Of a DNA stretch of 64,000 nucleotides, positions 1 through 64,000 are shown piece by piece. The notes under the pieces are model-generated. The model was not told where the DNA came from. It did no database searches and saw nothing but the letters and a program-made list of their open reading frames with translations. Position 1 is the stretch's first letter. Each line of letters opens with the position of its first letter. Origin of the DNA: Aminobacter aminovorans (lineage in GTDB: Bacteria; Pseudomonadota; Alphaproteobacteria; Rhizobiales; Rhizobiaceae); contig NZ_UFSM01000001.1 in NCBI RefSeq assembly GCF_900445235.1, positions 434,001 to 498,000 on the forward strand, read 5' to 3'. Both the position numbers and the translations under genes were made by a program.

Positions 1-321
1 GACAAGCTGATCGCACGCATCATTTTCCTCGAAGGCCATCCCAACCTGCAGTCTATCTCGCCGCTTCGCATCGGCCAGAACGTCAAGGAAGTGCTCGAGA
101 GCGATCTCGCCGGTGAATATGACGCCCGCACCTCCTACAAGAAATCCAGGGACATCTGCTCCCAGCATGGCGACTACGTATCGATGAAGCTCTTCGAGGA
201 ACTGCTCGCCGACGAGGAAGGTCACATCGACTTCCTCGAGACCCAGTTGCAGTTGCTCGGCGAGATCGGCGACGAGAAATACGGCCAGCTCAACGCCGAA
301 CCAGCTGACAAGGCCGAATAG
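1..321 (+). CDS. bfr: Bacterioferritin, C-terminal part (5' end outside window)
   Basis: The reading frame is open from base 1 and gives 106 residues. It begins [17 protein letters not shown], the conserved helix region of haem-containing ferritins, and continues with [16 protein letters not shown] and a [12 protein letters not shown] segment whose Glu and His match ferroxidase ligands. Bacterioferritin is a cytoplasmic 24-subunit cage that oxidises Fe(II) and stores it as a mineral core. About one third of the usual 155-160 residues lies upstream of the window. The stop is about 70 bases before the DUF1111 gene on the same strand, so storage and the following iron-associated genes may share a transcript. 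Identification is firm; promoter and start cannot be seen. Confidence 0.93.
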
Positions 322-392
322 GGCATGCCGGAATGCGGCGCACTTTTCTGAACACGCGCCGCGCACCTACCGGCAAATTTCCCGATGACCAC

Positions 393-1943
393 ATGAGAAA
401 AACGCGGAGCGCAGATGCGCTTCGCCTTCTGCTGCTGGCCAGCCTGACGCTGGCTCTGCATGCGACAGCGGCGATTTCAGGCGATGCGGCTCCCGCAGGG
501 CTTGCCACCGAGCGCACCGACCTCAATCCCAAGGACAAGGCGCGCGTCGAAAAGATCGTCCGGCCGACCACCGATTTCACCAAGCCCGAGCAGTTCGAGC
601 GCATGCAGGGCGGCGCCGGCACCTCGGAAAAGCGTGTCAATCAGGATGCGTTTTCACAATCCTCGGCCAACATCACCTTCGAGGAGGAAGGCACCTTCAA
701 GCTGGGCAACGGCATGTTCCGCAAGCTTTGGGTGTCGTCGCCGTCGTCGACGCAGGCCTCCGACGGGCTCGGGCCGTTGTTCAACGCCCGCGCCTGCCAG
801 AGCTGTCATCTCAAGGACGGCCGCGGCCATCCGCCGGAAGGCAGCAGCGACGCAACCTCGATGTTCCTCAGGCTTGCCCGCACGGCGGAGACGGCAGAGG
901 AAAAGGCCGCGATCGCCGAGCGCAAGGTGCTGAATTTCCCCGATCCGGTCTATGGCGGTCAGTTCCAGGACCTTGCCGTGCCCGGCCTCAAAAGCGAAGG
1001 CCGGATGGTGATTTCCTACCAGCAGTTTCCGGTCCAGCTCTCTGACACCATGACGACGCTGCGCTGGCCGATCTATTCGGTGACCGACCTCGGTTATGGT
1101 CCGATGGATCCGAAGACCACCCTGTCGCCACGCCTCACGCCGCCGATGATCGGCCTTGGCCTCGTCGAGCAGATCCACCCCGCCGACATCCTTGCCAATG
1201 CCGATCCCAACGACAAGGACGGCGACGGCATATCGGGCAAGGCCTCGATCGTGCGCGACCACAAATCAGGCGAACTGACGCTCGGCCGCTTCGGCTGGAA
1301 GGCCTCGGCGCCGTCGATCCGCCAGCAATCGGCCGATGCCTTCGCCGGCGACATCGGCATCTCGACGCCCGACGTGCCCAAGCACTGGGGCGACTGCACC
1401 AAGGGCCAGACGGCATGCCTGGAGATGCCCAACGGCGTGCAGGAGCGGCTCGGCGGCAGCGAAGCCCCCGACCCGATCATGGATCTGGTCACCTTCTATT
1501 CGCAGAACCTGGCGGTGCCGGCCCGGCGCGACATCGACGACCCGCAGGTGCTGCGCGGCAAGAAGATGTTCTACGAAGCCGGCTGCGCTTCCTGCCACAC
1601 GCCGAAATTCGTCACCCGCCGCGACACCCCCAACAAGGCGCAGTCGTTCCAGCTGATCTGGCCCTATTCCGACTTCCTGCTGCACGACATGGGCGACGAA
1701 CTCGGCGACGGCCAGCAGGTCGGCGACGCCGGCGGAAACGAATGGCGCACGCCGCCGCTGTGGGGCATCGGCCTGACCCATACCGTCAATGGCCACACCT
1801 TCTTTCTGCATGATGGCCGGGCCCGCAACCTCAGCGAGGCGATCCTCTGGCACGGTGGCGAAGGCCAGACGTCACGCGACCACTTTGCCGCGCTGCCGGC
1901 GCAAGACCGCGATGCGCTGGTCAAATTCCTGGAGTCGCTGTGA
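393..1943 (+). CDS. Di-haem oxidoreductase, DUF1111 family (MauG/cytochrome c peroxidase-like), periplasmic
   Basis: The predicted protein has 516 residues and two CxxCH haem c sites, ACQSCH near residue 134 and GCASCH near residue 398. That arrangement matches the DUF1111 'thiol oxidoreductase-like' di-haem family. I chose the ATG at 393 rather than an in-frame start at 333 because it gives a clean signal peptide (MRKTRSADALRLLLLASLTL, ending near ATA-AIS); the extra 20 residues of the longer form look unrelated. Its TGA overlaps the imelysin ATG, indicating translational coupling. In related genomes these genes travel with imelysin and DUF1513 genes in iron-regulated operons, so a role in periplasmic iron redox chemistry is inferred. 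The exact substrate is unknown. Confidence 0.85.
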   Translation: MRKTRSADALRLLLLASLTLALHATAAISGDAAPAGLATERTDLNPKDKARVEKIVRPTTDFTKPEQFERMQGGAGTSEKRVNQDAFSQSSANITFEEEGTFKLGNGMFRKLWVSSPSSTQASDGLGPLFNARACQSCHLKDGRGHPPEGSSDATSMFLRLARTAETAEEKAAIAERKVLNFPDPVYGGQFQDLAVPGLKSEGRMVISYQQFPVQLSDTMTTLRWPIYSVTDLGYGPMDPKTTLSPRLTPPMIGLGLVEQIHPADILANADPNDKDGDGISGKASIVRDHKSGELTLGRFGWKASAPSIRQQSADAFAGDIGISTPDVPKHWGDCTKGQTACLEMPNGVQERLGGSEAPDPIMDLVTFYSQNLAVPARRDIDDPQVLRGKKMFYEAGCASCHTPKFVTRRDTPNKAQSFQLIWPYSDFLLHDMGDELGDGQQVGDAGGNEWRTPPLWGIGLTHTVNGHTFFLHDGRARNLSEAILWHGGEGQTSRDHFAALPAQDRDALVKFLESL

Positions 1944-3022
1944 TGGCTGGACGTTCCCTGGCTGCTGCCCTCGCCTTCTGCCTGTTCCTGCCTTCGACCG
2001 CCACCTCCGCCAGCGAGGCGTCGGCCAAGGTGATCGCCGATGCCATCGACGGCTTCATCCGTCCGGCATACGGCCGACTGGTCGAGACGACAGCCGAACT
2101 CAGTAAGTCGATGATTACACTTTGTGCAACGCCGTCGACCGACACGCTTGCTGCAGCGCGCGCGTCATTCGCACGCACCACGGCGACCTGGTCGGAGGTC
2201 GAGATCATCCGTTTCGGGCCGATCACCGAACAGAACCGGCTGGAGCGCCTGCTGTTCTGGCCCGACCGCAAGGGAACCGGGCTGAAGCAGGTGCAGTCGG
2301 CCCTCGCCGACAAGGATGCCACCGCCACCGACGCAGCCACGCTGAGCCAGAAGAGCGTTGCCATGCAAGGGCTCGGTGCGCTGGAATTCGTATTGTTCGG
2401 CACCGGCGCCGACGAGCTCGCCGGCAACTCGGCCGCCTATCGCTGCGCTTATGGCAAGGCGATTTCAGGCAACATCGGGGCCATCGCCTCCGACGTCGAT
2501 GCCGGCTGGCGCGACGACAATGGCTTCGCCAGCCAGTGGAAGAACCCCGGTGCTGGTAATCCGCTCTACCGCGACGACAGCGAGGCCCTGACCGAACTGC
2601 TCGAAGTCTATGTCAACGGGGTCGAACTGGTGCGCGACGTGCGCCTCAACGGCTTCTTCGGCAAGAATACCGCGTCCGACAAGCCGAAGCAGGCGCTTTA
2701 TTGGCGCTCGGAAGGCACCGGCGCCTCGCTGGCCGGCAACATATCAGGCATGGAAGCGCTTTTCGCCGCTTCGAAATTCGGCGAGCTGGTGCCGGCCGAC
2801 GAGCGCTGGGTTGCCGAGTCGATCGGCTTCGAATTCACCAATGCGCAGGCGGCGGCGGCCGCCGTCACCGGCCCGATCGATGCGGCCCTTGCCGACCCGG
2901 CCAAGCGCGAGAAGCTCGGCTATTTCGCGCTGGTAACGTCGAGCCTGTCCGAGCAGTTCGGCACCAGGCTGTCCGGGGCCCTCGGCCTGACCGCCGGTTT
3001 CTCGTCGCTCGACGGCGACTGA
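1943..3022 (+). CDS. Imelysin family protein (peptidase M75/IrpA-like), periplasmic iron-associated
   Basis: The product has 359 residues with an N-terminal signal (LAAALAFCLFLPSTATSASE). The segment MQGLGALEFVLFGTGADEL corresponds to the imelysin GxHxxE region, but in a form without the His, as in many EfeO/IrpA-like imelysins that are not proteases. The ATG at 1943 shares bases with the TGA of the preceding di-haem gene; a GTG one codon earlier is possible but less likely. The gene lies in a tight same-strand run with DUF1111 and DUF1513 genes after bacterioferritin, so a part in ferric or ferrous iron acquisition is the best inference. Proteolysis is unlikely. Confidence 0.85.
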   Translation: MAGRSLAAALAFCLFLPSTATSASEASAKVIADAIDGFIRPAYGRLVETTAELSKSMITLCATPSTDTLAAARASFARTTATWSEVEIIRFGPITEQNRLERLLFWPDRKGTGLKQVQSALADKDATATDAATLSQKSVAMQGLGALEFVLFGTGADELAGNSAAYRCAYGKAISGNIGAIASDVDAGWRDDNGFASQWKNPGAGNPLYRDDSEALTELLEVYVNGVELVRDVRLNGFFGKNTASDKPKQALYWRSEGTGASLAGNISGMEALFAASKFGELVPADERWVAESIGFEFTNAQAAAAAVTGPIDAALADPAKREKLGYFALVTSSLSEQFGTRLSGALGLTAGFSSLDGD

Positions 3023-3034
3023 GGAGGCAGGACG

Positions 3035-4144
3035 ATGCGCACGCCGCTGTTCGACCGTCGCGATTTCCTCAAGGCAGCTGGCGCGGGCTTCGTGCTTTCG
3101 CTCAGCCCGGCCCGGCGCGCGTTGGCGCTCGAAACCGACTCAATGTTCGCCACGACTTACCAAGCAAGGACTGGCGAGTATGGCGTGGCGATCCTGTCCG
3201 AGGCCGGCAAGATTCTGCACAGCGTCACCCTGCCCGAACGCGGTCACGACGTTACCTTCGATCCCATCTCGCGCAAGTCGGTGGTGTTCGCGCGCCAGCC
3301 CGGCACCTTCATGCTGTTCTTCGACCACACCGGCAAGGACGCGCCGCTGACCATCCCGAGCATCGCCGGCCGGCACTATTACGGCCACGGCGTGTTCTCG
3401 CCCGATGGCGCCCTGCTCTATGTGACCGAGAACGACTTCGACAACGCCGCCGGCATGGTCGGCGTCTATGACGCCCGCGACGGCTTCCGCCGCCTCGGCG
3501 AATTCCCGACCCATGGCGTCGGACCGCATGAGCTGATCCTGCTCGGCGACGGACGCACGCTCGCCATCTGCAATGGCGGCATCGAGACCCATCCGGATTT
3601 CGGCCGCGCCAAGCTCAACATTCCGACGATGAAGCCGTCCTTCGTGCTGGTCGACCGCGTCTCAAACGATCTCATCGAGAAACACGAACTGCCTGAAAAA
3701 CTTCACCAATTGTCGATCCGACACATGGACATCGACGCTGAGGGTACGGTCTGGTTCGGCTGCCAGCACGAGGGTCCGGCGAGCGAGAAGCCGTTGTTGA
3801 TCGGCCGTGCTGCGCGTGGCAAGGAACTCGAGATGCTCGACATGCCCGAGGGCATCCTCGGCGGTTTCCGCAACTATATCGGCTCGGTCGCAGCCAACCG
3901 CGACGCCGGGCTGATCGCGGTATCCTCGCCGCAAGGCAACGCTTGGGCGATGATCGAGGCGAAGACGGGCAAGGTTGTGGCAAAGAACGATCTTGTCGAG
4001 GTTTGCGGACTGGCGCCCGACCGCCACGGCTTCCTCGCCACGACAGGCGCCGGCCTGGTCGTCGAGCCTGACGGCAAGCAGACCGAGGATCCCGAGCATG
4101 TCTGGGACAACCACATGCTGCGCATCGACCTGGGAAATACGTAA
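3035..4144 (+). CDS. DUF1513 family protein, Tat-exported beta-propeller
   Basis: The 369-residue product starts with a twin-arginine signal containing RRDFLKAAGAGF, so it is probably folded in the cytoplasm before export to the periplasm. The body shows repeated blade-like segments (for example YYGHGVFSPDGALLYVTEN and HELILLGDGRTLAICNGG), typical of the DUF1513 propeller family. A strong GAGGAGG ribosome site lies in the 12-base gap after the imelysin stop, so it is the last gene of the iron-associated run. The biochemical role of DUF1513 is not established; by context it may be an accessory factor for the di-haem and imelysin proteins. The family call is strong, the function is inferred. 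Confidence 0.85.
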   Translation: MRTPLFDRRDFLKAAGAGFVLSLSPARRALALETDSMFATTYQARTGEYGVAILSEAGKILHSVTLPERGHDVTFDPISRKSVVFARQPGTFMLFFDHTGKDAPLTIPSIAGRHYYGHGVFSPDGALLYVTENDFDNAAGMVGVYDARDGFRRLGEFPTHGVGPHELILLGDGRTLAICNGGIETHPDFGRAKLNIPTMKPSFVLVDRVSNDLIEKHELPEKLHQLSIRHMDIDAEGTVWFGCQHEGPASEKPLLIGRAARGKELEMLDMPEGILGGFRNYIGSVAANRDAGLIAVSSPQGNAWAMIEAKTGKVVAKNDLVEVCGLAPDRHGFLATTGAGLVVEPDGKQTEDPEHVWDNHMLRIDLGNT

Positions 4145-4156
4145 GCTTTTGCTTAC
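4141..4156. terminator. Short hairpin between convergent DUF1513 and phnN genes
   Basis: GTAAGC-TTTT-GCTTAC is a perfect 6-bp inverted repeat with a four-base loop. It overlaps the stop of the DUF1513 gene and abuts the stop of phnN on the other strand. Position suggests a compact bidirectional terminator, although the stem is short and there is no long T tract. Confidence 0.4.
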
Positions 4157-4786
4157 CTAAATAAGACCTGACACGTCAGAGAAGGCGACGGCCTTGCGCA
4201 GCACCGCAAGGAAGCGTTCGCCGGCGATCTCGGCCGCACCGCTGTTGTCGATCGCCACATGGCCGGGGCCGCTGAGATCGTGCGGTGCGGTACGTGCGAG
4301 GCGCGCCAACACTTCGCCGCGCGATTCACGTCCGCGCGCCGCAAGCCGCGTGGCGAGTATCTCAGGCGATGCGGTGATTTCGACGACGGCGATATTGGCG
4401 TAGCGCTGGCGCAACGCCGGGATGACCCCGCGCGAGGTGTTGGCGACGACGACATGACCGACCGATATGGCATCGTCGACCGAAGCCGGAATGCCGTAGC
4501 GCAGTCCGTGTGCTTCCCATGACAGCGCGAAAGCGCCCGAAGCCTCTGCCTCAATGAAGGCCGCGTCGGCGAGTGTGTCGTGATCCTCGGTGGCAGCGTC
4601 GCTGTGGCGAGTGATGACGCGGCGGGCGAATTCGACGTGATCGTCGTCGGTCAGGCGCGCGCGGACATAGGCAATCAGCGTGTCCTTGCCGGCACCGCTG
4701 GGGCCGACCACCGCGACGAAGACGCCATTGCGGACAGGCGAGCCAAGGCGGGTCAGTTCACGCTCGATCAATGCTGAAACCATCAT
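4157..4786 (-). CDS. phnN: Ribose 1,5-bisphosphate phosphokinase (PhnN-like)
   Basis: The 209-residue product carries a P-loop GPSGAGKDTL near residue 29 and the guanylate-kinase-like features of PhnN (ARRVITR, ALSWEAHGLRYGIP, VVANTSRGVIPALRQRY). PhnN phosphorylates ribose 1,5-bisphosphate to PRPP, the last step of phosphonate catabolism through the C-P lyase route, and gives a minor PRPP source. No other phn gene is in the window, so this copy stands alone, convergent with the iron operon and downstream of a possible LysR remnant. There are two adjacent in-frame Met codons; the first is used here. Confidence in the family is high; the physiological role of an isolated copy is inferred. Confidence 0.88.
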   Translation of the reverse strand: MMVSALIERELTRLGSPVRNGVFVAVVGPSGAGKDTLIAYVRARLTDDDHVEFARRVITRHSDAATEDHDTLADAAFIEAEASGAFALSWEAHGLRYGIPASVDDAISVGHVVVANTSRGVIPALRQRYANIAVVEITASPEILATRLAARGRESRGEVLARLARTAPHDLSGPGHVAIDNSGAAEIAGERFLAVLRKAVAFSDVSGLI

Positions 4787-4839
4787 GCGACGTCATTTCC
4801 TCCTAGCCAGAACCCCCGCCCTGGCGGCGCCGGCCCTTT

Positions 4840-4986
4840 TCAGCTCGGCGCATTGAACATCTCCAGCACCGCGCTGTCACGCTCCATGGCTTGGACCAAG
4901 GGGCGGACGGCGGCACTGCGATGCCAATAGGCGATTTGCATGACGGAATGACGAAACGAGATGCGGAGCGGCAAATCCACCCCGCA
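4840..4986 (-). pseudogene. Possible C-terminal remnant of a LysR-type regulator
   Basis: Between phnN and prfC an open frame of about 48 codons on the minus strand reads VDLPLRISFRHSVMQIAYWH and ends VRPLVQAM...MFNAPS-stop. This resembles the tail of LysR effector domains, where a short strand is followed by an aromatic-His pair and a final helix. No helix-turn-helix or remaining domain is present; upstream of it lies the intact end of prfC. An ATG at 4941 could give a 33-residue peptide but has no convincing ribosome site. The call rests on weak, short similarity and may be chance. Confidence 0.28.
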
Positions 4987-4993
4987 TCATGCT

Positions 4994-6586
4994 TCAGGCG
5001 ACCTTGTCGCGGACCTGATAGTCTTTGATCGCGGCGAAGCGGATCATCTTCCAGCGCTCGGCCTCATAGTTGAGCGAGAACTCGTGCTGGGCGAGGAACA
5101 CCGGGTCGTTGTCGAGATCGCGGGCGATGTCGCCGCGATGGCTTTCGATGAAGCGGTGCAGGTCCGCCTTGTCGTCGGCATCGATCCAACGGCAGATCGA
5201 AAAACGCGCCATCTCGAAGTCGACCGGCAGCGTGTATTCCACCGACAGGCGCTCCTTGAGCACGTCGATCTGCAGCGCGCCGACGACGCCGACGATGGCC
5301 GGCGAGCCGTCCTCGGGCTGGAACAGCTGGACCACACCTTCCTCGGCCATCTGGTGCAGCGCTTCCTTGAGCTTCTTGGCTTTCATCGCGTCGCCGAGGC
5401 GGACGCGGCGCAGGATCTCAGGCGCGAAATTCGGCACACCGCGGAACAGGATGTCCTCGCCCTCGGTCAGCGTGTCGCCAATGCGCAACGTGCCGTGATT
5501 GGGGATGCCGACGACGTCGCCGGCATAGGCCTCGTCGGCGGTGATACGCGAACGGGCGAAGAAGAACTGCGGCGCCGACAGGCTCATCTGCTTGCCGGTA
5601 CGGACCAGCTTGGCCTTCATGCCGCGCTTGAGCTCGCCCGAGCAGACGCGGACGAAGGCGATGCGGTCGCGGTGGTTGGGGTCCATGTTGGCCTGGATCT
5701 TGAAGACGAACGACGTCATCTTCTCTTCCGTCGCCTCGACCTTACGCGCGTCGGCTTCCTGGGCGCGGGGTGCGGGGCCAATGTCGCCGAGCGCCTCGAT
5801 CAGGTCGCGGACGCCGAAGTTCCTGAGCGCCGAGCCGAAATAGACCGGCGTCAGATGCCCCTCGCGGAACGCCTGCAGGTCGAACGGACGGCAGGCCTCG
5901 CGGGCAAGCTCCAGTTCCTCGATGAAGGCCGGGCGTTCGTTGTCGGGCAATAGGCCGGCGGCGCGGTTGGAGTCAGGGCCATGCACCGGCGTCCGCTCGG
6001 CCTCGGCGTCGCCGCGGCGCACCGCGTTCTGGGCGAGGTGATAGGTGCCGGAGAAAGTCTTGCCCTGGCCGATCGGCCAGGTGATCGGGGCGGTGTCGAG
6101 CGCCAGCTTTTCTTCGATCTCGTCGAGAATCTCGAAAGTGTTGCGCGCCTCACGGTCCATCTTGTTGACGAAGGTGATGATCGGGATATCGCGCAGGCGG
6201 CAGACCTCGAACAGCTTCAGCGTGCGCGGTTCGATACCCTTGGCGGCGTCGATGACCATGACCGCGCTGTCGACAGCCGACAGGGTGCGATAGGTGTCGT
6301 CGGCGAAGTCTTCGTGGCCCGGCGTATCCAGCAGGTTGAAGACGTTGTCGCCATACTCGAAGGTCATGACGGAGGTTACGACCGAAATGCCGCGCTCGCG
6401 CTCGATCTTCATCCAGTCCGAGCGGGTCTGGATCTTGTCCTTCTTGGCCTTGACCTCGCCGGCGAGCTGGATCGCGCCGCCGAATAACAGCAGCTTTTCG
6501 GTCAGCGTCGTCTTGCCGGCGTCAGGGTGCGCGATGATCGCGAAAGTACGGCGGCGCGCCACCGCCTTTTCGATGTCTTCAGCCAT
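4994..6586 (-). CDS. prfC: Peptide chain release factor 3
   Basis: The 530-residue GTPase has the translational-factor motifs AHPDAGKTTL (G1), DTPGHEDF (G3) and NKMDR (G4), and the RF3-specific stretch KIQTRSDWMKIERERGISVV. RF3 binds the ribosome after peptide release and uses GTP to eject RF1 or RF2. Length equals the usual size of about 530 residues. The gene is single, with about 190 bases of repeat-containing DNA separating its start from the upstream AlkC-like gene on the same strand. The start is supported by a GGAAAC-type site and by conserved MAEDIEKAVARRRTFAIIAH. Confidence 0.96.
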   Translation of the reverse strand: MAEDIEKAVARRRTFAIIAHPDAGKTTLTEKLLLFGGAIQLAGEVKAKKDKIQTRSDWMKIERERGISVVTSVMTFEYGDNVFNLLDTPGHEDFADDTYRTLSAVDSAVMVIDAAKGIEPRTLKLFEVCRLRDIPIITFVNKMDREARNTFEILDEIEEKLALDTAPITWPIGQGKTFSGTYHLAQNAVRRGDAEAERTPVHGPDSNRAAGLLPDNERPAFIEELELAREACRPFDLQAFREGHLTPVYFGSALRNFGVRDLIEALGDIGPAPRAQEADARKVEATEEKMTSFVFKIQANMDPNHRDRIAFVRVCSGELKRGMKAKLVRTGKQMSLSAPQFFFARSRITADEAYAGDVVGIPNHGTLRIGDTLTEGEDILFRGVPNFAPEILRRVRLGDAMKAKKLKEALHQMAEEGVVQLFQPEDGSPAIVGVVGALQIDVLKERLSVEYTLPVDFEMARFSICRWIDADDKADLHRFIESHRGDIARDLDNDPVFLAQHEFSLNYEAERWKMIRFAAIKDYQVRDKVA

Positions 6587-6737
6587 CGGGGTTTCCTTGT
6601 GATGGCGGGCTTCTAACAGCCGATGCCGCGCCTGTCGAGGAATTGGAACGATGCGGGGCGTTCAGGACATCCCTCCCCCCTTGTGGTGAGGAATAGAGGG
6701 TGGGGTACGCCGTAGAGCGGAGCTGTTCGCAAGTTCA

Positions 6738-6757
6738 CCCTCCCCCACGGGGGAGGG
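6738..6757. repeat. GC-rich palindrome in prfC upstream region
   Basis: CCCTCCCCC-AC-GGGGGAGGG forms a 9-bp perfect stem. It lies in a C/G-rich intergenic stretch (about 6660-6770) that resembles those at 16330-16600, 18890-18925 and 60010-60080. It follows the stop of the AlkC-like gene, so it may also act as a terminator for it. Confidence 0.5.
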
Positions 6758-6776
6758 GCAGGCGTGAGCGTCGCGC

Positions 6777-7883
6777 CTACCCCTTCAGCTCGAAGCCGCC
6801 CTCGGCCACGGTCTCGCCATTGACGATCAGCTCGATCAGGTGATGGCCGGGATAATGCTTGCGCGTGGTGAAGTCACGTACCGCCTGGCTGATCGAAAGC
6901 TCCTTCTGGCTGCCCGGCGGAAGGTTGATCTCCTTGAGCTTGAACACCTTCTTCGAGCTGCCGCCGCTTTTCTTGACATAGTGCACGGCATAGTCGACCA
7001 CCAGCTGCTGCACGGTCTCGGCGGTCGAGGCAATGTTGGCCTTCAGCGTAATGCGGCCGCCGAGCAGGATCGCCGCCGGCTGGATCGCGAAGGCCTCGAC
7101 ACGCACCATCGGCTTGCCCGTGGAGCCGATCGCGCCAAGCGCGCGCGGGTCGCCCTTCTTGATCATCGTGCGCAGCGCGTGCTTGACGATCCAGGCAGTG
7201 TTCCTGTCGTCCATGTCCCATGCCGATATGTGGTCGATCACCCGGTCGGGATGGTCCTTGGAAATGTCGTTGAGGTGGTTGGCCACCGACTTGCGCACAT
7301 AAAGGCTCGGATCACTGCGCAGCGCCTCGAGGATCGGCGCCGTCGGCGACGGATCCTTGATCAGCTGCTTGAGCTGGAACGACCACGGCAGCCTTGGCCG
7401 CGAACCCTCGCTGGCCAGGCGGCGCACATGCTCGTTGTCGTCGAGCGCCCAGCCACGCATCACCTGCAACGTGCCGTGGAAATCCCTGGCCAGGAAATGA
7501 CGGATGGCGAACTCGGCCGAACCGAAGCGGGTGAAATAGCTCAGCGCCTGCATCGACAGGTCGAAATGCCCCTTGCCGTAAAGCGCGACATATTCCGACA
7601 GAACGATTGAGGCGAAGCCGTGCTGGATTCGCGGCGCTAGCTCGTGCAGCACATCGACGGCATTCTCGAAACTGCCCGGCAGTGCTCCGTGCAGGCTGGT
7701 TGCCGTCTGGCGCAGGCGTTGCATGATGCCGAGATCGTCGAGATTGGCGGTTGCCAGCGCCATGAACTTTTCCGCATCGAAGGCAGCAGAAATGGAAGCC
7801 GTCTCTGTGGCGATGTGGCGAAGGCGCTCACGGTCGAAGATTTCCTTGAGTGCCGGGGCGGCTAGCGTCTGGTCTTCCGTCAT
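6777..7883 (-). CDS. DNA alkylation repair protein, AlkC-like (HEAT repeats plus C-terminal Ig-like domain)
   Basis: The 368-residue product contains an alpha-helical repeat core of the AlkC/AlkD type (GSAEFAIRHFLARDF..., DDNEHVRRLASEGSRPRLPW, DPSLYVRKSVANHLNDISKDHP). A beta-rich C-terminal segment of about 100 residues follows (ITLKANIASTAETVQQLVVD...). AlkC/AlkD enzymes are cytoplasmic N-glycosylases removing 3-methyladenine and related lesions; the added Ig-like domain is a feature of the AlkC branch. I placed the start at the ATG at 7883, preceded by GGACGAG, rather than 16 codons further out. It is a single gene, so co-regulation cannot be judged. Active-site residues could not be assigned confidently by eye. 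Confidence 0.8.
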   Translation of the reverse strand: MTEDQTLAAPALKEIFDRERLRHIATETASISAAFDAEKFMALATANLDDLGIMQRLRQTATSLHGALPGSFENAVDVLHELAPRIQHGFASIVLSEYVALYGKGHFDLSMQALSYFTRFGSAEFAIRHFLARDFHGTLQVMRGWALDDNEHVRRLASEGSRPRLPWSFQLKQLIKDPSPTAPILEALRSDPSLYVRKSVANHLNDISKDHPDRVIDHISAWDMDDRNTAWIVKHALRTMIKKGDPRALGAIGSTGKPMVRVEAFAIQPAAILLGGRITLKANIASTAETVQQLVVDYAVHYVKKSGGSSKKVFKLKEINLPPGSQKELSISQAVRDFTTRKHYPGHHLIELIVNGETVAEGGFELKG

Positions 7884-8120
7884 CGATCTCGTCCTGCATG
7901 GCGCCCCCGCGCCGGCCCCCTGTGCGTCCATCCGGATGCACGGGCTTGCTGCGCAGATACGAAGCTCGCCTCCAATCTACAACCTCTCTCCTGCCAATGA
8001 GCTGTCAGGAGCCTGCCGGTAGTGGCATTTGCAAGGCATTGCGCTGACGTTGACGACCGACCCTGACAGGCGGAAAATAATCGAAAGCGCGCGCCATCTA
8101 GCGCCGTTCCAGGAGGTCAC

Positions 8121-8510
8121 ATGACCATCCACCAGGAAGTGCACATCGAGGGTTCGCCCAGGAATATGTACGAGCTGCTGCTCGATTCCGCCCGTTTCCA
8201 GGCGATGTCAGGCGGCCGCGCGGCGCACATCTCAACGCATGAAGGCGGCGAGGTGTCGATGTTCGGCGGCGACATCGAAGTTCGCAATGTCGAGCTGGTG
8301 CCCAACCGCCGTATCTTCCAGGCTTGGCGTTCGCGCGCCTGGCCCGAGGGCACCTGCTCGATCGTGCGCTTCGAGTTGCAGGCCGACGGCACCTGCACCG
8401 GGCTGACCTTCGACCAAGCCGGCTACCCCCGATCGGCGCACGCTACGCTCGATGAGGGCTGGCAGAAAATGTACTGGGAGCCGATGAACCGCGCGCTGAC
8501 GCATCATTGA
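8121..8510 (+). CDS. SRPBCC/AHSA1-type ligand-binding domain protein
   Basis: The 129-residue product is a single START-like (SRPBCC) domain: IHQEVHIEGSPRNMYELLLD at the N-terminus, a central WRSRAWPEGTCSIVRFEL strand pair, and a C-terminal helix DEGWQKMYWEPMNRAL. A strong AGGAGG site lies 4-5 bases before the ATG. Such proteins bind hydrophobic ligands or act as Aha1-like factors; no specific ligand can be inferred. It stands alone, transcribed toward the minus-strand DUF1801 gene. Confidence 0.75.
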   Translation: MTIHQEVHIEGSPRNMYELLLDSARFQAMSGGRAAHISTHEGGEVSMFGGDIEVRNVELVPNRRIFQAWRSRAWPEGTCSIVRFELQADGTCTGLTFDQAGYPRSAHATLDEGWQKMYWEPMNRALTHH

Positions 8511-8532
8511 GTGGTCGCCGAGCGCGCGCCTT

Positions 8533-8889
8533 TCAGTCGCCTGCGGCGTTGCGCGCCAGTTTGACATAGGCGGCGACATGCCGATCCTTGATGTCCGACA
8601 CCGACAGCAGCTTGATGTGTCGTCGCAGTTTGCCTTGCCCCAGAAGCACGCCGTGCGTGTCCGGCAAAGCCGCACCTTGGCTGAATTCCAGCGTAACATG
8701 ACCGGCATATGAGAAGACGCCGCAAAACGGCGTACGCGCCGAAAACAGGATGCCGCCGTATTTGATCTCCTCGGAGATGGACGGACCGGCCTGCAGCACG
8801 ATCTCGCGCACCCGCAAGACGATCGCGAAGTGGTCCGGCTGGTGATCGCGCATCTCTTCGAGCAGTGCTTGAACGCGATTACCGGTCAT
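8533..8889 (-). CDS. DUF1801 family protein
   Basis: The 118-residue product begins MTGNRVQALLEEMRDHQPDH and carries the DUF1801 signature around EEIKYGGILFSARTPFCGVF, with KLLSVSDIKDRHVAAYVKLA at the end. The fold is YdhG-like and the function is not known. The ATG at 8889 lies inside the 3' end of the upstream VOC gene (11-base overlap), so the two are probably translationally coupled. A longer frame upstream only reads through the VOC gene and was not used. Confidence 0.75.
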   Translation of the reverse strand: MTGNRVQALLEEMRDHQPDHFAIVLRVREIVLQAGPSISEEIKYGGILFSARTPFCGVFSYAGHVTLEFSQGAALPDTHGVLLGQGKLRRHIKLLSVSDIKDRHVAAYVKLARNAAGD

Positions 8890-9289
8890 GGCCTGCTCCT
8901 GGCGCGTAGAACTGCCTGAATTCGGCAGATGGCGCCCTGTTGGAATAGATGTAGAGCATGATGCCGTTTGGGTCCTGGATCGCGAAGCCACGATCACCCC
9001 AGGGATGATCCTCGATCGGCATGACAGGCACCAGTCCCGCCGCCGTCACCAGCCGGTGGTCGTCATCGACGTCGTCGACGCAGAAATTGTAGGTCAGCCC
9101 TGCGGTGTTGCACAAAGGCTGCCCGCCCTGCGGCTCCATGAACTGCAGCGAAAGCCCTGTTTCAAATTCAAGACTGACAAACCAGCCGCAATCGAACACC
9201 GCTCGCGCGCCAAAATATCTCAAGTAGAAGTCGCGCGTCTCCGCGACCAGTTTCGTTGTGATGCAGGGAGAGGCAGTTTTCGGGCGCAT
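8879..9289 (-). CDS. VOC (glyoxalase/bleomycin-resistance fold) protein
   Basis: The product has 136 residues with paired beta-alpha-beta modules: TKLVAETRDFYLRYFGARAV at the N-terminus and NFCVDDVDDDHRLVTAAG...HPWGDRGFAIQDPNGIML at the C-terminus, both typical of the vicinal oxygen chelate superfamily. It overlaps the DUF1801 gene by 11 bases and is transcribed with it. Members include glyoxalases, dioxygenases and antibiotic-binding proteins; no subfamily can be assigned from the sequence alone. Confidence 0.75.
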   Translation of the reverse strand: MRPKTASPCITTKLVAETRDFYLRYFGARAVFDCGWFVSLEFETGLSLQFMEPQGGQPLCNTAGLTYNFCVDDVDDDHRLVTAAGLVPVMPIEDHPWGDRGFAIQDPNGIMLYIYSNRAPSAEFRQFYAPGAGHDR

Positions 9290-9346
9290 CGATGGGCTCG
9301 CTGTGCAACGTGTGGGCGGGTGGTTTTCAAACTAGCGAGTTGAGCG

Positions 9347-9742
9347 TCAATCCGGCATCGCCGAGGCGATCTCGACCAGGCAACCATTGAGATCGCGGAC
9401 ATAGCCGACGATCTGTCCCCAAGGCTTGTTCTCAGGTGGCTTCACCTGGCTGGCGCCGGCGGCGACCGCCGTTCGGTAGGCATCGTGAGGATCGGGAAAG
9501 ACCAATGCGAGTTCGAAGCCCGCCGCCAGGTCGCTCTTGCGGTTGGCGCGAATGGCCAGGCCGTTCATCTCCGCCATCGCCTCGCCGGCAAAAGACAAAG
9601 TCGTCGGGCCGGTGTCCATTTCGGCGTAGAGATTGCTCTCGTGGATGAATTTGCGACGCAGGCCGAATGCGGCTTCGTAAAAAGAAACGGTCGCTTCGAC
9701 GTCGGCAACGTACAGGATGGTGTAGCCAAGGCGCACTGTCAT
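9347..9742 (-). CDS. VOC family protein
   Basis: The 131-residue product is a second glyoxalase-fold protein, opening MTVRLGYTILYVADVEATVS and closing KPWGQIVGYVRDLNGCLVEI. The ATG at 9742 has a GGAGA site and fits the family start better than an upstream Met that adds 18 unrelated residues. It lies just upstream of the VOC/DUF1801 pair on the same strand with a gap of about 57 bases, so the three may form one transcript. The substrate is unknown. Confidence 0.78.
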   Translation of the reverse strand: MTVRLGYTILYVADVEATVSFYEAAFGLRRKFIHESNLYAEMDTGPTTLSFAGEAMAEMNGLAIRANRKSDLAAGFELALVFPDPHDAYRTAVAAGASQVKPPENKPWGQIVGYVRDLNGCLVEIASAMPD

Positions 9743-9873
9743 CGAAGATCTCCAGGCAAGGTGCCAGATGGACGGCCCGCGCGCCAAGTTTGGCACGCAA
9801 GCAGGGGAACCCCGTCCGGCTTATGCGCGGATCATCACGCCTCGCTCCAATTCGATCTTGAACAAATCGGACA

Positions 9874-10683
9874 TCAGTCGAGCAAACTGACGAGGGTTAC
9901 ATCGGGAAGCCGCGCCGGCGAGAAGCCGCCCATGCGCCTGATGACGCGGCTCATATGCGCCTGGTCCGAAAAGCCTGCCTCAAGCGCTGCCGCTGCCGGA
10001 CTGAGGCGGTGATCCCGCAGCAGTCGCAGGGCGCGGTGGAACTGCAGAACGGCCGCGAATGCCTTTGGCGTCAGCCCCGTCGCCTTGACCACAAGGCGCT
10101 GCACGGTTCGGTCTGAAAGGCCGTGCATCTCAGCCACCTCCCTGATGCGCAGTCGTCCGCCCGATGCGTGAAAGGCGCTGATCACGCTGCGCGCCAGAGG
10201 CGCCGGCCTGAAGCGGCTGGCAGTGGCGCGCTGGCCAACGAAGGCCGTCAGTCGCGCGACGAGTTCCGTTTGGTCGCGCGCAGGCGCGCAGAGCGCCTCA
10301 AGCCCGGGGCATGCCGAAACAGCGTCCGGGCCGATCAGATTGGCGTTCGCCAGATCGGTCGGTTCAAAACCGAGCACGCTTTCGAAACAGCCCGGTCGAA
10401 TGCGAACGCCGGCAAAGCCCATGCCTGGTTCGATGGCAACATCGTAGAAGCGCGTTACCGGACCGGTAACGACGACAGTCGCACTGTTGATCGGCTTTTG
10501 TCCGGCATCGAACCTGAGGATGATGTCGCAACGGCCGTCCGGCAAGACACGGTAGCTTCCGGCGCGATCGCTGACCGACGTCCACACGGCCTCGACCTCG
10601 TCACTGACGTCGGCGGCCAGGCCCAGTTCCGAGTAGCGAGCCGACAAGGTCATTTCTCTAGCCAGCTCGATCCGCTTGCGCAA
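9874..10683 (-). CDS. AraC family transcriptional regulator
   Basis: The 269-residue product has a C-terminal double helix-turn-helix (IREVAEMHGLSDRTVQRLV and AALEAGFSDQAHMSRVIRRM) preceded by an N-terminal domain containing YRVLPDGRCDIILRF and a cupin-like core. This is the AraC subgroup with a small beta-barrel sensor domain. It precedes the VOC genes on the same strand and might control them; this is inference from proximity only. Length is normal for the family. Confidence 0.82.
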   Translation of the reverse strand: MRKRIELAREMTLSARYSELGLAADVSDEVEAVWTSVSDRAGSYRVLPDGRCDIILRFDAGQKPINSATVVVTGPVTRFYDVAIEPGMGFAGVRIRPGCFESVLGFEPTDLANANLIGPDAVSACPGLEALCAPARDQTELVARLTAFVGQRATASRFRPAPLARSVISAFHASGGRLRIREVAEMHGLSDRTVQRLVVKATGLTPKAFAAVLQFHRALRLLRDHRLSPAAAALEAGFSDQAHMSRVIRRMGGFSPARLPDVTLVSLLD

Positions 10684-10758
10684 AACACTCCGTTTGCGCG
10701 AAACACAAGGGTGATTGCCGTTTCAACGCGGCCAACATGTCTCAGGAGATAGCAGACT

Positions 10759-11553
10759 TCAGCCGGCCAGCGCCAGTTGGGCCAATGCCGGTTGGAATGG
10801 ACGGACCGTCATGTCATCGCGCGTCATGGAAACGAAGCTCGAAGGCGGCACCGCCTGCCAGCTCTGGCCTTCGCGGTCGAAGGGTTCGGAGACGATGCAG
10901 CGTCCGGTTTCGCCGTCGCGCGTGTAGAGGGTCGGCGCATGTCCGTCAGTGGCAAAGCGCACGGCAAACAGGTTCTGGCCGTCGCTGAAGGCAGCGGTCA
11001 GCTTCAGCTGCGGATCGATGCCGGCGCTGTGTGCGGCAGCAACCACACGGCCGGTCGCTCGCGTGACCGCCCCTTGCGGATCGGCGTCGAGCCCTTCCTC
11101 CAGCATCAGCAGGAAAAACAGCTCGGAATCGGTCGTGCCCTGACGCTGCTCGTAGAGATCGTCGTTGATACTGGCCTCGAGCCGGCGCCGGATCTTCTCG
11201 AAGCCCGAGACCTGGCCGTTATGCATGAAACTCCAGCGGCCCGAGACGAAGGGATGGCAGTTGGCGCGGCTGGTGGCGCCGCCGGTCGATGCCCTGACAT
11301 GGGCGAGAAACAGGCCGGACTTGATCTGCCGGCACAGGCTTTTCAGATTTGGGTCCGACCAGGCCGGCAGGATGTCACGATAAAGGCCCGGCTCCGGCCG
11401 CTCGCCATACCAGGCAAGCCCGAAACCGTCGCCATTGGTCGGCGACTTGGCCTCCTGCGCACAATGGCTCTGGGCGATCAGCGAATGGCACGGCGCCGTC
11501 ACGATGTCTTCGAGGAAGACCTCTTCACCGATATAGGCGGCCCACCGGCACAT
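10759..11553 (-). CDS. Class II glutamine amidotransferase domain protein (YafJ/EgtC-like)
   Basis: The 264-residue product begins MCRWAAYIGEEVFLEDI, with the N-terminal Cys2 nucleophile of class II (Ntn) amidotransferases exposed after Met removal. SPTNGDGFGLAWYG, LFLAHVRAST and HPFVSGRWSFMHNGQVSGF match the glutamine-binding motifs of YafJ- and EgtC-type hydrolases. No ergothioneine or other synthase gene lies beside it, so the acceptor is unknown. A five-base gap separates its start from the DUF6356 gene upstream on the same strand, implying a short operon. Confidence 0.83.
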   Translation of the reverse strand: MCRWAAYIGEEVFLEDIVTAPCHSLIAQSHCAQEAKSPTNGDGFGLAWYGERPEPGLYRDILPAWSDPNLKSLCRQIKSGLFLAHVRASTGGATSRANCHPFVSGRWSFMHNGQVSGFEKIRRRLEASINDDLYEQRQGTTDSELFFLLMLEEGLDADPQGAVTRATGRVVAAAHSAGIDPQLKLTAAFSDGQNLFAVRFATDGHAPTLYTRDGETGRCIVSEPFDREGQSWQAVPPSSFVSMTRDDMTVRPFQPALAQLALAG

Positions 11554-11558
11554 GCGCT

Positions 11559-11774
11559 TCAGCGTCCCCGATTGTTTGTCCGCTCGTACAGCCGGCGGAT
11601 GATCGCACTGGCCGTAGATTCGAACAGGAAGGGTAACAAAGCGTGAATGAGGGCGGCGCCCGCCGCCAAAAACAGCTGGCCGGCGAACCAGCCGGCAAAA
11701 CGCATATGTTCGAAATAGGTCTCGTCGACCGCCTCGGGGTGAGCCGTGAACAGCTTTGCGATGCGTGCGGACAT
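11559..11774 (-). CDS. DUF6356 family small membrane protein
   Basis: The product has 71 residues: a soluble N-terminus (MSARIAKLFTAHPEAVDETY), then a hydrophobic segment FAGWFAGQLFLAAGAALIHA continuing into LLPFLF, and a basic tail. The pattern of a 'FTxHPxSVxETYFxHM' start followed by one membrane hairpin matches DUF6356. I used the ATG at 11774 because the upstream extension is unlike the family. It is coupled to the amidotransferase gene; function is unknown. Confidence 0.72.
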   Translation of the reverse strand: MSARIAKLFTAHPEAVDETYFEHMRFAGWFAGQLFLAAGAALIHALLPFLFESTASAIIRRLYERTNNRGR

Positions 11775-11859
11775 GAGAACCTCCCTGGCTGAGATGAGTA
11801 TCGTCGCACGGGAGAGAGGTTCACCGGTCCCAATCTGTCCTTGCCATTCACAAAATTTA

Positions 11860-11873
11860 GGGACATTCATCCC
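11860..11873. promoter_or_regulatory. Candidate Lrp autoregulatory site
   Basis: GGGA-N6-TCCC sits inside a wider AT-flanked dyad (ATTT...AAAT), ending two bases before the ATG of the Lrp-type gene and within the divergent gap to DUF6356. Lrp-family regulators commonly bind their own promoters; this assignment is positional. No Shine-Dalgarno sequence is visible before the ATG. Confidence 0.35.
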
Positions 11874-11875
11874 AA

Positions 11876-12346
11876 ATGTCTGGAGAACTCGATACGATCG
11901 ATCGAAGAATCCTCGCCGAGCTGCAGCGCGACGGCACGCTTTCGGTCGACCAGCTGTCCGAGCGGGTCGGGTTGTCGCGCAATGCCTGCTGGCGCCGGGT
12001 CAAGCGACTCGACGACGAACGCTTCATCACCGGCCGGGTGGCGCTCGTCGACGCCGACAAGCTCGGCCTCGGCCTTTCCGTGTTCATCCTGGTGCGCACG
12101 TCGAGCCACGATCCCGAGTGGCTGGCCAGGTTCCGCGCCGGCGTGACCTCGTTTCCCGAGATCACCGGCGTCTATCGCATGTCGGGTGACCTCGACTATG
12201 TCTTGCGTGCCCGCGTCGCCGATGTGAAAGCGTATGACCGTCTCTACCAGCGCCTCATCGCCAAGGTACCGCTGTCGGATGTGTCGGCCTCCTTCGTCAT
12301 GGAGGAGATCCGCGAAACGACTGCCGTGCCGGTGGAAATTCGCTGA
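11876..12346 (+). CDS. Lrp/AsnC family transcriptional regulator
   Basis: The 156-residue product has the N-terminal helix-turn-helix LDTIDRRILAELQRDGTLSV...RVGLSRNACWRRVKRL, followed by the RAM ligand domain with VTSFPEITGVYRMSGDLDYV. Lrp regulators bind amino acids and control metabolism or transport genes. It faces away from DUF6356 and the amidotransferase, across about 100 bases that hold a GGGA/TCCC dyad. The ATG has no obvious ribosome site. dut follows 55 bases later on the same strand, probably an independent gene. Confidence 0.87.
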   Translation: MSGELDTIDRRILAELQRDGTLSVDQLSERVGLSRNACWRRVKRLDDERFITGRVALVDADKLGLGLSVFILVRTSSHDPEWLARFRAGVTSFPEITGVYRMSGDLDYVLRARVADVKAYDRLYQRLIAKVPLSDVSASFVMEEIRETTAVPVEIR

Positions 12347-12401
12347 GTTCGACCTCTTGTGAATTGACCTCATCTGGACGCTGTCCCATAGGATCGCCGC
12401 C

Positions 12402-12881
12402 ATGACATCGACCGCTGCAACCTCTTCCGCCCCCGTCGTCGGGATCGTCCGCTTGCCGCATTCGGGCGAGCTGCCCCTGCCGTCCTACGAAACATCGGGT
12501 GCCGCCGGCATGGACCTGCGCGCCGCCGTGCCGGATGACCGGCCGCTTTTGATCCTGCCCGGCAAGCGCGCCTTGGTGCCGACCGGCCTGATCTTCGAGA
12601 TCCCAGAGGGTTTTGAAGGCCAGGTACGCCCGCGCTCCGGCCTCGCCTTCAAGCACGGCATCACCTGCCTCAATACACCGGGCACCATCGACAGCGACTA
12701 TCGTGGCGAGGTCAAGGTGCTGCTGATCAACCACGGCGACGAGGACTTCTATGTCGAGCGCGCCATGCGCATCGCCCAGATCGTCATCGCATCGGTGACC
12801 CGCGCCGAAGTCGAAGAGCGCGACCTCGCAGCGGAGACGACGCGCGGCGCCGGCGGCTTCGGCTCGACCGGCACGGCATGA
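12402..12881 (+). CDS. dut: dUTP diphosphatase
   Basis: The 159-residue product has all five trimeric dUTPase motifs: [40 protein letters not shown] and [10 protein letters not shown]. It hydrolyses dUTP to dUMP and PPi in the cytoplasm, preventing uracil incorporation and feeding dTMP synthesis. Its last four bases overlap the ATG of the HAD gene (ATGA), so the two are translated together. Length is standard. Confidence 0.96.
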
Positions 12882-13534
12882 GCAAGCCCAGGCTCGTCAT
12901 CTTCGACTGCGACGGCGTGCTCGTCGACACCGAGCCGCTGGCCAACCAGCGGCTTTCGGCCTGGCTGACCGAGGCGGGTTATCCCCTCAGCTACGAGGAC
13001 TGCCGCCGCCAGTTCGTCGGCCGCAGCCTGGTGTCGGTGCAGAAGGAGGTCGAGGCGACGGGCATCAGCCTCGGCCCCGATTTCGTCGAGCGCTGGTACC
13101 GCGAGCTGCCGGAACTGTTTGCGTCAGGCGTCCAGGCGATCCCGCATGTCGAGACCTTCGTCACCGCTGTGCAGACGGCCGGCATCTCCTATTGCGTGGC
13201 GTCGTCGGCACGGGTCAACAAGATGCACATGACGCTCGGCCAGACCGGGCTGCTGCCCCATTTTCGCGACGTGCTGTTCTCGGCCACCATGGTCGAGCGC
13301 GGCAAGCCGTTTCCCGACCTGTTCCTGCACGCCGCCGGCACGATGGGCTATGAGCCCGCCGACTGCATCGTCATCGAGGACAGCGTCGCCGGCGCCCAGG
13401 CCGGGCGCGCCGCCGGCATGCGCGTGTTCGGTTATCACCGCGACCCCCACTCTGACTGTGACGGCCTCAAGGCTTCGGGTGCGGTGCTGTTCGACGACAT
13501 GCGCAAACTGGCAGGACTGATCCCGATCGCCTGA
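12878..13534 (+). CDS. HAD superfamily phosphatase (beta-phosphoglucomutase-like)
   Basis: The 218-residue product shows HAD motif [14 protein letters not shown] with both Asp residues, motif II VASSARV, a lysine in [13 protein letters not shown], and motif [19 protein letters not shown]. These are typical of the phosphoglycolate-phosphatase/beta-PGM group. It overlaps dut by four bases and may share its transcript, but the substrate cannot be told from sequence. Cap-domain size fits subclass I. Confidence 0.85.
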
Positions 13535-13601
13535 AACAGGGTTTGAGCCCTCCGGCGCGCCGGTCTAATATCGCCTATCGGTTCGGATCGAGGGCGATGA
13601 C

Positions 13602-14408
13602 ATGGACAAGGGCGCGGTCTTCCGGAAACTTCACGAGGCGCCGGGCGCCTTCATCATCCCCAATCCGTGGGACATCGGCACAGCCAAGCTGCTGGCCTCC
13701 TTCGGCTTCGAGGCGCTGGCGACGACCAGCGCCGGCTATGCCTTCTCGCGTGGGCGGCCCGATGGCGACGTCGGCTTCGAGGAGATGATCCACCATTGCC
13801 GCGATCTGGCGCATGCCACCGGCCTGCCGGTGTCGGCCGATCTCGAGAAGGGCAAGGGCGACAGCCCAGAAAGTGCCGGCGAGACCGTCTTTGCCGCCGA
13901 AGCCGCCGGCCTTGCCGGCTGCTCGCTCGAAGACCATACCGGCGAGGCCGACCGGCCGATTTACGATTTTTCGCACGCGGTGGAGCGGGTGACGGCAGCC
14001 GTCGAGGCAGCGCGGGCGCTGAAAGGCGACTTCGTCTTGACGGCGCGCTCGGAGAACTTCCTCTGGAACCGCCCCGACCTCGACGACACGATCAAGCGGC
14101 TGCAGGCCTTCGAGCAGGCCGGAGCCGACGTGCTTTATGCGCCAGGGATTACCGACATCGAGATGATCCGGACGCTGTGCAGTTCGGTCAGCAAGCCGGT
14201 CAACGTGCTGGCGGTGCCGGGCTTCTCGGTCGCGGTGCTGGCCGAAGCCGGCGCCAAGCGCATCTCGCTCGGCTCCAAGCTGACCGCCTACGCCTTCGGC
14301 ATGATGGAGCAGGCGTCGCGCGAAATGCTGGGCCAGGGCACGTTCGAATTCGCCCGCGACGGCATCGCCTACGCCAAGCTGCAGGCGATGTTCGGCCGCG
14401 AGGGCTGA
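13602..14408 (+). CDS. Isocitrate lyase/PEP mutase superfamily protein
   Basis: The 268-residue product has the TIM-barrel signature of this superfamily: FIIPNPWDIGTAKLLASFGF, ATTSAGYAFSRGRPDG, LPVSADLEKG, and GCSLEDHTGE, with Mg-binding acidic residues. LTARSENFLW and ADVLYAPGITD follow the carboxyphosphonoenolpyruvate-mutase-like subgroup. It cleaves or forms a C-C or P-C bond next to a carboxylate; the natural substrate is unknown. It follows the HAD gene by 67 bases on the same strand. Confidence 0.83.
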   Translation: MDKGAVFRKLHEAPGAFIIPNPWDIGTAKLLASFGFEALATTSAGYAFSRGRPDGDVGFEEMIHHCRDLAHATGLPVSADLEKGKGDSPESAGETVFAAEAAGLAGCSLEDHTGEADRPIYDFSHAVERVTAAVEAARALKGDFVLTARSENFLWNRPDLDDTIKRLQAFEQAGADVLYAPGITDIEMIRTLCSSVSKPVNVLAVPGFSVAVLAEAGAKRISLGSKLTAYAFGMMEQASREMLGQGTFEFARDGIAYAKLQAMFGREG

Positions 14409-14430
14409 GCGCCCCTCATCACCATCATCT

Positions 14431-15153
14431 TCACGCCCGCGCCATGGTCGGCCAACGCTCAGCGACTGATACGCTCTTGTGCAGATGCACCATCATCGCC
14501 GCGGCAAAGAGAGGGGTCAAAAGATTGAGGATCGGTATGGCGAGGAAGGCAGCGATGACGAGGCCGGCCATGAAAACCGTGCCGGCGTAGCGGCGGCGCA
14601 ATTCCTTGGCTTCCTGCTCGGAGCGGAAACGCATGGCGGCGAACTCGAAGAACTCGCGGCCGAGCAGGTAGCCGTTGACCAGGAAGAAGGCGCCGATGTT
14701 GACGAGAGGGATGAACATCAACAACAGCGCCAGCAGATTGCCCAAGATGACGATGCCGAAGAACTTGATTGCCAGCACCAGCGAACGCAAGGCCGGCACC
14801 GGCTGGCCAGGGCGCTCCGTGGGATAGTTGGTCTTTTCGACGACCTCGGCGACGTCGTCGAGGAACAGGCCGGCGACGATCGCCGTCACCGGCGCGATCA
14901 GCAAAGCGAGCCCCAGCGCCAGGCCTATGCCAGCAATGATCGCAGCGATCAGGCCGAGCCAGCCGGTCCACGAGGGCAGGCCGGGCAGCATGGCGTCGAT
15001 CCATGGCCAGGCAAGCCAGTCGAAGAGCTCGCGGATGCCGAACCACAGCGCTACCAGCGCAAGCAGCGTCAGCCCCAGCGTCTTCAGGAACACCGTGCGG
15101 AACTCGGCCGTAAAGAGCTGGCTTGCAGCAATGCGGGCGGCGTCGAGGATCAT
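14431..15153 (-). CDS. EI24/CysZ-like integral membrane protein
   Basis: The product has 240 residues and about four to six hydrophobic helices (VFLKTLGLTLLALVALWFGI, LGLIAAIIAGIGLALGLALL, FGIVILGNLLALLLMFIPLV, AGLVIAAFLAIPILNLLTPL), with the NGYLLGREFFEFAAMR loop typical of the EI24 (PF07264) family. Bacterial members include CysZ, a sulfate permease; the call here is only to family level. Start ATG 15153 begins MILDAARIAASQLFTAEF; longer readings upstream run antisense through the kinase gene. It is convergent with the PEP mutase-like gene and divergent from adenosine kinase. Confidence 0.82.
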   Translation of the reverse strand: MILDAARIAASQLFTAEFRTVFLKTLGLTLLALVALWFGIRELFDWLAWPWIDAMLPGLPSWTGWLGLIAAIIAGIGLALGLALLIAPVTAIVAGLFLDDVAEVVEKTNYPTERPGQPVPALRSLVLAIKFFGIVILGNLLALLLMFIPLVNIGAFFLVNGYLLGREFFEFAAMRFRSEQEAKELRRRYAGTVFMAGLVIAAFLAIPILNLLTPLFAAAMMVHLHKSVSVAERWPTMARA

Positions 15154-15321
15154 GTTGGCGTTTCGGCTCCCTGTTTCCGCGCTGAGATAAGGTGCCGCAG
15201 CGCCGGCCTCAAGCCGCTGCTTCCAATTTGCCGGTAGGCAAACGGGCCGCGAGCCGCTAAACGCAATCCGTTTTGCCGACCCCTCGGCCCCTTTTTCGGC
15301 CAAAGCGCCGCGGAGACCCTG

Positions 15322-16329
15322 ATGAGCCAATATGACGTGCTGTGCATCGGCAACGCCATCGTCGACATCATCGCGCAATGCGACGAGGCCTTTCTCACCG
15401 ACAACGGCATCATCAAGGGCGCGATGAACCTGATCGACGCCGAGCGCGCCGAACTGCTCTATTCCCGCATGGGCCCGGCGATCGAAGCCTCGGGCGGCTC
15501 GGCCGGCAACACGGCTGCCGGCATCGCCAGCTTCGGCGGCCGCGCCGCCTATTTCGGCAAGGTTTCCCGCGACCATCTCGGCGAGATCTTCAGCCACGAC
15601 ATCCACGCCCAGGGCGTCGCCTTCGACACCAAACCTCTTGAAGGGGCGCCGCTCGACGGCACGCCGCCGACGGCGCGCTCGATGATCTTCGTCACCCCAG
15701 ACGGCGAGCGTTCGATGAACACATATCTCGGTGCCTGCGTCGAGCTCGGGCCAGACGACGTCGAGGCCGACAAGGCGAGCGGCGCTGCGGTCACCTATTT
15801 CGAAGGCTATCTGTGGGACCCGCCGCTGGCCAAGGAAGCGATCCGCATGACCGCGGCACACGCGCACGCCGCCGGCCGCGAAGTGTCGATGACGCTGTCG
15901 GATTCGTTCTGCGTCGACCGCTACCGCGCCGAGTTCCTCGAACTGATGCGCTCGGGCACCGTCGACATCGTTTTTGCCAACTCCCACGAGATCAAGTCGC
16001 TGTACGAGACGTCGTCCTTCGACGAGGCGCTCGCCCAGATCCGCAAGGACTGCAAGATCGCCGCCGTCACCCGCTCGGAGAAGGGCTCGGTCATCGTGCG
16101 CGGCGACGAGACGGTGGTGATCCAGGCGACCGAAATCCGCGAGCTCGTCGACACGACGGGCGCTGGCGATCTCTACGCCGCAGGTTTCCTCTATGGCTAC
16201 ACGCAAGGGCGCTCGCTCAAGGATTGCGGCGACCTCGGCTCGCTCGCCGCCGGCCTGGTCATCCAGCAGATCGGCCCACGCCCACGGCAGAATTTGAAGC
16301 GCGAGGCCGAACAGGCAGGGTTGCTCTGA
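15322..16329 (+). CDS. PfkB family adenosine kinase-like sugar/nucleoside kinase
   Basis: The 335-residue product carries the PfkB C-terminal signature VDTTGAGDLYAAGFLYGY near residue 275 with the catalytic Asp, and the N-terminal GGSAGNTAAGIASFGGRAAY motif. The pattern is that of the alphaproteobacterial adenosine kinase-like proteins that sit beside an EI24 gene. It would phosphorylate adenosine or a related nucleoside or sugar with ATP in the cytoplasm. It is divergent from the EI24-like gene and is followed by a long repeat-rich gap. Confidence 0.85.
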   Translation: MSQYDVLCIGNAIVDIIAQCDEAFLTDNGIIKGAMNLIDAERAELLYSRMGPAIEASGGSAGNTAAGIASFGGRAAYFGKVSRDHLGEIFSHDIHAQGVAFDTKPLEGAPLDGTPPTARSMIFVTPDGERSMNTYLGACVELGPDDVEADKASGAAVTYFEGYLWDPPLAKEAIRMTAAHAHAAGREVSMTLSDSFCVDRYRAEFLELMRSGTVDIVFANSHEIKSLYETSSFDEALAQIRKDCKIAAVTRSEKGSVIVRGDETVVIQATEIRELVDTTGAGDLYAAGFLYGYTQGRSLKDCGDLGSLAAGLVIQQIGPRPRQNLKREAEQAGLL

Positions 16330-16950
16330 GGTCTTCCTTCACCCCGTTTACGGGGAGAAGGTACCCCGTAGGGCGGGGGCGGCGCAAACCTGCCGGCTCT
16401 CATTCCTCCCCCTGTCCTGCCGGACATCTCTCTCGGGGGACCAGCAGCCACTTGCGCTTTTGCCCCCACCCCCCATTGTCGCCATCGCAGAACCGGCGCC
16501 TCGCCTGACGCTGCCAATCTCCCCCCTTGCGGGGAAGATGTCCGACAGGACAGAGGGGGGTGCTGTCCCACGCACCTCTCCATACGGCCCGTTGTCGATC
16601 TAGACATTGCGCATGAAAATCCGGAAAGCAGGGCCGTGCCTGCCGAATGTCAGTTAGTGGCGCGACGTTCGCCCCGCCGGCGATTTTCGTTCCTGTCCGT
16701 TCCGCTTTTCGGGCACGGGCATTTTCGCCCCGATCCCACCAGCGCATCTGCCCGGAGGTGAACCTTCGGACGCCCCCGGCAACAGCCTACGTCAGCCCAA
16801 TGCCGGAGGCGCCGGCTCCTCTCCGCATATCACCGTCGCCGGCGTTTCCGCGGGAGGAACTAAGGGGGACGATAATACGGGAGGTGGCGAGGGCGTGGAA
16901 AACGGGGCCGGATTTCGTGCGGATTGCTGACAGATGGTCACAGGCTTGGG
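16330..16950. other. Gene-free repeat-rich segment left of the DUF2971/DUF4917 island
   Basis: No convincing gene is present in these 621 bases. The first part holds GC-rich repeats. One pair of inverted arms around CCTGTCCTGCCGGACATCT (about 16410-16428) matches AGATGTCCGACAGGACAG (16536-16553), spaced by about 107 bases. A block at 16510-16529 (GCTGCCAATCTCCCCCCTTG) recurs inverted at 18905-18923. From about 16590 to 16950 the sequence shows no feature I can name; a 110-codon open frame at 16647-16979 is proline/arginine-rich and overlaps the DUF2971 3' end, so it was not called. Confidence 0.6.
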
Positions 16951-17628
16951 TTAGTCAACTTCCACATCGTAGCCTCTGACTCTGCTCCTTACGATGTGAT
17001 AGCGAGAAAGATTTGCCTCAAGAAATTGAGCAACGTTCGCGGACATACGTGGACCCAGAATAATTCGCCGAATTGCCGCTCGATCAAACCGGACTAAGCC
17101 CCGCTCTGGGATGAACAACCGCCACTCTCTCTCGTATGACCAACTATGATGTTTTGTTGAGAGTATCCACTTCGCAAGTCTTCGTGGATTTTCCAGATCG
17201 CTTCCAATATCGAGTAATTGATCAGCATAACTGACGCGCGAGAAGCTCGTATTGTCCGCTAGGGTCTCTCGCAGTACTCTGAAGTCGTACTCTATGCAGA
17301 TTCCTTTGAATGAGTCGGCATAGTGGGCCCACATTAGCGCTTGCTGCCAGACCTCACTAAAACAGGCAATCCCGACGGACGTCTTCCCATCTCGGATCAG
17401 GGTTCGCGCACGCTCCCATTGTGGCTGTCCACGTGCAGCATCGCCAGCGCGGTAAAGTCCTTCCATTGCGTCGTTCAGGTCGTGATATTCACCGCACCAA
17501 AGCCTGCCTTCATTTAGGCCTTCGATCTCCCGGCGAGTACTTTGATTTGGAAAATCTGGAGCAACACCAATTTTTCGAAACCTGTACAACAAGGCAGGCG
17601 GAGCATAGGTTTCGATGGTCGCGGTCAT
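16951..17628 (-). CDS. DUF2971 family protein (accessory island)
   Basis: The 225-residue product opens TIETYAPPALLYRFRKIG and has the DUF2971 hallmarks: GRLWCGEYHDLNDAMEGLY near the N-terminus, VGIACFSEVWQQALMWAHYADSFKGICIEYDF in the middle (quoted in full only as family pattern: CFS...MWAHYA...GICIEY), and YEREWRLF later. DUF2971 proteins occur sporadically in bacterial accessory regions and have no proven activity. I chose the ATG at 17628, 11 bases after AGGAG; a TTG eight codons upstream is possible. It is divergent from the DUF4917 gene across 60 bases, and both are visibly less GC-rich than flanking genes, suggesting joint acquisition. Confidence 0.8.
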   Translation of the reverse strand: MTATIETYAPPALLYRFRKIGVAPDFPNQSTRREIEGLNEGRLWCGEYHDLNDAMEGLYRAGDAARGQPQWERARTLIRDGKTSVGIACFSEVWQQALMWAHYADSFKGICIEYDFRVLRETLADNTSFSRVSYADQLLDIGSDLENPRRLAKWILSTKHHSWSYEREWRLFIPERGLVRFDRAAIRRIILGPRMSANVAQFLEANLSRYHIVRSRVRGYDVEVD

Positions 17629-17688
17629 TAGTACGCAGTCTCCTCTCCGCAATCGTGAGACATCTAGGTATTTTTCTTGGAGACATAT

Positions 17689-18747
17689 ATGTGGTCGTTT
17701 GAGGACGCAATTACCGACTCAACACAATTCTCAAAGCGCCATTTGCTTCTCGGAAACGGCTTTAGCATCGCACTGCGGCCCGATATATTCCATTATGGAT
17801 CTTTGTTTCAAAGAGCCGATTTTTCCAACCACTCGCAATTGCCGAAGGTCTTTGATGCTTTAGCTACTCAAGACTTTGAACTAGCAATTCGGAGCTTGGA
17901 AGCTAGCGCCAAAATCATCCCAATCTATGGCATTGATGGCAGCGCAAGCTCCGTAGCAATGTTGGACGACGCAAAAGCTCTAAAAGATATCCTCGTTGAG
18001 ACTATCGCGGCAAATCACCCTGACATTCCAGTTGATATTCCGGATGCGAAGTTTTGGGCATGTCGTACGTTCCTTCACTACTTCCTCGGCCCCAATGACG
18101 GTCAGGTTTTCACGTTAAACTACGATCTGCTCCTCTATTGGACTCTCATGCACGAGGACGCCCCCCTTGCCACAGAACCAATCCACCTCACCACCAATGA
18201 TGGATTCGGAAATGACGAGACCGACCCGACTGCGGACTATGTCGTTTGGCAAGGCGAAACCGGAGCCCATAGCGCGAGGGTGCATTTCCTTCACGGCGCC
18301 TTGCACTTGTTCGATGCAGGGGATGACCTTCAAAAGTACACTTGGATTCGAACAAACGCCCGACTCGTGGACCAAGCTCGTAGCGCCATCGCCGGCAACA
18401 AATTTCCGCTGTTCGTTGCAGAAGGCACTAGTTGGCAGAAAAAGGCGAAGATCCGGCACAACGCATATTTGTATCAAGGCTTCAAGCAGTTGGTCGCTAA
18501 TGCGCAACAAACCAAAGTATGTTTTTTCATACATGGGCATTCGCTAGCGGAAAACGACGATCACATACTGAGGCGGCTAGGCACTGGACGCTTCCCGAAA
18601 CTTTACGTTAGTTTGTTCGGCGACCCCTCCTCCGACAGCAACAAGCATATCATAGCGCGAGCACAGGCTTTGGCAGAGATGCGAAAGCCGTCATACCCCC
18701 TGAATGTAGACTTCTACGATGCAGCTTCTGCAAAGGTATGGGGTTAG
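17689..18747 (+). CDS. DUF4917 family protein, SIR2/AbiH-like candidate defence protein
   Basis: The 352-residue product has a glycine-rich N-terminal motif LLLGNGFSIAL near residue 20, like the nucleotide-binding loops of SIR2-like and AbiH proteins. FTLNYDLLLYW near residue 140, FLHGALHLF near residue 205 and IHGHSLAENDDHILRRL near residue 285 recur in the order seen in SIR2-type folds. This matches the DUF4917 family. The ATG at 17689 has a GGAG site six bases upstream and was preferred to a TTG four codons earlier. The gene is divergent from DUF2971 and has low GC (29 of 60 bases in the line starting 17881), unlike its neighbours. NAD cleavage or abortive infection is only an inference. 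Confidence 0.75.
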   Translation: MWSFEDAITDSTQFSKRHLLLGNGFSIALRPDIFHYGSLFQRADFSNHSQLPKVFDALATQDFELAIRSLEASAKIIPIYGIDGSASSVAMLDDAKALKDILVETIAANHPDIPVDIPDAKFWACRTFLHYFLGPNDGQVFTLNYDLLLYWTLMHEDAPLATEPIHLTTNDGFGNDETDPTADYVVWQGETGAHSARVHFLHGALHLFDAGDDLQKYTWIRTNARLVDQARSAIAGNKFPLFVAEGTSWQKKAKIRHNAYLYQGFKQLVANAQQTKVCFFIHGHSLAENDDHILRRLGTGRFPKLYVSLFGDPSSDSNKHIIARAQALAEMRKPSYPLNVDFYDAASAKVWG

Positions 18748-19066
18748 AGAGTAGCACGGCCCCGCTTCGTCGCTCCCTCGGCCCGCCGGCACTGCCGCGG
18801 ACACCTAGGGATCCTTTGCCTCTGCCCTGCCGGGCGTTCGTCGTTCGAAAAGCCAAGCAATTGGCTTTTCGTTGCCTCCGGCAACCACTCCTCACCCCCC
18901 CCCACAAGGGGGAGATTGGCAGCCTCGACGGCCTCGCCCAACCGTCATCAGCGAAAGGTGACGGCAGCGCCATGCCCTCCGCTATGGCTCTGGGCCTTGA
19001 GTCGCTTCAATCGACAAATCGTTGTCGATTGATCGGCCCTTCGACAAGCTCAGGGCCGACCGCGCC
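18748..19066. other. Gene-free repeat-rich segment right of the DUF2971/DUF4917 island
   Basis: There is no convincing gene in these 319 bases. They hold a perfect hairpin at 18846-18871 and a C8/G5 block with CAAGGGGGAGATTGGCAGC at 18905-18923, which is the inverse of the block at 16510-16529. A further short dyad lies near 19008-19030 (TCGACAAATCGTTGTCGA). The rest shows nothing I can name. Confidence 0.6.
18846..18871. repeat. Perfect 11-bp hairpin downstream of DUF4917 gene
   Basis: CGAAAAGCCAA and TTGGCTTTTCG form an 11-bp perfect stem around a GCAA loop, about 100 bases after the DUF4917 stop. It could terminate that transcript or be part of the dispersed repeat found here. Confidence 0.6.
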
Positions 19067-21355
19067 TCAAGTCCCCGCGTTATAAGCCGCGATCGCTGCC
19101 ATGTTGACGATGTCGGAGTCCTTGGCATTCAGCGAGACGATCTGGACCGGCTTGTTGAGTCCGACGAGCAGCGGGCCGATGACTGTCGAGCCACCGAGTT
19201 CCTGCAGCATCTTGGTCGAGATGGCGGCGGAGTGGAATGCCGGCATGACCAGCACGTTGGCCGCACCCGAGAGGCGGCAGAAGGGGTATTGCTGCTGCAT
19301 CAGGCGGTGGTTAAGGGCGACGTCGGCAGCCATTTCGCCGTCATATTCAAAATCGACGCGGCGCTTGTCGAGGATCTTGACCGCTTCCTGGACACGCTCT
19401 GAACGCTCGCCGGCGGGGTGGCCGAAGGTCGAGTAGGCGAGCATGGCCACGCGGGGTTCATAGCCCATCCTGCGGGCGAAGTGGGCGGCTTCCTCGGCGA
19501 TGTCGGCGATCTGCTCGGCATTGGGCATGTCGTGGACGGCGGTGTCGGCGACGATGACGGTGCGGCCGCGGGCGAGCACGATCGACACGCCGATGACGCG
19601 GTGGCCGGGCTTGGCGTCGATGACGCGGCGGACGTCTTCGAGCACGGTCGAGTAGTTGCGGGTGACGCCTGTCACCACGCCGTCGGCATCTCCAAGGGCG
19701 ACCATGCAGGCGGCGAAGTGGTTGCGGTCATTGTTGATCAGGCGCTGGCAGTCGCGCAAAAGGTAGCCCTTGCGCTGCATGCGCTCGTAGAGGAAGTCGG
19801 CATAGATGCCGTTGCGGCGCGACAGGCGGGCATTGATAATCTCGAGGCCCGGCTTGTTGAGGTCGATGCCGGCGTGCCGGGCGTTTTCCTTGATGATGTC
19901 GTCGCGGCCCAAAAGGATGGCGGTGCCGAGCTTCTGGTTGACGTAGGACACGGCGGCCCGCATCACCTGCTCTTCCTCGCCCTCGGCGAAGACGATGCGC
20001 TTGGGCTGGCGGCGGACGCGGTCATAGATGCGCTGCAGCGTCGATGCGATCGGGTCGCGGCGGGCGGAAAGCTCGTTGGCGTATTTGTCGAGATCGAGGA
20101 TCGGCCGTCCGGCGACACCCGATTCCATGGCGGCCTTGGCGACAGCGATCGGGATCGCCGAGATCAGGCGCGGGTCGAACGGCACCGGGATGATGTAGTT
20201 GGGGCCGAATTTCGGCCGGTTGCCCTGATAGGCGGCGGCGACGTCGTCGGGCACGTCCTGGCGGGCGAGCTCGGCCAGCGCATTGGCGGCGGCGACCTTC
20301 ATCGCGTCGTTGATGGTGGTGGCACGAACATCGAGCGCGCCGCGGAAGATATAGGGGAAGCCGAGCACGTTGTTGACCTGGTTCGGATAGTCCGAACGGC
20401 CGGTCGCCATGATGGCGTCGGTGCGGATCTCGGCGACCTCCTCGGGCGTGATCTCCGGATCGGGATTGGCCATGGCAAAGATGATCGGGTTCTTGGCCAT
20501 GGACTGGATCATGGCCGGTGTCAGCGCGCCCTTGGCGGAGAGGCCGAAGACGATGTCGGCGCCGTCCATAGCGTCGGCCAGCGTGCGCGCCTCGGTCTTC
20601 ACCGCATGCGCCGACTTCCACTGGTTCATGCCTTCGGTGCGGCCCTGGTAGACCACGCCCTTGGTGTCGCACAAAATGACATTGTCAGGCGTGAAGCCCA
20701 TCGACTTGATCAGCTCGATGCAGGCGATGCCGGCGGATCCGGCGCCGTTGCAGACAAGCTTGGCCGTCTTCATGTCGCGGCCGGTGATGGCGAGCGCATT
20801 GATCAGGCCGGCTGCGGCGATGATGGCGGTGCCGTGCTGGTCGTCATGGAAAACGGGGATGTCCATCAGCTCGCGCAGGCGCTGCTCGATGATGAAGCAC
20901 TCGGGCGCCTTGATGTCCTCGAGGTTGATGCCGCCGAAGGAGGGGCCCAGGAAACGCACGCAGTTGATGAACTCATCGGCGTCTTCGGTGTCGACCTCGA
21001 GGTCGATGGAATCGACATCGGCGAAGCGCTTGAACAGCACCGCCTTGCCTTCCATGACCGGCTTGGAGGCAAGCGCGCCGAGATTGCCCAAGCCCAGGAT
21101 TGCGGTGCCGTTGGAGATGACGGCGACCATGTTGCCCCTGGTCGTGTAGTCATAGGCGCGTGAGGGATCCTCGGCGATGGCCTTCACCGGAACCGCGACG
21201 CCGGGCGAATAGGCGAGGCTGAGGTCGCGCTGCGTCGCCATCGGCTTTGTCGGCACCACCTCCAGCTTGCCGGGCCGACCCATGGCGTGGAACTCGAGCG
21301 CCTCCTCTGCGGAAACAGAGGGGCCGGAATTGTCGGGTTTCCTTGGTGTTGCCAT
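19067..21355 (-). CDS. maeB: NADP-dependent malic enzyme with C-terminal phosphotransacetylase-like domain
   Basis: The 762-residue product combines a malic enzyme domain (residues about 1-430: LSLAYSPGVAVPVKAI, FHDDQHGTAI, VCNGAGSAGIACIELI, MANPDPEI) with a phosphotransacetylase-like domain (about 440-762: KRIVFAEGEEEQVMRAA to the C-terminus). This fused form is usual for MaeB/TME and DME of rhizobia; the second domain is thought to be regulatory rather than catalytic. It decarboxylates malate to pyruvate, making NADPH. It is divergent from mutS with a 120-base shared promoter gap. DME versus TME type cannot be settled by eye, so NADP use is inferred from family. Confidence 0.92.
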   Translation of the reverse strand: MATPRKPDNSGPSVSAEEALEFHAMGRPGKLEVVPTKPMATQRDLSLAYSPGVAVPVKAIAEDPSRAYDYTTRGNMVAVISNGTAILGLGNLGALASKPVMEGKAVLFKRFADVDSIDLEVDTEDADEFINCVRFLGPSFGGINLEDIKAPECFIIEQRLRELMDIPVFHDDQHGTAIIAAAGLINALAITGRDMKTAKLVCNGAGSAGIACIELIKSMGFTPDNVILCDTKGVVYQGRTEGMNQWKSAHAVKTEARTLADAMDGADIVFGLSAKGALTPAMIQSMAKNPIIFAMANPDPEITPEEVAEIRTDAIMATGRSDYPNQVNNVLGFPYIFRGALDVRATTINDAMKVAAANALAELARQDVPDDVAAAYQGNRPKFGPNYIIPVPFDPRLISAIPIAVAKAAMESGVAGRPILDLDKYANELSARRDPIASTLQRIYDRVRRQPKRIVFAEGEEEQVMRAAVSYVNQKLGTAILLGRDDIIKENARHAGIDLNKPGLEIINARLSRRNGIYADFLYERMQRKGYLLRDCQRLINNDRNHFAACMVALGDADGVVTGVTRNYSTVLEDVRRVIDAKPGHRVIGVSIVLARGRTVIVADTAVHDMPNAEQIADIAEEAAHFARRMGYEPRVAMLAYSTFGHPAGERSERVQEAVKILDKRRVDFEYDGEMAADVALNHRLMQQQYPFCRLSGAANVLVMPAFHSAAISTKMLQELGGSTVIGPLLVGLNKPVQIVSLNAKDSDIVNMAAIAAYNAGT

Positions 21356-21475
21356 GGCGAGAAGCGTTCCTGTCCCTTAAATTTCTTTTTGTGGAGCGTT
21401 TTGGATTAAGGCTACACATCGGCGCTGTAAACCGCCAAGCAGACGAGGGAATTTCCTTTTTTCGAAGGTTCAGGC

Positions 21476-24217
21476 GTGAACGATCGACCGATAATCGCTG
21501 CGGAAGCTGACTTTGCGGAACCTCAGGGGGAAAGCCGGGCCGAAGCGCCTGTGCATGCCGCACCGACGCCGATGATGGAACAATATATCGAGATCAAGGC
21601 AGCGAACCCGGATTCGCTCCTGTTCTACCGCATGGGCGACTTCTACGAGCTGTTCTTCGACGACGCCGAGAAGGCCTCGCGTGCGCTCGGCATCGTGCTC
21701 ACCAAGCGCGGCAAGCACCAGGGCCAGGACATCCCGATGTGCGGGGTGCCGATCCATGCCGCCGACGACTATCTGCAGAAGCTGATCGGGCAAGGCTACC
21801 GCGTCGCGGTGTGCGAGCAGATCGAGGATCCGGCGGAAGCCAAGAAGCGCGGCTCGAAATCGGTGGTCAAGCGCGACGTGGTCCGCCTGGTGACGCCTGG
21901 TACAATAACCGAAGACAAGCTGCTGGCACCGCAGGAATCGAGTTTCCTGATGGCGCTGGGGCGGGTGAAGGGTGCTGGCGAAGCGGCACTCGCGCTCGCC
22001 TGGATCGAGATCTCGACCGGTGTGTTCCGCGTCGCCGAGACGACGCCGGACAAGCTCGCCGCCGACATATTCCGCATCGATCCGCGCGAACTGATCGTCG
22101 CCGAGCCGGCATTCCATGACGAGGAGCTGAGGCCGAGCTTCGAACTGGTCGGCCGCATCGTCAATCCGCAGCCGCCGTCGATGTTCGATTCGACCTCGGC
22201 GCCGGGGCGCATTGCCCGCTTCTACGAGGTGGCGACACCGGACAGTTTTGGCGCGTTCAGCCGCGCCGAGCTGTCGGCGATCTCCGGCGTCATCGCTTAT
22301 GTCGAGAAGACCCAGAAGGCCGAGCGACCGCCACTGTCGCATCCCGAACGCGAGCAGGAAGGCTCGACCCTGTTCATCGATCCGGCGACGCGCGCCAATC
22401 TCGAACTGTTGCGCACGCTGTCGGGCGGCCGCGACGGCTCGCTGTTCCGCGCCATCGACCGCACGGTGACCGGCGGTGGCGCGCGCCTGCTCGCCGACCG
22501 GCTGATGTCGCCGCTGACCGATCCCGAGGCGATCGGCGCACGGCTCGATGCGGTGTCGTTCCTCATGGGCGAGACCAGGCTCGCCGACGCGCTGCGGCTC
22601 AGCCTGAAGAGCGTTGCCGACATGCCGCGCGCATTGTCGCGGCTGGCGCTCAACCGTGGCGGGCCGCGCGATCTCGGCGCGCTGCGCTCGGGCTTCTCGG
22701 CGGCGCAGACGATTGCCGGGCTGTTCGCCGACATGGCTGTGCCGCGTGAACTCGGCACAGCGCTGGAGGCGATCTCTGCCCTGCCCAAAGCGTTTGCCGG
22801 GCATCTCGATGCGGCGCTCGGCGACGAGCTGCCGTTGCTCAAGCGCGACGGCGGTTTTGTCCGCGGCGGCTACCATGCCGAGCTCGACGAGATGCGGGCG
22901 CTGCGCGACCAGTCGCGCCGGGTGATCGCCGGCATGGAACGCGACCTGATCGAGGAGACGGGCATCCGCTCGCTGAAGATCCGCCACAACAACGTGCTCG
23001 GCTACTACATCGAGGTGACGGCCAATCATCAGGCGGCGCTGAACGGCAGCGACGGGGCCAAGGCGCGCTTCATCCACCGCCAGACCATGGCGAGCGCTAT
23101 GCGCTTCACCACAACCGAGCTGGCCGGGCTGGAGACCAAGATCGCCAACGCCGCCGACCGGGCGCTGACCATCGAGCTCGCCGCCTTCGACGCACTCGTC
23201 GAGGAGGCTGTCACCCATGCCGACGCGATCCGCGCCGGCGCCAACGCACTGTCGGTGCTCGACGTCTCTGCCGGCCTGGCAGCGCTTGCGGCGGGCGAAG
23301 CCTGGTGCCGGCCGCAGGTCGACCAGAGTCTGGCCTTCGAGGTCGTGGGCGGGCGCCACCCGGTCGTCGAGCAGTCGCTGAGGCGTGCCGCGGCAGCCCC
23401 CTTCGTTGCCAATGACTGCGACCTGTCGCCGGCGCAGAATGGGCGCAACGGCGCGATCTGGCTTCTGACCGGCCCGAACATGGGCGGTAAGTCGACCTTC
23501 CTGCGCCAGAACGCGCTGATCGCCATCCTTGCCCAGATGGGTTCTTTTGTCCCTGCCGAGCGTGCGCACATAGGCGTGGTGGACCGGTTGTTTTCCCGCG
23601 TCGGCGCCTCCGACGACCTCGCGCGCGGGCGCTCGACCTTCATGGTCGAGATGGTCGAGACCGCCGCCATTCTCAACCAGGCGAGCGAGCGTTCGCTTGT
23701 CATCCTCGACGAGATCGGCCGCGGCACGGCGACCTTCGACGGCCTGTCGATCGCCTGGGCGGCGGTCGAATATCTGCATGAGAAGAACCGCTGCCGCGCC
23801 GTCTTCGCTACCCATTTCCATGAGCTGACGGCGCTTTCGGGCAAGCTCGAACGCCTGCACAATGTGACGATGCGGGTCAAGGAATGGGAAGGCGAAGTGG
23901 TGTTCCTGCACGAGGTCGGCAAGGGTGCGGCCGACCGCTCCTATGGCGTGCAGGTGGCCCGCCTCGCCGGCCTGCCGGATGCGGTGGTGGCGCGCGCCAA
24001 GGAGGTGCTGCACCAGCTCGAGGAAGGCGAAACATCGGGTAAAGCCAACCGGCTGGTCGATGACCTGCCGCTGTTCTCCGTCGCGGTGAAGCGCGAGGCG
24101 GCCAGGCCGGTCGCCAACGATGCGCTGACCAAGGCGCTGGAGGGGCTGAGCCCCGACGAGATGACACCGCGCGAGGCGCTCGACGCGCTGTACCGGCTCA
24201 AAGGGTTGACGGCTTAG
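21476..24217 (+). CDS. mutS: DNA mismatch repair protein MutS
   Basis: The 913-residue ATPase has the mismatch-binding start [20 protein letters not shown] followed by [12 protein letters not shown], Walker [19 protein letters not shown] near residue 665, Walker B/signature [19 protein letters not shown], and [10 protein letters not shown]. MutS recognises base mismatches and small loops and recruits MutL. A GTG at 21476 gives a 37-residue N-terminal extension typical of rhizobial MutS; the internal ATG at residue 33 would cut into the conserved domain. The frame on the opposite strand is long but is a codon-bias shadow. Confidence 0.96.
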
Positions 24218-24248
24218 ATAGCCGGCAGCGACAAGGAACGGAGACGGC

Positions 24249-24647
24249 ATGCTTCACCACATCTCGCTTGGCGTCTCAGACATCGAACGCGCCGCGGCCT
24301 TCTACGACGCGGCCCTTGCCCCGCTCGGTTATGTCAGGGTCTGGGACGACCTCTTGCCTGGCGCTGACGACCAGGCCGTCGGCTACGGTGTAACAGGCGG
24401 CGGTGACAAGCTGGCGCTCAAGCAGCGCAGCAAAGGCCAGCGCCCGCCCGGTCCCGGCTTCCACCTTGCCTTCGCCGCACCTGACCGGCAGGCAGTCGCG
24501 GCGTTCCATGCGGCAGCACTTGCCCATGGCGGCAAAGACAATGGCGGGCCCGGTCTGCGGGCGCATTACGGCCCGAACTATTTTGCCGCCTTCGTGATCG
24601 ACCCTGACGGGCATCCTATCGAGGCGGTGTTCAACCAGGCCATCTAG
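24249..24647 (+). CDS. VOC (glyoxalase-fold) family protein
   Basis: The 132-residue product starts MLHHISLGVSDIERAAAFYD and ends with HYGPNYFAAFVIDPDGHPIE, the two halves of a VOC module with likely metal ligands His3 or His4 and a C-terminal Glu. It follows mutS by 31 bases on the same strand, with a GGAG site before the ATG. No substrate can be assigned. Confidence 0.82.
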   Translation: MLHHISLGVSDIERAAAFYDAALAPLGYVRVWDDLLPGADDQAVGYGVTGGGDKLALKQRSKGQRPPGPGFHLAFAAPDRQAVAAFHAAALAHGGKDNGGPGLRAHYGPNYFAAFVIDPDGHPIEAVFNQAI

Positions 24648-24880
24648 CCGGGCGCCGGACGCCCCTCACAACTCGAGCGCCGGCGTTCTGCCGGAACAGC
24701 TTGCCGGCGCGACCGGGCATCCGCGGTTTGAACCGCCTCGAAGGCTGCGACTTGGGCAAATTTGCCACCGATGGCAGCAGGCGGCCCATTTGGGTCATTG
24801 ACGTCGTCTCTGCCGCGGCGCCAATGCTGACATCGCACGCGCCGGCAATCTTGCCAGCCAACCAACCGGATGGAGGACGC

Positions 24881-25036
24881 ATGCCCAAGGTCAAAGGTCA
24901 GAGCGCTCTCGACAAGGAGCGCGCCAAAACGGAGAAGCTTCTCAAAAAGGTAGGCTACACCGCCCTGAAGGAGGCCGGGGTGAAATCCAGGAGACCCGAC
25001 CTTCCGAACCTGAAGACCGAAAAGCGAGAGAAATAG
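24881..25036 (+). CDS. Small basic protein of unknown function, 51 residues
   Basis: The product is 51 residues and rich in Lys and Arg (MPKVKGQSALDKERAKTEKL at the start, ending in KTEKREK). A strong GGAGG site lies four bases before the ATG, and I used this start instead of a much longer frame upstream that lacks a site. It sits alone between a VOC gene and a methyltransferase. Composition suggests nucleic-acid or ribosome binding, but this is speculation; no known domain is recognised. Confidence 0.55.
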   Translation: MPKVKGQSALDKERAKTEKLLKKVGYTALKEAGVKSRRPDLPNLKTEKREK

Positions 25037-25126
25037 CGCGGCCTGTTACCCTGCCCGCAGCGTCCCGGTTGAATCCGCTCTCCCGAACTGCTCAAGTCGG
25101 CGCCGGATCGCGAAAGGGGCCGTGGC

Positions 25127-26113
25127 ATGGTGGATTCGGATCGGATCGACAGACTGATCGCAGCGGTGCCCCCTGCCTTGGCGCTTCGCGCCGGCTTGGA
25201 CCTTGGCATCTTCACCCGACTTGGCGGCAGCGCGGCGAGTGCACACAGCCTTGGGGCCGCGCTCGATATCGCTCCCGATCGTCTTGCGCGGCTGCTCTAC
25301 GCGCTCGCCAGCATCGGTCTGCTCGACGTCGAGGATGGCCAGTTTCGCAACGGCGCCGAAGCGGCGGCCTTTCTCGACGCGTCCAAGCCGACCTATCGCG
25401 GCGGCGATCATGCGTTGCTGCGCGAGCTCTGGGGCGCCGACCTTTTGACAGCGGAATCGCTGCGACAGAACCGGCCGGCTGCGCTGCACGACTTTTCCGA
25501 CGCGACCCCCGAGTCCGCGGCGGCCTTCAGCCGCATGCTCGCACCGGGAAGCCTGATATTCGGCCGACAGCTGGCCCAGGAGATCGATCTTGAGGCGGTC
25601 GGTTCGGTGATCGACATCGGCGGCGGGCCGGGAACGATTCTCGTCGGCCTGCGCGAGGGACGGCCGCATATTGCGGCGACGCTGATGGAACTGCCGACGG
25701 TGGCAGCGGTCGCGCCCGATATCCTGTCGGAATATGGTGCCGACGACGTGGTTGTCGAAGAAGGCGACATCACCGTCGCGCCATCGATCGGTCGTCACGA
25801 CCTGGCGATCCTGAAGGCCGTCGTCCAGGTCCTTCCGCCAGATCAGGCCCGCCGTGCGATCCTCAACGCGGCGCGTTGCCTCACATCAGGTGGCGAAATC
25901 GCGATTGCCGGGTGGGGCGTCGTCGATGACGACCGTCTCGGCCCGCCCGAGGGCGTCTTTCTGAATCTCACCTTCCTGAACCTCTATCGCCACGGCGAGG
26001 CGTACACTGAAGGCCAATATCGCGCGTGGATGACCGAGGCCGGATTGGTCGACATCTCCAGGTCCCGCCTGACGGACGGCACCACCCTGTTTCGCGGCCG
26101 ACTTGCCGGCTGA
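25127..26113 (+). CDS. SAM-dependent O-methyltransferase (acetylserotonin OMT-like)
   Basis: The 328-residue product has an N-terminal winged-helix dimerisation segment (LARLLYALASIGLLDVEDGQF) and a C-terminal Rossmann domain with the SAM motif VIDIGGGPGTILVGL near residue 162. LMELPTVAAVAPDILSEYGA and ILKAVVQVLPPDQARRAILN follow. It matches the O-methyltransferase family that acts on small phenolic or polyketide-type hydroxyls. The usual catalytic His of plant-type enzymes is replaced by Lys in ILKAVVQ, so activity is uncertain. An AraC gene lies just downstream on the same strand. Confidence 0.8.
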   Translation: MVDSDRIDRLIAAVPPALALRAGLDLGIFTRLGGSAASAHSLGAALDIAPDRLARLLYALASIGLLDVEDGQFRNGAEAAAFLDASKPTYRGGDHALLRELWGADLLTAESLRQNRPAALHDFSDATPESAAAFSRMLAPGSLIFGRQLAQEIDLEAVGSVIDIGGGPGTILVGLREGRPHIAATLMELPTVAAVAPDILSEYGADDVVVEEGDITVAPSIGRHDLAILKAVVQVLPPDQARRAILNAARCLTSGGEIAIAGWGVVDDDRLGPPEGVFLNLTFLNLYRHGEAYTEGQYRAWMTEAGLVDISRSRLTDGTTLFRGRLAG

Positions 26114-26319
26114 TCGCGGCTGAATGGATGCTTCAGGAAACAAGGCCTGCCGAGGCGCGAAGCTGACGTTGCCACACCGAACCCGCTGGTCCGCTTTCAA
26201 GCCCGTCCAACTTGAAAGCGGACCATTCGCCTGTGGTCCAGCCGGCCCTCGCAGCCAGGCACCATTGCATCCCCCCGCAACTCCGGCGAGACTGGCCAGC
26301 GGGGAGACTGGCGGCAAAG

Positions 26320-26982
26320 ATGCATGAGGTCGTGACACTGGAGGGCTGGACGTCGCCGTTTGTCGAACAGGTGACGCGGACCAGGTTTGCCAGCGGCGGC
26401 AGCATGCGGATGCAGCCGGACGGTTGCTGGGACGTCGTCATTTTCAGGAATGCCGACACCACCACCGTTTTGCGCACCGGCCTGACCACCGCCGCCGTCA
26501 CCCACGACTATGCCGCCGGCGACGAGATCCTGGCGATTGCCTTCAAGCCGAGCAGCTTCATGCCGCTGATGCCGGGCGAGGTGATGCGCGACCAGGGCGT
26601 GGTGCTGGAACTGATCGGCAAGGACCGCTTCCGGCTCGGGTCCGACGTGCTGGAGATCCCGACCTTGGACACGGTCGACGGCTTCGTGCGCAAGCTGGTG
26701 CGCAACTCCATCGTCGAGGACAACCGGGTCGTTGCGTCGATCGTCTCGGGGCATCCGATGGCGATGTCGGAGCGCACGCTGCAGCGGCATTTTTTGAAGA
26801 CGACAGGCGTCACCTACAAGACCTTCACCCAGATCGAGCGCGCTCAGAAGGCGGTGGCGCTGATGCAGCAGGGCCGGCCGGCGGCCGACGTCGCCTTTGC
26901 GCTCGGCTATGCCGACCAACCGCACATGATCCGCTCGGTCAAGGCGATCATGGGCGTCACCCCCGGGCAGGCCCGCCGCTGA
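26320..26982 (+). CDS. AraC family transcriptional regulator
   Basis: The product has 220 residues with a C-terminal AraC helix-turn-helix pair (MSERTLQRHFLKTTGVTYKT and DVAFALGYADQPHMIRSVKA). The N-terminal half has QPDGCWDVVIFRNADTTTVL, a sensor domain as in the DUF6597-like group. The ATG at 26320, preceded by GGGGAG, is favoured over an upstream ATG adding 36 unrelated residues. The nearby epoxide hydrolase starting about 130 bases downstream is the most likely target by position. Confidence 0.8.
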   Translation: MHEVVTLEGWTSPFVEQVTRTRFASGGSMRMQPDGCWDVVIFRNADTTTVLRTGLTTAAVTHDYAAGDEILAIAFKPSSFMPLMPGEVMRDQGVVLELIGKDRFRLGSDVLEIPTLDTVDGFVRKLVRNSIVEDNRVVASIVSGHPMAMSERTLQRHFLKTTGVTYKTFTQIERAQKAVALMQQGRPAADVAFALGYADQPHMIRSVKAIMGVTPGQARR

Positions 26983-27115
26983 AATTGTCGGAAATCTTCA
27001 ATCCCTGAACCCGTGCCGCCGGCTAGAAAGGATGCACTTTCAACCCCGTGCTTGCCCTGAAATCGCAGAGATTTTCGTTTGGGACCAGGCACAAGACCAG
27101 GATGGACACGCGGCA

Positions 27116-28240
27116 ATGTCTGACATCACCCCCTTCAAGATCACCATTTCCGAGGCCGAGCTGGCCGACCTCAAGGCACGTCTCGCCAACACGCGCCTTG
27201 CCAACGAAATTGCAGGCGCGGGCTGGAGCTACGGCATGGCATCCGGTTTCGTCACCCGTGCGATCGATCGACTGAAGAACGGCTTCGACTGGCGCGCCGA
27301 GGAGGCCGCGATCAACGCCCACCCGCAATTCGTCACCGAGATCGACGGCCAGACGATCCACTTCCTGCATGTGAAGTCGCCTGTTGCCGATGCGGTGCCG
27401 CTGCTCTTGCTGCATGGCTGGCCGAGCTCGTTCGTCGAGTTCCTCGGTGCGATCGGGCCGCTGACTGCGGCGGGATACGATCTCGTCATCCCGTCGCTGC
27501 CCGGCTTCGGTTTCTCCGGCCCGACGCACGAGGCCGGGTGGAATGACGGCCGCATCGCCGGCGCCATGCTCGAGCTGATGTCTCGCCTCGGCTACAAGCA
27601 CTTCGGCGTCCAGGGCGGCGATGCCGGTGCGATCATCGCGCCCGCCATCGGCCGCGCGGCGCCGGACCGTGTCATCGGCGTGCATGTCAATGCGGCGACC
27701 ATGGGCTTCATTCCGCTCGGCCCGATCGAGCCGAGCGAGATCGCCTCGTTCAGCGATGCCGAGAAGAGCCGCCTGCAGCGACTGCAGCAGTTCATGGCCG
27801 AGCGCTTCGGCTTCAACGCGCTGCAGTCGAGCCGGCCGCAGACGCTGGCCTATGGCATTTCAGACTCGCCGGCCGGTCTCATCGCCTGGCTGGGCGACAT
27901 GTTTGCCGGCTTCGGCGACAGCCCTGATGCGGTCGAGCTGGACCGGTTCCTGACCAATGTACTGGTCTACTGGTTCACCGGCACCGCGGCCTCGTCGATC
28001 CGGCTCTATTACGAGAACGCGCATGATCCCGAGGCGTGGTCGCCGAAGCCGAATTCGGGTGTGCCGACGGGCGTTGCCGTCTTCGCCCGCGACGAGGTCG
28101 CCATCCGCCGCTATGGCGAAGACGGCAACACCATCCTGCGCTGGACGGAACTCACCAGCGGCGGCCATTTCGCCGCCATGGAAGTGCCGGAGGTCTGGGC
28201 GGAAGAGGTCGCGGCCTTCTTTGCCGGTCTGCGGAGCTAG
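27116..28240 (+). CDS. Epoxide hydrolase (alpha/beta hydrolase with EHN domain)
   Basis: The 374-residue product has an N-terminal EHN domain (FKITISEAELADLKARLANT and further) and an alpha/beta hydrolase core. LLLHGWPSSFVEF carries the oxyanion-hole HGWP motif near residue 100. GVQGGDAGAIIAPAIG has the nucleophile Asp near residue 168, and SGGHFAAMEVPEVW contributes the catalytic His near residue 351. The enzyme would open epoxides to diols. The ATG at 27116 begins MSDITPFKITI and matches family starts; upstream Met codons only add unrelated residues. It follows the AraC gene on the same strand. Confidence 0.88.
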   Translation: MSDITPFKITISEAELADLKARLANTRLANEIAGAGWSYGMASGFVTRAIDRLKNGFDWRAEEAAINAHPQFVTEIDGQTIHFLHVKSPVADAVPLLLLHGWPSSFVEFLGAIGPLTAAGYDLVIPSLPGFGFSGPTHEAGWNDGRIAGAMLELMSRLGYKHFGVQGGDAGAIIAPAIGRAAPDRVIGVHVNAATMGFIPLGPIEPSEIASFSDAEKSRLQRLQQFMAERFGFNALQSSRPQTLAYGISDSPAGLIAWLGDMFAGFGDSPDAVELDRFLTNVLVYWFTGTAASSIRLYYENAHDPEAWSPKPNSGVPTGVAVFARDEVAIRRYGEDGNTILRWTELTSGGHFAAMEVPEVWAEEVAAFFAGLRS

Positions 28241-28323
28241 GTTGCGTGAGGTGGCGAACAAGACGCCACCTCCACGCTTTCCAACGGTGCGAAGCACCCG
28301 CCAAAATTGCCGGCCTCAGGCAG

Positions 28324-29346
28324 CTACGCAGCCTGGGGCCGGTTCTTCTCGCGCCAGGAGGCGGGGCTCAGCGTGGTGACGCGGCGGAACTCGCGGTTGA
28401 AGTTGGACTTGGTCTGGAAGCCGGCATCGAGCATGGCCGATGTGACCGACATGTCGGTGTCCCTGAGCAGGCGACAAGCCTCCGAAATCCTGACGTCGTT
28501 GATGTATTGCGAGACGTTCTTGCCGGCGAGACGGTTGACGGCACCCGAGATCTGCCGCGCCGGCACGCCCGCGCGGCGGGCCAGCCTGGACAGGGTCAAA
28601 TTGTCGTCGCGGTAGAGCTTCTGCTCGACCAGCAGGCGCTGGACCTGGTCGAGGACCTCGCGGTCCTGTTCTGACGGCGACGGCTCTGGCTGATTGGGCT
28701 GGGTCGACGCGGAAGGATGGGCACGCGAGGCGACGAAGGCGGTCAGGCCGATGAAGAACAGGCCAAGCAGATTGGCGTTGCTGGCGATGACGGCGGCGTT
28801 TGCGCCCTGCCATCTTTCGAAGGCAAGCAGCACGCCGAGGTCGAACAGGGCCGACAGGCAGAGTGCGACGGCGGCTATGACCAGCGCGCGGTGGGCCGCG
28901 ACCGCACTGTCCAGGCGCGCCTCGACCAAAGCGTCGGGGCCGCTGCGCCCGAGGTTCAACACGGCGATCGCATAGCCGACGAACAGCACGACAAGTGCTG
29001 CATCGATGAGGGCAGGCGCATACAAGACGATCGCGGTCATCACCAGAGGCGGCAAGGCGTGAAGCCAACGCAGGCGACCGTCCGCGAAGTCGTCGCGCTG
29101 GAGCAAGGTGCGGAAACTGAACAGCACCAAAGGCGGCAGGCAGCTTGCCAGGATCGGCTGGATATAGCGCGCCGCCTCGACATGATAGCCCCAGCGCAGA
29201 CCGACGACGACCGACTGCACGGCGCAGAGCGCGACAAGGACAAGGAAGGCCGTATTGCCGCCGGTGGTTTCGCGGGCACGCAAAGCGGCGACGAGCAGGA
29301 TGACCAGCAACAGGGCGGCGACGAAGGACAAGGGCACGAAGATCAA
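28324..29346 (-). CDS. Membrane-anchored AraC family regulator
   Basis: The 340-residue product starts with about seven hydrophobic segments (FVPLSFVAALLLVILLVAAL, PPLVMTAIVLYAPALIDAAL, VVAHRALVIAAVALCLSAL-type stretches, and ASNANLLGLFFIGLTAFVAS). It ends in an AraC helix-turn-helix (LTLSRLARRAGVPARQISGA and VTSAMLDAGFQTKSNFNREF). Such proteins probably sense a membrane or periplasmic signal and regulate nearby genes. It is divergent from the alpha/beta hydrolase across about 140 bases, making that gene a plausible target. Length is typical of this subgroup. Confidence 0.83.
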   Translation of the reverse strand: MIFVPLSFVAALLLVILLVAALRARETTGGNTAFLVLVALCAVQSVVVGLRWGYHVEAARYIQPILASCLPPLVLFSFRTLLQRDDFADGRLRWLHALPPLVMTAIVLYAPALIDAALVVLFVGYAIAVLNLGRSGPDALVEARLDSAVAAHRALVIAAVALCLSALFDLGVLLAFERWQGANAAVIASNANLLGLFFIGLTAFVASRAHPSASTQPNQPEPSPSEQDREVLDQVQRLLVEQKLYRDDNLTLSRLARRAGVPARQISGAVNRLAGKNVSQYINDVRISEACRLLRDTDMSVTSAMLDAGFQTKSNFNREFRRVTTLSPASWREKNRPQAA

Positions 29347-29488
29347 GGCTTAACCCACCGGAGGAGATGAAGGCCGATCATGGCCTGCATCGCGATCGAG
29401 CACGACCTGAATCACGATCGAGGACGAAGATGTAGCGCGATTTCGCCATTGCTTGCTCGTCTTCATTCGCAAACAGAGCGAGGTTCCC

Positions 29489-30547
29489 GTGCTCCAGCTA
29501 CTCACCACCATTCCCGCCCTCATCGGCTTCGTGTCCGCCTGCTTCGCTTCGGAAGCGGGCGTCAAAGAGATGTCGGTGCCGCAGTCCGGCCGCGACCTTG
29601 CCGTCACCGTATGGTATCCGGCCGCCCCGGGTGGCAAGCCGACTGTCGTCGGCGACAACAAGGTGTTCAAGGGCGCGCCAGCCAGCGTCGATGCGCCTGT
29701 GGTGCCGGGGCGCCATCCGCTGGTGCTGCTGTCGCATGGTTCGGGCAGCCGCGTGCAGGCGATGGGCTGGCTCGCCACCGAGCTTGCCAAGGCAGGCTTC
29801 GTCGTTGCCGGTCCCAACCATCCGGGCACGACCAGCGGTTTTTCCACCCCGGCCGAAACGCCGAAGCTGTGGCAGCGCACGGGCGATCTGTCGGCCGTCA
29901 TCGACGCGCTGGCCGGGGATCCGGCGTGGAGCAGCGTCATCGATGCCGACAGGATCGGCGTCGTCGGTTTCTCGCTCGGCGGGGCCACGGCCATGGAGCT
30001 TTCGGGCGCGCGCGCCAATCTCGGTGCCTATGCCAGCTATTGCGACAGCTACAAGAAATGGGACTGCGCCTGGTTTGCGAGCGGCACAGGCTACGTCGAT
30101 GACGAGAAGGTGGACGTGGAAAAGCTCGACCTCAGGAGCATCGATCGGGTGCGCTTCGAGCAGTCGAACCTTGATCGCCGCATCAAGACGGCGGTGCTGG
30201 CCGATCCCGGGCTCGCCCAGGCCTATGACGCCGCCAGCCTGAAGCAGATCGCGATCCCGATGCACTTCATCAATCTCGGCGAGGGCGACACCATTCCGCT
30301 GGCCGTGATCTCCGACCGGCTGGCGAAGCTTACACCGAAAGGGACCTACGCCACAGTGGCGGGTGCCACGCATTTCAGCTTCCTGCCGGAGTGCAAGGAG
30401 GGTGCGGCCGAGATGCTCAAGTCGTTTGGCGAGTTCGATCCGATCTGTTCGGACGAGGCGAGCAGGCCGCGCGGCGAACTGCATGCCGCGCTGATCGGGC
30501 TGGTGAAGGATGCGCTGGTGCGCGACCTAATGGTTCCGGAGCAATGA
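29489..30547 (+). CDS. Secreted alpha/beta hydrolase (dienelactone hydrolase/PAF-AH-like)
   Basis: The 352-residue product begins with a signal (MLQLLTTIPALIGFVSACFA) and has the nucleophile elbow GVVGFSLGGATAMELSG near residue 158 and the oxyanion loop VLLSHGSGSRVQAMGWLATE. The late GATHFSFLPECK segment supplies the catalytic His. I used the GTG at 29489, which has a GAGG site, instead of a TTG upstream. It belongs to the 'predicted dienelactone hydrolase' group of periplasmic esterases; no substrate is known. It is divergent from the membrane AraC regulator. Confidence 0.8.
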   Translation: MLQLLTTIPALIGFVSACFASEAGVKEMSVPQSGRDLAVTVWYPAAPGGKPTVVGDNKVFKGAPASVDAPVVPGRHPLVLLSHGSGSRVQAMGWLATELAKAGFVVAGPNHPGTTSGFSTPAETPKLWQRTGDLSAVIDALAGDPAWSSVIDADRIGVVGFSLGGATAMELSGARANLGAYASYCDSYKKWDCAWFASGTGYVDDEKVDVEKLDLRSIDRVRFEQSNLDRRIKTAVLADPGLAQAYDAASLKQIAIPMHFINLGEGDTIPLAVISDRLAKLTPKGTYATVAGATHFSFLPECKEGAAEMLKSFGEFDPICSDEASRPRGELHAALIGLVKDALVRDLMVPEQ

Positions 30548-30583
30548 CCCTGCCCGGCGCCGGCCACCAGCCGGCGCCGTAAC

Positions 30584-31222
30584 CTAGGTATGATGCCTGG
30601 CGTGGGGGCCGAAGGCGGCGAGGAAGATGCGCACGCTTTCGGCGGCGTGGCCGCGGCAGGCCTCGGCGGGCAGGATGGCGGCGTCGCCCAGAAGCATGGC
30701 GTCGTTGACCGGGGCCCCCATCACCAGCCAGTTGAAGAACGATGCCGCGGCCTCGAGATCGTCGGCCTCGATCTGACCCAGCCGGCGATAGCGCTCGAAG
30801 GCGCGCGACAGGCGGATGATCGAGCGCTGCGGCCCAAGCGCATGCAGCGCCCTGCCGAGCTCGGGAAACCGCTCGACCTCGCCAATAACCAGCCGCCGCA
30901 GCTGCATCAGCTTCGGCGTCATGACGATGGTCAGCTGGAGTTCGGCGAATTCCTGGAGGTAGTCGGCGATGGGGCGATCGTCCGACGGCTCTGCAACCTG
31001 CTCCTGATGGACGTCGCCGGCAACGCCGGTCAGCCCCCTGACGACGTCGAGGAACAAAGCCTCCTTGCTGTGGAAATGGGCATAGACCGTCTGTTTCGAG
31101 ACGTCCGCTACCGCGGCGATCTCGTCCATATTGGCACCGAGGAAGCCGTTGCGGAGAAACAGGCCGGCGGCGGCATCGAGGATCGTTTCGCGTGTCCGTT
31201 CCTGGCGTGTTTTCGCAGTCAT
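30584..31222 (-). CDS. TetR family transcriptional regulator
   Basis: The 212-residue product has a classical TetR N-terminus (RETILDAAAGLFLRNGFLGA then MDEIAAVADVSKQTVYAHFH) and a variable ligand domain. It is divergent from the GFA-family gene, and a perfect 15-bp palindrome lies in the 120-base gap, so autoregulation plus control of the GFA/DUF6958 pair is likely. The ligand is unknown. Length is normal. Confidence 0.86.
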   Translation of the reverse strand: MTAKTRQERTRETILDAAAGLFLRNGFLGANMDEIAAVADVSKQTVYAHFHSKEALFLDVVRGLTGVAGDVHQEQVAEPSDDRPIADYLQEFAELQLTIVMTPKLMQLRRLVIGEVERFPELGRALHALGPQRSIIRLSRAFERYRRLGQIEADDLEAAASFFNWLVMGAPVNDAMLLGDAAILPAEACRGHAAESVRIFLAAFGPHARHHT

Positions 31223-31287
31223 CGATGCACTTTCCTATGTCACTGGCCTGTGTCCCTGTCCACTGGCAGGAGGATAGACCGACATCG

Positions 31288-31314
31288 TTGACAGATCAAA
31301 CTGGACGGTCCAGT
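31288..31314 (+). promoter_or_regulatory. TetR-type operator with adjacent -35 box for the GFA gene
   Basis: ACTGGACGGTCCAGT (31300-31314) is a perfect palindrome with 7-base arms around a single G. TTGACA lies at 31288-31293 immediately upstream, and TCTATT follows the palindrome as a poor -10. The layout would let a repressor sit between the promoter elements. The divergent TetR gene is the obvious ligand; binding itself is inferred. Confidence 0.65.
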
Positions 31315-31345
31315 CTATTTTCGAATTGATGGACGAGGTGATGAC

Positions 31346-31900
31346 ATGGCTGACAAGGACATGCGACGGGTCGCCTGCAGGTGCGGACAGGTAGCGTTCG
31401 AGGCGAGCGGCGCGCCGATCGTCGGCGCGATCTGCTATTGCTCCAGCTGCCAGAAGGCGGGCGGGATTTTTGCCGCGCTGCCCGGCGGGGCGCCGGTGCT
31501 CGAAGGTGACGGCGGCACCAACTACACACTCTACCGCAAGGACCGGATTCGCTGCGTGCACGGCGCCGAGCTTTTGCGCGAACACCGGCTGAGCCCAACA
31601 GCACCGACCCGGCGCGTGGTGGCGACATGCTGCAATTCGCCTGTTTTCCTGGAGTTCAAGGGCGGCCACTGGCTGTCGGTCTATCGCGAGCGCATCGACC
31701 CTGCCGATCGTCCGCCTCCCGAGATGCGCACGATGACCGCCGACCGCCGGCCGGGCGTCGAGTTCTCTGACAGCTTGCCGAGCTATGCCAAGCATTCCGG
31801 CCGCTTCATGTGGCGGCTGTTGACGGCCTGGGCGGCGATGGGTTTTCGCGCCCCCAAGGTCGAATACGTAAAGGGAGAGCTCGATGTCCAAGGCGGCTGA
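31346..31900 (+). CDS. GFA (glutathione-dependent formaldehyde-activating) family protein
   Basis: The 184-residue product has the GFA zinc motif CRCGQVAFEASG with AICYCSSCQKAGGIF, typical of the Mss4-like fold. Members are metal-binding proteins sometimes linked to glutathione adducts of formaldehyde, but most have no proven activity. It overlaps the following DUF6958 gene by 17 bases, so both are co-translated under the TetR operator. Later Cys residues in VVATCCNSPVFLEF complete a probable second metal cluster. Confidence 0.82.
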   Translation: MADKDMRRVACRCGQVAFEASGAPIVGAICYCSSCQKAGGIFAALPGGAPVLEGDGGTNYTLYRKDRIRCVHGAELLREHRLSPTAPTRRVVATCCNSPVFLEFKGGHWLSVYRERIDPADRPPPEMRTMTADRRPGVEFSDSLPSYAKHSGRFMWRLLTAWAAMGFRAPKVEYVKGELDVQGG

Positions 31901-32186
31901 GAAGATCGAGATCCGCAACATCGTCTCGCCCAACCATGTCGTGCGCGTCGACAAGGCGAAATACACCGCCATGCGCGACGCGCTGCTTGAGGTGCTGCCG
32001 GCAACGACCCCGGGCCTGACGGTGGCGGAAACAAAGGCGGCGGTTCTGCCAATCCTGTCCGAGGAATTGTTTCCCGGCGGCGACAAGGCCGGCTGGTGGC
32101 TCAAGGCAGCCCAGCTCGACCTCGAAGCGCAAGGCATCATCCAGCGCGAGGCGACCAAACCGCTGAGACTTCACCGGGCGAAGTGA
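31884..32186 (+). CDS. DUF6958 family protein
   Basis: The 100-residue product reads MSKAAEKIEIRNIVSPNHVV at the start and contains LFPGGDKAGWWLKAAQLDLE, a pattern I recognise as DUF6958. The fold resembles a small winged-helix. It is translationally coupled to the GFA gene and convergent with the Clp-N gene. Function is unknown. Confidence 0.7.
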   Translation: MSKAAEKIEIRNIVSPNHVVRVDKAKYTAMRDALLEVLPATTPGLTVAETKAAVLPILSEELFPGGDKAGWWLKAAQLDLEAQGIIQREATKPLRLHRAK

Positions 32187-32198
32187 ACACGTCTCCGC

Positions 32199-32717
32199 TC
32201 AGCGCTGCGTATCGGCCCTGGCGACAGCCTCGGCGGCGGACCTGAGCTGGCCGAGGTCGACGCCCATCGCCCGCAATGCGCGGGCAGCGACGCCGTGCGG
32301 CATGCCGGCAACGATGGCGACGACATGCGCGCCGAGCAGCGGGCCGTGGGCGTTGCGATCTGCCGCCAGCGCCTGCATGACCTCCTGCCCTGAAGCCGAC
32401 GCGTTGAATGCGCCCGGCCGGGTGGCCAGTTGCGCCGGTCCGGTCGAAGCGTCCGATGGCGGACCGACGTCCAGCCCGATGGCGGCAAGGGCGTCGCTAT
32501 ACTGGCGGGCGATGGCATCCTCCAACGCGGCGGGGTTCGCGCCGACGCCCTCGAAGGCCCTTCGCGCCGTGCCGTCGGGCAGGTCGAGCGCCGAAAGCAG
32601 GAAATGCTCCGCACCCGGTTCGCGCTGCTGGTCCCGCAGCGCATGCTGCTCAGCCCCGGTACACAGCGTGCCTATAGTACCCATGTCGTTGAAGCGCGCC
32701 TTGATGCGGCCGAACAT
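32199..32717 (-). CDS. Clp N-terminal-domain protein
   Basis: The 172-residue product resembles two Clp_N repeats without an ATPase: GAEQHALRDQQREPGAEHFLLSAL-like first half (only ALRDQQREPGAEHFLLSALD is needed to recognise it) and ADRNAHGPLLGAHVVAIVAG in the second half. Clp_N domains in ClpA/ClpC bind adaptors and substrates; isolated ones may act as adaptors or stress factors. It follows the HTH gene by nine bases, so both are one operon controlled by the palindromes at 32948-32992. A defined partner is not visible. Confidence 0.72.
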   Translation of the reverse strand: MFGRIKARFNDMGTIGTLCTGAEQHALRDQQREPGAEHFLLSALDLPDGTARRAFEGVGANPAALEDAIARQYSDALAAIGLDVGPPSDASTGPAQLATRPGAFNASASGQEVMQALAADRNAHGPLLGAHVVAIVAGMPHGVAARALRAMGVDLGQLRSAAEAVARADTQR

Positions 32718-32726
32718 TCTTGTCTC

Positions 32727-32945
32727 CTAGCTCTCTGACCCGTCGCCAATGTCGGACAGCCGCTTGTGTGCTGCCTGCTTGCTGACGCCGAGCGCCTGGG
32801 CGATCCGCGCCCATGACCATCCCTGAGCGAGGGCCGACCTTACGGCACGCCGTTCGAGCGTGTCGGCCAGCCGCCGCAAGGCAACCACCGCGGCCAGCGC
32901 TTCGTCTGGATCGTCGGGCAAATGGAGGGCATTCAGGTCAACCAT
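32727..32945 (-). CDS. Small HTH DNA-binding protein, putative autoregulator
   Basis: The 72-residue product has an acidic N-terminus, a helix DEALAAVVALRRLADTLERR, and an HTH, WSWARIAQALGVSKQAAHKR. It is a compact regulator with no effector domain. The ATG at 32945 has no visible ribosome site. A -35 TTGACA and a -10 TAACGT end six bases before it, suggesting a leaderless transcript. Two TGTCAAC palindromes overlap this promoter, so it very probably represses itself and the downstream Clp-N gene. Confidence 0.75.
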   Translation of the reverse strand: MVDLNALHLPDDPDEALAAVVALRRLADTLERRAVRSALAQGWSWARIAQALGVSKQAAHKRLSDIGDGSES

Positions 32946-32947
32946 GT

Positions 32948-32992
32948 GTCAACGTTAGTTGACGTTCTTACGCTTGTCAACAAAGGTTGACA
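32948..32992 (-). promoter_or_regulatory. Two TGTCAAC palindromes in the HTH/Clp-N promoter
   Basis: GTCAAC-GTTA-GTTGAC (32948-32963) and TGTCAAC-AAAG-GTTGACA (32975-32992) are inverted repeats with four-base spacers, centred 28 bases apart. Read on the minus strand, TTGACA, 17 bases, then TAACGT forms a good sigma-70-like promoter inside them. A third GTTGAC half-site follows the start codon directly. They most likely bind the HTH protein. Confidence 0.68.
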
Positions 32993-33054
32993 CCTGCCGC
33001 CAGCGAACAGGGCGAAAGCAGTCTTGCGTATTGACTTTGCAAACCCAATGATAC

Positions 33055-33064
33055 AGACCTGTCT
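33055..33064. promoter_or_regulatory. Candidate TetR autoregulatory dyad
   Basis: AGAC-CT-GTCT lies 26 bases upstream of the TetR ATG at 33090, just after TTGACT at 33031-33036. Its size and position fit a compact TetR operator, but the arms are only four bases. Confidence 0.35.
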
Positions 33065-33089
33065 CACCTCTTCGGTGAAAGGCCGGCAA

Positions 33090-33674
33090 ATGCCCGCACC
33101 CTACGGCAATCGCGAGAAGCGCCAGCACATTCTGGAAACGGCCTACGGGCTGTTCAAGCGCGACGGCTTCCACGCTACTGGCATAGACAGGATCATCGCC
33201 GAGGCTGACGTGGCCAAGATGACGATGTATCGTCATTTTCCCAGCAAGGACGATCTCATCGTCGAAGTGCTCGGCTGGCGGATGGAGCGCTTCGAGCACC
33301 AGCTTGATCAACTCGCCGAGACCGGCGGCACGCCTGAAGCCAAGATCGAGAGGATTTTCGACTGGTATGGACGCTGGTTCCAAAGCCCCGATTTTCACGG
33401 CTGCCTGTTTGCCCATGCTCTGGCGGAATATGGCGACCCCGCCCATACGGTTTTCAGGGCTGCCACAGACCAGAAGGACAGCCTGAAGCGGCGCATCCAC
33501 GCAATTGTCCGCGATGTGTTGGCCGATGAGCGCGCCGGAACTTTGGCGGCGGCACTGCTCATGCTCATCGAAGGCGCAACACTGCTGGCACAGATGGGAC
33601 AAGGTGAAACCGCGATCAGGGATGCCCGCAAGGCGGCGCTGGGCCTTTTCGCCCATTCGACGGCGCCGTCATGA
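33090..33674 (+). CDS. TetR family transcriptional regulator
   Basis: The 194-residue product has the TetR HTH ILETAYGLFKRDGFHATGID followed by IIAEADVAKMTMYRHFPSKD and a ligand-binding C-terminal half. The ATG at 33090 (MPAPYGNREKRQHI) is preferred because the upstream Met adds 22 residues outside the family pattern. Its stop overlaps the EamA ATG (ATGA), so it is coupled to an exporter and probably controls it. Confidence 0.85.
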   Translation: MPAPYGNREKRQHILETAYGLFKRDGFHATGIDRIIAEADVAKMTMYRHFPSKDDLIVEVLGWRMERFEHQLDQLAETGGTPEAKIERIFDWYGRWFQSPDFHGCLFAHALAEYGDPAHTVFRAATDQKDSLKRRIHAIVRDVLADERAGTLAAALLMLIEGATLLAQMGQGETAIRDARKAALGLFAHSTAPS

Positions 33675-34501
33675 GCGCGGCCGTCGTTGGTCTCGCGCTG
33701 TTCGCTGCGATCCTGCATGCAGGCTGGAACGCCTTCCTGCGAACCGGAACTGACAGGCTTTGGACCATCACGGTGATGAGCTTTGCCGGCACTGTTGTCG
33801 CGCTGCCGTTTGCCCTCGCCTATCCGATGCCGGCGTCTCCGGCCTGGCTCTACATCGTGCTCTCGGCCTGCCTTCAGGTTGGCTACAGCGTCGTTCTTGT
33901 CGCCGCCTACAGATATGGCGAACTCGGGCAGGTCTACCCCATCGTCCGAGGCTCGGTGCCGTTGCTGGTGACGCTTGGCGGACAGATGCTCGCCGGCGAG
34001 CGCCTCGGCGTATCGCAAACGCTGGGTGTGTTGCTCGTGGCGACTGGCATCATCAGCCTGTCGTCAGGCGAGGGCAGAGCCGGCGCATCATCGATCCTGC
34101 TGGCCCTGGCGACGGGTGCAATCATCGCCAGCTATGCGACCGTCGATGCCGTCGGCGTGCGCCTTGCCGGCCACTCAGGCGCCTATACAGCCTGGGTGCT
34201 GCTCCTCTATGGCCTGTTGCTGCCCATAACCTTCATGCTGATGCGCGGCAGGCTCGTGGTCGATCTTCGATCCCCGGAAACATGGAAGACACTGGCGGGC
34301 GGGATTGTCGCCCTTGTCGGCTACGCTGCGGTTGTGGCGGCATTCGCGCTCGGGCCAGCCGGCCCGATCACCGCATTGCGCGAGACAAGCGTGGTTTTTG
34401 CGGTCTTGATTGGCTGGCTGTTGCTCGGCGAAAGGCTGACATTGCGGCGCGTCATCGCCTGTGCCGTTGTCGCCGCAGGCGCCATCTGCCTCGGCTATTG
34501 A
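33671..34501 (+). CDS. EamA-family (DMT superfamily) transporter
   Basis: The 276-residue product has about ten hydrophobic helices arranged as two repeats (VVGLALFAAILHAGWNAFLR, LWTITVMSFAGTVVALPFAL, up to RRVIACAVVAAGAICLGY), typical of EamA drug/metabolite transporters. It sits in the inner membrane and likely exports a small metabolite. Its translation is coupled to the TetR gene, implying a self-regulating export unit. Substrate unknown. Confidence 0.83.
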   Translation: MSAAVVGLALFAAILHAGWNAFLRTGTDRLWTITVMSFAGTVVALPFALAYPMPASPAWLYIVLSACLQVGYSVVLVAAYRYGELGQVYPIVRGSVPLLVTLGGQMLAGERLGVSQTLGVLLVATGIISLSSGEGRAGASSILLALATGAIIASYATVDAVGVRLAGHSGAYTAWVLLLYGLLLPITFMLMRGRLVVDLRSPETWKTLAGGIVALVGYAAVVAAFALGPAGPITALRETSVVFAVLIGWLLLGERLTLRRVIACAVVAAGAICLGY

Positions 34502-34674
34502 TCGAAGGACTGCCGTCGCTCGGGCAGTCGACCTTCCGCAACGTCATTATTCTGAAATCTACTTTGAACATTACAGGGAAAGGAATTTTAAAGCTTGCTC
34601 ATATAGCTATTGCAACTATTCGCGCCGGAAACGCGAGGAGAACAAGCTGGGGGGCGAGTTCGTTCGCCGAACAT
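34502..34674. other. AT-rich spacer before the GGDEF-EAL gene
   Basis: About 170 bases between EamA and the GGDEF-EAL gene include a clearly AT-rich block (about 34540-34620), unlike the flanks. It probably holds the promoter and 5' leader. No RNA structure was convincing. Confidence 0.45.
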
Positions 34675-37134
34675 GTGACAAGACAACGCGACATCAGATC
34701 AAAGTTCCAGCTCCTTGGGCTGCTATGGCCCTTCATCGCCGTTGTCCTGATCCAGACCGTCATTGCCGGTGCCAGCCTCTATACGCTGTCGGCCGTGCGT
34801 GCCTACGCCGCCGGCGAAAGCGCATGGTCAAAAGGCCACAAGGACGCGATCTATTATCTGACGCTCTATGCCGATTCCGGCGATGCGGCGTATTTCGAAC
34901 GGTTTCGAAATGCCATCGCGGTGCCGCTGGCAGACCGCGATGCCCGGCTGGCGATGGAAAAGCCGCTGCTCGACTATGACGCGGCCTATGACGGCTTCAT
35001 TCGCGGCGGCAACCATCCCAATGACAATCCCGGCCTGATCTGGCTGTTCAAGAACTTCCGCCACGTGCCCTATCTGTCCAACGCGGTCGACCGCTGGATC
35101 GACGCCGATCCGAAGATCCTGGAGATCGCCGCGCTTGGCGAGGCCATGCATGACGGCATCTCGACCGACAAGGCCTCCGAGCAACAGCTGGCTGCGTGGA
35201 AAGACGACATCCATCGCCTGCACGAGGAAACGGCACCGCTGGCCGAGGCCTTCTCCGTCTCGCTCGGGCGCGGGTCGCGCGACATCACCGTGCTGCTGCT
35301 CTGCGTCAATGTGGTGACGGCGGCGGCGCTGATCCTGCTGGCGATGCGGCGCACCGGCAATCTTCTCGAACAGCGCCGGGCCTTCGAAAGCGCCTTGAAC
35401 GCCGAGCGCGAACGCGCCCAGATCACGCTGGCCTCGATCGGCCAGGCCGTCGTTGCGACCGATGCCGACGGCCGACTCGACTACATGAACGAGGCGGCCG
35501 AGACGATGCTGGACTGGCATGGCGCCAGTGCCAAGGGCAAGCCGCTCGACCAGTTGTTCCGGCTGGTCAGCGAGGAGAGCGACGAAGAAGACGATGGCTT
35601 CATCGCACGCGTGCTTGCAGGCGAGGCGATCGGCGGCAGCGGCGTACCGCAGCAGCTGATGCGGCCGGACCTTTCGAGCGTCGCAGTGTCGCTGGTGGCG
35701 GCACCGCTCTATGTCGACGGCAAGGTGGCGGGCGCTGTCCTGGTGTTCCATGACCGCACCAAGGAACAGGAATTCATGGCGCAGCTGTCGTGGCAGGCGA
35801 CCCATGACACGCTGACCTCGCTGGCCAACCGCCGCGAATTCGAGGCGCGGCTGAACGCGTCGCTCGCAGCCCTGGCCAAGCGCCCGGCGGTGCACGCGCT
35901 GATGTATCTCGACCTCGACCAGTTCAAGATCGTCAACGACACCTGCGGCCATGCGGCCGGCGACGAGCTGTTGCGCAAGGTCTCGGCAGCACTGCACGGC
36001 CAGTTGCGCCCAACCGACCTTCTGGCGCGACTGGGCGGCGACGAATTCGGCATCCTGCTGGAGAACTGCCCGGAGGAGCTCGCAGCCGACACCGCCGAGG
36101 GCCTGCGCAAGTCCGTCGACGAGCTGAACTTCGTCTGGGCCGGGCGCGCCTTCAAGATCAGCGTCAGCATCGGCGTCGTCGGCATGTCGGACGCCAGCAT
36201 GACGCTGGAAGAGATTCTGCGCAGCGTCGACGTCGCCTGCTATATGGCCAAGGAACGTGGCCGCAACCGCATCCAGATCCAGCAGATCGGCGACATGGAG
36301 GTGGAGCAGCGGCTGAGCGAGATGGCCTGGGTGCAGCGCCTGCGCGAAGCGCTGGAGCAGAACCGTTTCCGCATCTTTGCCCAGGAGATCGTGCCGCTGC
36401 ATGGTGATGCCGCGGTCGGCGCTCATATCGAACTGCTGGTCCGGCTGGCGGACGCCGAGGGCAAGCTGATCGCACCCGGCGAATTCATTCCGGCGGCCGA
36501 GCGCTACGGACTGATGCCGCTGATCGACCGCTGGATGGTGCGCCAGGCCTTCGGCATCCTGGCCAGGCAGAGTGCTGATTCGACGCCGATCACGACCTGC
36601 GCCATCAACCTGTCGGGCACGAGCTTCGGCGACGACAGCTTCGCCGACTTCGTGCTGGAGCAGTTCGCCCGCACCGGCATTTCGCCTGATACGATCTGCT
36701 TCGAGATCACCGAGACCAGCGCGATCGCCGACCTCGACCGGGCGGCACGCTTCATCACCACGCTGCAGGAGCATGGTTGCCGCTTCTCGCTCGACGATTT
36801 CGGCTCCGGAATGTCGTCGTTCAGCTATCTCAAAGCCCTGCCCGTCGACTACCTCAAGATCGACGGCGGCTTCGTCAAGGACATGCTGGTCGACCGCATC
36901 GACCGCGCCATGGTCGAGATGATCCAGCATATCGGGGAGGTGACCGGCAAGCGCACCATCGCCGAATTCGTCGAGAACGACGACATCGCCAGGGTGCTGC
37001 GCGATATCGGCGTCGACTATGCGCAAGGCTTTGGCATCGCCAGGCCGCGACCATTCGGCGAGCACTATGTCGGCATCAAGAGCCGCAGCTTCGAAGCGAG
37101 AATCGATACGCCCGACGTGGCGCTGGCGAGCTGA
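34675..37134 (+). CDS. Membrane diguanylate cyclase/phosphodiesterase with PAS, GGDEF and EAL domains
   Basis: The protein is about 819 residues: TM1 (FQLLGLLWPFIAVVLIQTVI), a periplasmic sensing region, TM2 (DITVLLLCVNVVTAAALILL), a PAS-like segment (ITLASIGQAVVATDADGRLD), GGDEF near residue 453 (RLGGDEFGIL) and EAL from about residue 580. The EAL motif is ELL (HIELLVRL), with DDFGSG, NLSGTSF, LKIDGGFVKDM and EFVEN present. The GGDEF signature predicts c-di-GMP synthesis and the retained Glu and Asp predict hydrolysis. The start is uncertain: GTG at 34675 is the last in-frame codon before TM1, and the frame is open further upstream. Confidence 0.82.
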   Translation: MTRQRDIRSKFQLLGLLWPFIAVVLIQTVIAGASLYTLSAVRAYAAGESAWSKGHKDAIYYLTLYADSGDAAYFERFRNAIAVPLADRDARLAMEKPLLDYDAAYDGFIRGGNHPNDNPGLIWLFKNFRHVPYLSNAVDRWIDADPKILEIAALGEAMHDGISTDKASEQQLAAWKDDIHRLHEETAPLAEAFSVSLGRGSRDITVLLLCVNVVTAAALILLAMRRTGNLLEQRRAFESALNAERERAQITLASIGQAVVATDADGRLDYMNEAAETMLDWHGASAKGKPLDQLFRLVSEESDEEDDGFIARVLAGEAIGGSGVPQQLMRPDLSSVAVSLVAAPLYVDGKVAGAVLVFHDRTKEQEFMAQLSWQATHDTLTSLANRREFEARLNASLAALAKRPAVHALMYLDLDQFKIVNDTCGHAAGDELLRKVSAALHGQLRPTDLLARLGGDEFGILLENCPEELAADTAEGLRKSVDELNFVWAGRAFKISVSIGVVGMSDASMTLEEILRSVDVACYMAKERGRNRIQIQQIGDMEVEQRLSEMAWVQRLREALEQNRFRIFAQEIVPLHGDAAVGAHIELLVRLADAEGKLIAPGEFIPAAERYGLMPLIDRWMVRQAFGILARQSADSTPITTCAINLSGTSFGDDSFADFVLEQFARTGISPDTICFEITETSAIADLDRAARFITTLQEHGCRFSLDDFGSGMSSFSYLKALPVDYLKIDGGFVKDMLVDRIDRAMVEMIQHIGEVTGKRTIAEFVENDDIARVLRDIGVDYAQGFGIARPRPFGEHYVGIKSRSFEARIDTPDVALAS

Positions 37135-37226
37135 TCCGGCTTGCTTGCCGAACGGGCAAAGCGGCGCGACAATGCCCGCGCATCGTGCCGACATGGGGAA
37201 GCTGAAATACCAGGACTGTCGCCGGC

Positions 37227-37511
37227 ATGGCCGTCTTTGCGACCGCTTTTGGACTTACGACGCAGGCGCATGCGTCGATCCCGCTGCTCAATGCCACTTG
37301 CCCCGGCGCGATCGAGGTCCACGCCGACGCGGGCGGGCCGGTCTACATCAACGGCAAGGAAGGCACGCTGAAGAAATTCAACAACACCTACTTCGAGATC
37401 AAGGGCGTCGGGGTGACGATCTCGCTGAGCATCAACCCTGATGGCTCGCCCAGCGTTTCCTATAGCGGCAAGGGCGGCGCCAACGGCATCTGCACCGTCA
37501 AGGCGAGCTGA
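37227..37511 (+). CDS. Small secreted protein of unknown function
   Basis: The 94-residue product starts MAVFATAFGLTTQAHA, a short signal cleaved after AHA. The mature part is beta-rich with two Cys (NATCPGAIEVHADAGGPVYI near the N-terminus and GANGICTVKAS at the end) likely disulfide-bonded in the periplasm. A stop codon lies just upstream in frame, so ATG 37227 is the only reasonable start. It is convergent with an aldo/keto reductase gene, only three bases away. No family was recognised. Confidence 0.6.
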   Translation: MAVFATAFGLTTQAHASIPLLNATCPGAIEVHADAGGPVYINGKEGTLKKFNNTYFEIKGVGVTISLSINPDGSPSVSYSGKGGANGICTVKAS

Positions 37512-37514
37512 GGC

Positions 37515-38360
37515 TCAGATCATTTCCAATGGACGCTTGCGGACCGGTGGCGGGAAAAGGCCGTCGAGCTCAGCCAGGTCGTGTGCCGTCAGTGCGATGT
37601 CGCGCGCGGCGGCGTTTTGACTGACATGTTCGAGGCGTGTCGCCTTGGGAATGGCGACGACGCCTGGTTGCGCCATGACCCAGGCGAGCGCAATCTGCGC
37701 TGCGGTCGCGTCATGGCGGACAGCGATGCCGGCGAGGCCCTTGTTGCCGGCGAGCGCGCCCTGCTCCACCGGTGAATAGGCCATGACGGGCAAGCCGCGC
37801 TCACGGCTCCATGGCAGGAGGTCGAACTCGATGCCACGCCGGGTGAGATTGTAAAGTACCTGGTTGGACTGGGCATTGCCGCCCCTGGACAGTCGGCTCA
37901 TCTCTTCCATGTCATCGGCATCGAAATTGCTGACGCCCCAGTGGCGAATCTTGCCCGACTGGCGCAGCTCCTCGAAGACGGCGATGGTTTCCGACAGCGG
38001 CACGCCGCCGCGCCAGTGCAGCAGGTAGAGGTCGATCCGGTCCGTGTGCATGCGCTTGAGGCTCGCCTCGCAAGCGCGGATGACGCCATTGCGCGAAGCG
38101 TTGGACGGCAGCACCTTGGAGACGAGGAACACCTCGTCGCGGCGCCCGGCAATGGCCTCGCCCACCACCTTTTCCGCACCGCCGCTGCCATACATTTCGG
38201 CGGTGTCGATCAAGGTGACGCCAAGATCGAGCCCAAGCCGAAGTGCGGCGACCTCGTCGGCGACGCGGCTGCGGTCCTCGCCCATCATCCAGGTGCCCTG
38301 TCCGAGGGTCGGCACGGCTTCGCCCGAGGGCAGCGTCGTGGTTGCGGACGGTGAAGTCAT
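37515..38360 (-). CDS. Aldo/keto reductase
   Basis: The 281-residue product has the AKR TIM-barrel hallmarks: [20 protein letters not shown] (catalytic Asp and Tyr), [12 protein letters not shown] (Lys), [20 protein letters not shown] (His) and the NADPH-binding [16 protein letters not shown]. It reduces carbonyls with NADPH in the cytoplasm. It closes against the small secreted gene and starts with [20 protein letters not shown]. Substrate unknown. Confidence 0.88.
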
Positions 38361-38539
38361 GGCGGTCTCCTCGGTGGTTTGTGTCAGCTTACCGCACCGG
38401 GGCCCGTTGGCTACAGCGTCGACGATGCGCGTCTTTTCACGCCGCTTTGCAGGATGACGAACGATGCCGCTCAGTTACGGAAACAAAGCCGATACGTCCG
38501 TCTTCGGCAAGTGTCTCAGGCACGCTGGATGTCACGGAT

Positions 38540-38866
38540 ATGGCCGTCCGCATGCGCTTGTGGGTCGCGGCCAAGGTCACTGTCGATGTGGGAATCCGGG
38601 CGTTCGCGGAAGCGCTGGCCGTCGGCGCGACGATGAACCACATCGGCGGCAGCCGCTACGCAATCGGCTTCGGAGATACAGAAACCAAGGAAGCCTATAC
38701 GCTGTTCAACGCTTGTGCCTCGTACAAGTTCAACAGGAACGGCGCGGCGTTCATGAACATCGAGAACCTGACCAACGTGGCCTACAGCCCGGCTGTGTCA
38801 GGTGAAATGGGCGAGAAGACCGGGCGTGGGCGGACCATCACCGTGGGGCTGACGACCCAGTTCTGA
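38540..38866 (+). pseudogene. C-terminal remnant of a TonB-dependent (haem-type) outer-membrane receptor
   Basis: About 108 residues remain, ending with the classic receptor tail: AYTLFNACASYKFNRNGAAF, IENLTNVAYSPAVSGE, GRGRTITVGLTTQF with a terminal Phe needed for outer membrane insertion. This pattern matches haemoglobin/haem receptors such as BhuA/HmuR. The remaining 500-600 residues, signal and plug are absent. Upstream sequence in this frame (before about 38540) is unrelated. It cannot make a functional barrel. Confidence 0.7.
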
Positions 38867-38880
38867 GGGCGCTCACCTGT

Positions 38881-38914
38881 CGGCGAGGAGCGGGTCGTCA
38901 GCTGCTCCTCGCCG
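38881..38914. terminator. Strong stem-loop between the receptor remnant and copA unit
   Basis: CGGCGAGGAGC (38881-38891) pairs perfectly with GCTCCTCGCCG (38904-38914) across a 12-base loop. TGCTTTT follows nearby on the plus strand. It lies between convergent units and is probably a bidirectional terminator. Confidence 0.7.
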
Positions 38915-38938
38915 TACTGTGCTTTTAGCATGGCCGAC

Positions 38939-39016
38939 TTAGACCGGTGCCGTCTCAAGCAGGACGGCCACCAGCATTCCAGCCGCCATCAGGGCGAGCA
39001 CGATCTTTCTCAGCAT
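38939..39016 (-). CDS. Tiny hydrophobic peptide (25 residues) downstream of copA
   Basis: An ATG at 39016 opens a 25-residue frame starting MLRKIVLALMAAGMLVAVLL and ending in TAPV before TAA. It has basic residues near the start followed by one continuous hydrophobic helix, the pattern of a single-pass inner membrane micropeptide. AAGGACG lies about five bases before the ATG. The gap to the copA stop is 28 bases on the same strand, and the terminator hairpin follows, so it is likely the last gene of the copper unit. No homologue was recognised. Confidence 0.5.
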   Translation of the reverse strand: MLRKIVLALMAAGMLVAVLLETAPV

Positions 39017-39044
39017 TCAAACGTCCTTTTTGATGACGAGGGCC

Positions 39045-41531
39045 TCAGAGCTTGATCGCCCTGAGCCGCAGCGCGTTGGCAATGACCGACACCGACGACA
39101 GGCTCATCGCGGCGGCGGCAATCATCGGCGACAGGAGCACGCCGAGGACCGGATATAGGACGCCCGCGGCCACGGGAACACCCAACACGTTGTAGACGAA
39201 GGCAAAGAACAGGTTTTCCTTGATATTTCGGATTGTGCCCCGGGCCAGCTTGCGGGCCCGGACGATGCCGCCGAGGTCGCCCTTGACCAGCGTGATGCCG
39301 GCACTTTCCATGGCGACGTCGGCGCCGGTGCCCATGGCGATGCCGACATCGGCGGCAGCAAGGGCAGGTGCGTCGTTGACGCCGTCGCCGGCCATGGCGA
39401 CGCCCTGTCCCCGGGCACGCAATTCGTCGACCAGCGCCTTCTTGCTTTCCGGCAGCATGTCGGCGCGAACCTCGTCGATGCCGAGCTTTTCGGCGACGGC
39501 CCTGGCGGTGCGGGCGTTGTCGCCCGTTGCCATGATGATCCTGAGGCCGAGGTCGTGCAACTCGCGGATGGCGGCGGCAGCCGACGCCTTGATCGGATCA
39601 GCGACGGCAACGATGCCGGCCGGCTTGCCGTCGATGGCAACGAACATCGCCGTCTTGCCGTCGCCGCGCAGCGTGTCGGCGCGGGAAGCAAGTTCGGCGA
39701 GATCAAGGCCGAGATCGGCCATCATGGCGGCGTTGCCGAGCGCCACCTTGCGGCCGGAGACGGTGCCCGAAACACCCTTGCCGGTGATCGATTCGAAATC
39801 CTGCGCATCTGGAACGGTGACGCCGCGCTTGGCCGCACCGTCGACGATGGCCTCGGCGAGCGGATGCTCCGACCCTTTTTCGAGGCCGGCGGCAAGCGAC
39901 AACAGGTCGTCGCTGGCTGTGCCGTCTACGGCGACCACGTCGGTCAGCTGCGGCCGGCCTTCGGTCAGCGTGCCTGTCTTGTCGACGATCAGCGTGTCGA
40001 CCTTGGCAAAGCGCTCCAGCGCCTCGGCATCCTTGATCAGCACGCCGGCCTGAGCGCCACGTCCGGTGGCGGTCATGACCGACATCGGCGTCGCAAGGCC
40101 AAGCGCGCAGGGACAGGCGATGATCAGCACCGACACCGCCGAGACGGTGGCGAAGATCATGCTCGGTTCGGGGCCGAAGATTGCCCAGACGACGAAGGCA
40201 ACGATGGCAATGAGCACCACCGCCGGCACGAAGTAGAACGAGACCCGGTCGGCGAGGCCCTGGATGGGCGCGCGGCTGCGCTGTGCCTTGGCAACCATGT
40301 CGACGATCTGCGACAGCACCGTGTCGGCACCGACCTTGTCGGCACGCATGATCAGCGACCCGTTCTTGTTGAGCGTACCGCCGGTGACACGTTCGCCCTC
40401 GACCTTTTCGACCGGCACCGGTTCGCCCGTGATCATCGATTCGTCGACCGAGGAGCGGCCCTCGAGCACGATGCCGTCGACAGGAACGGCGTCGCCAGGG
40501 CGGATGCGCAGGCGGTCACCGCTGACCACGTCTTCCAGCGGCACCTCGGCTTCAGAACCGTCGTCAGTTATGCGGCGCGCCGTCTTGGGCGCAAGGTCGA
40601 GAAGGGCGCGTATGGCCGAGCCGGTGCGCTCGCGCGCCCTGAGCTCCAGCACCTGGCCGAGGAAGACCAATGCGACGATGACGCTGGCCGCCTCGAAATA
40701 GACCGGAACCGAGCCGCCATGGCCGCGGAACTGGTGCGGGAACAGGTCGGGGAACAGAGTGGCGACGACCGAAAAGAGATAGGCCGCGCCGACGCCGACG
40801 GAGATCAGTGTCCACATGTTGGGGCTTCGGTTGCGGAACGAATCCAGGCCGCGATGGAAGAAGGGCAGTGCTGCCCAGAGCACGACTGGCGTTGCCAGGA
40901 AAAGCTCGAGCAATGTGGCGAGCGGCTCGCCGATCCAGTCGCGCACCGGCAAGCCGACCATCGGCCCCATCGCGATGACCAGGAGCGGAACGGAGAATGC
41001 CGCGCTGACCCAGAAGCGCCGGGTGAAATCGACGAGCTCGGGATTGGGACCGTCGTCGGCGGACGGCATCATCGGCTCCAGCGCCATGCCGCAGATCGGG
41101 CAGGAGCCGGGCTTGTCCCTGACGATCTCCGGATGCATCGGGCAGGTATATTGCGAGCCCTTGGGCGCGGGTGCCGCGGCCGGCCTGCCGGAGAGATATT
41201 TTGCCGGCTCGGCGGTGAACTTTCCCTCGCAGGACGACGAGCAGAAATAGTAGCCGGCATCTTCATGCTTGAGAAAGTGTTTGGCGGTGTCGCGGGCGAC
41301 CTCCATGCCGCAGACCGGGTCATTGGCGCTCACATATGTGTCGGGCGCCGCCTGGAACTTGTCACGACACGAAGCACTGCAGAAATGAAACAGGCGGCCT
41401 TGATGTTCGAGCGACGGTTTGCCGGCTGCAGGGTCGACGGTCATGCCGCAGACGGGGTCGCGAACCACCTTTTCGGCGGCGAGTTCGCGACCGTGATGGG
41501 CATGACCGGCATGATCTTCGGTGTGTTTCAT
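39045..41531 (-). CDS. copA: Copper-translocating P-type ATPase with two YHS domains
   Basis: The 828-residue product has, in order, a His-rich start ([17 protein letters not shown]), two YHS-type metal modules ([13 protein letters not shown] and [12 protein letters not shown], each with FHFCS/YYFCS), a heavy-metal-binding segment ([20 protein letters not shown]), then a P1B ATPase core. The core shows CPC ([12 protein letters not shown] near residue 474), DKTGTLT (near 519), [10 protein letters not shown] and [14 protein letters not shown]. These features fit a Cu(I) exporter. The usual HMA (CxxC) domains are replaced by YHS modules. The ATG at 41531 is preferred over an upstream reading-through. 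A MerR-type promoter precedes it. Confidence 0.92.
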
Positions 41532-41568
41532 CTGAAAAAATCCAGTATATGCAGCGGTACGAGCCAGC

Positions 41569-41599
41569 AAGGTAGACGTTCCACCTGCTGGAAGGTCAA
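41569..41599 (-). promoter_or_regulatory. CueR/MerR-type promoter of copA
   Basis: On the minus strand TTGACC (41594-41599) and TACCTT (41569-41574) are 19 bases apart, the long spacing typical of MerR-family promoters. Within it TTCCA-GCAGG-TGGAA is a perfect 5-base-arm dyad, matching the CueR operator type (ACCTTCC...GGAA). It lies 37 bases before the copA start. No MerR/CueR gene is within the window. Confidence 0.75.
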
Positions 41600-41666
41600 G
41601 GCTTCCACGGGATGGAATGCCGTCCGGCTGCGCTATGCCGGGACGGCTTACGTGAGTAGATGCAGC

Positions 41667-42734
41667 ATGACTGAAGCAGCCGTAACCAGCACGACGTCCC
41701 TGCCCGGCCAGGTCGTGGTGAATGTCCATTGCTGCCACTTCTGGCAGGACATGCCGCCGCGCCGCGCCGTCGAAACGTATGTCGCGCCTTGGGCGCGGGC
41801 ATGCGGCATCGCCATCGAATATTGCGACGAGCTTGATAAGGCCGACCTCGTGTTGATCGGGCCTTTCGCGCCCAAGAACCAGAATGTCGCCGGCACCCGC
41901 ATGCCCGACGTAGCGGCCGGCGACTATGAGCGCGTCTTCCTGACGGGGGAGAACGCGACACCGCTGATGGACCATTGCGAATGGGCGCTGGCCTTCGACT
42001 ACGAGGCCGATATCGGCAACGAGCGCTACATGCGCTACCCGCTTTATGTCTGGAGCAGCGGCGGCGATTCGATCCTGCACTGGCTGGCGGGACTGCCGTC
42101 CGAAACGCCTGAACAGCGCGCGGCCCGGCCGCACTTCTGCGCCTTCATCTACGGCAACAAGCGCGCCAAGCTCCGCCGCTGGCTGTTCCGGGGGCTGTCC
42201 CTCTACCGCAGGGTCGACGCGCCCGGGCGGGTGCAGCGCAATTGTGCCCCAATCGGCAACTCCCGCGACGACAAGCTGGCGTTCCTCAGGAAGAGGCGCT
42301 TCACCATCGCCTTCGAAAACAGCAGCGCGGCGGGCTACACCACCGAGAAGCTCGTCGATGCGATGCTCGCCGGCAGCGTGCCGATCTACTGGGGCAACCC
42401 GCGGGTCGCCGAAGACTTCGACGAGCGCTGCTTCATCAACTGGCATGCCCATGAGAAGCGCATCTGCGACAGACTTGCATTCGGCTGGCAGCCGCTGGCG
42501 CGGTCACATTTCATGCGCAAGTTGGCGACGCCGCTGACGCTGATTTCGGTGGCGCGGCGCACGGTCGCGGCCGACCGTAACCCGGCCCTCTTCGAGGCGT
42601 TCTTCGCGCAAAGCCCGCTGACGGAGAACTCGCGAAAATTCCTTAACGAGACGGCGATCGCCGGGCGCTGGGAAAAGATCCTGCAGGCGGCACAAGCGCG
42701 GGCCATGGCCAAGCAAGGCATTGCTGCCGGTTGA
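41667..42734 (+). CDS. GT10 family glycosyltransferase (alpha-1,3-fucosyltransferase-like)
   Basis: The 355-residue product carries the GT10 donor-binding block [18 protein letters not shown] near residue 212, continuing [36 protein letters not shown] and [14 protein letters not shown] fit the N-terminal half. GT10 enzymes transfer fucose (or a related sugar) from GDP-sugar to surface glycans. No signal or membrane segment is evident. ATG 41667 is chosen; ribosome site is weak. It sits between copA and glnD, not in a polysaccharide cluster. Confidence 0.82.
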
Positions 42735-42816
42735 GCGGCGCCCCGATCTCGGCCATACCCATGGCAGACAATTCGCGCTATAGACGCCGCCACAAGGGCG
42801 AGGCCAGCCGAGGCAG

Positions 42817-45612
42817 ATGAACAAAGTTCCGCTCAAACTCGAAGAGCTGATCGACGCGGACGCACTGCGCCGCGAACTGACGGCGCAGACCCGCGATGGC
42901 GACGGCACCGACCCCGCGGTGCGGGCCAAGGCGCTGCAGCTGTTCAAGGAACACATCGCCGCCGGCAAGAAGATCGCCGAGAACATGCTGATGGACGATG
43001 GCGGCGGCACCTGCTGTGCCGTGCGGATCTCGCACCTGATGGACGAGATCATCCGCGTCCTCTACGACTTCGCCGTCACCCACGTCTACCGCGCCAAGAA
43101 CCCCTCCTCGGCGGAGCGCATGGCGGTGGTGGCCGTCGGCGGCTACGGCCGCGGCACGCTGGCGCCGGGCTCCGACATCGACCTGTTGTTCCTGCTGCCC
43201 TACAAGCAGACGCCATGGGGCGAGCAGATCGTCGAGTACATGCTCTACATGCTGTGGGACATGGGGCTGAAGGTCGGCCACGCCACCCGCAACATCGACG
43301 AGTGCATCCGCTTGTCGCGCAGCGACATCACCATCCGCACGGCGATTCTGGAGGCGCGCTTCATCTGGGGCGAGCAGAAGCTCTGCGACGAGCTGATCGA
43401 CCGCTTCGACAAGGAGCTGGTGAAGGGCACGGGCCCCGAATACGTGCAGGCGAAACTCGCCGAGCGCGATGCCCGCCACGCCAAGGCAGGCGAAAGCCGC
43501 TATCTTGTCGAGCCCAACATCAAGGACGGCAAGGGCGGGCTGCGCGACCTGCACACGCTGTTCTGGATCGCCAAATATTACTACCGCGTGCGCACCGGCG
43601 CCGAGCTGATCAACAAGGGCGTGTTCACCGAAGGCGAATACGGCCAGTTCGTCGAGGCCGAGGATTTTCTCTGGGCGGTGCGCTGCCACATGCATTTTCT
43701 GACCGGCAAGCCGGAGGAGAGGCTGCATTTCGACATCCAGCGCGAAATCGCGCAGCGGCTCGGCTACACCACCCAGCCGGGGCTATCGGCGGTCGAGCGC
43801 TTCATGAAGGACTACTTCCTGGTGGCCAAGGAAGTCGGCGACCTGACCCGCATCTTCTGTGCGGCGCTGGAAGAGGAGCAGGCCAAGGACGCACCGGGCT
43901 TCCACGGGCTGCTGCAGGGCTTCTCCAGGCGGCGGCGAAAGCTTGCCGGCACCAGCGACTTCATCATCGACAACCAGCGCATCAACGTCGCCGACGACAA
44001 GGTGTATTCGCGCGACCCGGTCAATATGCTGCGCTTCTTCTGGTTCGCCGATCGGCACGGGCTGGAATTGCACCCCAATGCGCTCAAGCTTCTGACCCGC
44101 TCGCTCGGGCTGGTCGACAAGGGCCTGCGGCGCAACGAGGAGGCCAATCGCTATTTTCTTGAAATCCTGACCTCGGACCGCAGCCCCGAGCTCAACATGC
44201 GGCGCATGAACGAGGCCGGACTGCTCGGCCGACTGATCCCCGATTTCGGCAAGATCGTCGCGATGATGCAGTTCTCGATGTATCACCACTATACCGTCGA
44301 TGAGCATCTGCTGCGCTGCATCGGCGTGCTCTCCGAGATCGAGCATGGCGACGGCGCCAAGATCCATCCACTCAGCCATTCGCTGATCGGCGGCCTGAAG
44401 AAGCAGCGCGAAGTGCTCTATGTCGCGGTGCTGCTGCACGATATCGCCAAGGGCCGGCCGGAGGACCATTCGGAGGCCGGCGGCAAGATCGCCCGCCGCA
44501 TCTGCCCGCATATGGGGCTGTCGCCGACCGATACCGAAACCGTCGCCTGGCTGGTCGAGAACCACCTTGTGATGTCGATGACGGCGCAGACGCGCGACCT
44601 CAACGACCGCAAGACCATCGACGATTTCGCCGACGTGGTGCAGTCGGTCGAGCGACTGAAGCTTTTGCTGATCCTGACCGTCTGCGATATCCGCGGCGTC
44701 GGGCCCGGAGTGTGGAACGGCTGGAAGGGCCAGCTTCTGCGCACGTTGTATTACGAAACCGAGTTGCTGCTGACCGGCGGTTTTTCGGAGCTGTCGCGAG
44801 CGGAACGCACGGCGGCGGCACGCGAGATTTTGGCCGAGGCGCTGGCCGACTGGCCCGAGGCGGCGCGGCGGAAATATGTCAAGCTGCACTATGACAACTA
44901 CCTGCTGACCGTCGACCTGGAAGACCAGAAGCGCCACGCCGAGTTCATCCGCGGCGCCGACGCGGCCGGCAAGCAACTGTCGACGATGGTGCGGACCCAC
45001 GAATTCGAGGCGGTCACCGAGATCACCATCCTGGCGCAGGACCATCCGCGCCTGCTGTCGGTGATTGCAGGCGCCTGTGCGGCGGCCGGAGGCAACATCG
45101 TCGACGCACAGATCTTCACCACCGCCGACGGCCGGGCGCTCGACATCATCCTGATCTCGCGCGAATTCGACCGCGACGAGGACGAGCGGCGACGCGCCGA
45201 GCGTGTCGGCCAGCTGATCGAGGACGTGCTGTCTGGCCGGGCCTGGCTGCCGGAGATGATCGCCAAGCGGGCCAAGCCGAAGCGCGGCCAGAAGACCTTC
45301 CGCATCCAGCCGCGCGCCGAAATCCGCAATGCACTATCGAACCGTTTTTCGGTGATCGAGGTCGAGGGCCTCGACCGCCCAGGCTTCCTGTCGGAGATCA
45401 CCGGCGCGCTGTCCGACCTGTCGCTCGACATCGCTTCGGCGCACATCACGACTTTCGGCGAGAAGGTGATCGACACATTCTACGTCACCGACCTGACCGG
45501 CCAGAAGATCGACAACCCGACACGGCTCGAAAACATCCGCAGCCGGCTGATCGCGACCCTTGAGGGCGCAACCGCCGAGCGGACCAAGGCCAGGGCTGCG
45601 GCCGCCGAATGA
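42817..45612 (+). CDS. glnD: [Protein-PII] uridylyltransferase/uridylyl-removing enzyme
   Basis: The 931-residue product has a nucleotidyltransferase domain ([20 protein letters not shown] near residue 110-125), an HD hydrolase domain ([20 protein letters not shown] near residue 540) and two C-terminal ACT domains ([20 protein letters not shown] near 745; [20 protein letters not shown] near 848). GlnD senses glutamine and modifies PII proteins, controlling nitrogen metabolism. murJ follows within about 50 bases on the same strand, as is usual in rhizobia. Start [20 protein letters not shown] fits the family. Confidence 0.96.
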
Positions 45613-45658
45613 CGCCAGCCATGATCCCGCCCACATCCGCAAGGCATCGTCGCGCGCC

Positions 45659-47257
45659 ATGTCATTGATCAAGAAATTTGCGACCGTTGCCTCGGGCACG
45701 CTGATGAGCCGGGTGCTGGGCTTTGCGCGCGAGATGCTGATGGCGGCAGCGCTAGGTACCGGGCCGGTGGCCGACGCCTTCTATGCGGCGTTCCAGTTTC
45801 CCAACACCTTCCGCCGGCTGTTTGCCGAAGGCGCATTCAACGCGGCCTTCGTGCCGTTGTTCGCCAAGGAGATCGAGGCCAATGGCGTCGAGGGTGCCAA
45901 GCGCTTTTCGGAGGAAGTGTTCGGCGTGCTGTTTTCGGCACTTCTGGTACTGACGATCGCCATGGAACTGGCGATGCCGCTGATCGTGCGCTTCGTCGTG
46001 GCACCGGGTTTCGCCGACAATCACGAGAAATACGACCTGACGGTGGCGCTAGCCACCATCATGTTCCCCTATCTGATCTGCATGTCGCTGGCAGCGATGA
46101 TGAGCGGCATGCTGAATTCGCTGCGCCGCTATTTCGCCGCGGCGATCGCCCCGGTGTTCCTCAACATCATCCTCGTCGGCGTGCTGGGCAATGCCTGGTA
46201 TCGCGGCCATGACGGACTGACGGTCGGCTATGCGCTCGCCTGGGGCGTGCTGGCGGCAGGTCTCGTGCAGTTGATCATCGTCTGGATTGCGGTGCGCCAT
46301 GCCGGCATATCGATCGGCTTCCGCCGACCGAAGCTGACGCCCAACGTCAAGCGGCTGCTGTGGCTGGCGTTGCCCGCCGCGATCACCGGCGGCATCACCC
46401 AGATCAACACCTTGATCGGCACGGCCATCGCCTCTGGCCAAGACAGTGCCGTGTCGTCGCTGAACCTTGCCGACCGGGTCTACCAGTTGCCGCTCGGCGT
46501 CGTCGGCGTTGCTGTCGCCATCGTGCTCTTGCCGGAGCTGTCGCGGGCGCTGAAGTCGGGCAACAAGGTCGAGGCGGCCAACCTGCAGAACCGTTCGGTC
46601 GAGTTCACGCTGTTCCTGACACTGCCGGCAGCCGCAGCCCTGATGGTCATCTCAGAGCCGATCGTGCGCGTGCTCTACGAGCGCGGCGCCTTCGCTGCCT
46701 CAAACAGCACGCCGGTCGTGGCATCGATCCTCGCCATCTTCGGCCTCGGCCTGCCGGCCTTCGTGCTGATCAAGGCGTTCACCCCAGGCTTCTTCGCCCG
46801 CGAGGACACCCGCACGCCGATGTATTTCGCTGCCATTTCGGTCGCCGTGAATATCTCGGTCGCGCTGACGCTGTTTCCGTCCTGGGGCGCCCCCGGCATT
46901 GCCGCGGCATCCGCCGTCGCCGGCTGGGTCAATGCGGCGATGCTGCTCGGCACGCTTGTCTGGCGTGGCCAGTGGGACCGCGACGCAGCGCTGATGAAGC
47001 GGATTCCGCGTCTTGTCGTCGCCTCCGCCGTCATGGCCGGCGGACTGTGGTTCGCCACAGGCCAGGCCGATCAATGGCTTGGGTCGGCGGCTCCGGTCTA
47101 CACCCAGGCAGTGGCGCTCGCCGTGCTGGTGACGGGCGCGATGATCGTCTATTTCGGGGTTGTCTTCGGCATCGGCGGCGCGGATGCCGGCATGATCCGG
47201 CGCAACATCAGGCGCAATCGCGCCACCGCCAGCCCCACCGCGGTCGAACCCGACTGA
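45659..47257 (+). CDS. murJ: Lipid II flippase MurJ (MviN)
   Basis: The 532-residue product is polytopic with about 14 helices and the MurJ start SLIKKFATVASGTLMSRVLG, then FYAAFQFPNTFRRLFAEGAF and AFVPLFAKE. It flips lipid II across the inner membrane for peptidoglycan synthesis. I used the ATG at 45659; an upstream in-frame start at 45560 lies within the 3' end of glnD. The two genes form a likely operon. Length and motifs are canonical. Confidence 0.95.
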   Translation: MSLIKKFATVASGTLMSRVLGFAREMLMAAALGTGPVADAFYAAFQFPNTFRRLFAEGAFNAAFVPLFAKEIEANGVEGAKRFSEEVFGVLFSALLVLTIAMELAMPLIVRFVVAPGFADNHEKYDLTVALATIMFPYLICMSLAAMMSGMLNSLRRYFAAAIAPVFLNIILVGVLGNAWYRGHDGLTVGYALAWGVLAAGLVQLIIVWIAVRHAGISIGFRRPKLTPNVKRLLWLALPAAITGGITQINTLIGTAIASGQDSAVSSLNLADRVYQLPLGVVGVAVAIVLLPELSRALKSGNKVEAANLQNRSVEFTLFLTLPAAAALMVISEPIVRVLYERGAFAASNSTPVVASILAIFGLGLPAFVLIKAFTPGFFAREDTRTPMYFAAISVAVNISVALTLFPSWGAPGIAAASAVAGWVNAAMLLGTLVWRGQWDRDAALMKRIPRLVVASAVMAGGLWFATGQADQWLGSAAPVYTQAVALAVLVTGAMIVYFGVVFGIGGADAGMIRRNIRRNRATASPTAVEPD

Positions 47258-47394
47258 CGATTTGCCGTGCCGTCTTGGCCGATTTCTTAAGCTTTCGCGG
47301 GCGATACGTTCTGTGGATGCAATATTGACATGTGAACGACTTCGGCCGTGCATAGTGTGCAGTGACATGGGGCTTGGGCCCGATGCAACAAGGC

Positions 47395-47595
47395 ATGAGG
47401 CTTCACTATATCGACTGGCTGCGGGTCTCAGCCTTTGCCATCCTGATCCTGTATCATTCTTCCGTCGCCTTCTTCCCCGATCTTTCCTGGCTGGTCAGCA
47501 GCCCGGAGCGTAGTCCCGAGCTGTCTCTGGTGATGATGTTTCCGCGTGTCTGGCGGCTGCCCCTGCTGTTCTTCGTCTCCGGCATGGGCACCTGA
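47395..47595 (+). pseudogene. N-terminal fragment of an acyltransferase 3 family protein
   Basis: The frame from ATG 47395 reads MRLHYIDWLRVSAFAILILY, then RVWRLPLLFFVSGMG and stops at 47595. This is the first 65 or so residues of an OpgC/acyltransferase-3 integral membrane enzyme, ending just after the second helix. The usual 300 further residues are missing and not found downstream in other frames. It is therefore treated as a truncated remnant. Confidence 0.65.
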
Positions 47596-47908
47596 TGCAG
47601 GTTTGTCGGCCTGCCGGGCAGGAAGAAGGCGCAACCGGCACCAGCAACGAGGCGCAGTGTCGTGACGCAGACACCTGACCTCGACCCATGGCGGATGCTT
47701 GAAGCGCGAGCGACGGAAAAGAGGCCTACAGCCGGGGCCGGGAACTGGCCAAAGGTCTCGGTGCTTTCGGTACCGGATCTCGCATCTCCACAGCGGCTGT
47801 CCAATTCAGCATTGCCTTCTGCGGCGACCGGACGGATACAGGCGCTGGCAGCCGCCAAGCGCGGCAGGGGATGACAAGGCCTGCGCCAGGCGCAGGGGGG
47901 AGTATTCG
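47596..47908. other. Gene-free segment between acyltransferase remnant and epimerase-like gene
   Basis: This 313-base stretch holds no convincing gene. It may contain decayed sequence following the acyltransferase fragment and the promoter of the sugar cassette. A GGGGGGAG ribosome site at its 3' end belongs to the epimerase-like gene. Confidence 0.5.
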
Positions 47909-48454
47909 ATGATGAGACTGCCGCTTGGATGTGTTGTTCGCGACCTGACGACCCACAATGACGATCGCGGGAACCTGACCGAAATCTTCCGTCAGGAATG
48001 GGACGCCGGCATCGAGCCCGTGCAGTGGAACTTCGTGCGCAGCCAAGCCAACGTGCTGCGCGGCGTGCATGTTCACGTGGTCCACTCCGACTATCTGGTC
48101 TGCCTCGAAGGCACGCTGGTGCTCGCGCTTTCGGACATACGGCCTGAATCGCCGACGCATGGCATGGCAACGACGGTGACGCTCAAGGGGTCGCAGATGC
48201 AGGCAGCGCTGATTCCGCCCGGCGTCGCCCATGGCTTCTATTTTCCGGAGGTTTCCAGCCTTTGCTATTCGGTGTCGCATTACTGGAACACGGTGGACGA
48301 GATCGGCTGCCGCTGGGACGATCCGGCGCTCGATCTAGACTGGCAGGTTCGCGATCCCGCGCTTTCGCCGCGCGACACGACGCCGGGCAGCGCCGCCGAA
48401 ATGACGCGTCAGTACCTCACCGTGCGTGAGCAAATGAGGGCTGACCGTGATTGA
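47909..48454 (+). CDS. dTDP-4-dehydrorhamnose 3,5-epimerase-like (RmlC/cupin) protein
   Basis: The 181-residue product has an RmlC-type cupin core: HNDDRGNLTEIFRQEWDAGI, NFVRSQANVLRGVHVHVVHS, and IPPGVAHGFYFPEVSSLCYS. RmlC epimerises dTDP-keto sugars. Here several catalytic residues are conserved (the His in RGVHVH), but the protein is shorter and ends differently, so it may act on another nucleotide sugar or be a regulatory cupin. ATG 47909 has a GGGGGGAG site. It overlaps the following oxidoreductase by eight bases. Confidence 0.75.
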   Translation: MMRLPLGCVVRDLTTHNDDRGNLTEIFRQEWDAGIEPVQWNFVRSQANVLRGVHVHVVHSDYLVCLEGTLVLALSDIRPESPTHGMATTVTLKGSQMQAALIPPGVAHGFYFPEVSSLCYSVSHYWNTVDEIGCRWDDPALDLDWQVRDPALSPRDTTPGSAAEMTRQYLTVREQMRADRD

Positions 48455-49370
48455 TACGCCGCATGTCGGGCTGATCGGCTGCGGCGGCTGGGGCAAGCTG
48501 ATCCTGCGCGACCTGAAGGCGCTAGGTACTCGGGTGACATGCGTGGCACCAAGCGAGAAGTCACGTGCCAACGCCGTGGCCAACGGCGCCGACCTCATCG
48601 TCTCAACGCTGGATGAATTGCCGCAGGTCGAAGGTGCCGTCGTCGCCACCCCGAGCGACAGCCATGGCGACGTGTTGCTTAGCCTTCTGCCGCGGAACAT
48701 TCCGCTGTTCGTCGAAAAGCCGCTGACATCCGACCGTGTGACCGCCCAGTTGCTCGCCCGGACGGCACCGGACCGCATCTTCGTCATGGACAAGTGGCGC
48801 TACCACGCCGGCATCGAACGCATCGCCCAATATGCAAGAAGCGGTGAGATCGGCGACGTTCTGGGACTCAGGCTGTACCGGCTCGGCTGGTCAATGACCC
48901 ACAACGAGGTCGACCCGATCTGGAACCTGCTGCCACACGATCTGTCGATCTGCCTGCATGTTCTAGGAGACGTGCCGCCGGTGACAACGGCGTTCGCCGA
49001 CGGGCTTGGGCCGGCGTCCAGTGGCCTCGTCGCCATGCTCGAGCGCGACGGCGGACCGCGCGTGGTGATCGAAACCTCGGCGCATCACCCAGTCAACCGG
49101 CGGTCGGTGATCCTGGCATGCACCGACGGCACGGTCACGCTGAACGGCAGCCTCGACGAACATCTGATCTTGCGCCAGGGAAGCCCGGACAATCTGAACG
49201 CGCCGGAGATCAAGGTGCCCTTTCGAAACTATATGCCGCTCGAGGCGGAACTCGCAGCCTTCCTGCGCCATCTCAGCGGCGGGCCAGCGCCGATGAGCTC
49301 GGTCACCGAAGGCGCCCTGATCGTCGAGCGCGTCTGTGACATCAGGCGCATGGCGGGGCTACCCGAGTGA
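48447..49370 (+). CDS. Gfo/Idh/MocA family oxidoreductase
   Basis: The 307-residue product has an N-terminal Rossmann fold (HVGLIGCGGWGKLILRDLKA), the EKPL motif (IPLFVEKPLTSD) and a conserved C-terminal sheet. Such enzymes oxidise or reduce sugars with NAD(P). The GTG start at 48447 overlaps the previous gene and the stop overlaps the next gene, so the three are tightly coupled. It probably modifies a nucleotide-linked sugar made by the epimerase-like enzyme; this is inference from context. Confidence 0.82.
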   Translation: MIDTPHVGLIGCGGWGKLILRDLKALGTRVTCVAPSEKSRANAVANGADLIVSTLDELPQVEGAVVATPSDSHGDVLLSLLPRNIPLFVEKPLTSDRVTAQLLARTAPDRIFVMDKWRYHAGIERIAQYARSGEIGDVLGLRLYRLGWSMTHNEVDPIWNLLPHDLSICLHVLGDVPPVTTAFADGLGPASSGLVAMLERDGGPRVVIETSAHHPVNRRSVILACTDGTVTLNGSLDEHLILRQGSPDNLNAPEIKVPFRNYMPLEAELAAFLRHLSGGPAPMSSVTEGALIVERVCDIRRMAGLPE

Positions 49371-50227
49371 GCAGGAAGCCTTTCGCCACCGTGCTGATGC
49401 CGACGCACAACCATGCGCATCTGATCGGCTATTCGATACGCAGCATCCAGGATCAGAACTTCTCCGATTTCGAGCTGTTCGTGGTCGGCGACGGCGCTTC
49501 GGCAGAGACACGCGACGTCGTCAAGGCGCTGGCCCGGAACGACCCGCGCATCCGCTATTTCGATTTTCCCAAAGGCCAGCGTCACGGCGAGGCTCACAGG
49601 CACGCCGCCCTGCAGGAAGCGCGCGGTGAGATCGTCGCCTATTGCGGCGATGACGACCTCTGGCTGCGCGGACATCTGGCCAGCATGGCCAAACTGCTGA
49701 AGCAGTACGACTTCGGCCATATGGTGCAGATCAACGTACATAGCAGAAACGAGTTCGTGGTCTATGGCGGCAGTTTCGCCGAGCCCGGCTGTTGGCAAAA
49801 GGTGCGGGATGGCCAGAAGGCCTTCTTCGGCCTGACCGTCGGCGGCCACCGCATGAGCGCCTACCGCGCCCTTCCGGTAGGCTGGAGCCCGGCACCGCCG
49901 GAGAGCTATACTGACCAGTTCATGTGGCGGAAATTCTTGCGCCAGCCGGGCTTGCGCTTTGGATCGGGGCTGGAAGCCACTTCGATCCATATCGCTTCGC
50001 CGGCACGCACCGACTGGAAGCCCGAGGAACGCGTCACCGAGCTCAAGGAGCTATTCGAACGGCGCGACAGCGCCGAACTGCGGGCCGCGCTCGAACAGGC
50101 GATCCGCACGGCCCATGATGGATGGACATCGCCCAACGATCCAATGCTGGCGCGCCTCGCCGGTCGGGCCAAGCTGCTCGGCCTGCATATTGAAAACCTG
50201 ATTCGAAGCTGGCGCCGACCCTCTTGA
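49367..50227 (+). CDS. Glycosyltransferase family 2
   Basis: The 286-residue product is a GT-A enzyme: ATVLMPTHNHAHLIGYSIRS at the start, ELFVVGDGASAETRDVV, and the metal-binding YCGDDDLWLRGHLASM (DDD form of DXD) near residue 93. No membrane helix is visible, so it acts at the inner face of the membrane. The GTG at 49367 overlaps the preceding stop (GTGA), completing a three-gene cassette between murJ and trpS. Likely role: adding the sugar produced by the first two enzymes to a glycan or lipid. Confidence 0.84.
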   Translation: MSRKPFATVLMPTHNHAHLIGYSIRSIQDQNFSDFELFVVGDGASAETRDVVKALARNDPRIRYFDFPKGQRHGEAHRHAALQEARGEIVAYCGDDDLWLRGHLASMAKLLKQYDFGHMVQINVHSRNEFVVYGGSFAEPGCWQKVRDGQKAFFGLTVGGHRMSAYRALPVGWSPAPPESYTDQFMWRKFLRQPGLRFGSGLEATSIHIASPARTDWKPEERVTELKELFERRDSAELRAALEQAIRTAHDGWTSPNDPMLARLAGRAKLLGLHIENLIRSWRRPS

Positions 50228-50308
50228 TAGCAAAGGCGCCATCGTTCATAAGCGCCACTCGAATTTCGCCGCGCGCGAAACGGCCCTCCACAAGCCACGG
50301 GATCCATC

Positions 50309-51376
50309 ATGACCGCCTTCAAACCGCTCATCTTCTCCGGCGTCCAGCCGACCGGCAATCTCCATCTCGGCAACTATCTCGGCGCCATCCGAAAGTTCGT
50401 CGCCCTGCAGGACACCAACGAGTGCATCTACTGCGTCGTCGACCTGCACTCGCTGACCGCTCAGCTCGTCCATGACGACCTGCAGAGCCAGACGCGCTCG
50501 ATCACCGCCGCATTCCTGGCTTCGGGCATCGATCCGAAGAAGCACATCGTCTTCAACCAGGCGCGCGTTTTGCAGCATGCCGAGCTTGCATGGATCTTCA
50601 ATTGCGTGGCGCGCATCGGTTGGATGAACCGGATGACGCAGTTCAAGGACAAAGCCGGCAAGGACCGCGAGAACGCCTCGCTGGGCCTGCTCGCCTATCC
50701 GAGTCTGATGGCTGCCGACATCCTGCTTTATCGCGCCACCCACGTGCCGGTCGGCGAAGACCAGAAGCAGCATCTTGAGCTGACCCGCGACATCGCCCAG
50801 AAGTTCAACAACGACTTCTCGGCGCGCATCGCCGATCTCGGCATCGGCGTCGAGATGCAGGTGGGCGAAGAGACGGTCAATGGCTACTTCCCGATAACCG
50901 AACCGATCATCGGGGGGCCTGCGGCGCGCATCATGTCGCTGCGCGACGGTTCGAAGAAGATGTCGAAGTCGGACCCGTCAGACCTGTCGCGCATCAACCT
51001 GACCGACGATGCCGACACGATCTCGAAGAAGATCCGCAAGGCCAAGACAGATCCGGCGCCGCTGCCGAGCGAGCTCGACGAATTGAAGGAACGCCCCGAA
51101 GCGGAAAACCTGGTCGGCATCTATGCCGGCCTGGCCGACACGACCAAGGAAGAGGTGCTGCGCCAGTTTGCCGGCCAGCAATTCTCGGTGTTCAAGCCGG
51201 CCCTTGCCGACCTCGCTGTCGACAAGCTGGCGCCGATCGCCGGCGAGATGCGCCGCCTGATGGCCGACCCCGGCCACATCGACGCCGTGTTGCGCGACGG
51301 TGGTGACCGCGCCCGCGCCATCGCCGAAACGACGATGAAGGACGTACGCAACATCATCGGCCTGCTCGGCGACTGA
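50309..51376 (+). CDS. trpS: Tryptophanyl-tRNA synthetase
   Basis: The 355-residue product has the class I motifs [16 protein letters not shown] (HIGH-like, near residue 15-25) and KKMSKSD (KMSKS, near residue 217), plus [20 protein letters not shown] and [20 protein letters not shown]. It charges tRNA-Trp in the cytoplasm. Length is a little above the usual 330-350. A promoter is expected in the 80 bases before it; no unusual features were seen. Confidence 0.96.
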
Positions 51377-51473
51377 CAGCAACCTCGGCGCTGGCTGCTT
51401 GCGGGCGGCCGGCGCCGGTGGCAGATTGGAGCCTGTTCCATCCGAAGAGTTCGGAATGGGGCTCTCTTGTTGG

Positions 51474-51520
51474 AGCATGATCTTGTCCGAAAACCGGGTT
51501 CCACTTTTCGGGATCATGCT
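51474..51520. repeat. 47-bp dispersed imperfect palindrome, copy A
   Basis: The element starts AGCATGATCTTGTCCGAAAA and ends TTTTCGGGATCATGCT. Its ends are inverted (AGCATGATC/GATCATGCT) around the core ACCGGxxTCCA. Near-identical copies lie at 56461-56507 and 61270-61316. It sits between trpS and the universal stress gene. Confidence 0.85.
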
Positions 51521-51548
51521 CTGGAACATTGCGCAACACGGGTAGCAC

Positions 51549-52040
51549 ATGGTCTCCAAACGCCTCAGCAAGGAAGCCGGCCACCGGCGCAAGTTCCTGG
51601 CGATCATCGACGACACGCCAGAATGCGAGCGCGCGGTCGCCTACGCCTCCAAGCGCGCCAGGAGCACCAGCGGCGTGCTGGTGCTGCTCTATGTCATCGA
51701 ACCAGACGACTTCCAGCATTGGCTGGGCGTCGAAAAGATCATGCGGGAAGAAGCCACCGCTACGGCCAACGCGGCGCTTGACGGCCATGCCGCCAAGGTG
51801 CGCGAGAATCTCGGCATCGAGCCGGAGCTCGTCGTACGCGAAGGCCGGCCGGCCGAAGAGATCCACAAGCTGATTGAAGACGACCAGGATATCGCTATCC
51901 TGGTCCTGGCGGCAGGCGCCGGCAAGGAAGGCCCCGGCCCGCTCGTCGCCTCGATCGCCGGCAAGGGTGCCGCTTTCCCGATCCCGGTGACGGTAGTGCC
52001 ACAGAACCTGTCAGACGAGGACATCGACAGCCTGGCCTGA
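51549..52040 (+). CDS. Universal stress protein (UspA family)
   Basis: The 163-residue product has the Usp fold: RKFLAIIDDTPECERAVAYA at the start, HDVLV-type segment DIAILVLAAGAG, and a C-terminal IPVTVVPQNL. The ATP-binding GxG motif is partly changed (GAGKEGPGPLVASIAGKG). It is a cytoplasmic stress-linked nucleotide-binding protein. It follows repeat copy A and precedes a possible Irr-regulated nifU-type gene. Confidence 0.82.
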   Translation: MVSKRLSKEAGHRRKFLAIIDDTPECERAVAYASKRARSTSGVLVLLYVIEPDDFQHWLGVEKIMREEATATANAALDGHAAKVRENLGIEPELVVREGRPAEEIHKLIEDDQDIAILVLAAGAGKEGPGPLVASIAGKGAAFPIPVTVVPQNLSDEDIDSLA

Positions 52041-52137
52041 ACCTCTGGCCTTGATAAACCCCTGGCCTAATAGACTGGGCGCAACATATTGGCGCGGTGG
52101 CGCGCCAGCGGCTTGAATGTCGGCCGTGCAAAGCCTA

Positions 52138-52154
52138 ATTAGAACTATTCCAAA
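52138..52154. promoter_or_regulatory. Possible iron-control element (Irr box) before nifU-type gene
   Basis: ATTAGAACTATTCCAAA (52138-52154) closely matches the rhizobial iron-control element pattern TTAGAA-N3-TTCTAA, with one mismatch in the right arm. It lies about 40 bases before the start of the NifU-type gene, a good position for Irr control. The match was made by eye from memory of the motif. Confidence 0.5.
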
Positions 52155-52192
52155 CTGAGACATCCCGCGCGCGCGGGCACGGAGACACGTCC

Positions 52193-52768
52193 ATGTTCAT
52201 CCAGACCGAAGCGACCCCCAATCCGGCGACGCTGAAGTTCCTGCCGGGCAAGGAAGTCCTACTCGAAGGCACGGCCGATTTCCGCGACGCCGACAGCGCG
52301 CGTGCGGCTTCGCCGCTTGCGGGCCGGCTGTTCGACATTCCTGGTGTCACAGGCGTGTTCTTTGGCTACGACTTCATCACCGTGAGCAAGGACGGCCCCG
52401 ACTGGCAGCACCTGAAGCCGGCGATCCTCGGCTCGATCATGGAGCATTTCATGTCGGGCGTGCCTGTTATGGCCGGCCAGGCCGCCGGTGGCGGCGGTCA
52501 TCATGACGACGAGAACGAATTCTTCGACAAGGCCGACGCCGAGATCGTCGTGACGATCAAGGAGCTGCTCGACACGCGCGTGCGCCCGGCGGTTGCCCAG
52601 GACGGCGGCGATATCACCTTCCGCGGCTACGAGAACGGCACCGTCTTCCTGCACATGAAGGGCGCCTGCGCCGGCTGCCCGTCGTCGACGGCGACGTTGA
52701 AGCACGGCATCCAGAACCTGCTTCGCCACTTCGTGCCCGAGGTGCAGCAGGTCGAACAGGTTTCCTGA
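52193..52768 (+). CDS. NifU-family Fe-S cluster carrier (Nfu)
   Basis: The 191-residue product has the Nfu_N domain start MFIQTEATPNPATLKFLPGK and a C-terminal NifU domain with the cluster-binding CAGCPSS near residue 158 and DGGDITFRGYENGTVFLHMK. It carries and delivers Fe-S clusters to target proteins in the cytoplasm. It is followed by a strong terminator. A candidate Irr element lies before it, fitting iron-dependent expression. Confidence 0.93.
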   Translation: MFIQTEATPNPATLKFLPGKEVLLEGTADFRDADSARAASPLAGRLFDIPGVTGVFFGYDFITVSKDGPDWQHLKPAILGSIMEHFMSGVPVMAGQAAGGGGHHDDENEFFDKADAEIVVTIKELLDTRVRPAVAQDGGDITFRGYENGTVFLHMKGACAGCPSSTATLKHGIQNLLRHFVPEVQQVEQVS

Positions 52769-52794
52769 GCCAAGAAGCCTTGTATCAGACAACA

Positions 52795-52822
52795 AAAAAC
52801 CGGGCCAAAGTGCCCGGTTTTT
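52795..52822. terminator. Bidirectional rho-independent terminator
   Basis: AAAAACCGGGC and GCCCGGTTTTT form an 11-bp perfect stem around CAAAGT. The A run on one side and T run on the other let it stop both the nifU-type transcript and the minus-strand L,D-transpeptidase transcript. Confidence 0.9.
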
Positions 52823-52858
52823 CGTTTGCGTCGTCCGTGTTGCCTGGACGGCTCGCTG

Positions 52859-53479
52859 TTATTTCACGATGACCTTGGCGCCGACTTCGACGCGATTGTA
52901 GAGGTCGATAATGTCCTGGTTCATCAGGCGGATGCAGCCCGAGGACATGGCCTTGCCGATGGAGCTCCATTCCGGCGTGCCATGCAGGCGGTAACCGGAA
53001 TCGCCACCCTTGTTGAAGAGATAGAGGGCGCGGGCGCCGAGCGCGTTCTTGGGGCCGCCGGGCATGCCGCCCGACCACTTGGCGAGCTCGGGCTGGCGCT
53101 TGATCATTGCGGGGGGCGGCGTCCACACCGGCCATTCGCGCTTGACCGCGATCCGGGCCGTGCCCTGCCACTCGAAACCTTCGCGGCCGACGCCGATGCC
53201 GTAACGCACGGCCTTGCCTTCGGGCTGGACGAGGTAGAGGAACTTCTGCGCGGTATCGACAACGATGGTGCCGGGCTGCTCGTCGGTCTCGTAGCGCACG
53301 ATCTGGCGATGGAACTGGCGCGGGACCTTGCTGATCGGAATCGTCGGCAGCTGGTAGCCGGCATCGACGCGACCGCCATAGTCGTTGGAGAACATGCGCG
53401 ACACGCCGTCGGTCGAACAGCCCGCCAGAGCGGTGGTCAGCGCCAGGGCGGCGACAATGGCAAGAGACTTCAATTGCAT
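52859..53479 (-). CDS. L,D-transpeptidase lipoprotein (YkuD domain)
   Basis: The 206-residue product has a lipoprotein signal (LALTTALAGC, Cys near residue 20) and a YkuD domain from about residue 70 (TIVVDTAQKFLYLVQPEGKA). The catalytic block is HGTPEWSSIGKAMSSGCIRL near residues 166-185, with His and Cys in place (S-S-G-C form). Such enzymes make 3-3 cross-links in peptidoglycan or attach lipoproteins. It is convergent with nifU and shares its terminator. No other gene overlaps it. Confidence 0.9.
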   Translation of the reverse strand: MQLKSLAIVAALALTTALAGCSTDGVSRMFSNDYGGRVDAGYQLPTIPISKVPRQFHRQIVRYETDEQPGTIVVDTAQKFLYLVQPEGKAVRYGIGVGREGFEWQGTARIAVKREWPVWTPPPAMIKRQPELAKWSGGMPGGPKNALGARALYLFNKGGDSGYRLHGTPEWSSIGKAMSSGCIRLMNQDIIDLYNRVEVGAKVIVK

Positions 53480-53739
53480 CTAGGGGTTCCCAAGCAAGAG
53501 CGCATCCGGACCGATTCGGCCTCATTTTGGCCACCATTCTTACCGGGCAGGCGTTTTGCTTGCCAAGCCTCGCGTGCCGGTTAAGCCGCCCCCGGGTTAA
53601 CGTAAGGGACGGGTTATGGCATTTCGGCAACACGCATCGCGGGAAAATCCAACAGATTCAACGACAGGCCGCAATGATGCAACCTGTAGCTATTTGCGGA
53701 CGCGTGGCGGGAGCGTGGCTGGAATAATCCAGCTGACGG

Positions 53740-53754
53740 GTTCAAAACGTGAAC
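53740..53754. promoter_or_regulatory. SOS-like dyad before mmcB
   Basis: GTTC-AAAACGT-GAAC lies 21 bases before the mmcB start. Spacing equals the alphaproteobacterial LexA site (GTTC-N7-GTTC), but the second half is inverted. It may be a LexA variant or another palindromic operator. Confidence 0.35.
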
Positions 53755-53775
53755 AAATGATGCGATGATTGGTCC

Positions 53776-54276
53776 ATGCCGATCATTTCACCTCTTGCTT
53801 CCAACCCTCTCATCGATGGTCGCCAGTCCGAGCGGGCCATGCTGGTGCGCCGCGGCGTGCAGCGTCTGCTGATGCAGATGGGCGCCCATGTGCTGCCCGA
53901 ACTGTCGCTGGCGACGGGCCGCCGCGCCGACCTCGTGGCGCTGACGCGCCAGGGCGACATCTGGATCATCGAGATCAAGTCGTCGATCGAGGACTTCCGC
54001 GTCGACCGCAAATGGCCCGACTACCGGCTGCATTCCGACCGCTTCTTCTTCGCCACCCATCCCGAGGTGCCGGCCGGGATCTTTCCCGATGAATGCGGCT
54101 TCATCCTGTCGGACGGCTATGGCGCGGAGATCATGCGCGACGCGCCCGAGCACAGGATGGTGGCAGCGACACGCAAGGCGCTGATGCTGCGCATCGCCCG
54201 CGCCGGCGCTGCCCGCCTGCTGGCGGCGGAACTGGCCGGCGTTTCGGTGCCGGCGCTGGAGGGGGAAAGCGAGTGA
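53776..54276 (+). CDS. mmcB: MmcB family DNA repair protein
   Basis: The 166-residue product has a PD-(D/E)XK-like core: GRRADLVALTRQGDIWIIEI followed by KSSIEDFRVD, with Asp, Glu and Lys in place. This matches MmcB, a nuclease-like protein needed for mitomycin C resistance and SOS-dependent mutagenesis in alphaproteobacteria. The stop is followed by a short tandem repeat. A GTTC/GAAC dyad precedes it. Confidence 0.86.
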   Translation: MPIISPLASNPLIDGRQSERAMLVRRGVQRLLMQMGAHVLPELSLATGRRADLVALTRQGDIWIIEIKSSIEDFRVDRKWPDYRLHSDRFFFATHPEVPAGIFPDECGFILSDGYGAEIMRDAPEHRMVAATRKALMLRIARAGAARLLAAELAGVSVPALEGESE

Positions 54277-54303
54277 TAGGTGAGTAGGGAGATCGGTTTC
54301 GGG

Positions 54304-54345
54304 CCTTACTATTCCTTACTCCCTTACTCCCTTACTCCCCTATTC
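54304..54345. repeat. 8-bp tandem repeat (CCTTACTC)n
   Basis: The unit CCTTACTC occurs three times in tandem (54314-54337), followed by CCCTATTC and preceded by CCTTACTA. It lies between mmcB and actR. It is likely a small variable-number repeat. Confidence 0.8.
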
Positions 54346-54355
54346 CCTTGTCTGC

Positions 54356-54916
54356 TTACCGCGGCGCCCGCTTGGCGAGGATGCGCTGGAGCGTGCGGCG
54401 GTGCATGTTGAGACGGCGCGCGGTTTCGGAGACGTTGCGCTCGCACATCTCGTAGACGCGCTGGATGTGCTCCCAGCGGACGCGATCGGCCGACATCGGA
54501 TTTTCCGGGGGTGCCGCGCGCTCTCCGGAAGAATTGGTCAGCGCGGCATAAACGTCGTCGGCATCGGCCGGCTTGGACAAATAGTCGATGGCGCCCAGCT
54601 TCACGGCGGTGACGGCAGTGGCGATGTTGCCATAACCGGTCAGGATGACGGTGCGGGTGTCCTCGCGGCGCTCTCGGATGGCCGACACAACATCGAGACC
54701 GTTGCCATCGCCCAGCCGCATGTCGACAACGGCGTAAGCCGGCGGATTCGAGCGCACCTTGGCGACCGCTTCCTCGACGCTTTCGGCGGTATCGACGGCA
54801 AAGCCGCGGCTTTCCATGGCGCGGGCCAGACGGGTCAGGAAGGGCTTGTCGTCATCGACGAGCAGCAGTGAGTGGTCTTCGCCCGGCAACCCGGATGCAA
54901 TGTCCTGGGTGGTCAT
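54356..54916 (-). CDS. actR: Redox response regulator ActR/RegA
   Basis: The 186-residue product has a receiver domain (LLLVDDDKPFLTRLARAMES, VVDMRLGDGNGLDVV with the phospho-Asp, GAIDYLSKPADADDV) and a short C-terminal Fis-type HTH, NVSETARRLNMHRRTLQRIL. This is the RegA/ActR architecture, which controls redox, acid tolerance, carbon and nitrogen genes. ATG 54916 follows the family start. It lies 164 bases downstream of actS on the same strand. Confidence 0.94.
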   Translation of the reverse strand: MTTQDIASGLPGEDHSLLLVDDDKPFLTRLARAMESRGFAVDTAESVEEAVAKVRSNPPAYAVVDMRLGDGNGLDVVSAIRERREDTRTVILTGYGNIATAVTAVKLGAIDYLSKPADADDVYAALTNSSGERAAPPENPMSADRVRWEHIQRVYEMCERNVSETARRLNMHRRTLQRILAKRAPR

Positions 54917-55080
54917 CGCCTTTGATCCTTTTTGTCGTTGATCCCAGTCGTTCTTATCGTTTTTCCATGCAGATATAGGTGCAAAGCGCCGATGTCCAAT
55001 GGCGGGACCCTTCCTGCGACGATCGCAACCGTTTTGCCGCAAGGGCTCCAGCGCTCTGGAGCACCCGTCGCGGCCTCCGT

Positions 55081-56406
55081 TCAGGCGGTGTCGAACATCG
55101 TCGTGCCGGCCGGCAGCCGGCTCAGGAAGGCGGCGCGTGGCCAGGAGATTTCGACCACTGCGCCCTCGCCAGGGCCGCTCGAATTGGTGAAGCTGATCTC
55201 CGCACCCGATCGCTCGAGCAACGTCTTGGCAATGAACAGGCCGAGCCCCAGGCCGCCGCCGGGTTCGGCACCCTGGCGGGTCGACATGTAGGGTTCGCCG
55301 ATGCGGTCGATGATCTCCGGCGGGAAGCCGGGACCGTCATCCATGATAACGAAGCTGACGTCCTCGTCGTCCCAGCTCCAGCGGATGGTGACGCGGCTGC
55401 GGGCGAAATCGACGGCGTTCTCGACCAGATTGCCGAGGCCGTAGATGACGCCCGGATTGCGGTGGCCGACCGGCTCGGGACCGATGCGATCACCGGGGTC
55501 GAGCTTGATCGAAATGCCGAAATCGCGATGCGGGGCAATGACCTCCTCGACCAGCGAGGTCAAAGGCAGCCGGGCAAGATGCTCCTCGCCCTCCGACGAC
55601 AGGCTGGTGAGGCGTTTCAGGATTTCGCGGCAGCGCTCGCTCTGGCTGCGCAGCAGCGTGACGTCCTCGCCGAATTTCGGATCGTTGCCGAGGGCACGCT
55701 CCATCTCCTTGGCGACGAGCGTGATCGTGGCAAGCGGCGTGCCGAGCTCATGGGCGGCGGCGGCGGCGAGGCCGTCGAGCGCCGACAGATGCTGCTCGCG
55801 CTGCAGCACCAGCTCGGTGGCGGCAAGGGCATTGGCGAGCAGTCGCGCCTCGTCGGCGACGCGGAAGGCATACATGGCGGTGAAGGCGATCGAGCAGACG
55901 ACGGCGATCCAGATGCCGGCTGTGTAGATGAAGGGCATGGCCAGCACGATGCCGTCATACCAGGGCAGCGGCAGGTGGAAGAAGGCGAGCAGGCTGACCA
56001 TAACGATGACCACGACCGCCAGCATGGCGGTCAACCGCAGCGGCAGCGACGTCGCCGAAATGACGACCGGCACCGTCATCAACAGCGAGAAGGGATTGGT
56101 CAGTCCGCCGGTCATGAACAGCAGCCCGGCCAGTTGCAGGCTGTCGAAGGTGAGGATGCCGAAAGCGGCGAAGGGGTTGAGCCGGTGCGCCGCCGGATAG
56201 CGGAAGGCGAGGAACAGGTTGAGCCAGGCGGAGCTGGCGATGAGCGCGAAACACAGGCTGACCGGCAGCGGAAATTCGAGCCAGTAGGCGACGACGACGA
56301 CGGTAAAGCTCTGGCCGACGATGGCGAGCCAACGCAGGCGGATCAGCGTGTTGAGCCGGAGCCGGTGGCTCTGCTGGAGGTCGGGGGCGCGCATCAGTGA
56401 GTTCAT
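55081..56406 (-). CDS. actS: Redox sensor histidine kinase ActS/RegB
   Basis: The 441-residue product has six N-terminal helices with the quinone-binding motif GGLTNPF, then a kinase core: H box AAAAHELGTPLATI, Cys in SERCREILKRLT (the redox-active Cys position), N box NLVENAVDFA, and DDGPGFP/GGLGLGLF. It senses the respiratory quinone pool and phosphorylates ActR. I used ATG 56406; further upstream frames are repeat sequence. It is in operon order before actR. Confidence 0.94.
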   Translation of the reverse strand: MNSLMRAPDLQQSHRLRLNTLIRLRWLAIVGQSFTVVVVAYWLEFPLPVSLCFALIASSAWLNLFLAFRYPAAHRLNPFAAFGILTFDSLQLAGLLFMTGGLTNPFSLLMTVPVVISATSLPLRLTAMLAVVVIVMVSLLAFFHLPLPWYDGIVLAMPFIYTAGIWIAVVCSIAFTAMYAFRVADEARLLANALAATELVLQREQHLSALDGLAAAAAHELGTPLATITLVAKEMERALGNDPKFGEDVTLLRSQSERCREILKRLTSLSSEGEEHLARLPLTSLVEEVIAPHRDFGISIKLDPGDRIGPEPVGHRNPGVIYGLGNLVENAVDFARSRVTIRWSWDDEDVSFVIMDDGPGFPPEIIDRIGEPYMSTRQGAEPGGGLGLGLFIAKTLLERSGAEISFTNSSGPGEGAVVEISWPRAAFLSRLPAGTTMFDTA

Positions 56407-56460
56407 GCCAGCTATATGCGCTGCAAGGCGCGCCCGCGCCAAGCCCTGGCTTGTCGTTTG

Positions 56461-56507
56461 AGCATGATCATGTCCGAAAACCGGTATCCACTTTTCGGGA
56501 TCATGCT
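56461..56507. repeat. 47-bp dispersed imperfect palindrome, copy B
   Basis: This copy starts AGCATGATCATGTCCGAAAA and ends TTTTCGGGATCATGCT. It lies between actS and hrpB. It differs from copy A at only a few central bases. Confidence 0.85.
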
Positions 56508-56518
56508 TCAGTTGCTTG

Positions 56519-56584
56519 AGCCTGATCCCGGCCAAAAACCGGCATCCGCTTTTCGCTACGCCGACCTTCGGTTCGGGATCATGT
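56519..56584. repeat. Degenerate, interrupted copy of the dispersed palindrome
   Basis: AGCCTGATCCCGGCCAAAAA and the following ACCGGCATCCGCTTTTCG resemble the left and centre of copy B. About 19 extra bases then separate these from GGGATCATG near 56576-56584. It abuts the hrpB stop. Confidence 0.65.
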
Positions 56585-56585
56585 T

Positions 56586-59048
56586 TCAGGTACCGCGCGG
56601 CTTGGCGCGGGCGGTCGCCTGCGCCTCCAGCGGGTTGTCGGGCCAGACATGCCGGGGGTAGCGGCCGCGCATGTCGGAGCGCACATCGGCCCAGGAGCCG
56701 CGCCAGAACCCGGGCAGGTCGCGCGTCGTCTGGATCGGCCGGTGCGCCGGCGACAAGAGCTCGAGCGTCAGCGGCACCGTGCCGCCGGCGATCGAGGGAT
56801 GCTTGTCCATGCCGAACAGTTCCTGCACCCGCACCGCAAGGACCGGCCATTCGCCGTCATAGCGGATCGGCACGTGGCTGCCCGAGGGCGCACTGAAATG
56901 GGTCGGCGCGAGCGAGCCGATCTTGCGCTGCAGGTCATGGGGGACGAGCGACAGAAGGGCATCGTGAAGCACGCCGGTGCCGACGCGGGCAAAGGACGCT
57001 TCGCCGCGCAGGAAGGGCAGCAGCCAATCCTCAAGGCTGTCGAGCAGTGCCCCGTCGGACATGTCGGGCCAGGGATCGCCCAGGCCGCGATGCAGCCAGG
57101 TGAGGCGCTGGCGCAGCGTCTCGGCCTCCTTGCCCCAGTCGAGCAGGCCAAGGCCGTGAGCGCGCAAGGCCTGAAGGATGGCGCGGTCGGCTTCTTCGCC
57201 CTTGGGCGCCGGCAGCATGCGTTCGGACAGGGTGACTGAGCCGATGCGGACGGTTTCACGAACACGGACGGAACGCTTTTCCCTATCGAAACTGACCTCG
57301 CTCTTCCGCTCAAGATGCGAGCCGAGGACAGTGCGGATGTCGGCCTCGGAGACTGCGGCGGCAGACGAGATGCGGGCGTTCTGCGCCTTGCCCTGCAGAT
57401 CGGCGACGACGAGATATTGTTCGCCGGCGAGCGGATCGGCGGCGTCGACGGCAGCACCACTGCCATTGGCCAGCACGAAGCGGCCGCGCTCGCCGCGCGC
57501 CTTGGCGACACGATCGGGCCAGGCGAAGAGCAGAAGGACGCCAGGGGTGGGTGCATCATCTGACGGCTGCCCGGCAGTGCCTGCCTGCCGCGCCAGCCGC
57601 TCCGCCAGCTGCCGCGCCGCATTGGCGCGGGGCGAACGCTCGTTGCGGAAGCGCTGCAGGCGGCGTTCGAGATCGGCGCTGTCGCCGCCGAGACCGCGCT
57701 CGGTCATCAGCACGGCAAGCTGCGCTGCCTCAAGCGCCGCGCCTTGACGCGCCGCTTCGGCGACCATGTGGGCGAGCCGAACCGGCAGCGCCAGCTTACG
57801 CATCGCCTGGCCGGACGCCGTCAGGCGGCCATCGGCGTCGATGGCTTCGAGCTCGACGAGAAGCGCCTTCGCCTCGGCCAAAGCGGGCGCCGGCGGAGGG
57901 TCGAGGAAGGCGAGCGTCGTCGGGTCGGCGACGCCGAAGGCGGCGCAATCGAGCAGGAAGCCGGAGAGATCGGCCTCGAGGATTTCGGGCGGCGAGAAGG
58001 CCGGCAGTGCCGCCGTCTGCTCGGCACGCCACAGGCGCACGGCGACACCCGGGCTGGTGCGACCAGCACGGCCGGCACGCTGGTCGGCGGCGGCGCGCGA
58101 GGCGCGCACCGTCTCAAGCCGGGTCAGGCCGCTCGCCGGCTCGTATTTCGGCAGCCGCGACAGGCCGGAATCGATGACGACACGGACGCCGTCAATGGTG
58201 ATCGAGGTCTCGGCGATTGCGGTCGCCAGCACCACCTTGCGGCGGCCTGCCGGCGCTGGCTTGATCGCCGCGTCCTGGGCCTTGCCGTCGAGCATGCCAT
58301 AGAGCGGCACGATGTCGACATCCGCGCCGACACGGCCATCGAGGCGCTCGGCGGTGCGCTCTATCTCGCGCTGGCCAGGCAGGAAGGCAAGCACGCTGCC
58401 CGGTTCGTCGGCGAGCGCGTCACGGATCGCCTTGGCCATGGCGTCCTCGATGGCAACGCCCGCCGGGCGCTCGTCATAACGGATGTCGACCGGGAAACTG
58501 CGGCCCTGGCTTTCGATCACCTCGGCGCCGTCGAGCAGCTTCGAGACGCGGGCACCGTCGAGCGTCGCCGACATAACGATCAGCCGGAGATCGGGGCGCA
58601 GCGCGCCCTGCACGTCGAGCGCCAGCGCGAGGCCGAAATCGCCGTCGAGCGAACGCTCGTGGAACTCGTCGAACAAGACGGCGGCGACACCCGGCAGCTC
58701 GGGATCCTCGAGGATCATGCGGGCGAGCACCCCCTCGGTGACGACAAGGATTCTCGTCTTCGCGCTGACTTTGTTTTCCATGCGCATGGCGTAGCCGACT
58801 GTGCCACCCGGCTCCTCACCGAGCAGCGAAGCCATGCGGCGGGCGGCGGCGCGGGCAGCTAGCCGCCGCGGCTCGAGCAGCACGACCTTACCATCACCAC
58901 GCCAGGGCGCAGCGAGCAGCGCCAGCGGCACCAGCGTGGTCTTGCCGGCGCCGGGAGGTGCTACCAGCACGGCGCTATTGCCGGCCGCAAGCGCTTCGGC
59001 AAGTTGCGGCAGTACCGCCATCACCGGCAGGTTGGGGAGCTTGATCAT
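56586..59048 (-). CDS. hrpB: ATP-dependent helicase HrpB
   Basis: The 820-residue product is a DExH helicase: VAPPGAGKTTLVPLALLAAP (motif I), LFDEFHERSLDGDFGLALAL (DEFH, motif II), VMSATLDG (motif III) and ADQRAGRAGRTSPGVAVRLW (motif VI). It then has the HA2-like and HrpB C-terminal domains (SAPSGSHVPIRYDGEWPVLA). HrpB family members act on RNA or nucleoprotein; the exact bacterial substrate is unclear. Start and length are typical. Confidence 0.94.
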   Translation of the reverse strand: MIKLPNLPVMAVLPQLAEALAAGNSAVLVAPPGAGKTTLVPLALLAAPWRGDGKVVLLEPRRLAARAAARRMASLLGEEPGGTVGYAMRMENKVSAKTRILVVTEGVLARMILEDPELPGVAAVLFDEFHERSLDGDFGLALALDVQGALRPDLRLIVMSATLDGARVSKLLDGAEVIESQGRSFPVDIRYDERPAGVAIEDAMAKAIRDALADEPGSVLAFLPGQREIERTAERLDGRVGADVDIVPLYGMLDGKAQDAAIKPAPAGRRKVVLATAIAETSITIDGVRVVIDSGLSRLPKYEPASGLTRLETVRASRAAADQRAGRAGRTSPGVAVRLWRAEQTAALPAFSPPEILEADLSGFLLDCAAFGVADPTTLAFLDPPPAPALAEAKALLVELEAIDADGRLTASGQAMRKLALPVRLAHMVAEAARQGAALEAAQLAVLMTERGLGGDSADLERRLQRFRNERSPRANAARQLAERLARQAGTAGQPSDDAPTPGVLLLFAWPDRVAKARGERGRFVLANGSGAAVDAADPLAGEQYLVVADLQGKAQNARISSAAAVSEADIRTVLGSHLERKSEVSFDREKRSVRVRETVRIGSVTLSERMLPAPKGEEADRAILQALRAHGLGLLDWGKEAETLRQRLTWLHRGLGDPWPDMSDGALLDSLEDWLLPFLRGEASFARVGTGVLHDALLSLVPHDLQRKIGSLAPTHFSAPSGSHVPIRYDGEWPVLAVRVQELFGMDKHPSIAGGTVPLTLELLSPAHRPIQTTRDLPGFWRGSWADVRSDMRGRYPRHVWPDNPLEAQATARAKPRGT

Positions 59049-59286
59049 CGGTTACGTTCCGGCCTTTGGCGCCGCATGCGCGGCAGGCCGGGCAATATCA
59101 GGCAGGAGCGGGGCGAGGCAACATCGCAACACTCCGAAAAGGTGGCGCAAGGACCTGGCCGACACTTGCGCGAAATGAAGCCGGCTCATCACAGACGGTC
59201 GCCAAGAGTGATCGGCCCCGCCCTTGCTTCGCCGGAATGAAGCGTAGCGTGACGCTTTGGTGACGGTCTTACGACAGGAGGGGCCC

Positions 59287-60009
59287 GTGGCAGAATTTGC
59301 GCATCCGATACTTGCCGGCGCAACGCCGGATCCGCGGCGGAGCGGCCAGATCCGGTTTCTCGTGGTGGCGCTGGCGCTCGTCGGCGCCGTCACCACCGCT
59401 GCGGCACTTGCGGTGATCGTTGCGCCCGGCATCCGTCACCTGTTGCTCATGGAAGACGGTATCGTCGAGACGGGGACGGTGCTCTTCCTGGCTGCCGCCG
59501 TGTTTGGCGCCGCGGCTTCGACGCTGCGACGTGGTCCCAGGATTACGGTCGTGCTTGCCGGCCTGATCGGGTTTGCCGAGCTGCTCGACGAGACCAGCTT
59601 CGGCGCCCGCCTGTTCGGCTTCCAGCCACTGGGGCTTTATGGCGGCGGACAACTCGACGGTTTCCACGACCTCCTGATCCTTGCTTACCGCATGTTGCGC
59701 GATGTCAGCCACGGCCTCGCCTGGCTTCTGGTCGCTCTGATACTCGCGCTGTCAGCAGGGCTGGTGTTGCTCGCCTTGCGCCACATCAGGCAAGGCATGG
59801 CGGGGACAACGACATGGCCGTCGGGCCATGCGCTGCTCCTTCTGCATGTCGGCTTCATCGGGCTGGCGCAGGCGATCGACATCGCAGCCTCATCACGCGC
59901 GCTCGCCGCCGTCGAGGAAGTGCTGGAGATGAACGCCGCGATGTTGCTGGCGGCTTATGTCGTGCAGGTGGGATGGCCGAACGCCGCTCGGCGAAGTGGC
60001 GTGCGCTGA
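59287..60009 (+). CDS. Polytopic membrane protein of unknown function
   Basis: The 240-residue product has about seven hydrophobic segments (FLVVALALVGAVTTAAALAV, VLFLAAAVFGAAASTL, GLAWLLVALILALSAGLVLL). Conserved polar residues occur between helices (MEDGIVETGT, FAELLDETSFGARLFG). GTG 59287 follows a strong AGGAGGGG site and was preferred over an upstream ATG. It is convergent with the Gfo/Idh/MocA gene. I do not recognise a named family. Confidence 0.65.
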   Translation: MAEFAHPILAGATPDPRRSGQIRFLVVALALVGAVTTAAALAVIVAPGIRHLLLMEDGIVETGTVLFLAAAVFGAAASTLRRGPRITVVLAGLIGFAELLDETSFGARLFGFQPLGLYGGGQLDGFHDLLILAYRMLRDVSHGLAWLLVALILALSAGLVLLALRHIRQGMAGTTTWPSGHALLLLHVGFIGLAQAIDIAASSRALAAVEEVLEMNAAMLLAAYVVQVGWPNAARRSGVR

Positions 60010-60024
60010 AAAAGGCCCCTCTCC

Positions 60025-60043
60025 GTCACGGCTTTGCCGTGAC
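60025..60043. terminator. Hairpin after the unknown membrane protein gene
   Basis: GTCACGGC-TTT-GCCGTGAC is a perfect 8-bp stem with a three-base loop, 15 bases after the membrane-protein stop. It belongs to a C/G-rich repeat resembling those elsewhere in the window. It has no long T tract. Confidence 0.5.
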
Positions 60044-60072
60044 ACCTCTCCCACGGTGTGGGGCGAGGAACC

Positions 60073-60090
60073 CAAGTCTTGAGAGACTTG
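60073..60090. terminator. Hairpin before the Gfo/Idh/MocA stop (minus strand)
   Basis: CAAGTCT-TGAG-AGACTTG is a perfect 7-bp stem just outside the minus-strand gene's stop codon. Its place between convergent genes suggests a terminator role. Confidence 0.5.
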
Positions 60091-60091
60091 C

Positions 60092-61201
60092 CTACCTTAC
60101 CTTCACCCACTTCTGCTCGGCAAAGGACTGCGCCATGGCGTGCACCGTGCGCTCGATCTCAAGGCCCTCGTCGAAGTCGATGACACGCGCCGGCTGACCG
60201 GCGATGCGGGCGAGCAGTTCGCGGCATTCGATGGTCTTGAGGTCGTTGAAACCGAGGCCATGGCCGGGGGCTGGGATGAACTTGCCGTAGGGCTCATGGA
60301 CGGGGGCGGCGAGGATGGTGCGGTAACCTTGCTCGGTCGGGCGGTCCGAGGTGACATAAAGCTGGATTTCGTTGAAGCGCTCCTGATCGAAGACGATGGA
60401 GCCCTTGGAACCGAAGATCTGGACCTGGATGCGGCCCTTGCGCCCCCAGGCGGAACGGTTGACCAGCAGCGTGCCGGGAACGCGGTTTTCGAGATGGATC
60501 AGGCTGGAGGCGATGTCATAGGTCTCGACCGCTCGGCGGCCGCCGCCGGCGACCTGGCGATCTGCATAGGGCTTGGCCATGTCGCACATGACGCGGCCGA
60601 CGCGGCCGAACAGGGCTGATATCAGCGACAGCGGGTGGACGGCGAAATCGTCGAGCGCGCCGTAGCCTGACTTGGCCTCGTGTTTCCAGAAGAACGGCGC
60701 TTCGGGATCGGCCATGAAGTCCTCGTCCATCTCGACGCGGAGATGGTTGACGTCGCCGATTATCTTTTCGTCGAGCAGTTGCCTGATGTGACGGATGGCC
60801 GGGCTCTGGATGTAGTTGTAGCCGAGCACGGCTACCTTGCCCGATTTGCGGGCAGCCGCGGCCATGGCTTCAGCCTCTGCCAATGTCGGCGCCATCGGCT
60901 TTTCGCACCACAGATGCTTGCCGGCTTCGAGGATGGCGATGGCCATCTCCGGATGGAACTGGTTAGGCGTGGTCAGCGAGACGATGTCGACCTCCGGATC
61001 GGCGACGACGGCGCGCCAGTCGCCCGACGACTTTTCGAAACCGAGTTCGGAAGCGCGCTGGGCAGCGAGGTCGGCATTGGCCTCGCCGAGATGGACGAGC
61101 CTGACCTTGTCGACGTCGCCGAACACCGTGCGCACCGAATTCCACGCCAGCGCATGGCACTTGCCCATGAAGCCGGTTCCGATAAGACCTACGCCTGTCA
61201 C
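60092..61201 (-). CDS. Gfo/Idh/MocA family sugar/polyol dehydrogenase
   Basis: The 369-residue product has the Rossmann start VGLIGTGFMGKCHALAWNSV, the EKP motif (KHLWCEKPMAPTLAEAEAMA) and the GALDDFAVHPLSLISALFGR and PGHGLGFNDLKTIECRELLA blocks, typical of NAD-dependent inositol/sugar dehydrogenases. A GTG at 61201, with GGGAGAG upstream, starts it better than an ATG 12 codons further out. It is divergent from an RpiR-type regulator, which probably controls it. The substrate is unknown; inositol derivatives or sugars are plausible. Confidence 0.85.
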   Translation of the reverse strand: MTGVGLIGTGFMGKCHALAWNSVRTVFGDVDKVRLVHLGEANADLAAQRASELGFEKSSGDWRAVVADPEVDIVSLTTPNQFHPEMAIAILEAGKHLWCEKPMAPTLAEAEAMAAAARKSGKVAVLGYNYIQSPAIRHIRQLLDEKIIGDVNHLRVEMDEDFMADPEAPFFWKHEAKSGYGALDDFAVHPLSLISALFGRVGRVMCDMAKPYADRQVAGGGRRAVETYDIASSLIHLENRVPGTLLVNRSAWGRKGRIQVQIFGSKGSIVFDQERFNEIQLYVTSDRPTEQGYRTILAAPVHEPYGKFIPAPGHGLGFNDLKTIECRELLARIAGQPARVIDFDEGLEIERTVHAMAQSFAEQKWVKVR

Positions 61202-61269
61202 TTCACGCTCTCCCGGTTTATAGAGCTCGCATTCCAAAGGCTCGGAACGGGCTCAAGCTTTCTTGCCGG

Positions 61270-61316
61270 AGCATGATCTTGTCCAAAAACCGGTTCCCAT
61301 TTTTCGGGATCATGCT
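61270..61316. repeat. 47-bp dispersed imperfect palindrome, copy C
   Basis: This copy starts AGCATGATCTTGTCCAAAAA and ends TTTTCGGGATCATGCT. It lies in the divergent gap between the dehydrogenase and RpiR genes. Thus it may separate their promoters. Confidence 0.85.
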
Positions 61317-61352
61317 CATGGCGGATTGAATAGTCGAATTTTGGCTAAAATG

Positions 61353-61365
61353 GAACATACAGTTC
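61353..61365. promoter_or_regulatory. Candidate RpiR operator
   Basis: GAAC-N5-GTTC (61353-61365) sits in an AT-rich part of the divergent gap (AAATGGAACATACAGTTCAT). It resembles the paired GGAA/TTCC sites of RpiR/IolR-type regulators, but the spacing is not identical. It is about 55 bases before the regulator start. Confidence 0.4.
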
Positions 61366-61420
61366 ATTTTATTTGGACAGCCCGCAGTGGCGGCGTTATG
61401 GTGGAATAGGCGGAGGCGGA

Positions 61421-62299
61421 ATGGACGACATGGCGGACACTGTTTCGGAGGCACTGCCACGGGATTTCGAGGCGCTGAGGGCGCTGATCCTCGACCGCAG
61501 GGAAAGCCTGCCCAAGCGCATCGCCCAGGTGGCGGCCTATGCGCTCGACAATCCCGACGAGATCGCCTTCGGCACTGCCGCCAGCATCGCCAGTTCCGCC
61601 GGCGTGCAGCCCTCGACGCTGATCCGCTTTGCCCAGCATCTCGGCTATGACGGCTTCACCAGCCTGCAGCAGGTTTTCCGCGAGCGACTGCGCGAGCGCA
61701 CGACGTCCTACGAAGAGCGGCTGACCGTGGTGCGCGGGGATGCCGACGACGGCACCAGCAATCGTCGCATCGTCGATGGTTTCCTGGCAGCGGCCAGCAA
61801 GTCTATCGACGTGATGTCGCGCAACATCGACGACGAGACGCTTGACCGGGCTATCGATCTCCTCAACGGCGCCGAGACGATCTACATCCTGGCCCGCCGC
61901 CGCTCCTACCCGGTCGCCAGCTACATCGCCTATGCGCTGGGCAAGCTCGGCGTGCGCAGCCATTTGATCGAATCCGCCTCGGGGCTGAGCCCGGAGATCA
62001 TTTCCTTCGCCACACCGAAAGATGCCGTCATCGCCATCAGCTTCTCGCCCTATGCCTCGGCAACCGTCGAGGAGGCGCGGGTACTATCGGCAAACGGCGT
62101 GCCTGTCGTGGCGATCACCGACAGCGCGTTTTCGCCCTTGGCGCAGTTTGCCAAGGTGTGGTTCGAGGTGGCCGAAGCCGATTTCGGCGGCTTCCGCTCG
62201 CTTGCCGCCACCATGGCGCTGGCGATGGGCCTGACCGTCGGCGTGGCGGAGCTGCGACGCGGCCGCAAGGGCCGGAAATCGGCCAATTCCAAGGCTTGA
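61421..62299 (+). CDS. RpiR/MurR family regulator with SIS domain
   Basis: The 292-residue product has an N-terminal HTH_6 domain (RIAQVAAYALDNPDEIAFGT, SAGVQPSTLIRFAQHLGYDG) and a C-terminal SIS sugar-phosphate domain (GAETIYILARRRSYPVASYI, DAVIAISFSPYASATVEEAR). It likely senses a sugar phosphate and represses or activates the divergent dehydrogenase. ATG 61421 has a GGAGGCGGA site; upstream frames read into the intergenic gap. Length fits the family. Confidence 0.87.
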   Translation: MDDMADTVSEALPRDFEALRALILDRRESLPKRIAQVAAYALDNPDEIAFGTAASIASSAGVQPSTLIRFAQHLGYDGFTSLQQVFRERLRERTTSYEERLTVVRGDADDGTSNRRIVDGFLAAASKSIDVMSRNIDDETLDRAIDLLNGAETIYILARRRSYPVASYIAYALGKLGVRSHLIESASGLSPEIISFATPKDAVIAISFSPYASATVEEARVLSANGVPVVAITDSAFSPLAQFAKVWFEVAEADFGGFRSLAATMALAMGLTVGVAELRRGRKGRKSANSKA

Positions 62300-62440
62300 A
62301 ACCGCGCCTGCACTGCACGACATGCATGGCAGCTGCCCGCTGTCGTCATGCCAGATACCTGCTCAGGCGAAAAATGGTTGACGCAAGGGCGATAGTGGCT
62401 CAATCCCACTGTTAGCCATCTATTGTATGAGAGAGCCCCC

Positions 62441-64000
62441 ATGCCTGCTTATCGTTCGCGCACCACCACCCACGGCCGCAACATGGCGGGTGCCCGTGGC
62501 CTTTGGCGCGCCACCGGCATGAAAGACACCGATTTCGGCAAGCCGATCATTGCTGTCGTAAACTCCTTCACCCAGTTCGTGCCCGGTCACGTGCACCTGA
62601 AGGACCTCGGTCAGCTGGTCGCCCGCGAGATCGAGGCCGCCGGCGGCGTGGCCAAGGAATTCAACACCATCGCCGTCGACGACGGCATCGCCATGGGCCA
62701 TGACGGCATGCTCTATTCGCTGCCGAGCCGCGAGATCATCGCCGACAGCGTCGAATACATGGTCAACGCGCATTGTGCCGACGCCATGGTCTGCATCTCG
62801 AACTGCGACAAGATCACGCCCGGCATGCTGATGGCAGCGATGCGCCTCAACATCCCGGCGGTGTTCGTCTCGGGCGGCCCGATGGAAGCCGGCAAGGTGG
62901 TGCTCGGCGGCAAGAACGTCGCGCTCGACCTGGTCGACGCGATGGTCGCCGCCGCCGACGACAAGGTTTCGGACGAAGACGTCAAGATCATCGAGCGTTC
63001 GGCCTGCCCGACCTGCGGCTCGTGCTCGGGCATGTTCACCGCCAATTCGATGAACTGCCTGACCGAAGCGCTTGGCCTGTCGCTGCCCGGCAACGGCTCG
63101 ACGCTGGCGACCCATGCCGACCGCAAGCGCCTTTTCGTCGAGGCCGGCCACCTGATCGTCGACCTCGCCCAGCGCTATTACGAACAGAATGACGAGAGCG
63201 TGCTGCCGCGCTCCATCGCCTCGAAGGGGGCATTCGAAAACGCCATGGCGCTCGACATCGCCATGGGCGGGTCGACCAACACGGTGCTGCATATCCTGGC
63301 CACGGCCCATGAAGGCGAGATCGACTTCGACCAGGACGACATCGACGCGCTGTCGCGCAAGGTGCCGGTGCTGTGCAAGGTCGCGCCGGCAAAGTCGGAC
63401 GTGCACATGGAAGATGTGCATCGCGCCGGCGGCATTTTTGCCATCCTCGGCCAGCTCGACAAAGCCGGCCTGCTCAACCGCGACCTGCCGACCGTGCATA
63501 CCGCGACGATCGGCGAAGCCATCGATCATTGGGATACGTCGCGGACCAAGAGCCAGGCGGTGCGCGACTTCTACCTCGCCGCCCCCGGCGGCGTGCCGAC
63601 GCAGACAGCCTTCAGCCAGGACCGGCGCTGGGACGATCTCGACCTCGACCGCGAAAAGGGCGTCATCCGCTCGGCCGAACATGCCTTCTCCAAGGACGGC
63701 GGCCTCGCCATACTCAAGGGCAACATCGCGCGCGACGGCTGCGTGGTGAAGACAGCCGGCGTCGACGAGTCGATCCTGAAATTCTCGGGCCCTGCCCGCG
63801 TCTTTGAAAGCCAGGACGCCTCGGTCAAGGCGATCCTTGGCAACGAGATCAAAGCCGGCGACGTGGTGGTGATCCGCTACGAGGGCCCGAAGGGCGGCCC
63901 CGGCATGCAGGAAATGCTCTACCCGACCAGCTACCTCAAGTCGAAGGGCCTGGGCAAAGCCTGCGCACTGCTGACCGACGGCCGCTTCTCCGGCGGCACA
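62441..64000 (+). CDS. ilvD: Dihydroxy-acid dehydratase, 3' end outside window
   Basis: The open frame from ATG 62441 to the window end gives 520 codons without a stop. It has the IlvD/EDD signatures: [60 protein letters not shown] (Fe-S Cys ligands) and [12 protein letters not shown] near the end. It makes branched-chain keto acids from dihydroxy acids in valine and isoleucine synthesis. About 90-100 C-terminal residues lie beyond the window, judging from the usual 610-620. GAGAG lies before the ATG. Confidence 0.95.

Follow-up and report, generated by a model that had tools for sequence, protein, structure and literature searches.

A low-GC DUF2971/DUF4917 gene pair as probable defence cargo between pfkB and malic-enzyme genes of Aminobacter aminovorans

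Whether two adjacent genes of nameless families, transcribed away from each other and distinct in base composition, form a defence unit, are separate defence genes or have nothing to do with defence is the question raised by the DUF2971 and DUF4917 genes of Aminobacter aminovorans, which lie in the window (the whole stretch of 64,000 nucleotides analysed here). The original prediction had described them as an accessory-type divergent pair and a possible undescribed two-gene defence or toxin-antitoxin-like unit. The reading preferred here, held with fair confidence, is that the pair is acquired defence cargo in a hotspot between the pfkB and malic-enzyme genes, the DUF4917 protein being a stand-alone SIR2-fold effector and the DUF2971 protein likely a second, independent one. 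The defence call for the pair is real and probably correct, so that both are probably defence genes; they are probably not an obligate pair. The features concerned are collected in Table 1.

Table 1. Features of the locus, with positions in the window
Feature	Position	Strand	Remarks
pfkB-family carbohydrate kinase gene, left anchor	15322..16329	+	Pfam PfkB, E 5.5e-40
21-bp right end of dispersed repeat (~16630-16942)	16922..16942	+	cargo begins at its edge in six occupied alleles
Cargo island	16943..18898	.	genus-mates lack it or carry other cargo here
DUF2971 gene	16951..17628	-	225 aa; weakly DarT/Tpt1-like ADP-ribosyltransferase fold; PADLOC PDC-S31
Divergent spacer	17629..17688	.	60 bp separating the two likely starts
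DUF4917 gene	17689..18747	+	352 aa; SIR2-fold, predicted NAD-consuming effector; PADLOC PDC-S21
Palindrome-type intergenic repeat, right junction	18899..18926	.	inverted repeat I1, 28 nt, 82% complementary; partner 16507-16534
Malic enzyme gene with phosphotransacetylase domain, right anchor	19067..21355	-	Pfam malic, Malic_M, PTA_PTB

The divergent arrangement over a 60-base gap was found as described, with one Pfam family for each reading frame: the DUF4917 protein matches PF16263 with E 7.8e-62 (209.9 bits against a cut-off of 28), and the DUF2971 protein matches its family with E 6.8e-11 (43.8 bits against 22). Over most of their length, the proteins also match the PADLOC entries PDC-S21 (DUF4917, E 1.2e-118) and PDC-S31 (DUF2971, E 1.7e-40), for which no curated cut-off is given; an NCBIfam search returned no match. 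The word "undescribed" is therefore not warranted, since both families are already phage-defence candidates in PADLOC-DB; what is unusual about the locus is the possible ADP-ribosyltransferase fold of the DUF2971 protein and the repeat-bounded slot. The likely start codons are the ATG at 17628 (-) for DUF2971 and the ATG at 17689 (+) for DUF4917, each with a purine-rich, ribosome-binding-like stretch upstream, as judged by eye, and the spacer contains a 13-nt sequence and a near-copy of it, at 17657 and 17680. No sigma-70-like match lies within the spacer; a promoter and terminator scan gave three of each, about the shuffled expectation and none of them in the spacer, and neither Rfam over 16000-19400 nor a tRNA scan returned anything.

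In base composition, the pair stands clearly apart, as had been proposed from two lines of sequence whose counts are correct (29 of 60 G+C at line 17881, 35 of 60 at line 15361); more telling are the values for whole genes, with a GC content of 0.509 for DUF2971 and 0.503 for DUF4917 against a mean of 0.652 (sd 0.018, minimum 0.607), and a GC3 of 0.50 and 0.56 against 0.82 (sd 0.05), the comparison set being the 45 other window genes above 450 bp called by a rough, purpose-written gene caller. The drop forms one island, with a GC of about 0.49 across 17-18.5 kb. The accessory character of the pair is equally borne out by the rare and patchy distribution of DUF4917, which is absent from sister species and occurs in one of 10 genus genomes (that of the window itself), in 7 of 394 family genomes, each of another genus and six of them above the family cut-off, and in 8 of 385 class genomes. 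The pair appears to have been acquired horizontally.

Strong support for a defence role comes from the hotspot context. Both anchors have homologues in 9 of the 10 genus genomes, own included (at least 96% identity for pfkB and at least 94% for the malic enzyme); the remaining one (G007, 81% complete) has distant anchor homologues only, and in the window mutS is the next gene after the malic-enzyme gene. Flank homology, as traced by BLASTN, stops at 16942-16944 on the left side and begins again at 18799-18899 on the right (18899 in most alleles), so that the island comprises the two genes and little else. Between the anchors lie about 295-575 bp in G003, G004 and G006, against 2.7 kb in the window's own genome and 2.5-4.3 kb in four others (G001, G005, G008 and G009), and in G002 the site is divided over two contigs at the dispersed repeat; altogether, the slot is occupied in six genomes, empty in three and not found in one. 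The alternative cargo is of defence type: a reverse transcriptase matching Drt6 (E 2.8e-144) in G001; a PDC-M11A/B pair (6.9e-118 and 2.7e-31) with an AAA protein in G005; a D12 adenine methyltransferase (PADLOC MTase_II, 7.5e-92) with a DndB-domain protein (DpdB, 6.9e-21) in G008; and a GmrSD-like protein (Pfam, 9.6e-23) with a Schlafen/AlbA_2 protein in G002. G009 carries two low-GC genes (L094, 869-3273) that are a candidate new defence module; one has an AAA_16 match below the curated score, and PADLOC matches neither. PADLOC-DB matches at E≤1e-10 were obtained for 6 of 9 slot-cargo proteins, for both proteins of the pair and for none of 20 other window genes. One site thus holds differing defence genes among relatives, and the PADLOC-matching cargo of genus-mates in the same slot speaks, by position, for a defence role of the pair as well; the expected placement among defence genes is supported by this cargo and by the type I restriction genes near relatives of DUF4917, considered below. 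The slot, in which each of the six occupied genomes has its own module next to a common repeat end, offers a compact natural collection for finding more defence genes. A hotspot extending beyond the genus was rejected: in a sample of 81 genomes of relatives, searched with strict E-value limits, the convergent pfkB/malic-enzyme neighbourhood was seen, by eye over the rows listed, in the own genus only, and elsewhere the anchors are widely separated, on different contigs or, in G017, G021, G022 and G033, within 5 kb in another orientation.

The cargo begins at an identical point, right after the 21-bp sequence, in the own genome and in G001, G005, G008 and G009, and in G002 the same 21 bp directly adjoin the cargo near a contig end. 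These 21 bp close a dispersed repeat of about 0.3 kb, of which only the last ~50 bases align at the G009 junction. Allowing up to two mismatches, the 21-bp end occurs at 32 places in 7 of the 10 genus genomes, against 0 for a reversed-pattern control; at this limit it is lacking from G003, G004 and G006, whose slots are empty. Beside the motif, 29 of the 30 fetched places (counting the own) match the repeat for at least 48 bp, the exception (L164) being maybe a chance match. Away from the hotspot, copies of the repeat border defence-type genes at three of five scanned flanks (L146, 1633-3021; L151, 1-1255; L159, 1635-2450) and none at the other two, the genes found being RmrA/RmrT, a DEDDh exonuclease with PDC-M70A and an HSDR_N_2 domain below the curated score. 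The flank scans covered 10 of 60 ORFs at 6 of 30 loci, chosen mainly by low GC, so that no enrichment of defence genes at the repeat is claimed. Recombination at the repeats may be the route by which cargo is exchanged.

Regarding the DUF4917 protein, structure prediction and fold search agree with the SIR2/AbiH-like fold anticipated from four motifs, which occur in the order quoted at residues 19 (LLLGNGFSIAL), 141 (FTLNYDLLLYW), 200 (FLHGALHLF) and 281. The predicted structure has a SIR2 Rossmann-type fold; it is based on an alignment (A4) of the window protein with 13 of 120 listed proteins and 65 of 80 loci, from which short, partial or redundant rows were left out. The Asn and His of the SIR2 NAD site have a catalytic role, and the corresponding residues (in N-Y-D and H-G) are conserved in 79 of 79 rows of the DUF4917 alignment, with the register to E. 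coli SIR2 given by a weak alignment (E 0.51). The predicted SIR2 fold with invariant motif residues is well supported, and the protein is probably an NAD-consuming enzyme. The Pfam and PADLOC libraries both contain an AbiH model; the AbiH profile gave no match, the only matches being PF16263 in Pfam at E≤1 and PDC-S21 in PADLOC, and a PDB sequence search with each protein of the pair singly returned none. In the mechanism proposed, DUF4917 would be idle in healthy cells; infection would trigger it to hydrolyse NAD+ or otherwise use it up, by means of N144 and H202, and the resulting depletion would halt phage growth at the cell's cost, that is, by abortive infection.

For the DUF2971 protein, the best fold match of the predicted structure is DarT, and the likeness to the DarT/Tpt1 ADP-ribosyltransferase fold is weak; the prediction used an alignment (A3) of the window protein with 107 of 120 listed proteins, again leaving out short, partial and redundant rows, and VIA took a second look at the Foldseek list, so that a fold outside that list may still apply. 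A PDB search with the DUF2971 profile gave no match, and the six matches at E≤0.001 in a viral fold library include none with a helpful function. The protein is possibly an ADP-ribosyltransferase, with a putative transferase activity. Most likely it would be an effector in its own right, independent of DUF4917, ADP-ribosyltransferase-like in fold and transcribed separately from the opposite strand. A bolder proposal, put forward only tentatively, is that DUF2971 proteins are an unrecognised branch of ADP-ribosyltransferases acting as antiphage effectors, and that the one studied here, alongside a stand-alone SIR2 enzyme, would give a single island two routes of attack on the NAD+ pool, the hotspot exchanging its cargo beside the end of a dispersed 0.3-kb repeat. 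In two other DUF2971 loci (L131, 6004-8196; L135, 3645-6132), PIN-domain genes adjoin DUF2971, one by record annotation and one by Pfam.

The independence of the two genes is suggested by their distribution. In the family sample (394 genomes), DUF2971 occurs in 40 genomes and together with DUF4917 in the window's own only; in the class sample, it occurs in 46 and together with DUF4917 in three, adjacent in the own genome only. Assuming independence, the shared genomes besides the own number 0 against ~0.6 expected in the family and 2 against ~0.8 in the class, the family search for DUF2971 having used an alignment (A1) of 78 of 120 listed proteins, with up to seven candidates scored per genome. 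The DUF4917 loci named here, the best 80 of 323 confirmed ones, contain related clades as well as loci truncated at a contig end; in two of these best 80, L011 and L062, DUF2971 adjoins DUF4917, and in L020 it lies 5.5 kb away. A conserved two-gene unit is thus not upheld, there being no co-occurrence clearly above chance in either sample; the survey of neighbourhoods did find the same divergent order in Mesorhizobium neociceri (L011; 81% identity for DUF4917 and 63-72% for two pieces of DUF2971), which shows that the pair travelled or persisted jointly at least once beyond its own genome. Mostly, then, the two are not a unit. An unlikely alternative is that both are needed, with DUF2971 sensing infection or modifying a target and thereby licensing or restraining DUF4917, and with the divergent start region coupling their expression. 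The order in M. neociceri agrees with such a two-component arrangement, as do L062, where DUF2971 lies on the same strand between DUF4917 and HsdR and both genes are inside one type I restriction locus, and L183, a prophage-like contig with the genes ~3.1 kb apart; the scarcity of adjacent loci and the co-occurrence figures argue against it, as does the M. neociceri locus itself, where DUF4917 is intact but DUF2971 is broken and split over two frames (9384-9961). L183 (1061-6014) is the sole locus with both genes among 101 from the viral collection; on this contig, which resembles a P2-type prophage, the two are separate cargo, with DUF4917 beside an integrase-like gene.

Relatives of DUF4917 associate on the same strand with type I restriction genes. 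Within 7 kb of DUF4917, 36 of the best 80 of 323 loci have a homologue of HsdR, HsdS or HsdM, always on the same strand, and 31 of these best 80 have at least two of the three; in 11 of them (L018, L034, L040-L045, L059, L063 and L073), HsdS stops no more than 230 bp before DUF4917 and HsdR begins no more than 5 bp after it, the ends on the HsdR side overlapping or nearly touching. Pfam found 23 Methylase_S, 11 HSDR_N and 6 N6_Mtase domains in 116 of 119 near neighbours (at least 100 aa, within 300 bp, each scanned singly), three long HsdR-like neighbours being left out. On plasmid pRL11 of Rhizobium johnstonii, DUF4917 is annotated just upstream of methyltransferase, S, FRG-domain and R genes, with a divergent DUF262 gene nearby. 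The gene for PrrC has its place among the Hsd genes. The association fits the idea, proposed in 2012 (PMC3506569), that Sir2-type enzymes may accompany type I restriction as suicide enzymes in the manner of PrrC, which likewise speaks against calling the families undescribed. It is conceivable, though improbable, that the window gene is a displaced type I restriction gene, PrrC-like, silenced by the Hsd complex and freed when a phage disables restriction, and here an orphan that is otherwise regulated or inactive. The loci with two or three Hsd subunits agree with this, as does the HsdS-DUF4917-HsdR order, in which DUF4917 takes the place of PrrC, the principle being described in PMC3506569; against it, the models used found no Hsd gene within 7 kb in 44 of the best 80 of 323 loci (some cut by contig ends), the window slot has none, so that a PrrC-like placement inside an hsd operon was not found there, and the DUF4917 reading frame is intact. 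At two further loci from two genera (L137, 4350-6565; L138, 4256-6435), a protein-kinase gene is directly upstream of DUF4917 (kinase match tested for L137), followed in L137 by a 1067-aa HsdR-looking gene. DUF4917 also occurs on 32 plasmid records and 21 contigs of the viral collection, and no INPHARED phage record matched it.

A toxin-antitoxin module, in which one protein neutralises the other, is very improbable and was rejected. Adjacency is the only positive evidence for it, together with the best fold match of DUF2971, as DarT belongs to a toxin-antitoxin system; the genes are divergent rather than in one operon, nearly all carriers of either family in both genome samples are without the other, co-occurrence is not clearly above chance, and no antitoxin or macrodomain family was matched by either protein in Pfam at E≤1. 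That the genes are not for defence at all and are accessory metabolic or regulatory genes landed there by chance (for instance, a protein deacylase and an unknown protein) is likewise very improbable.

In the preferred reading of the pair as defence cargo, two nameless families gain a testable role, DUF4917 as a predicted SIR2-type NAD-consuming effector often found with type I restriction, and DUF2971 as a possible transferase effector. No defence paper was found by title under either DUF name, nor any occurrence of the names PDC-S21 and PDC-S31, in the part of the literature covered, and no paired PDC-S21 and PDC-S31 system was met in the searches made. Membership in SIR2-HerA (Nezha) was rejected, as the neighbours are DUF2971, pfkB and malic enzyme, with no adjoining HerA ATPase; the SIR2 subunit of that system shares 12-16% identity with DUF4917 over aligned residues and belongs to a separate Pfam family. 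DarT of DarTG and the RNA 2'-phosphotransferase Tpt1/KptA have no detectable sequence relation to DUF2971, which, unlike DarT in DarTG, has no DarG macrodomain antitoxin beside it, its neighbours being DUF4917 and pfkB. With the link between Sir2-type enzymes and type I restriction hypothesised in PMC3506569, the likeness is that relatives of DUF4917 stand beside hsd genes (31 of the best 80 of 323 loci), and the difference is that the window slot is without them. In PADLOC-DB, PDC-S21 and PDC-S31 match the two proteins of the pair; these database entries are single-gene candidates.
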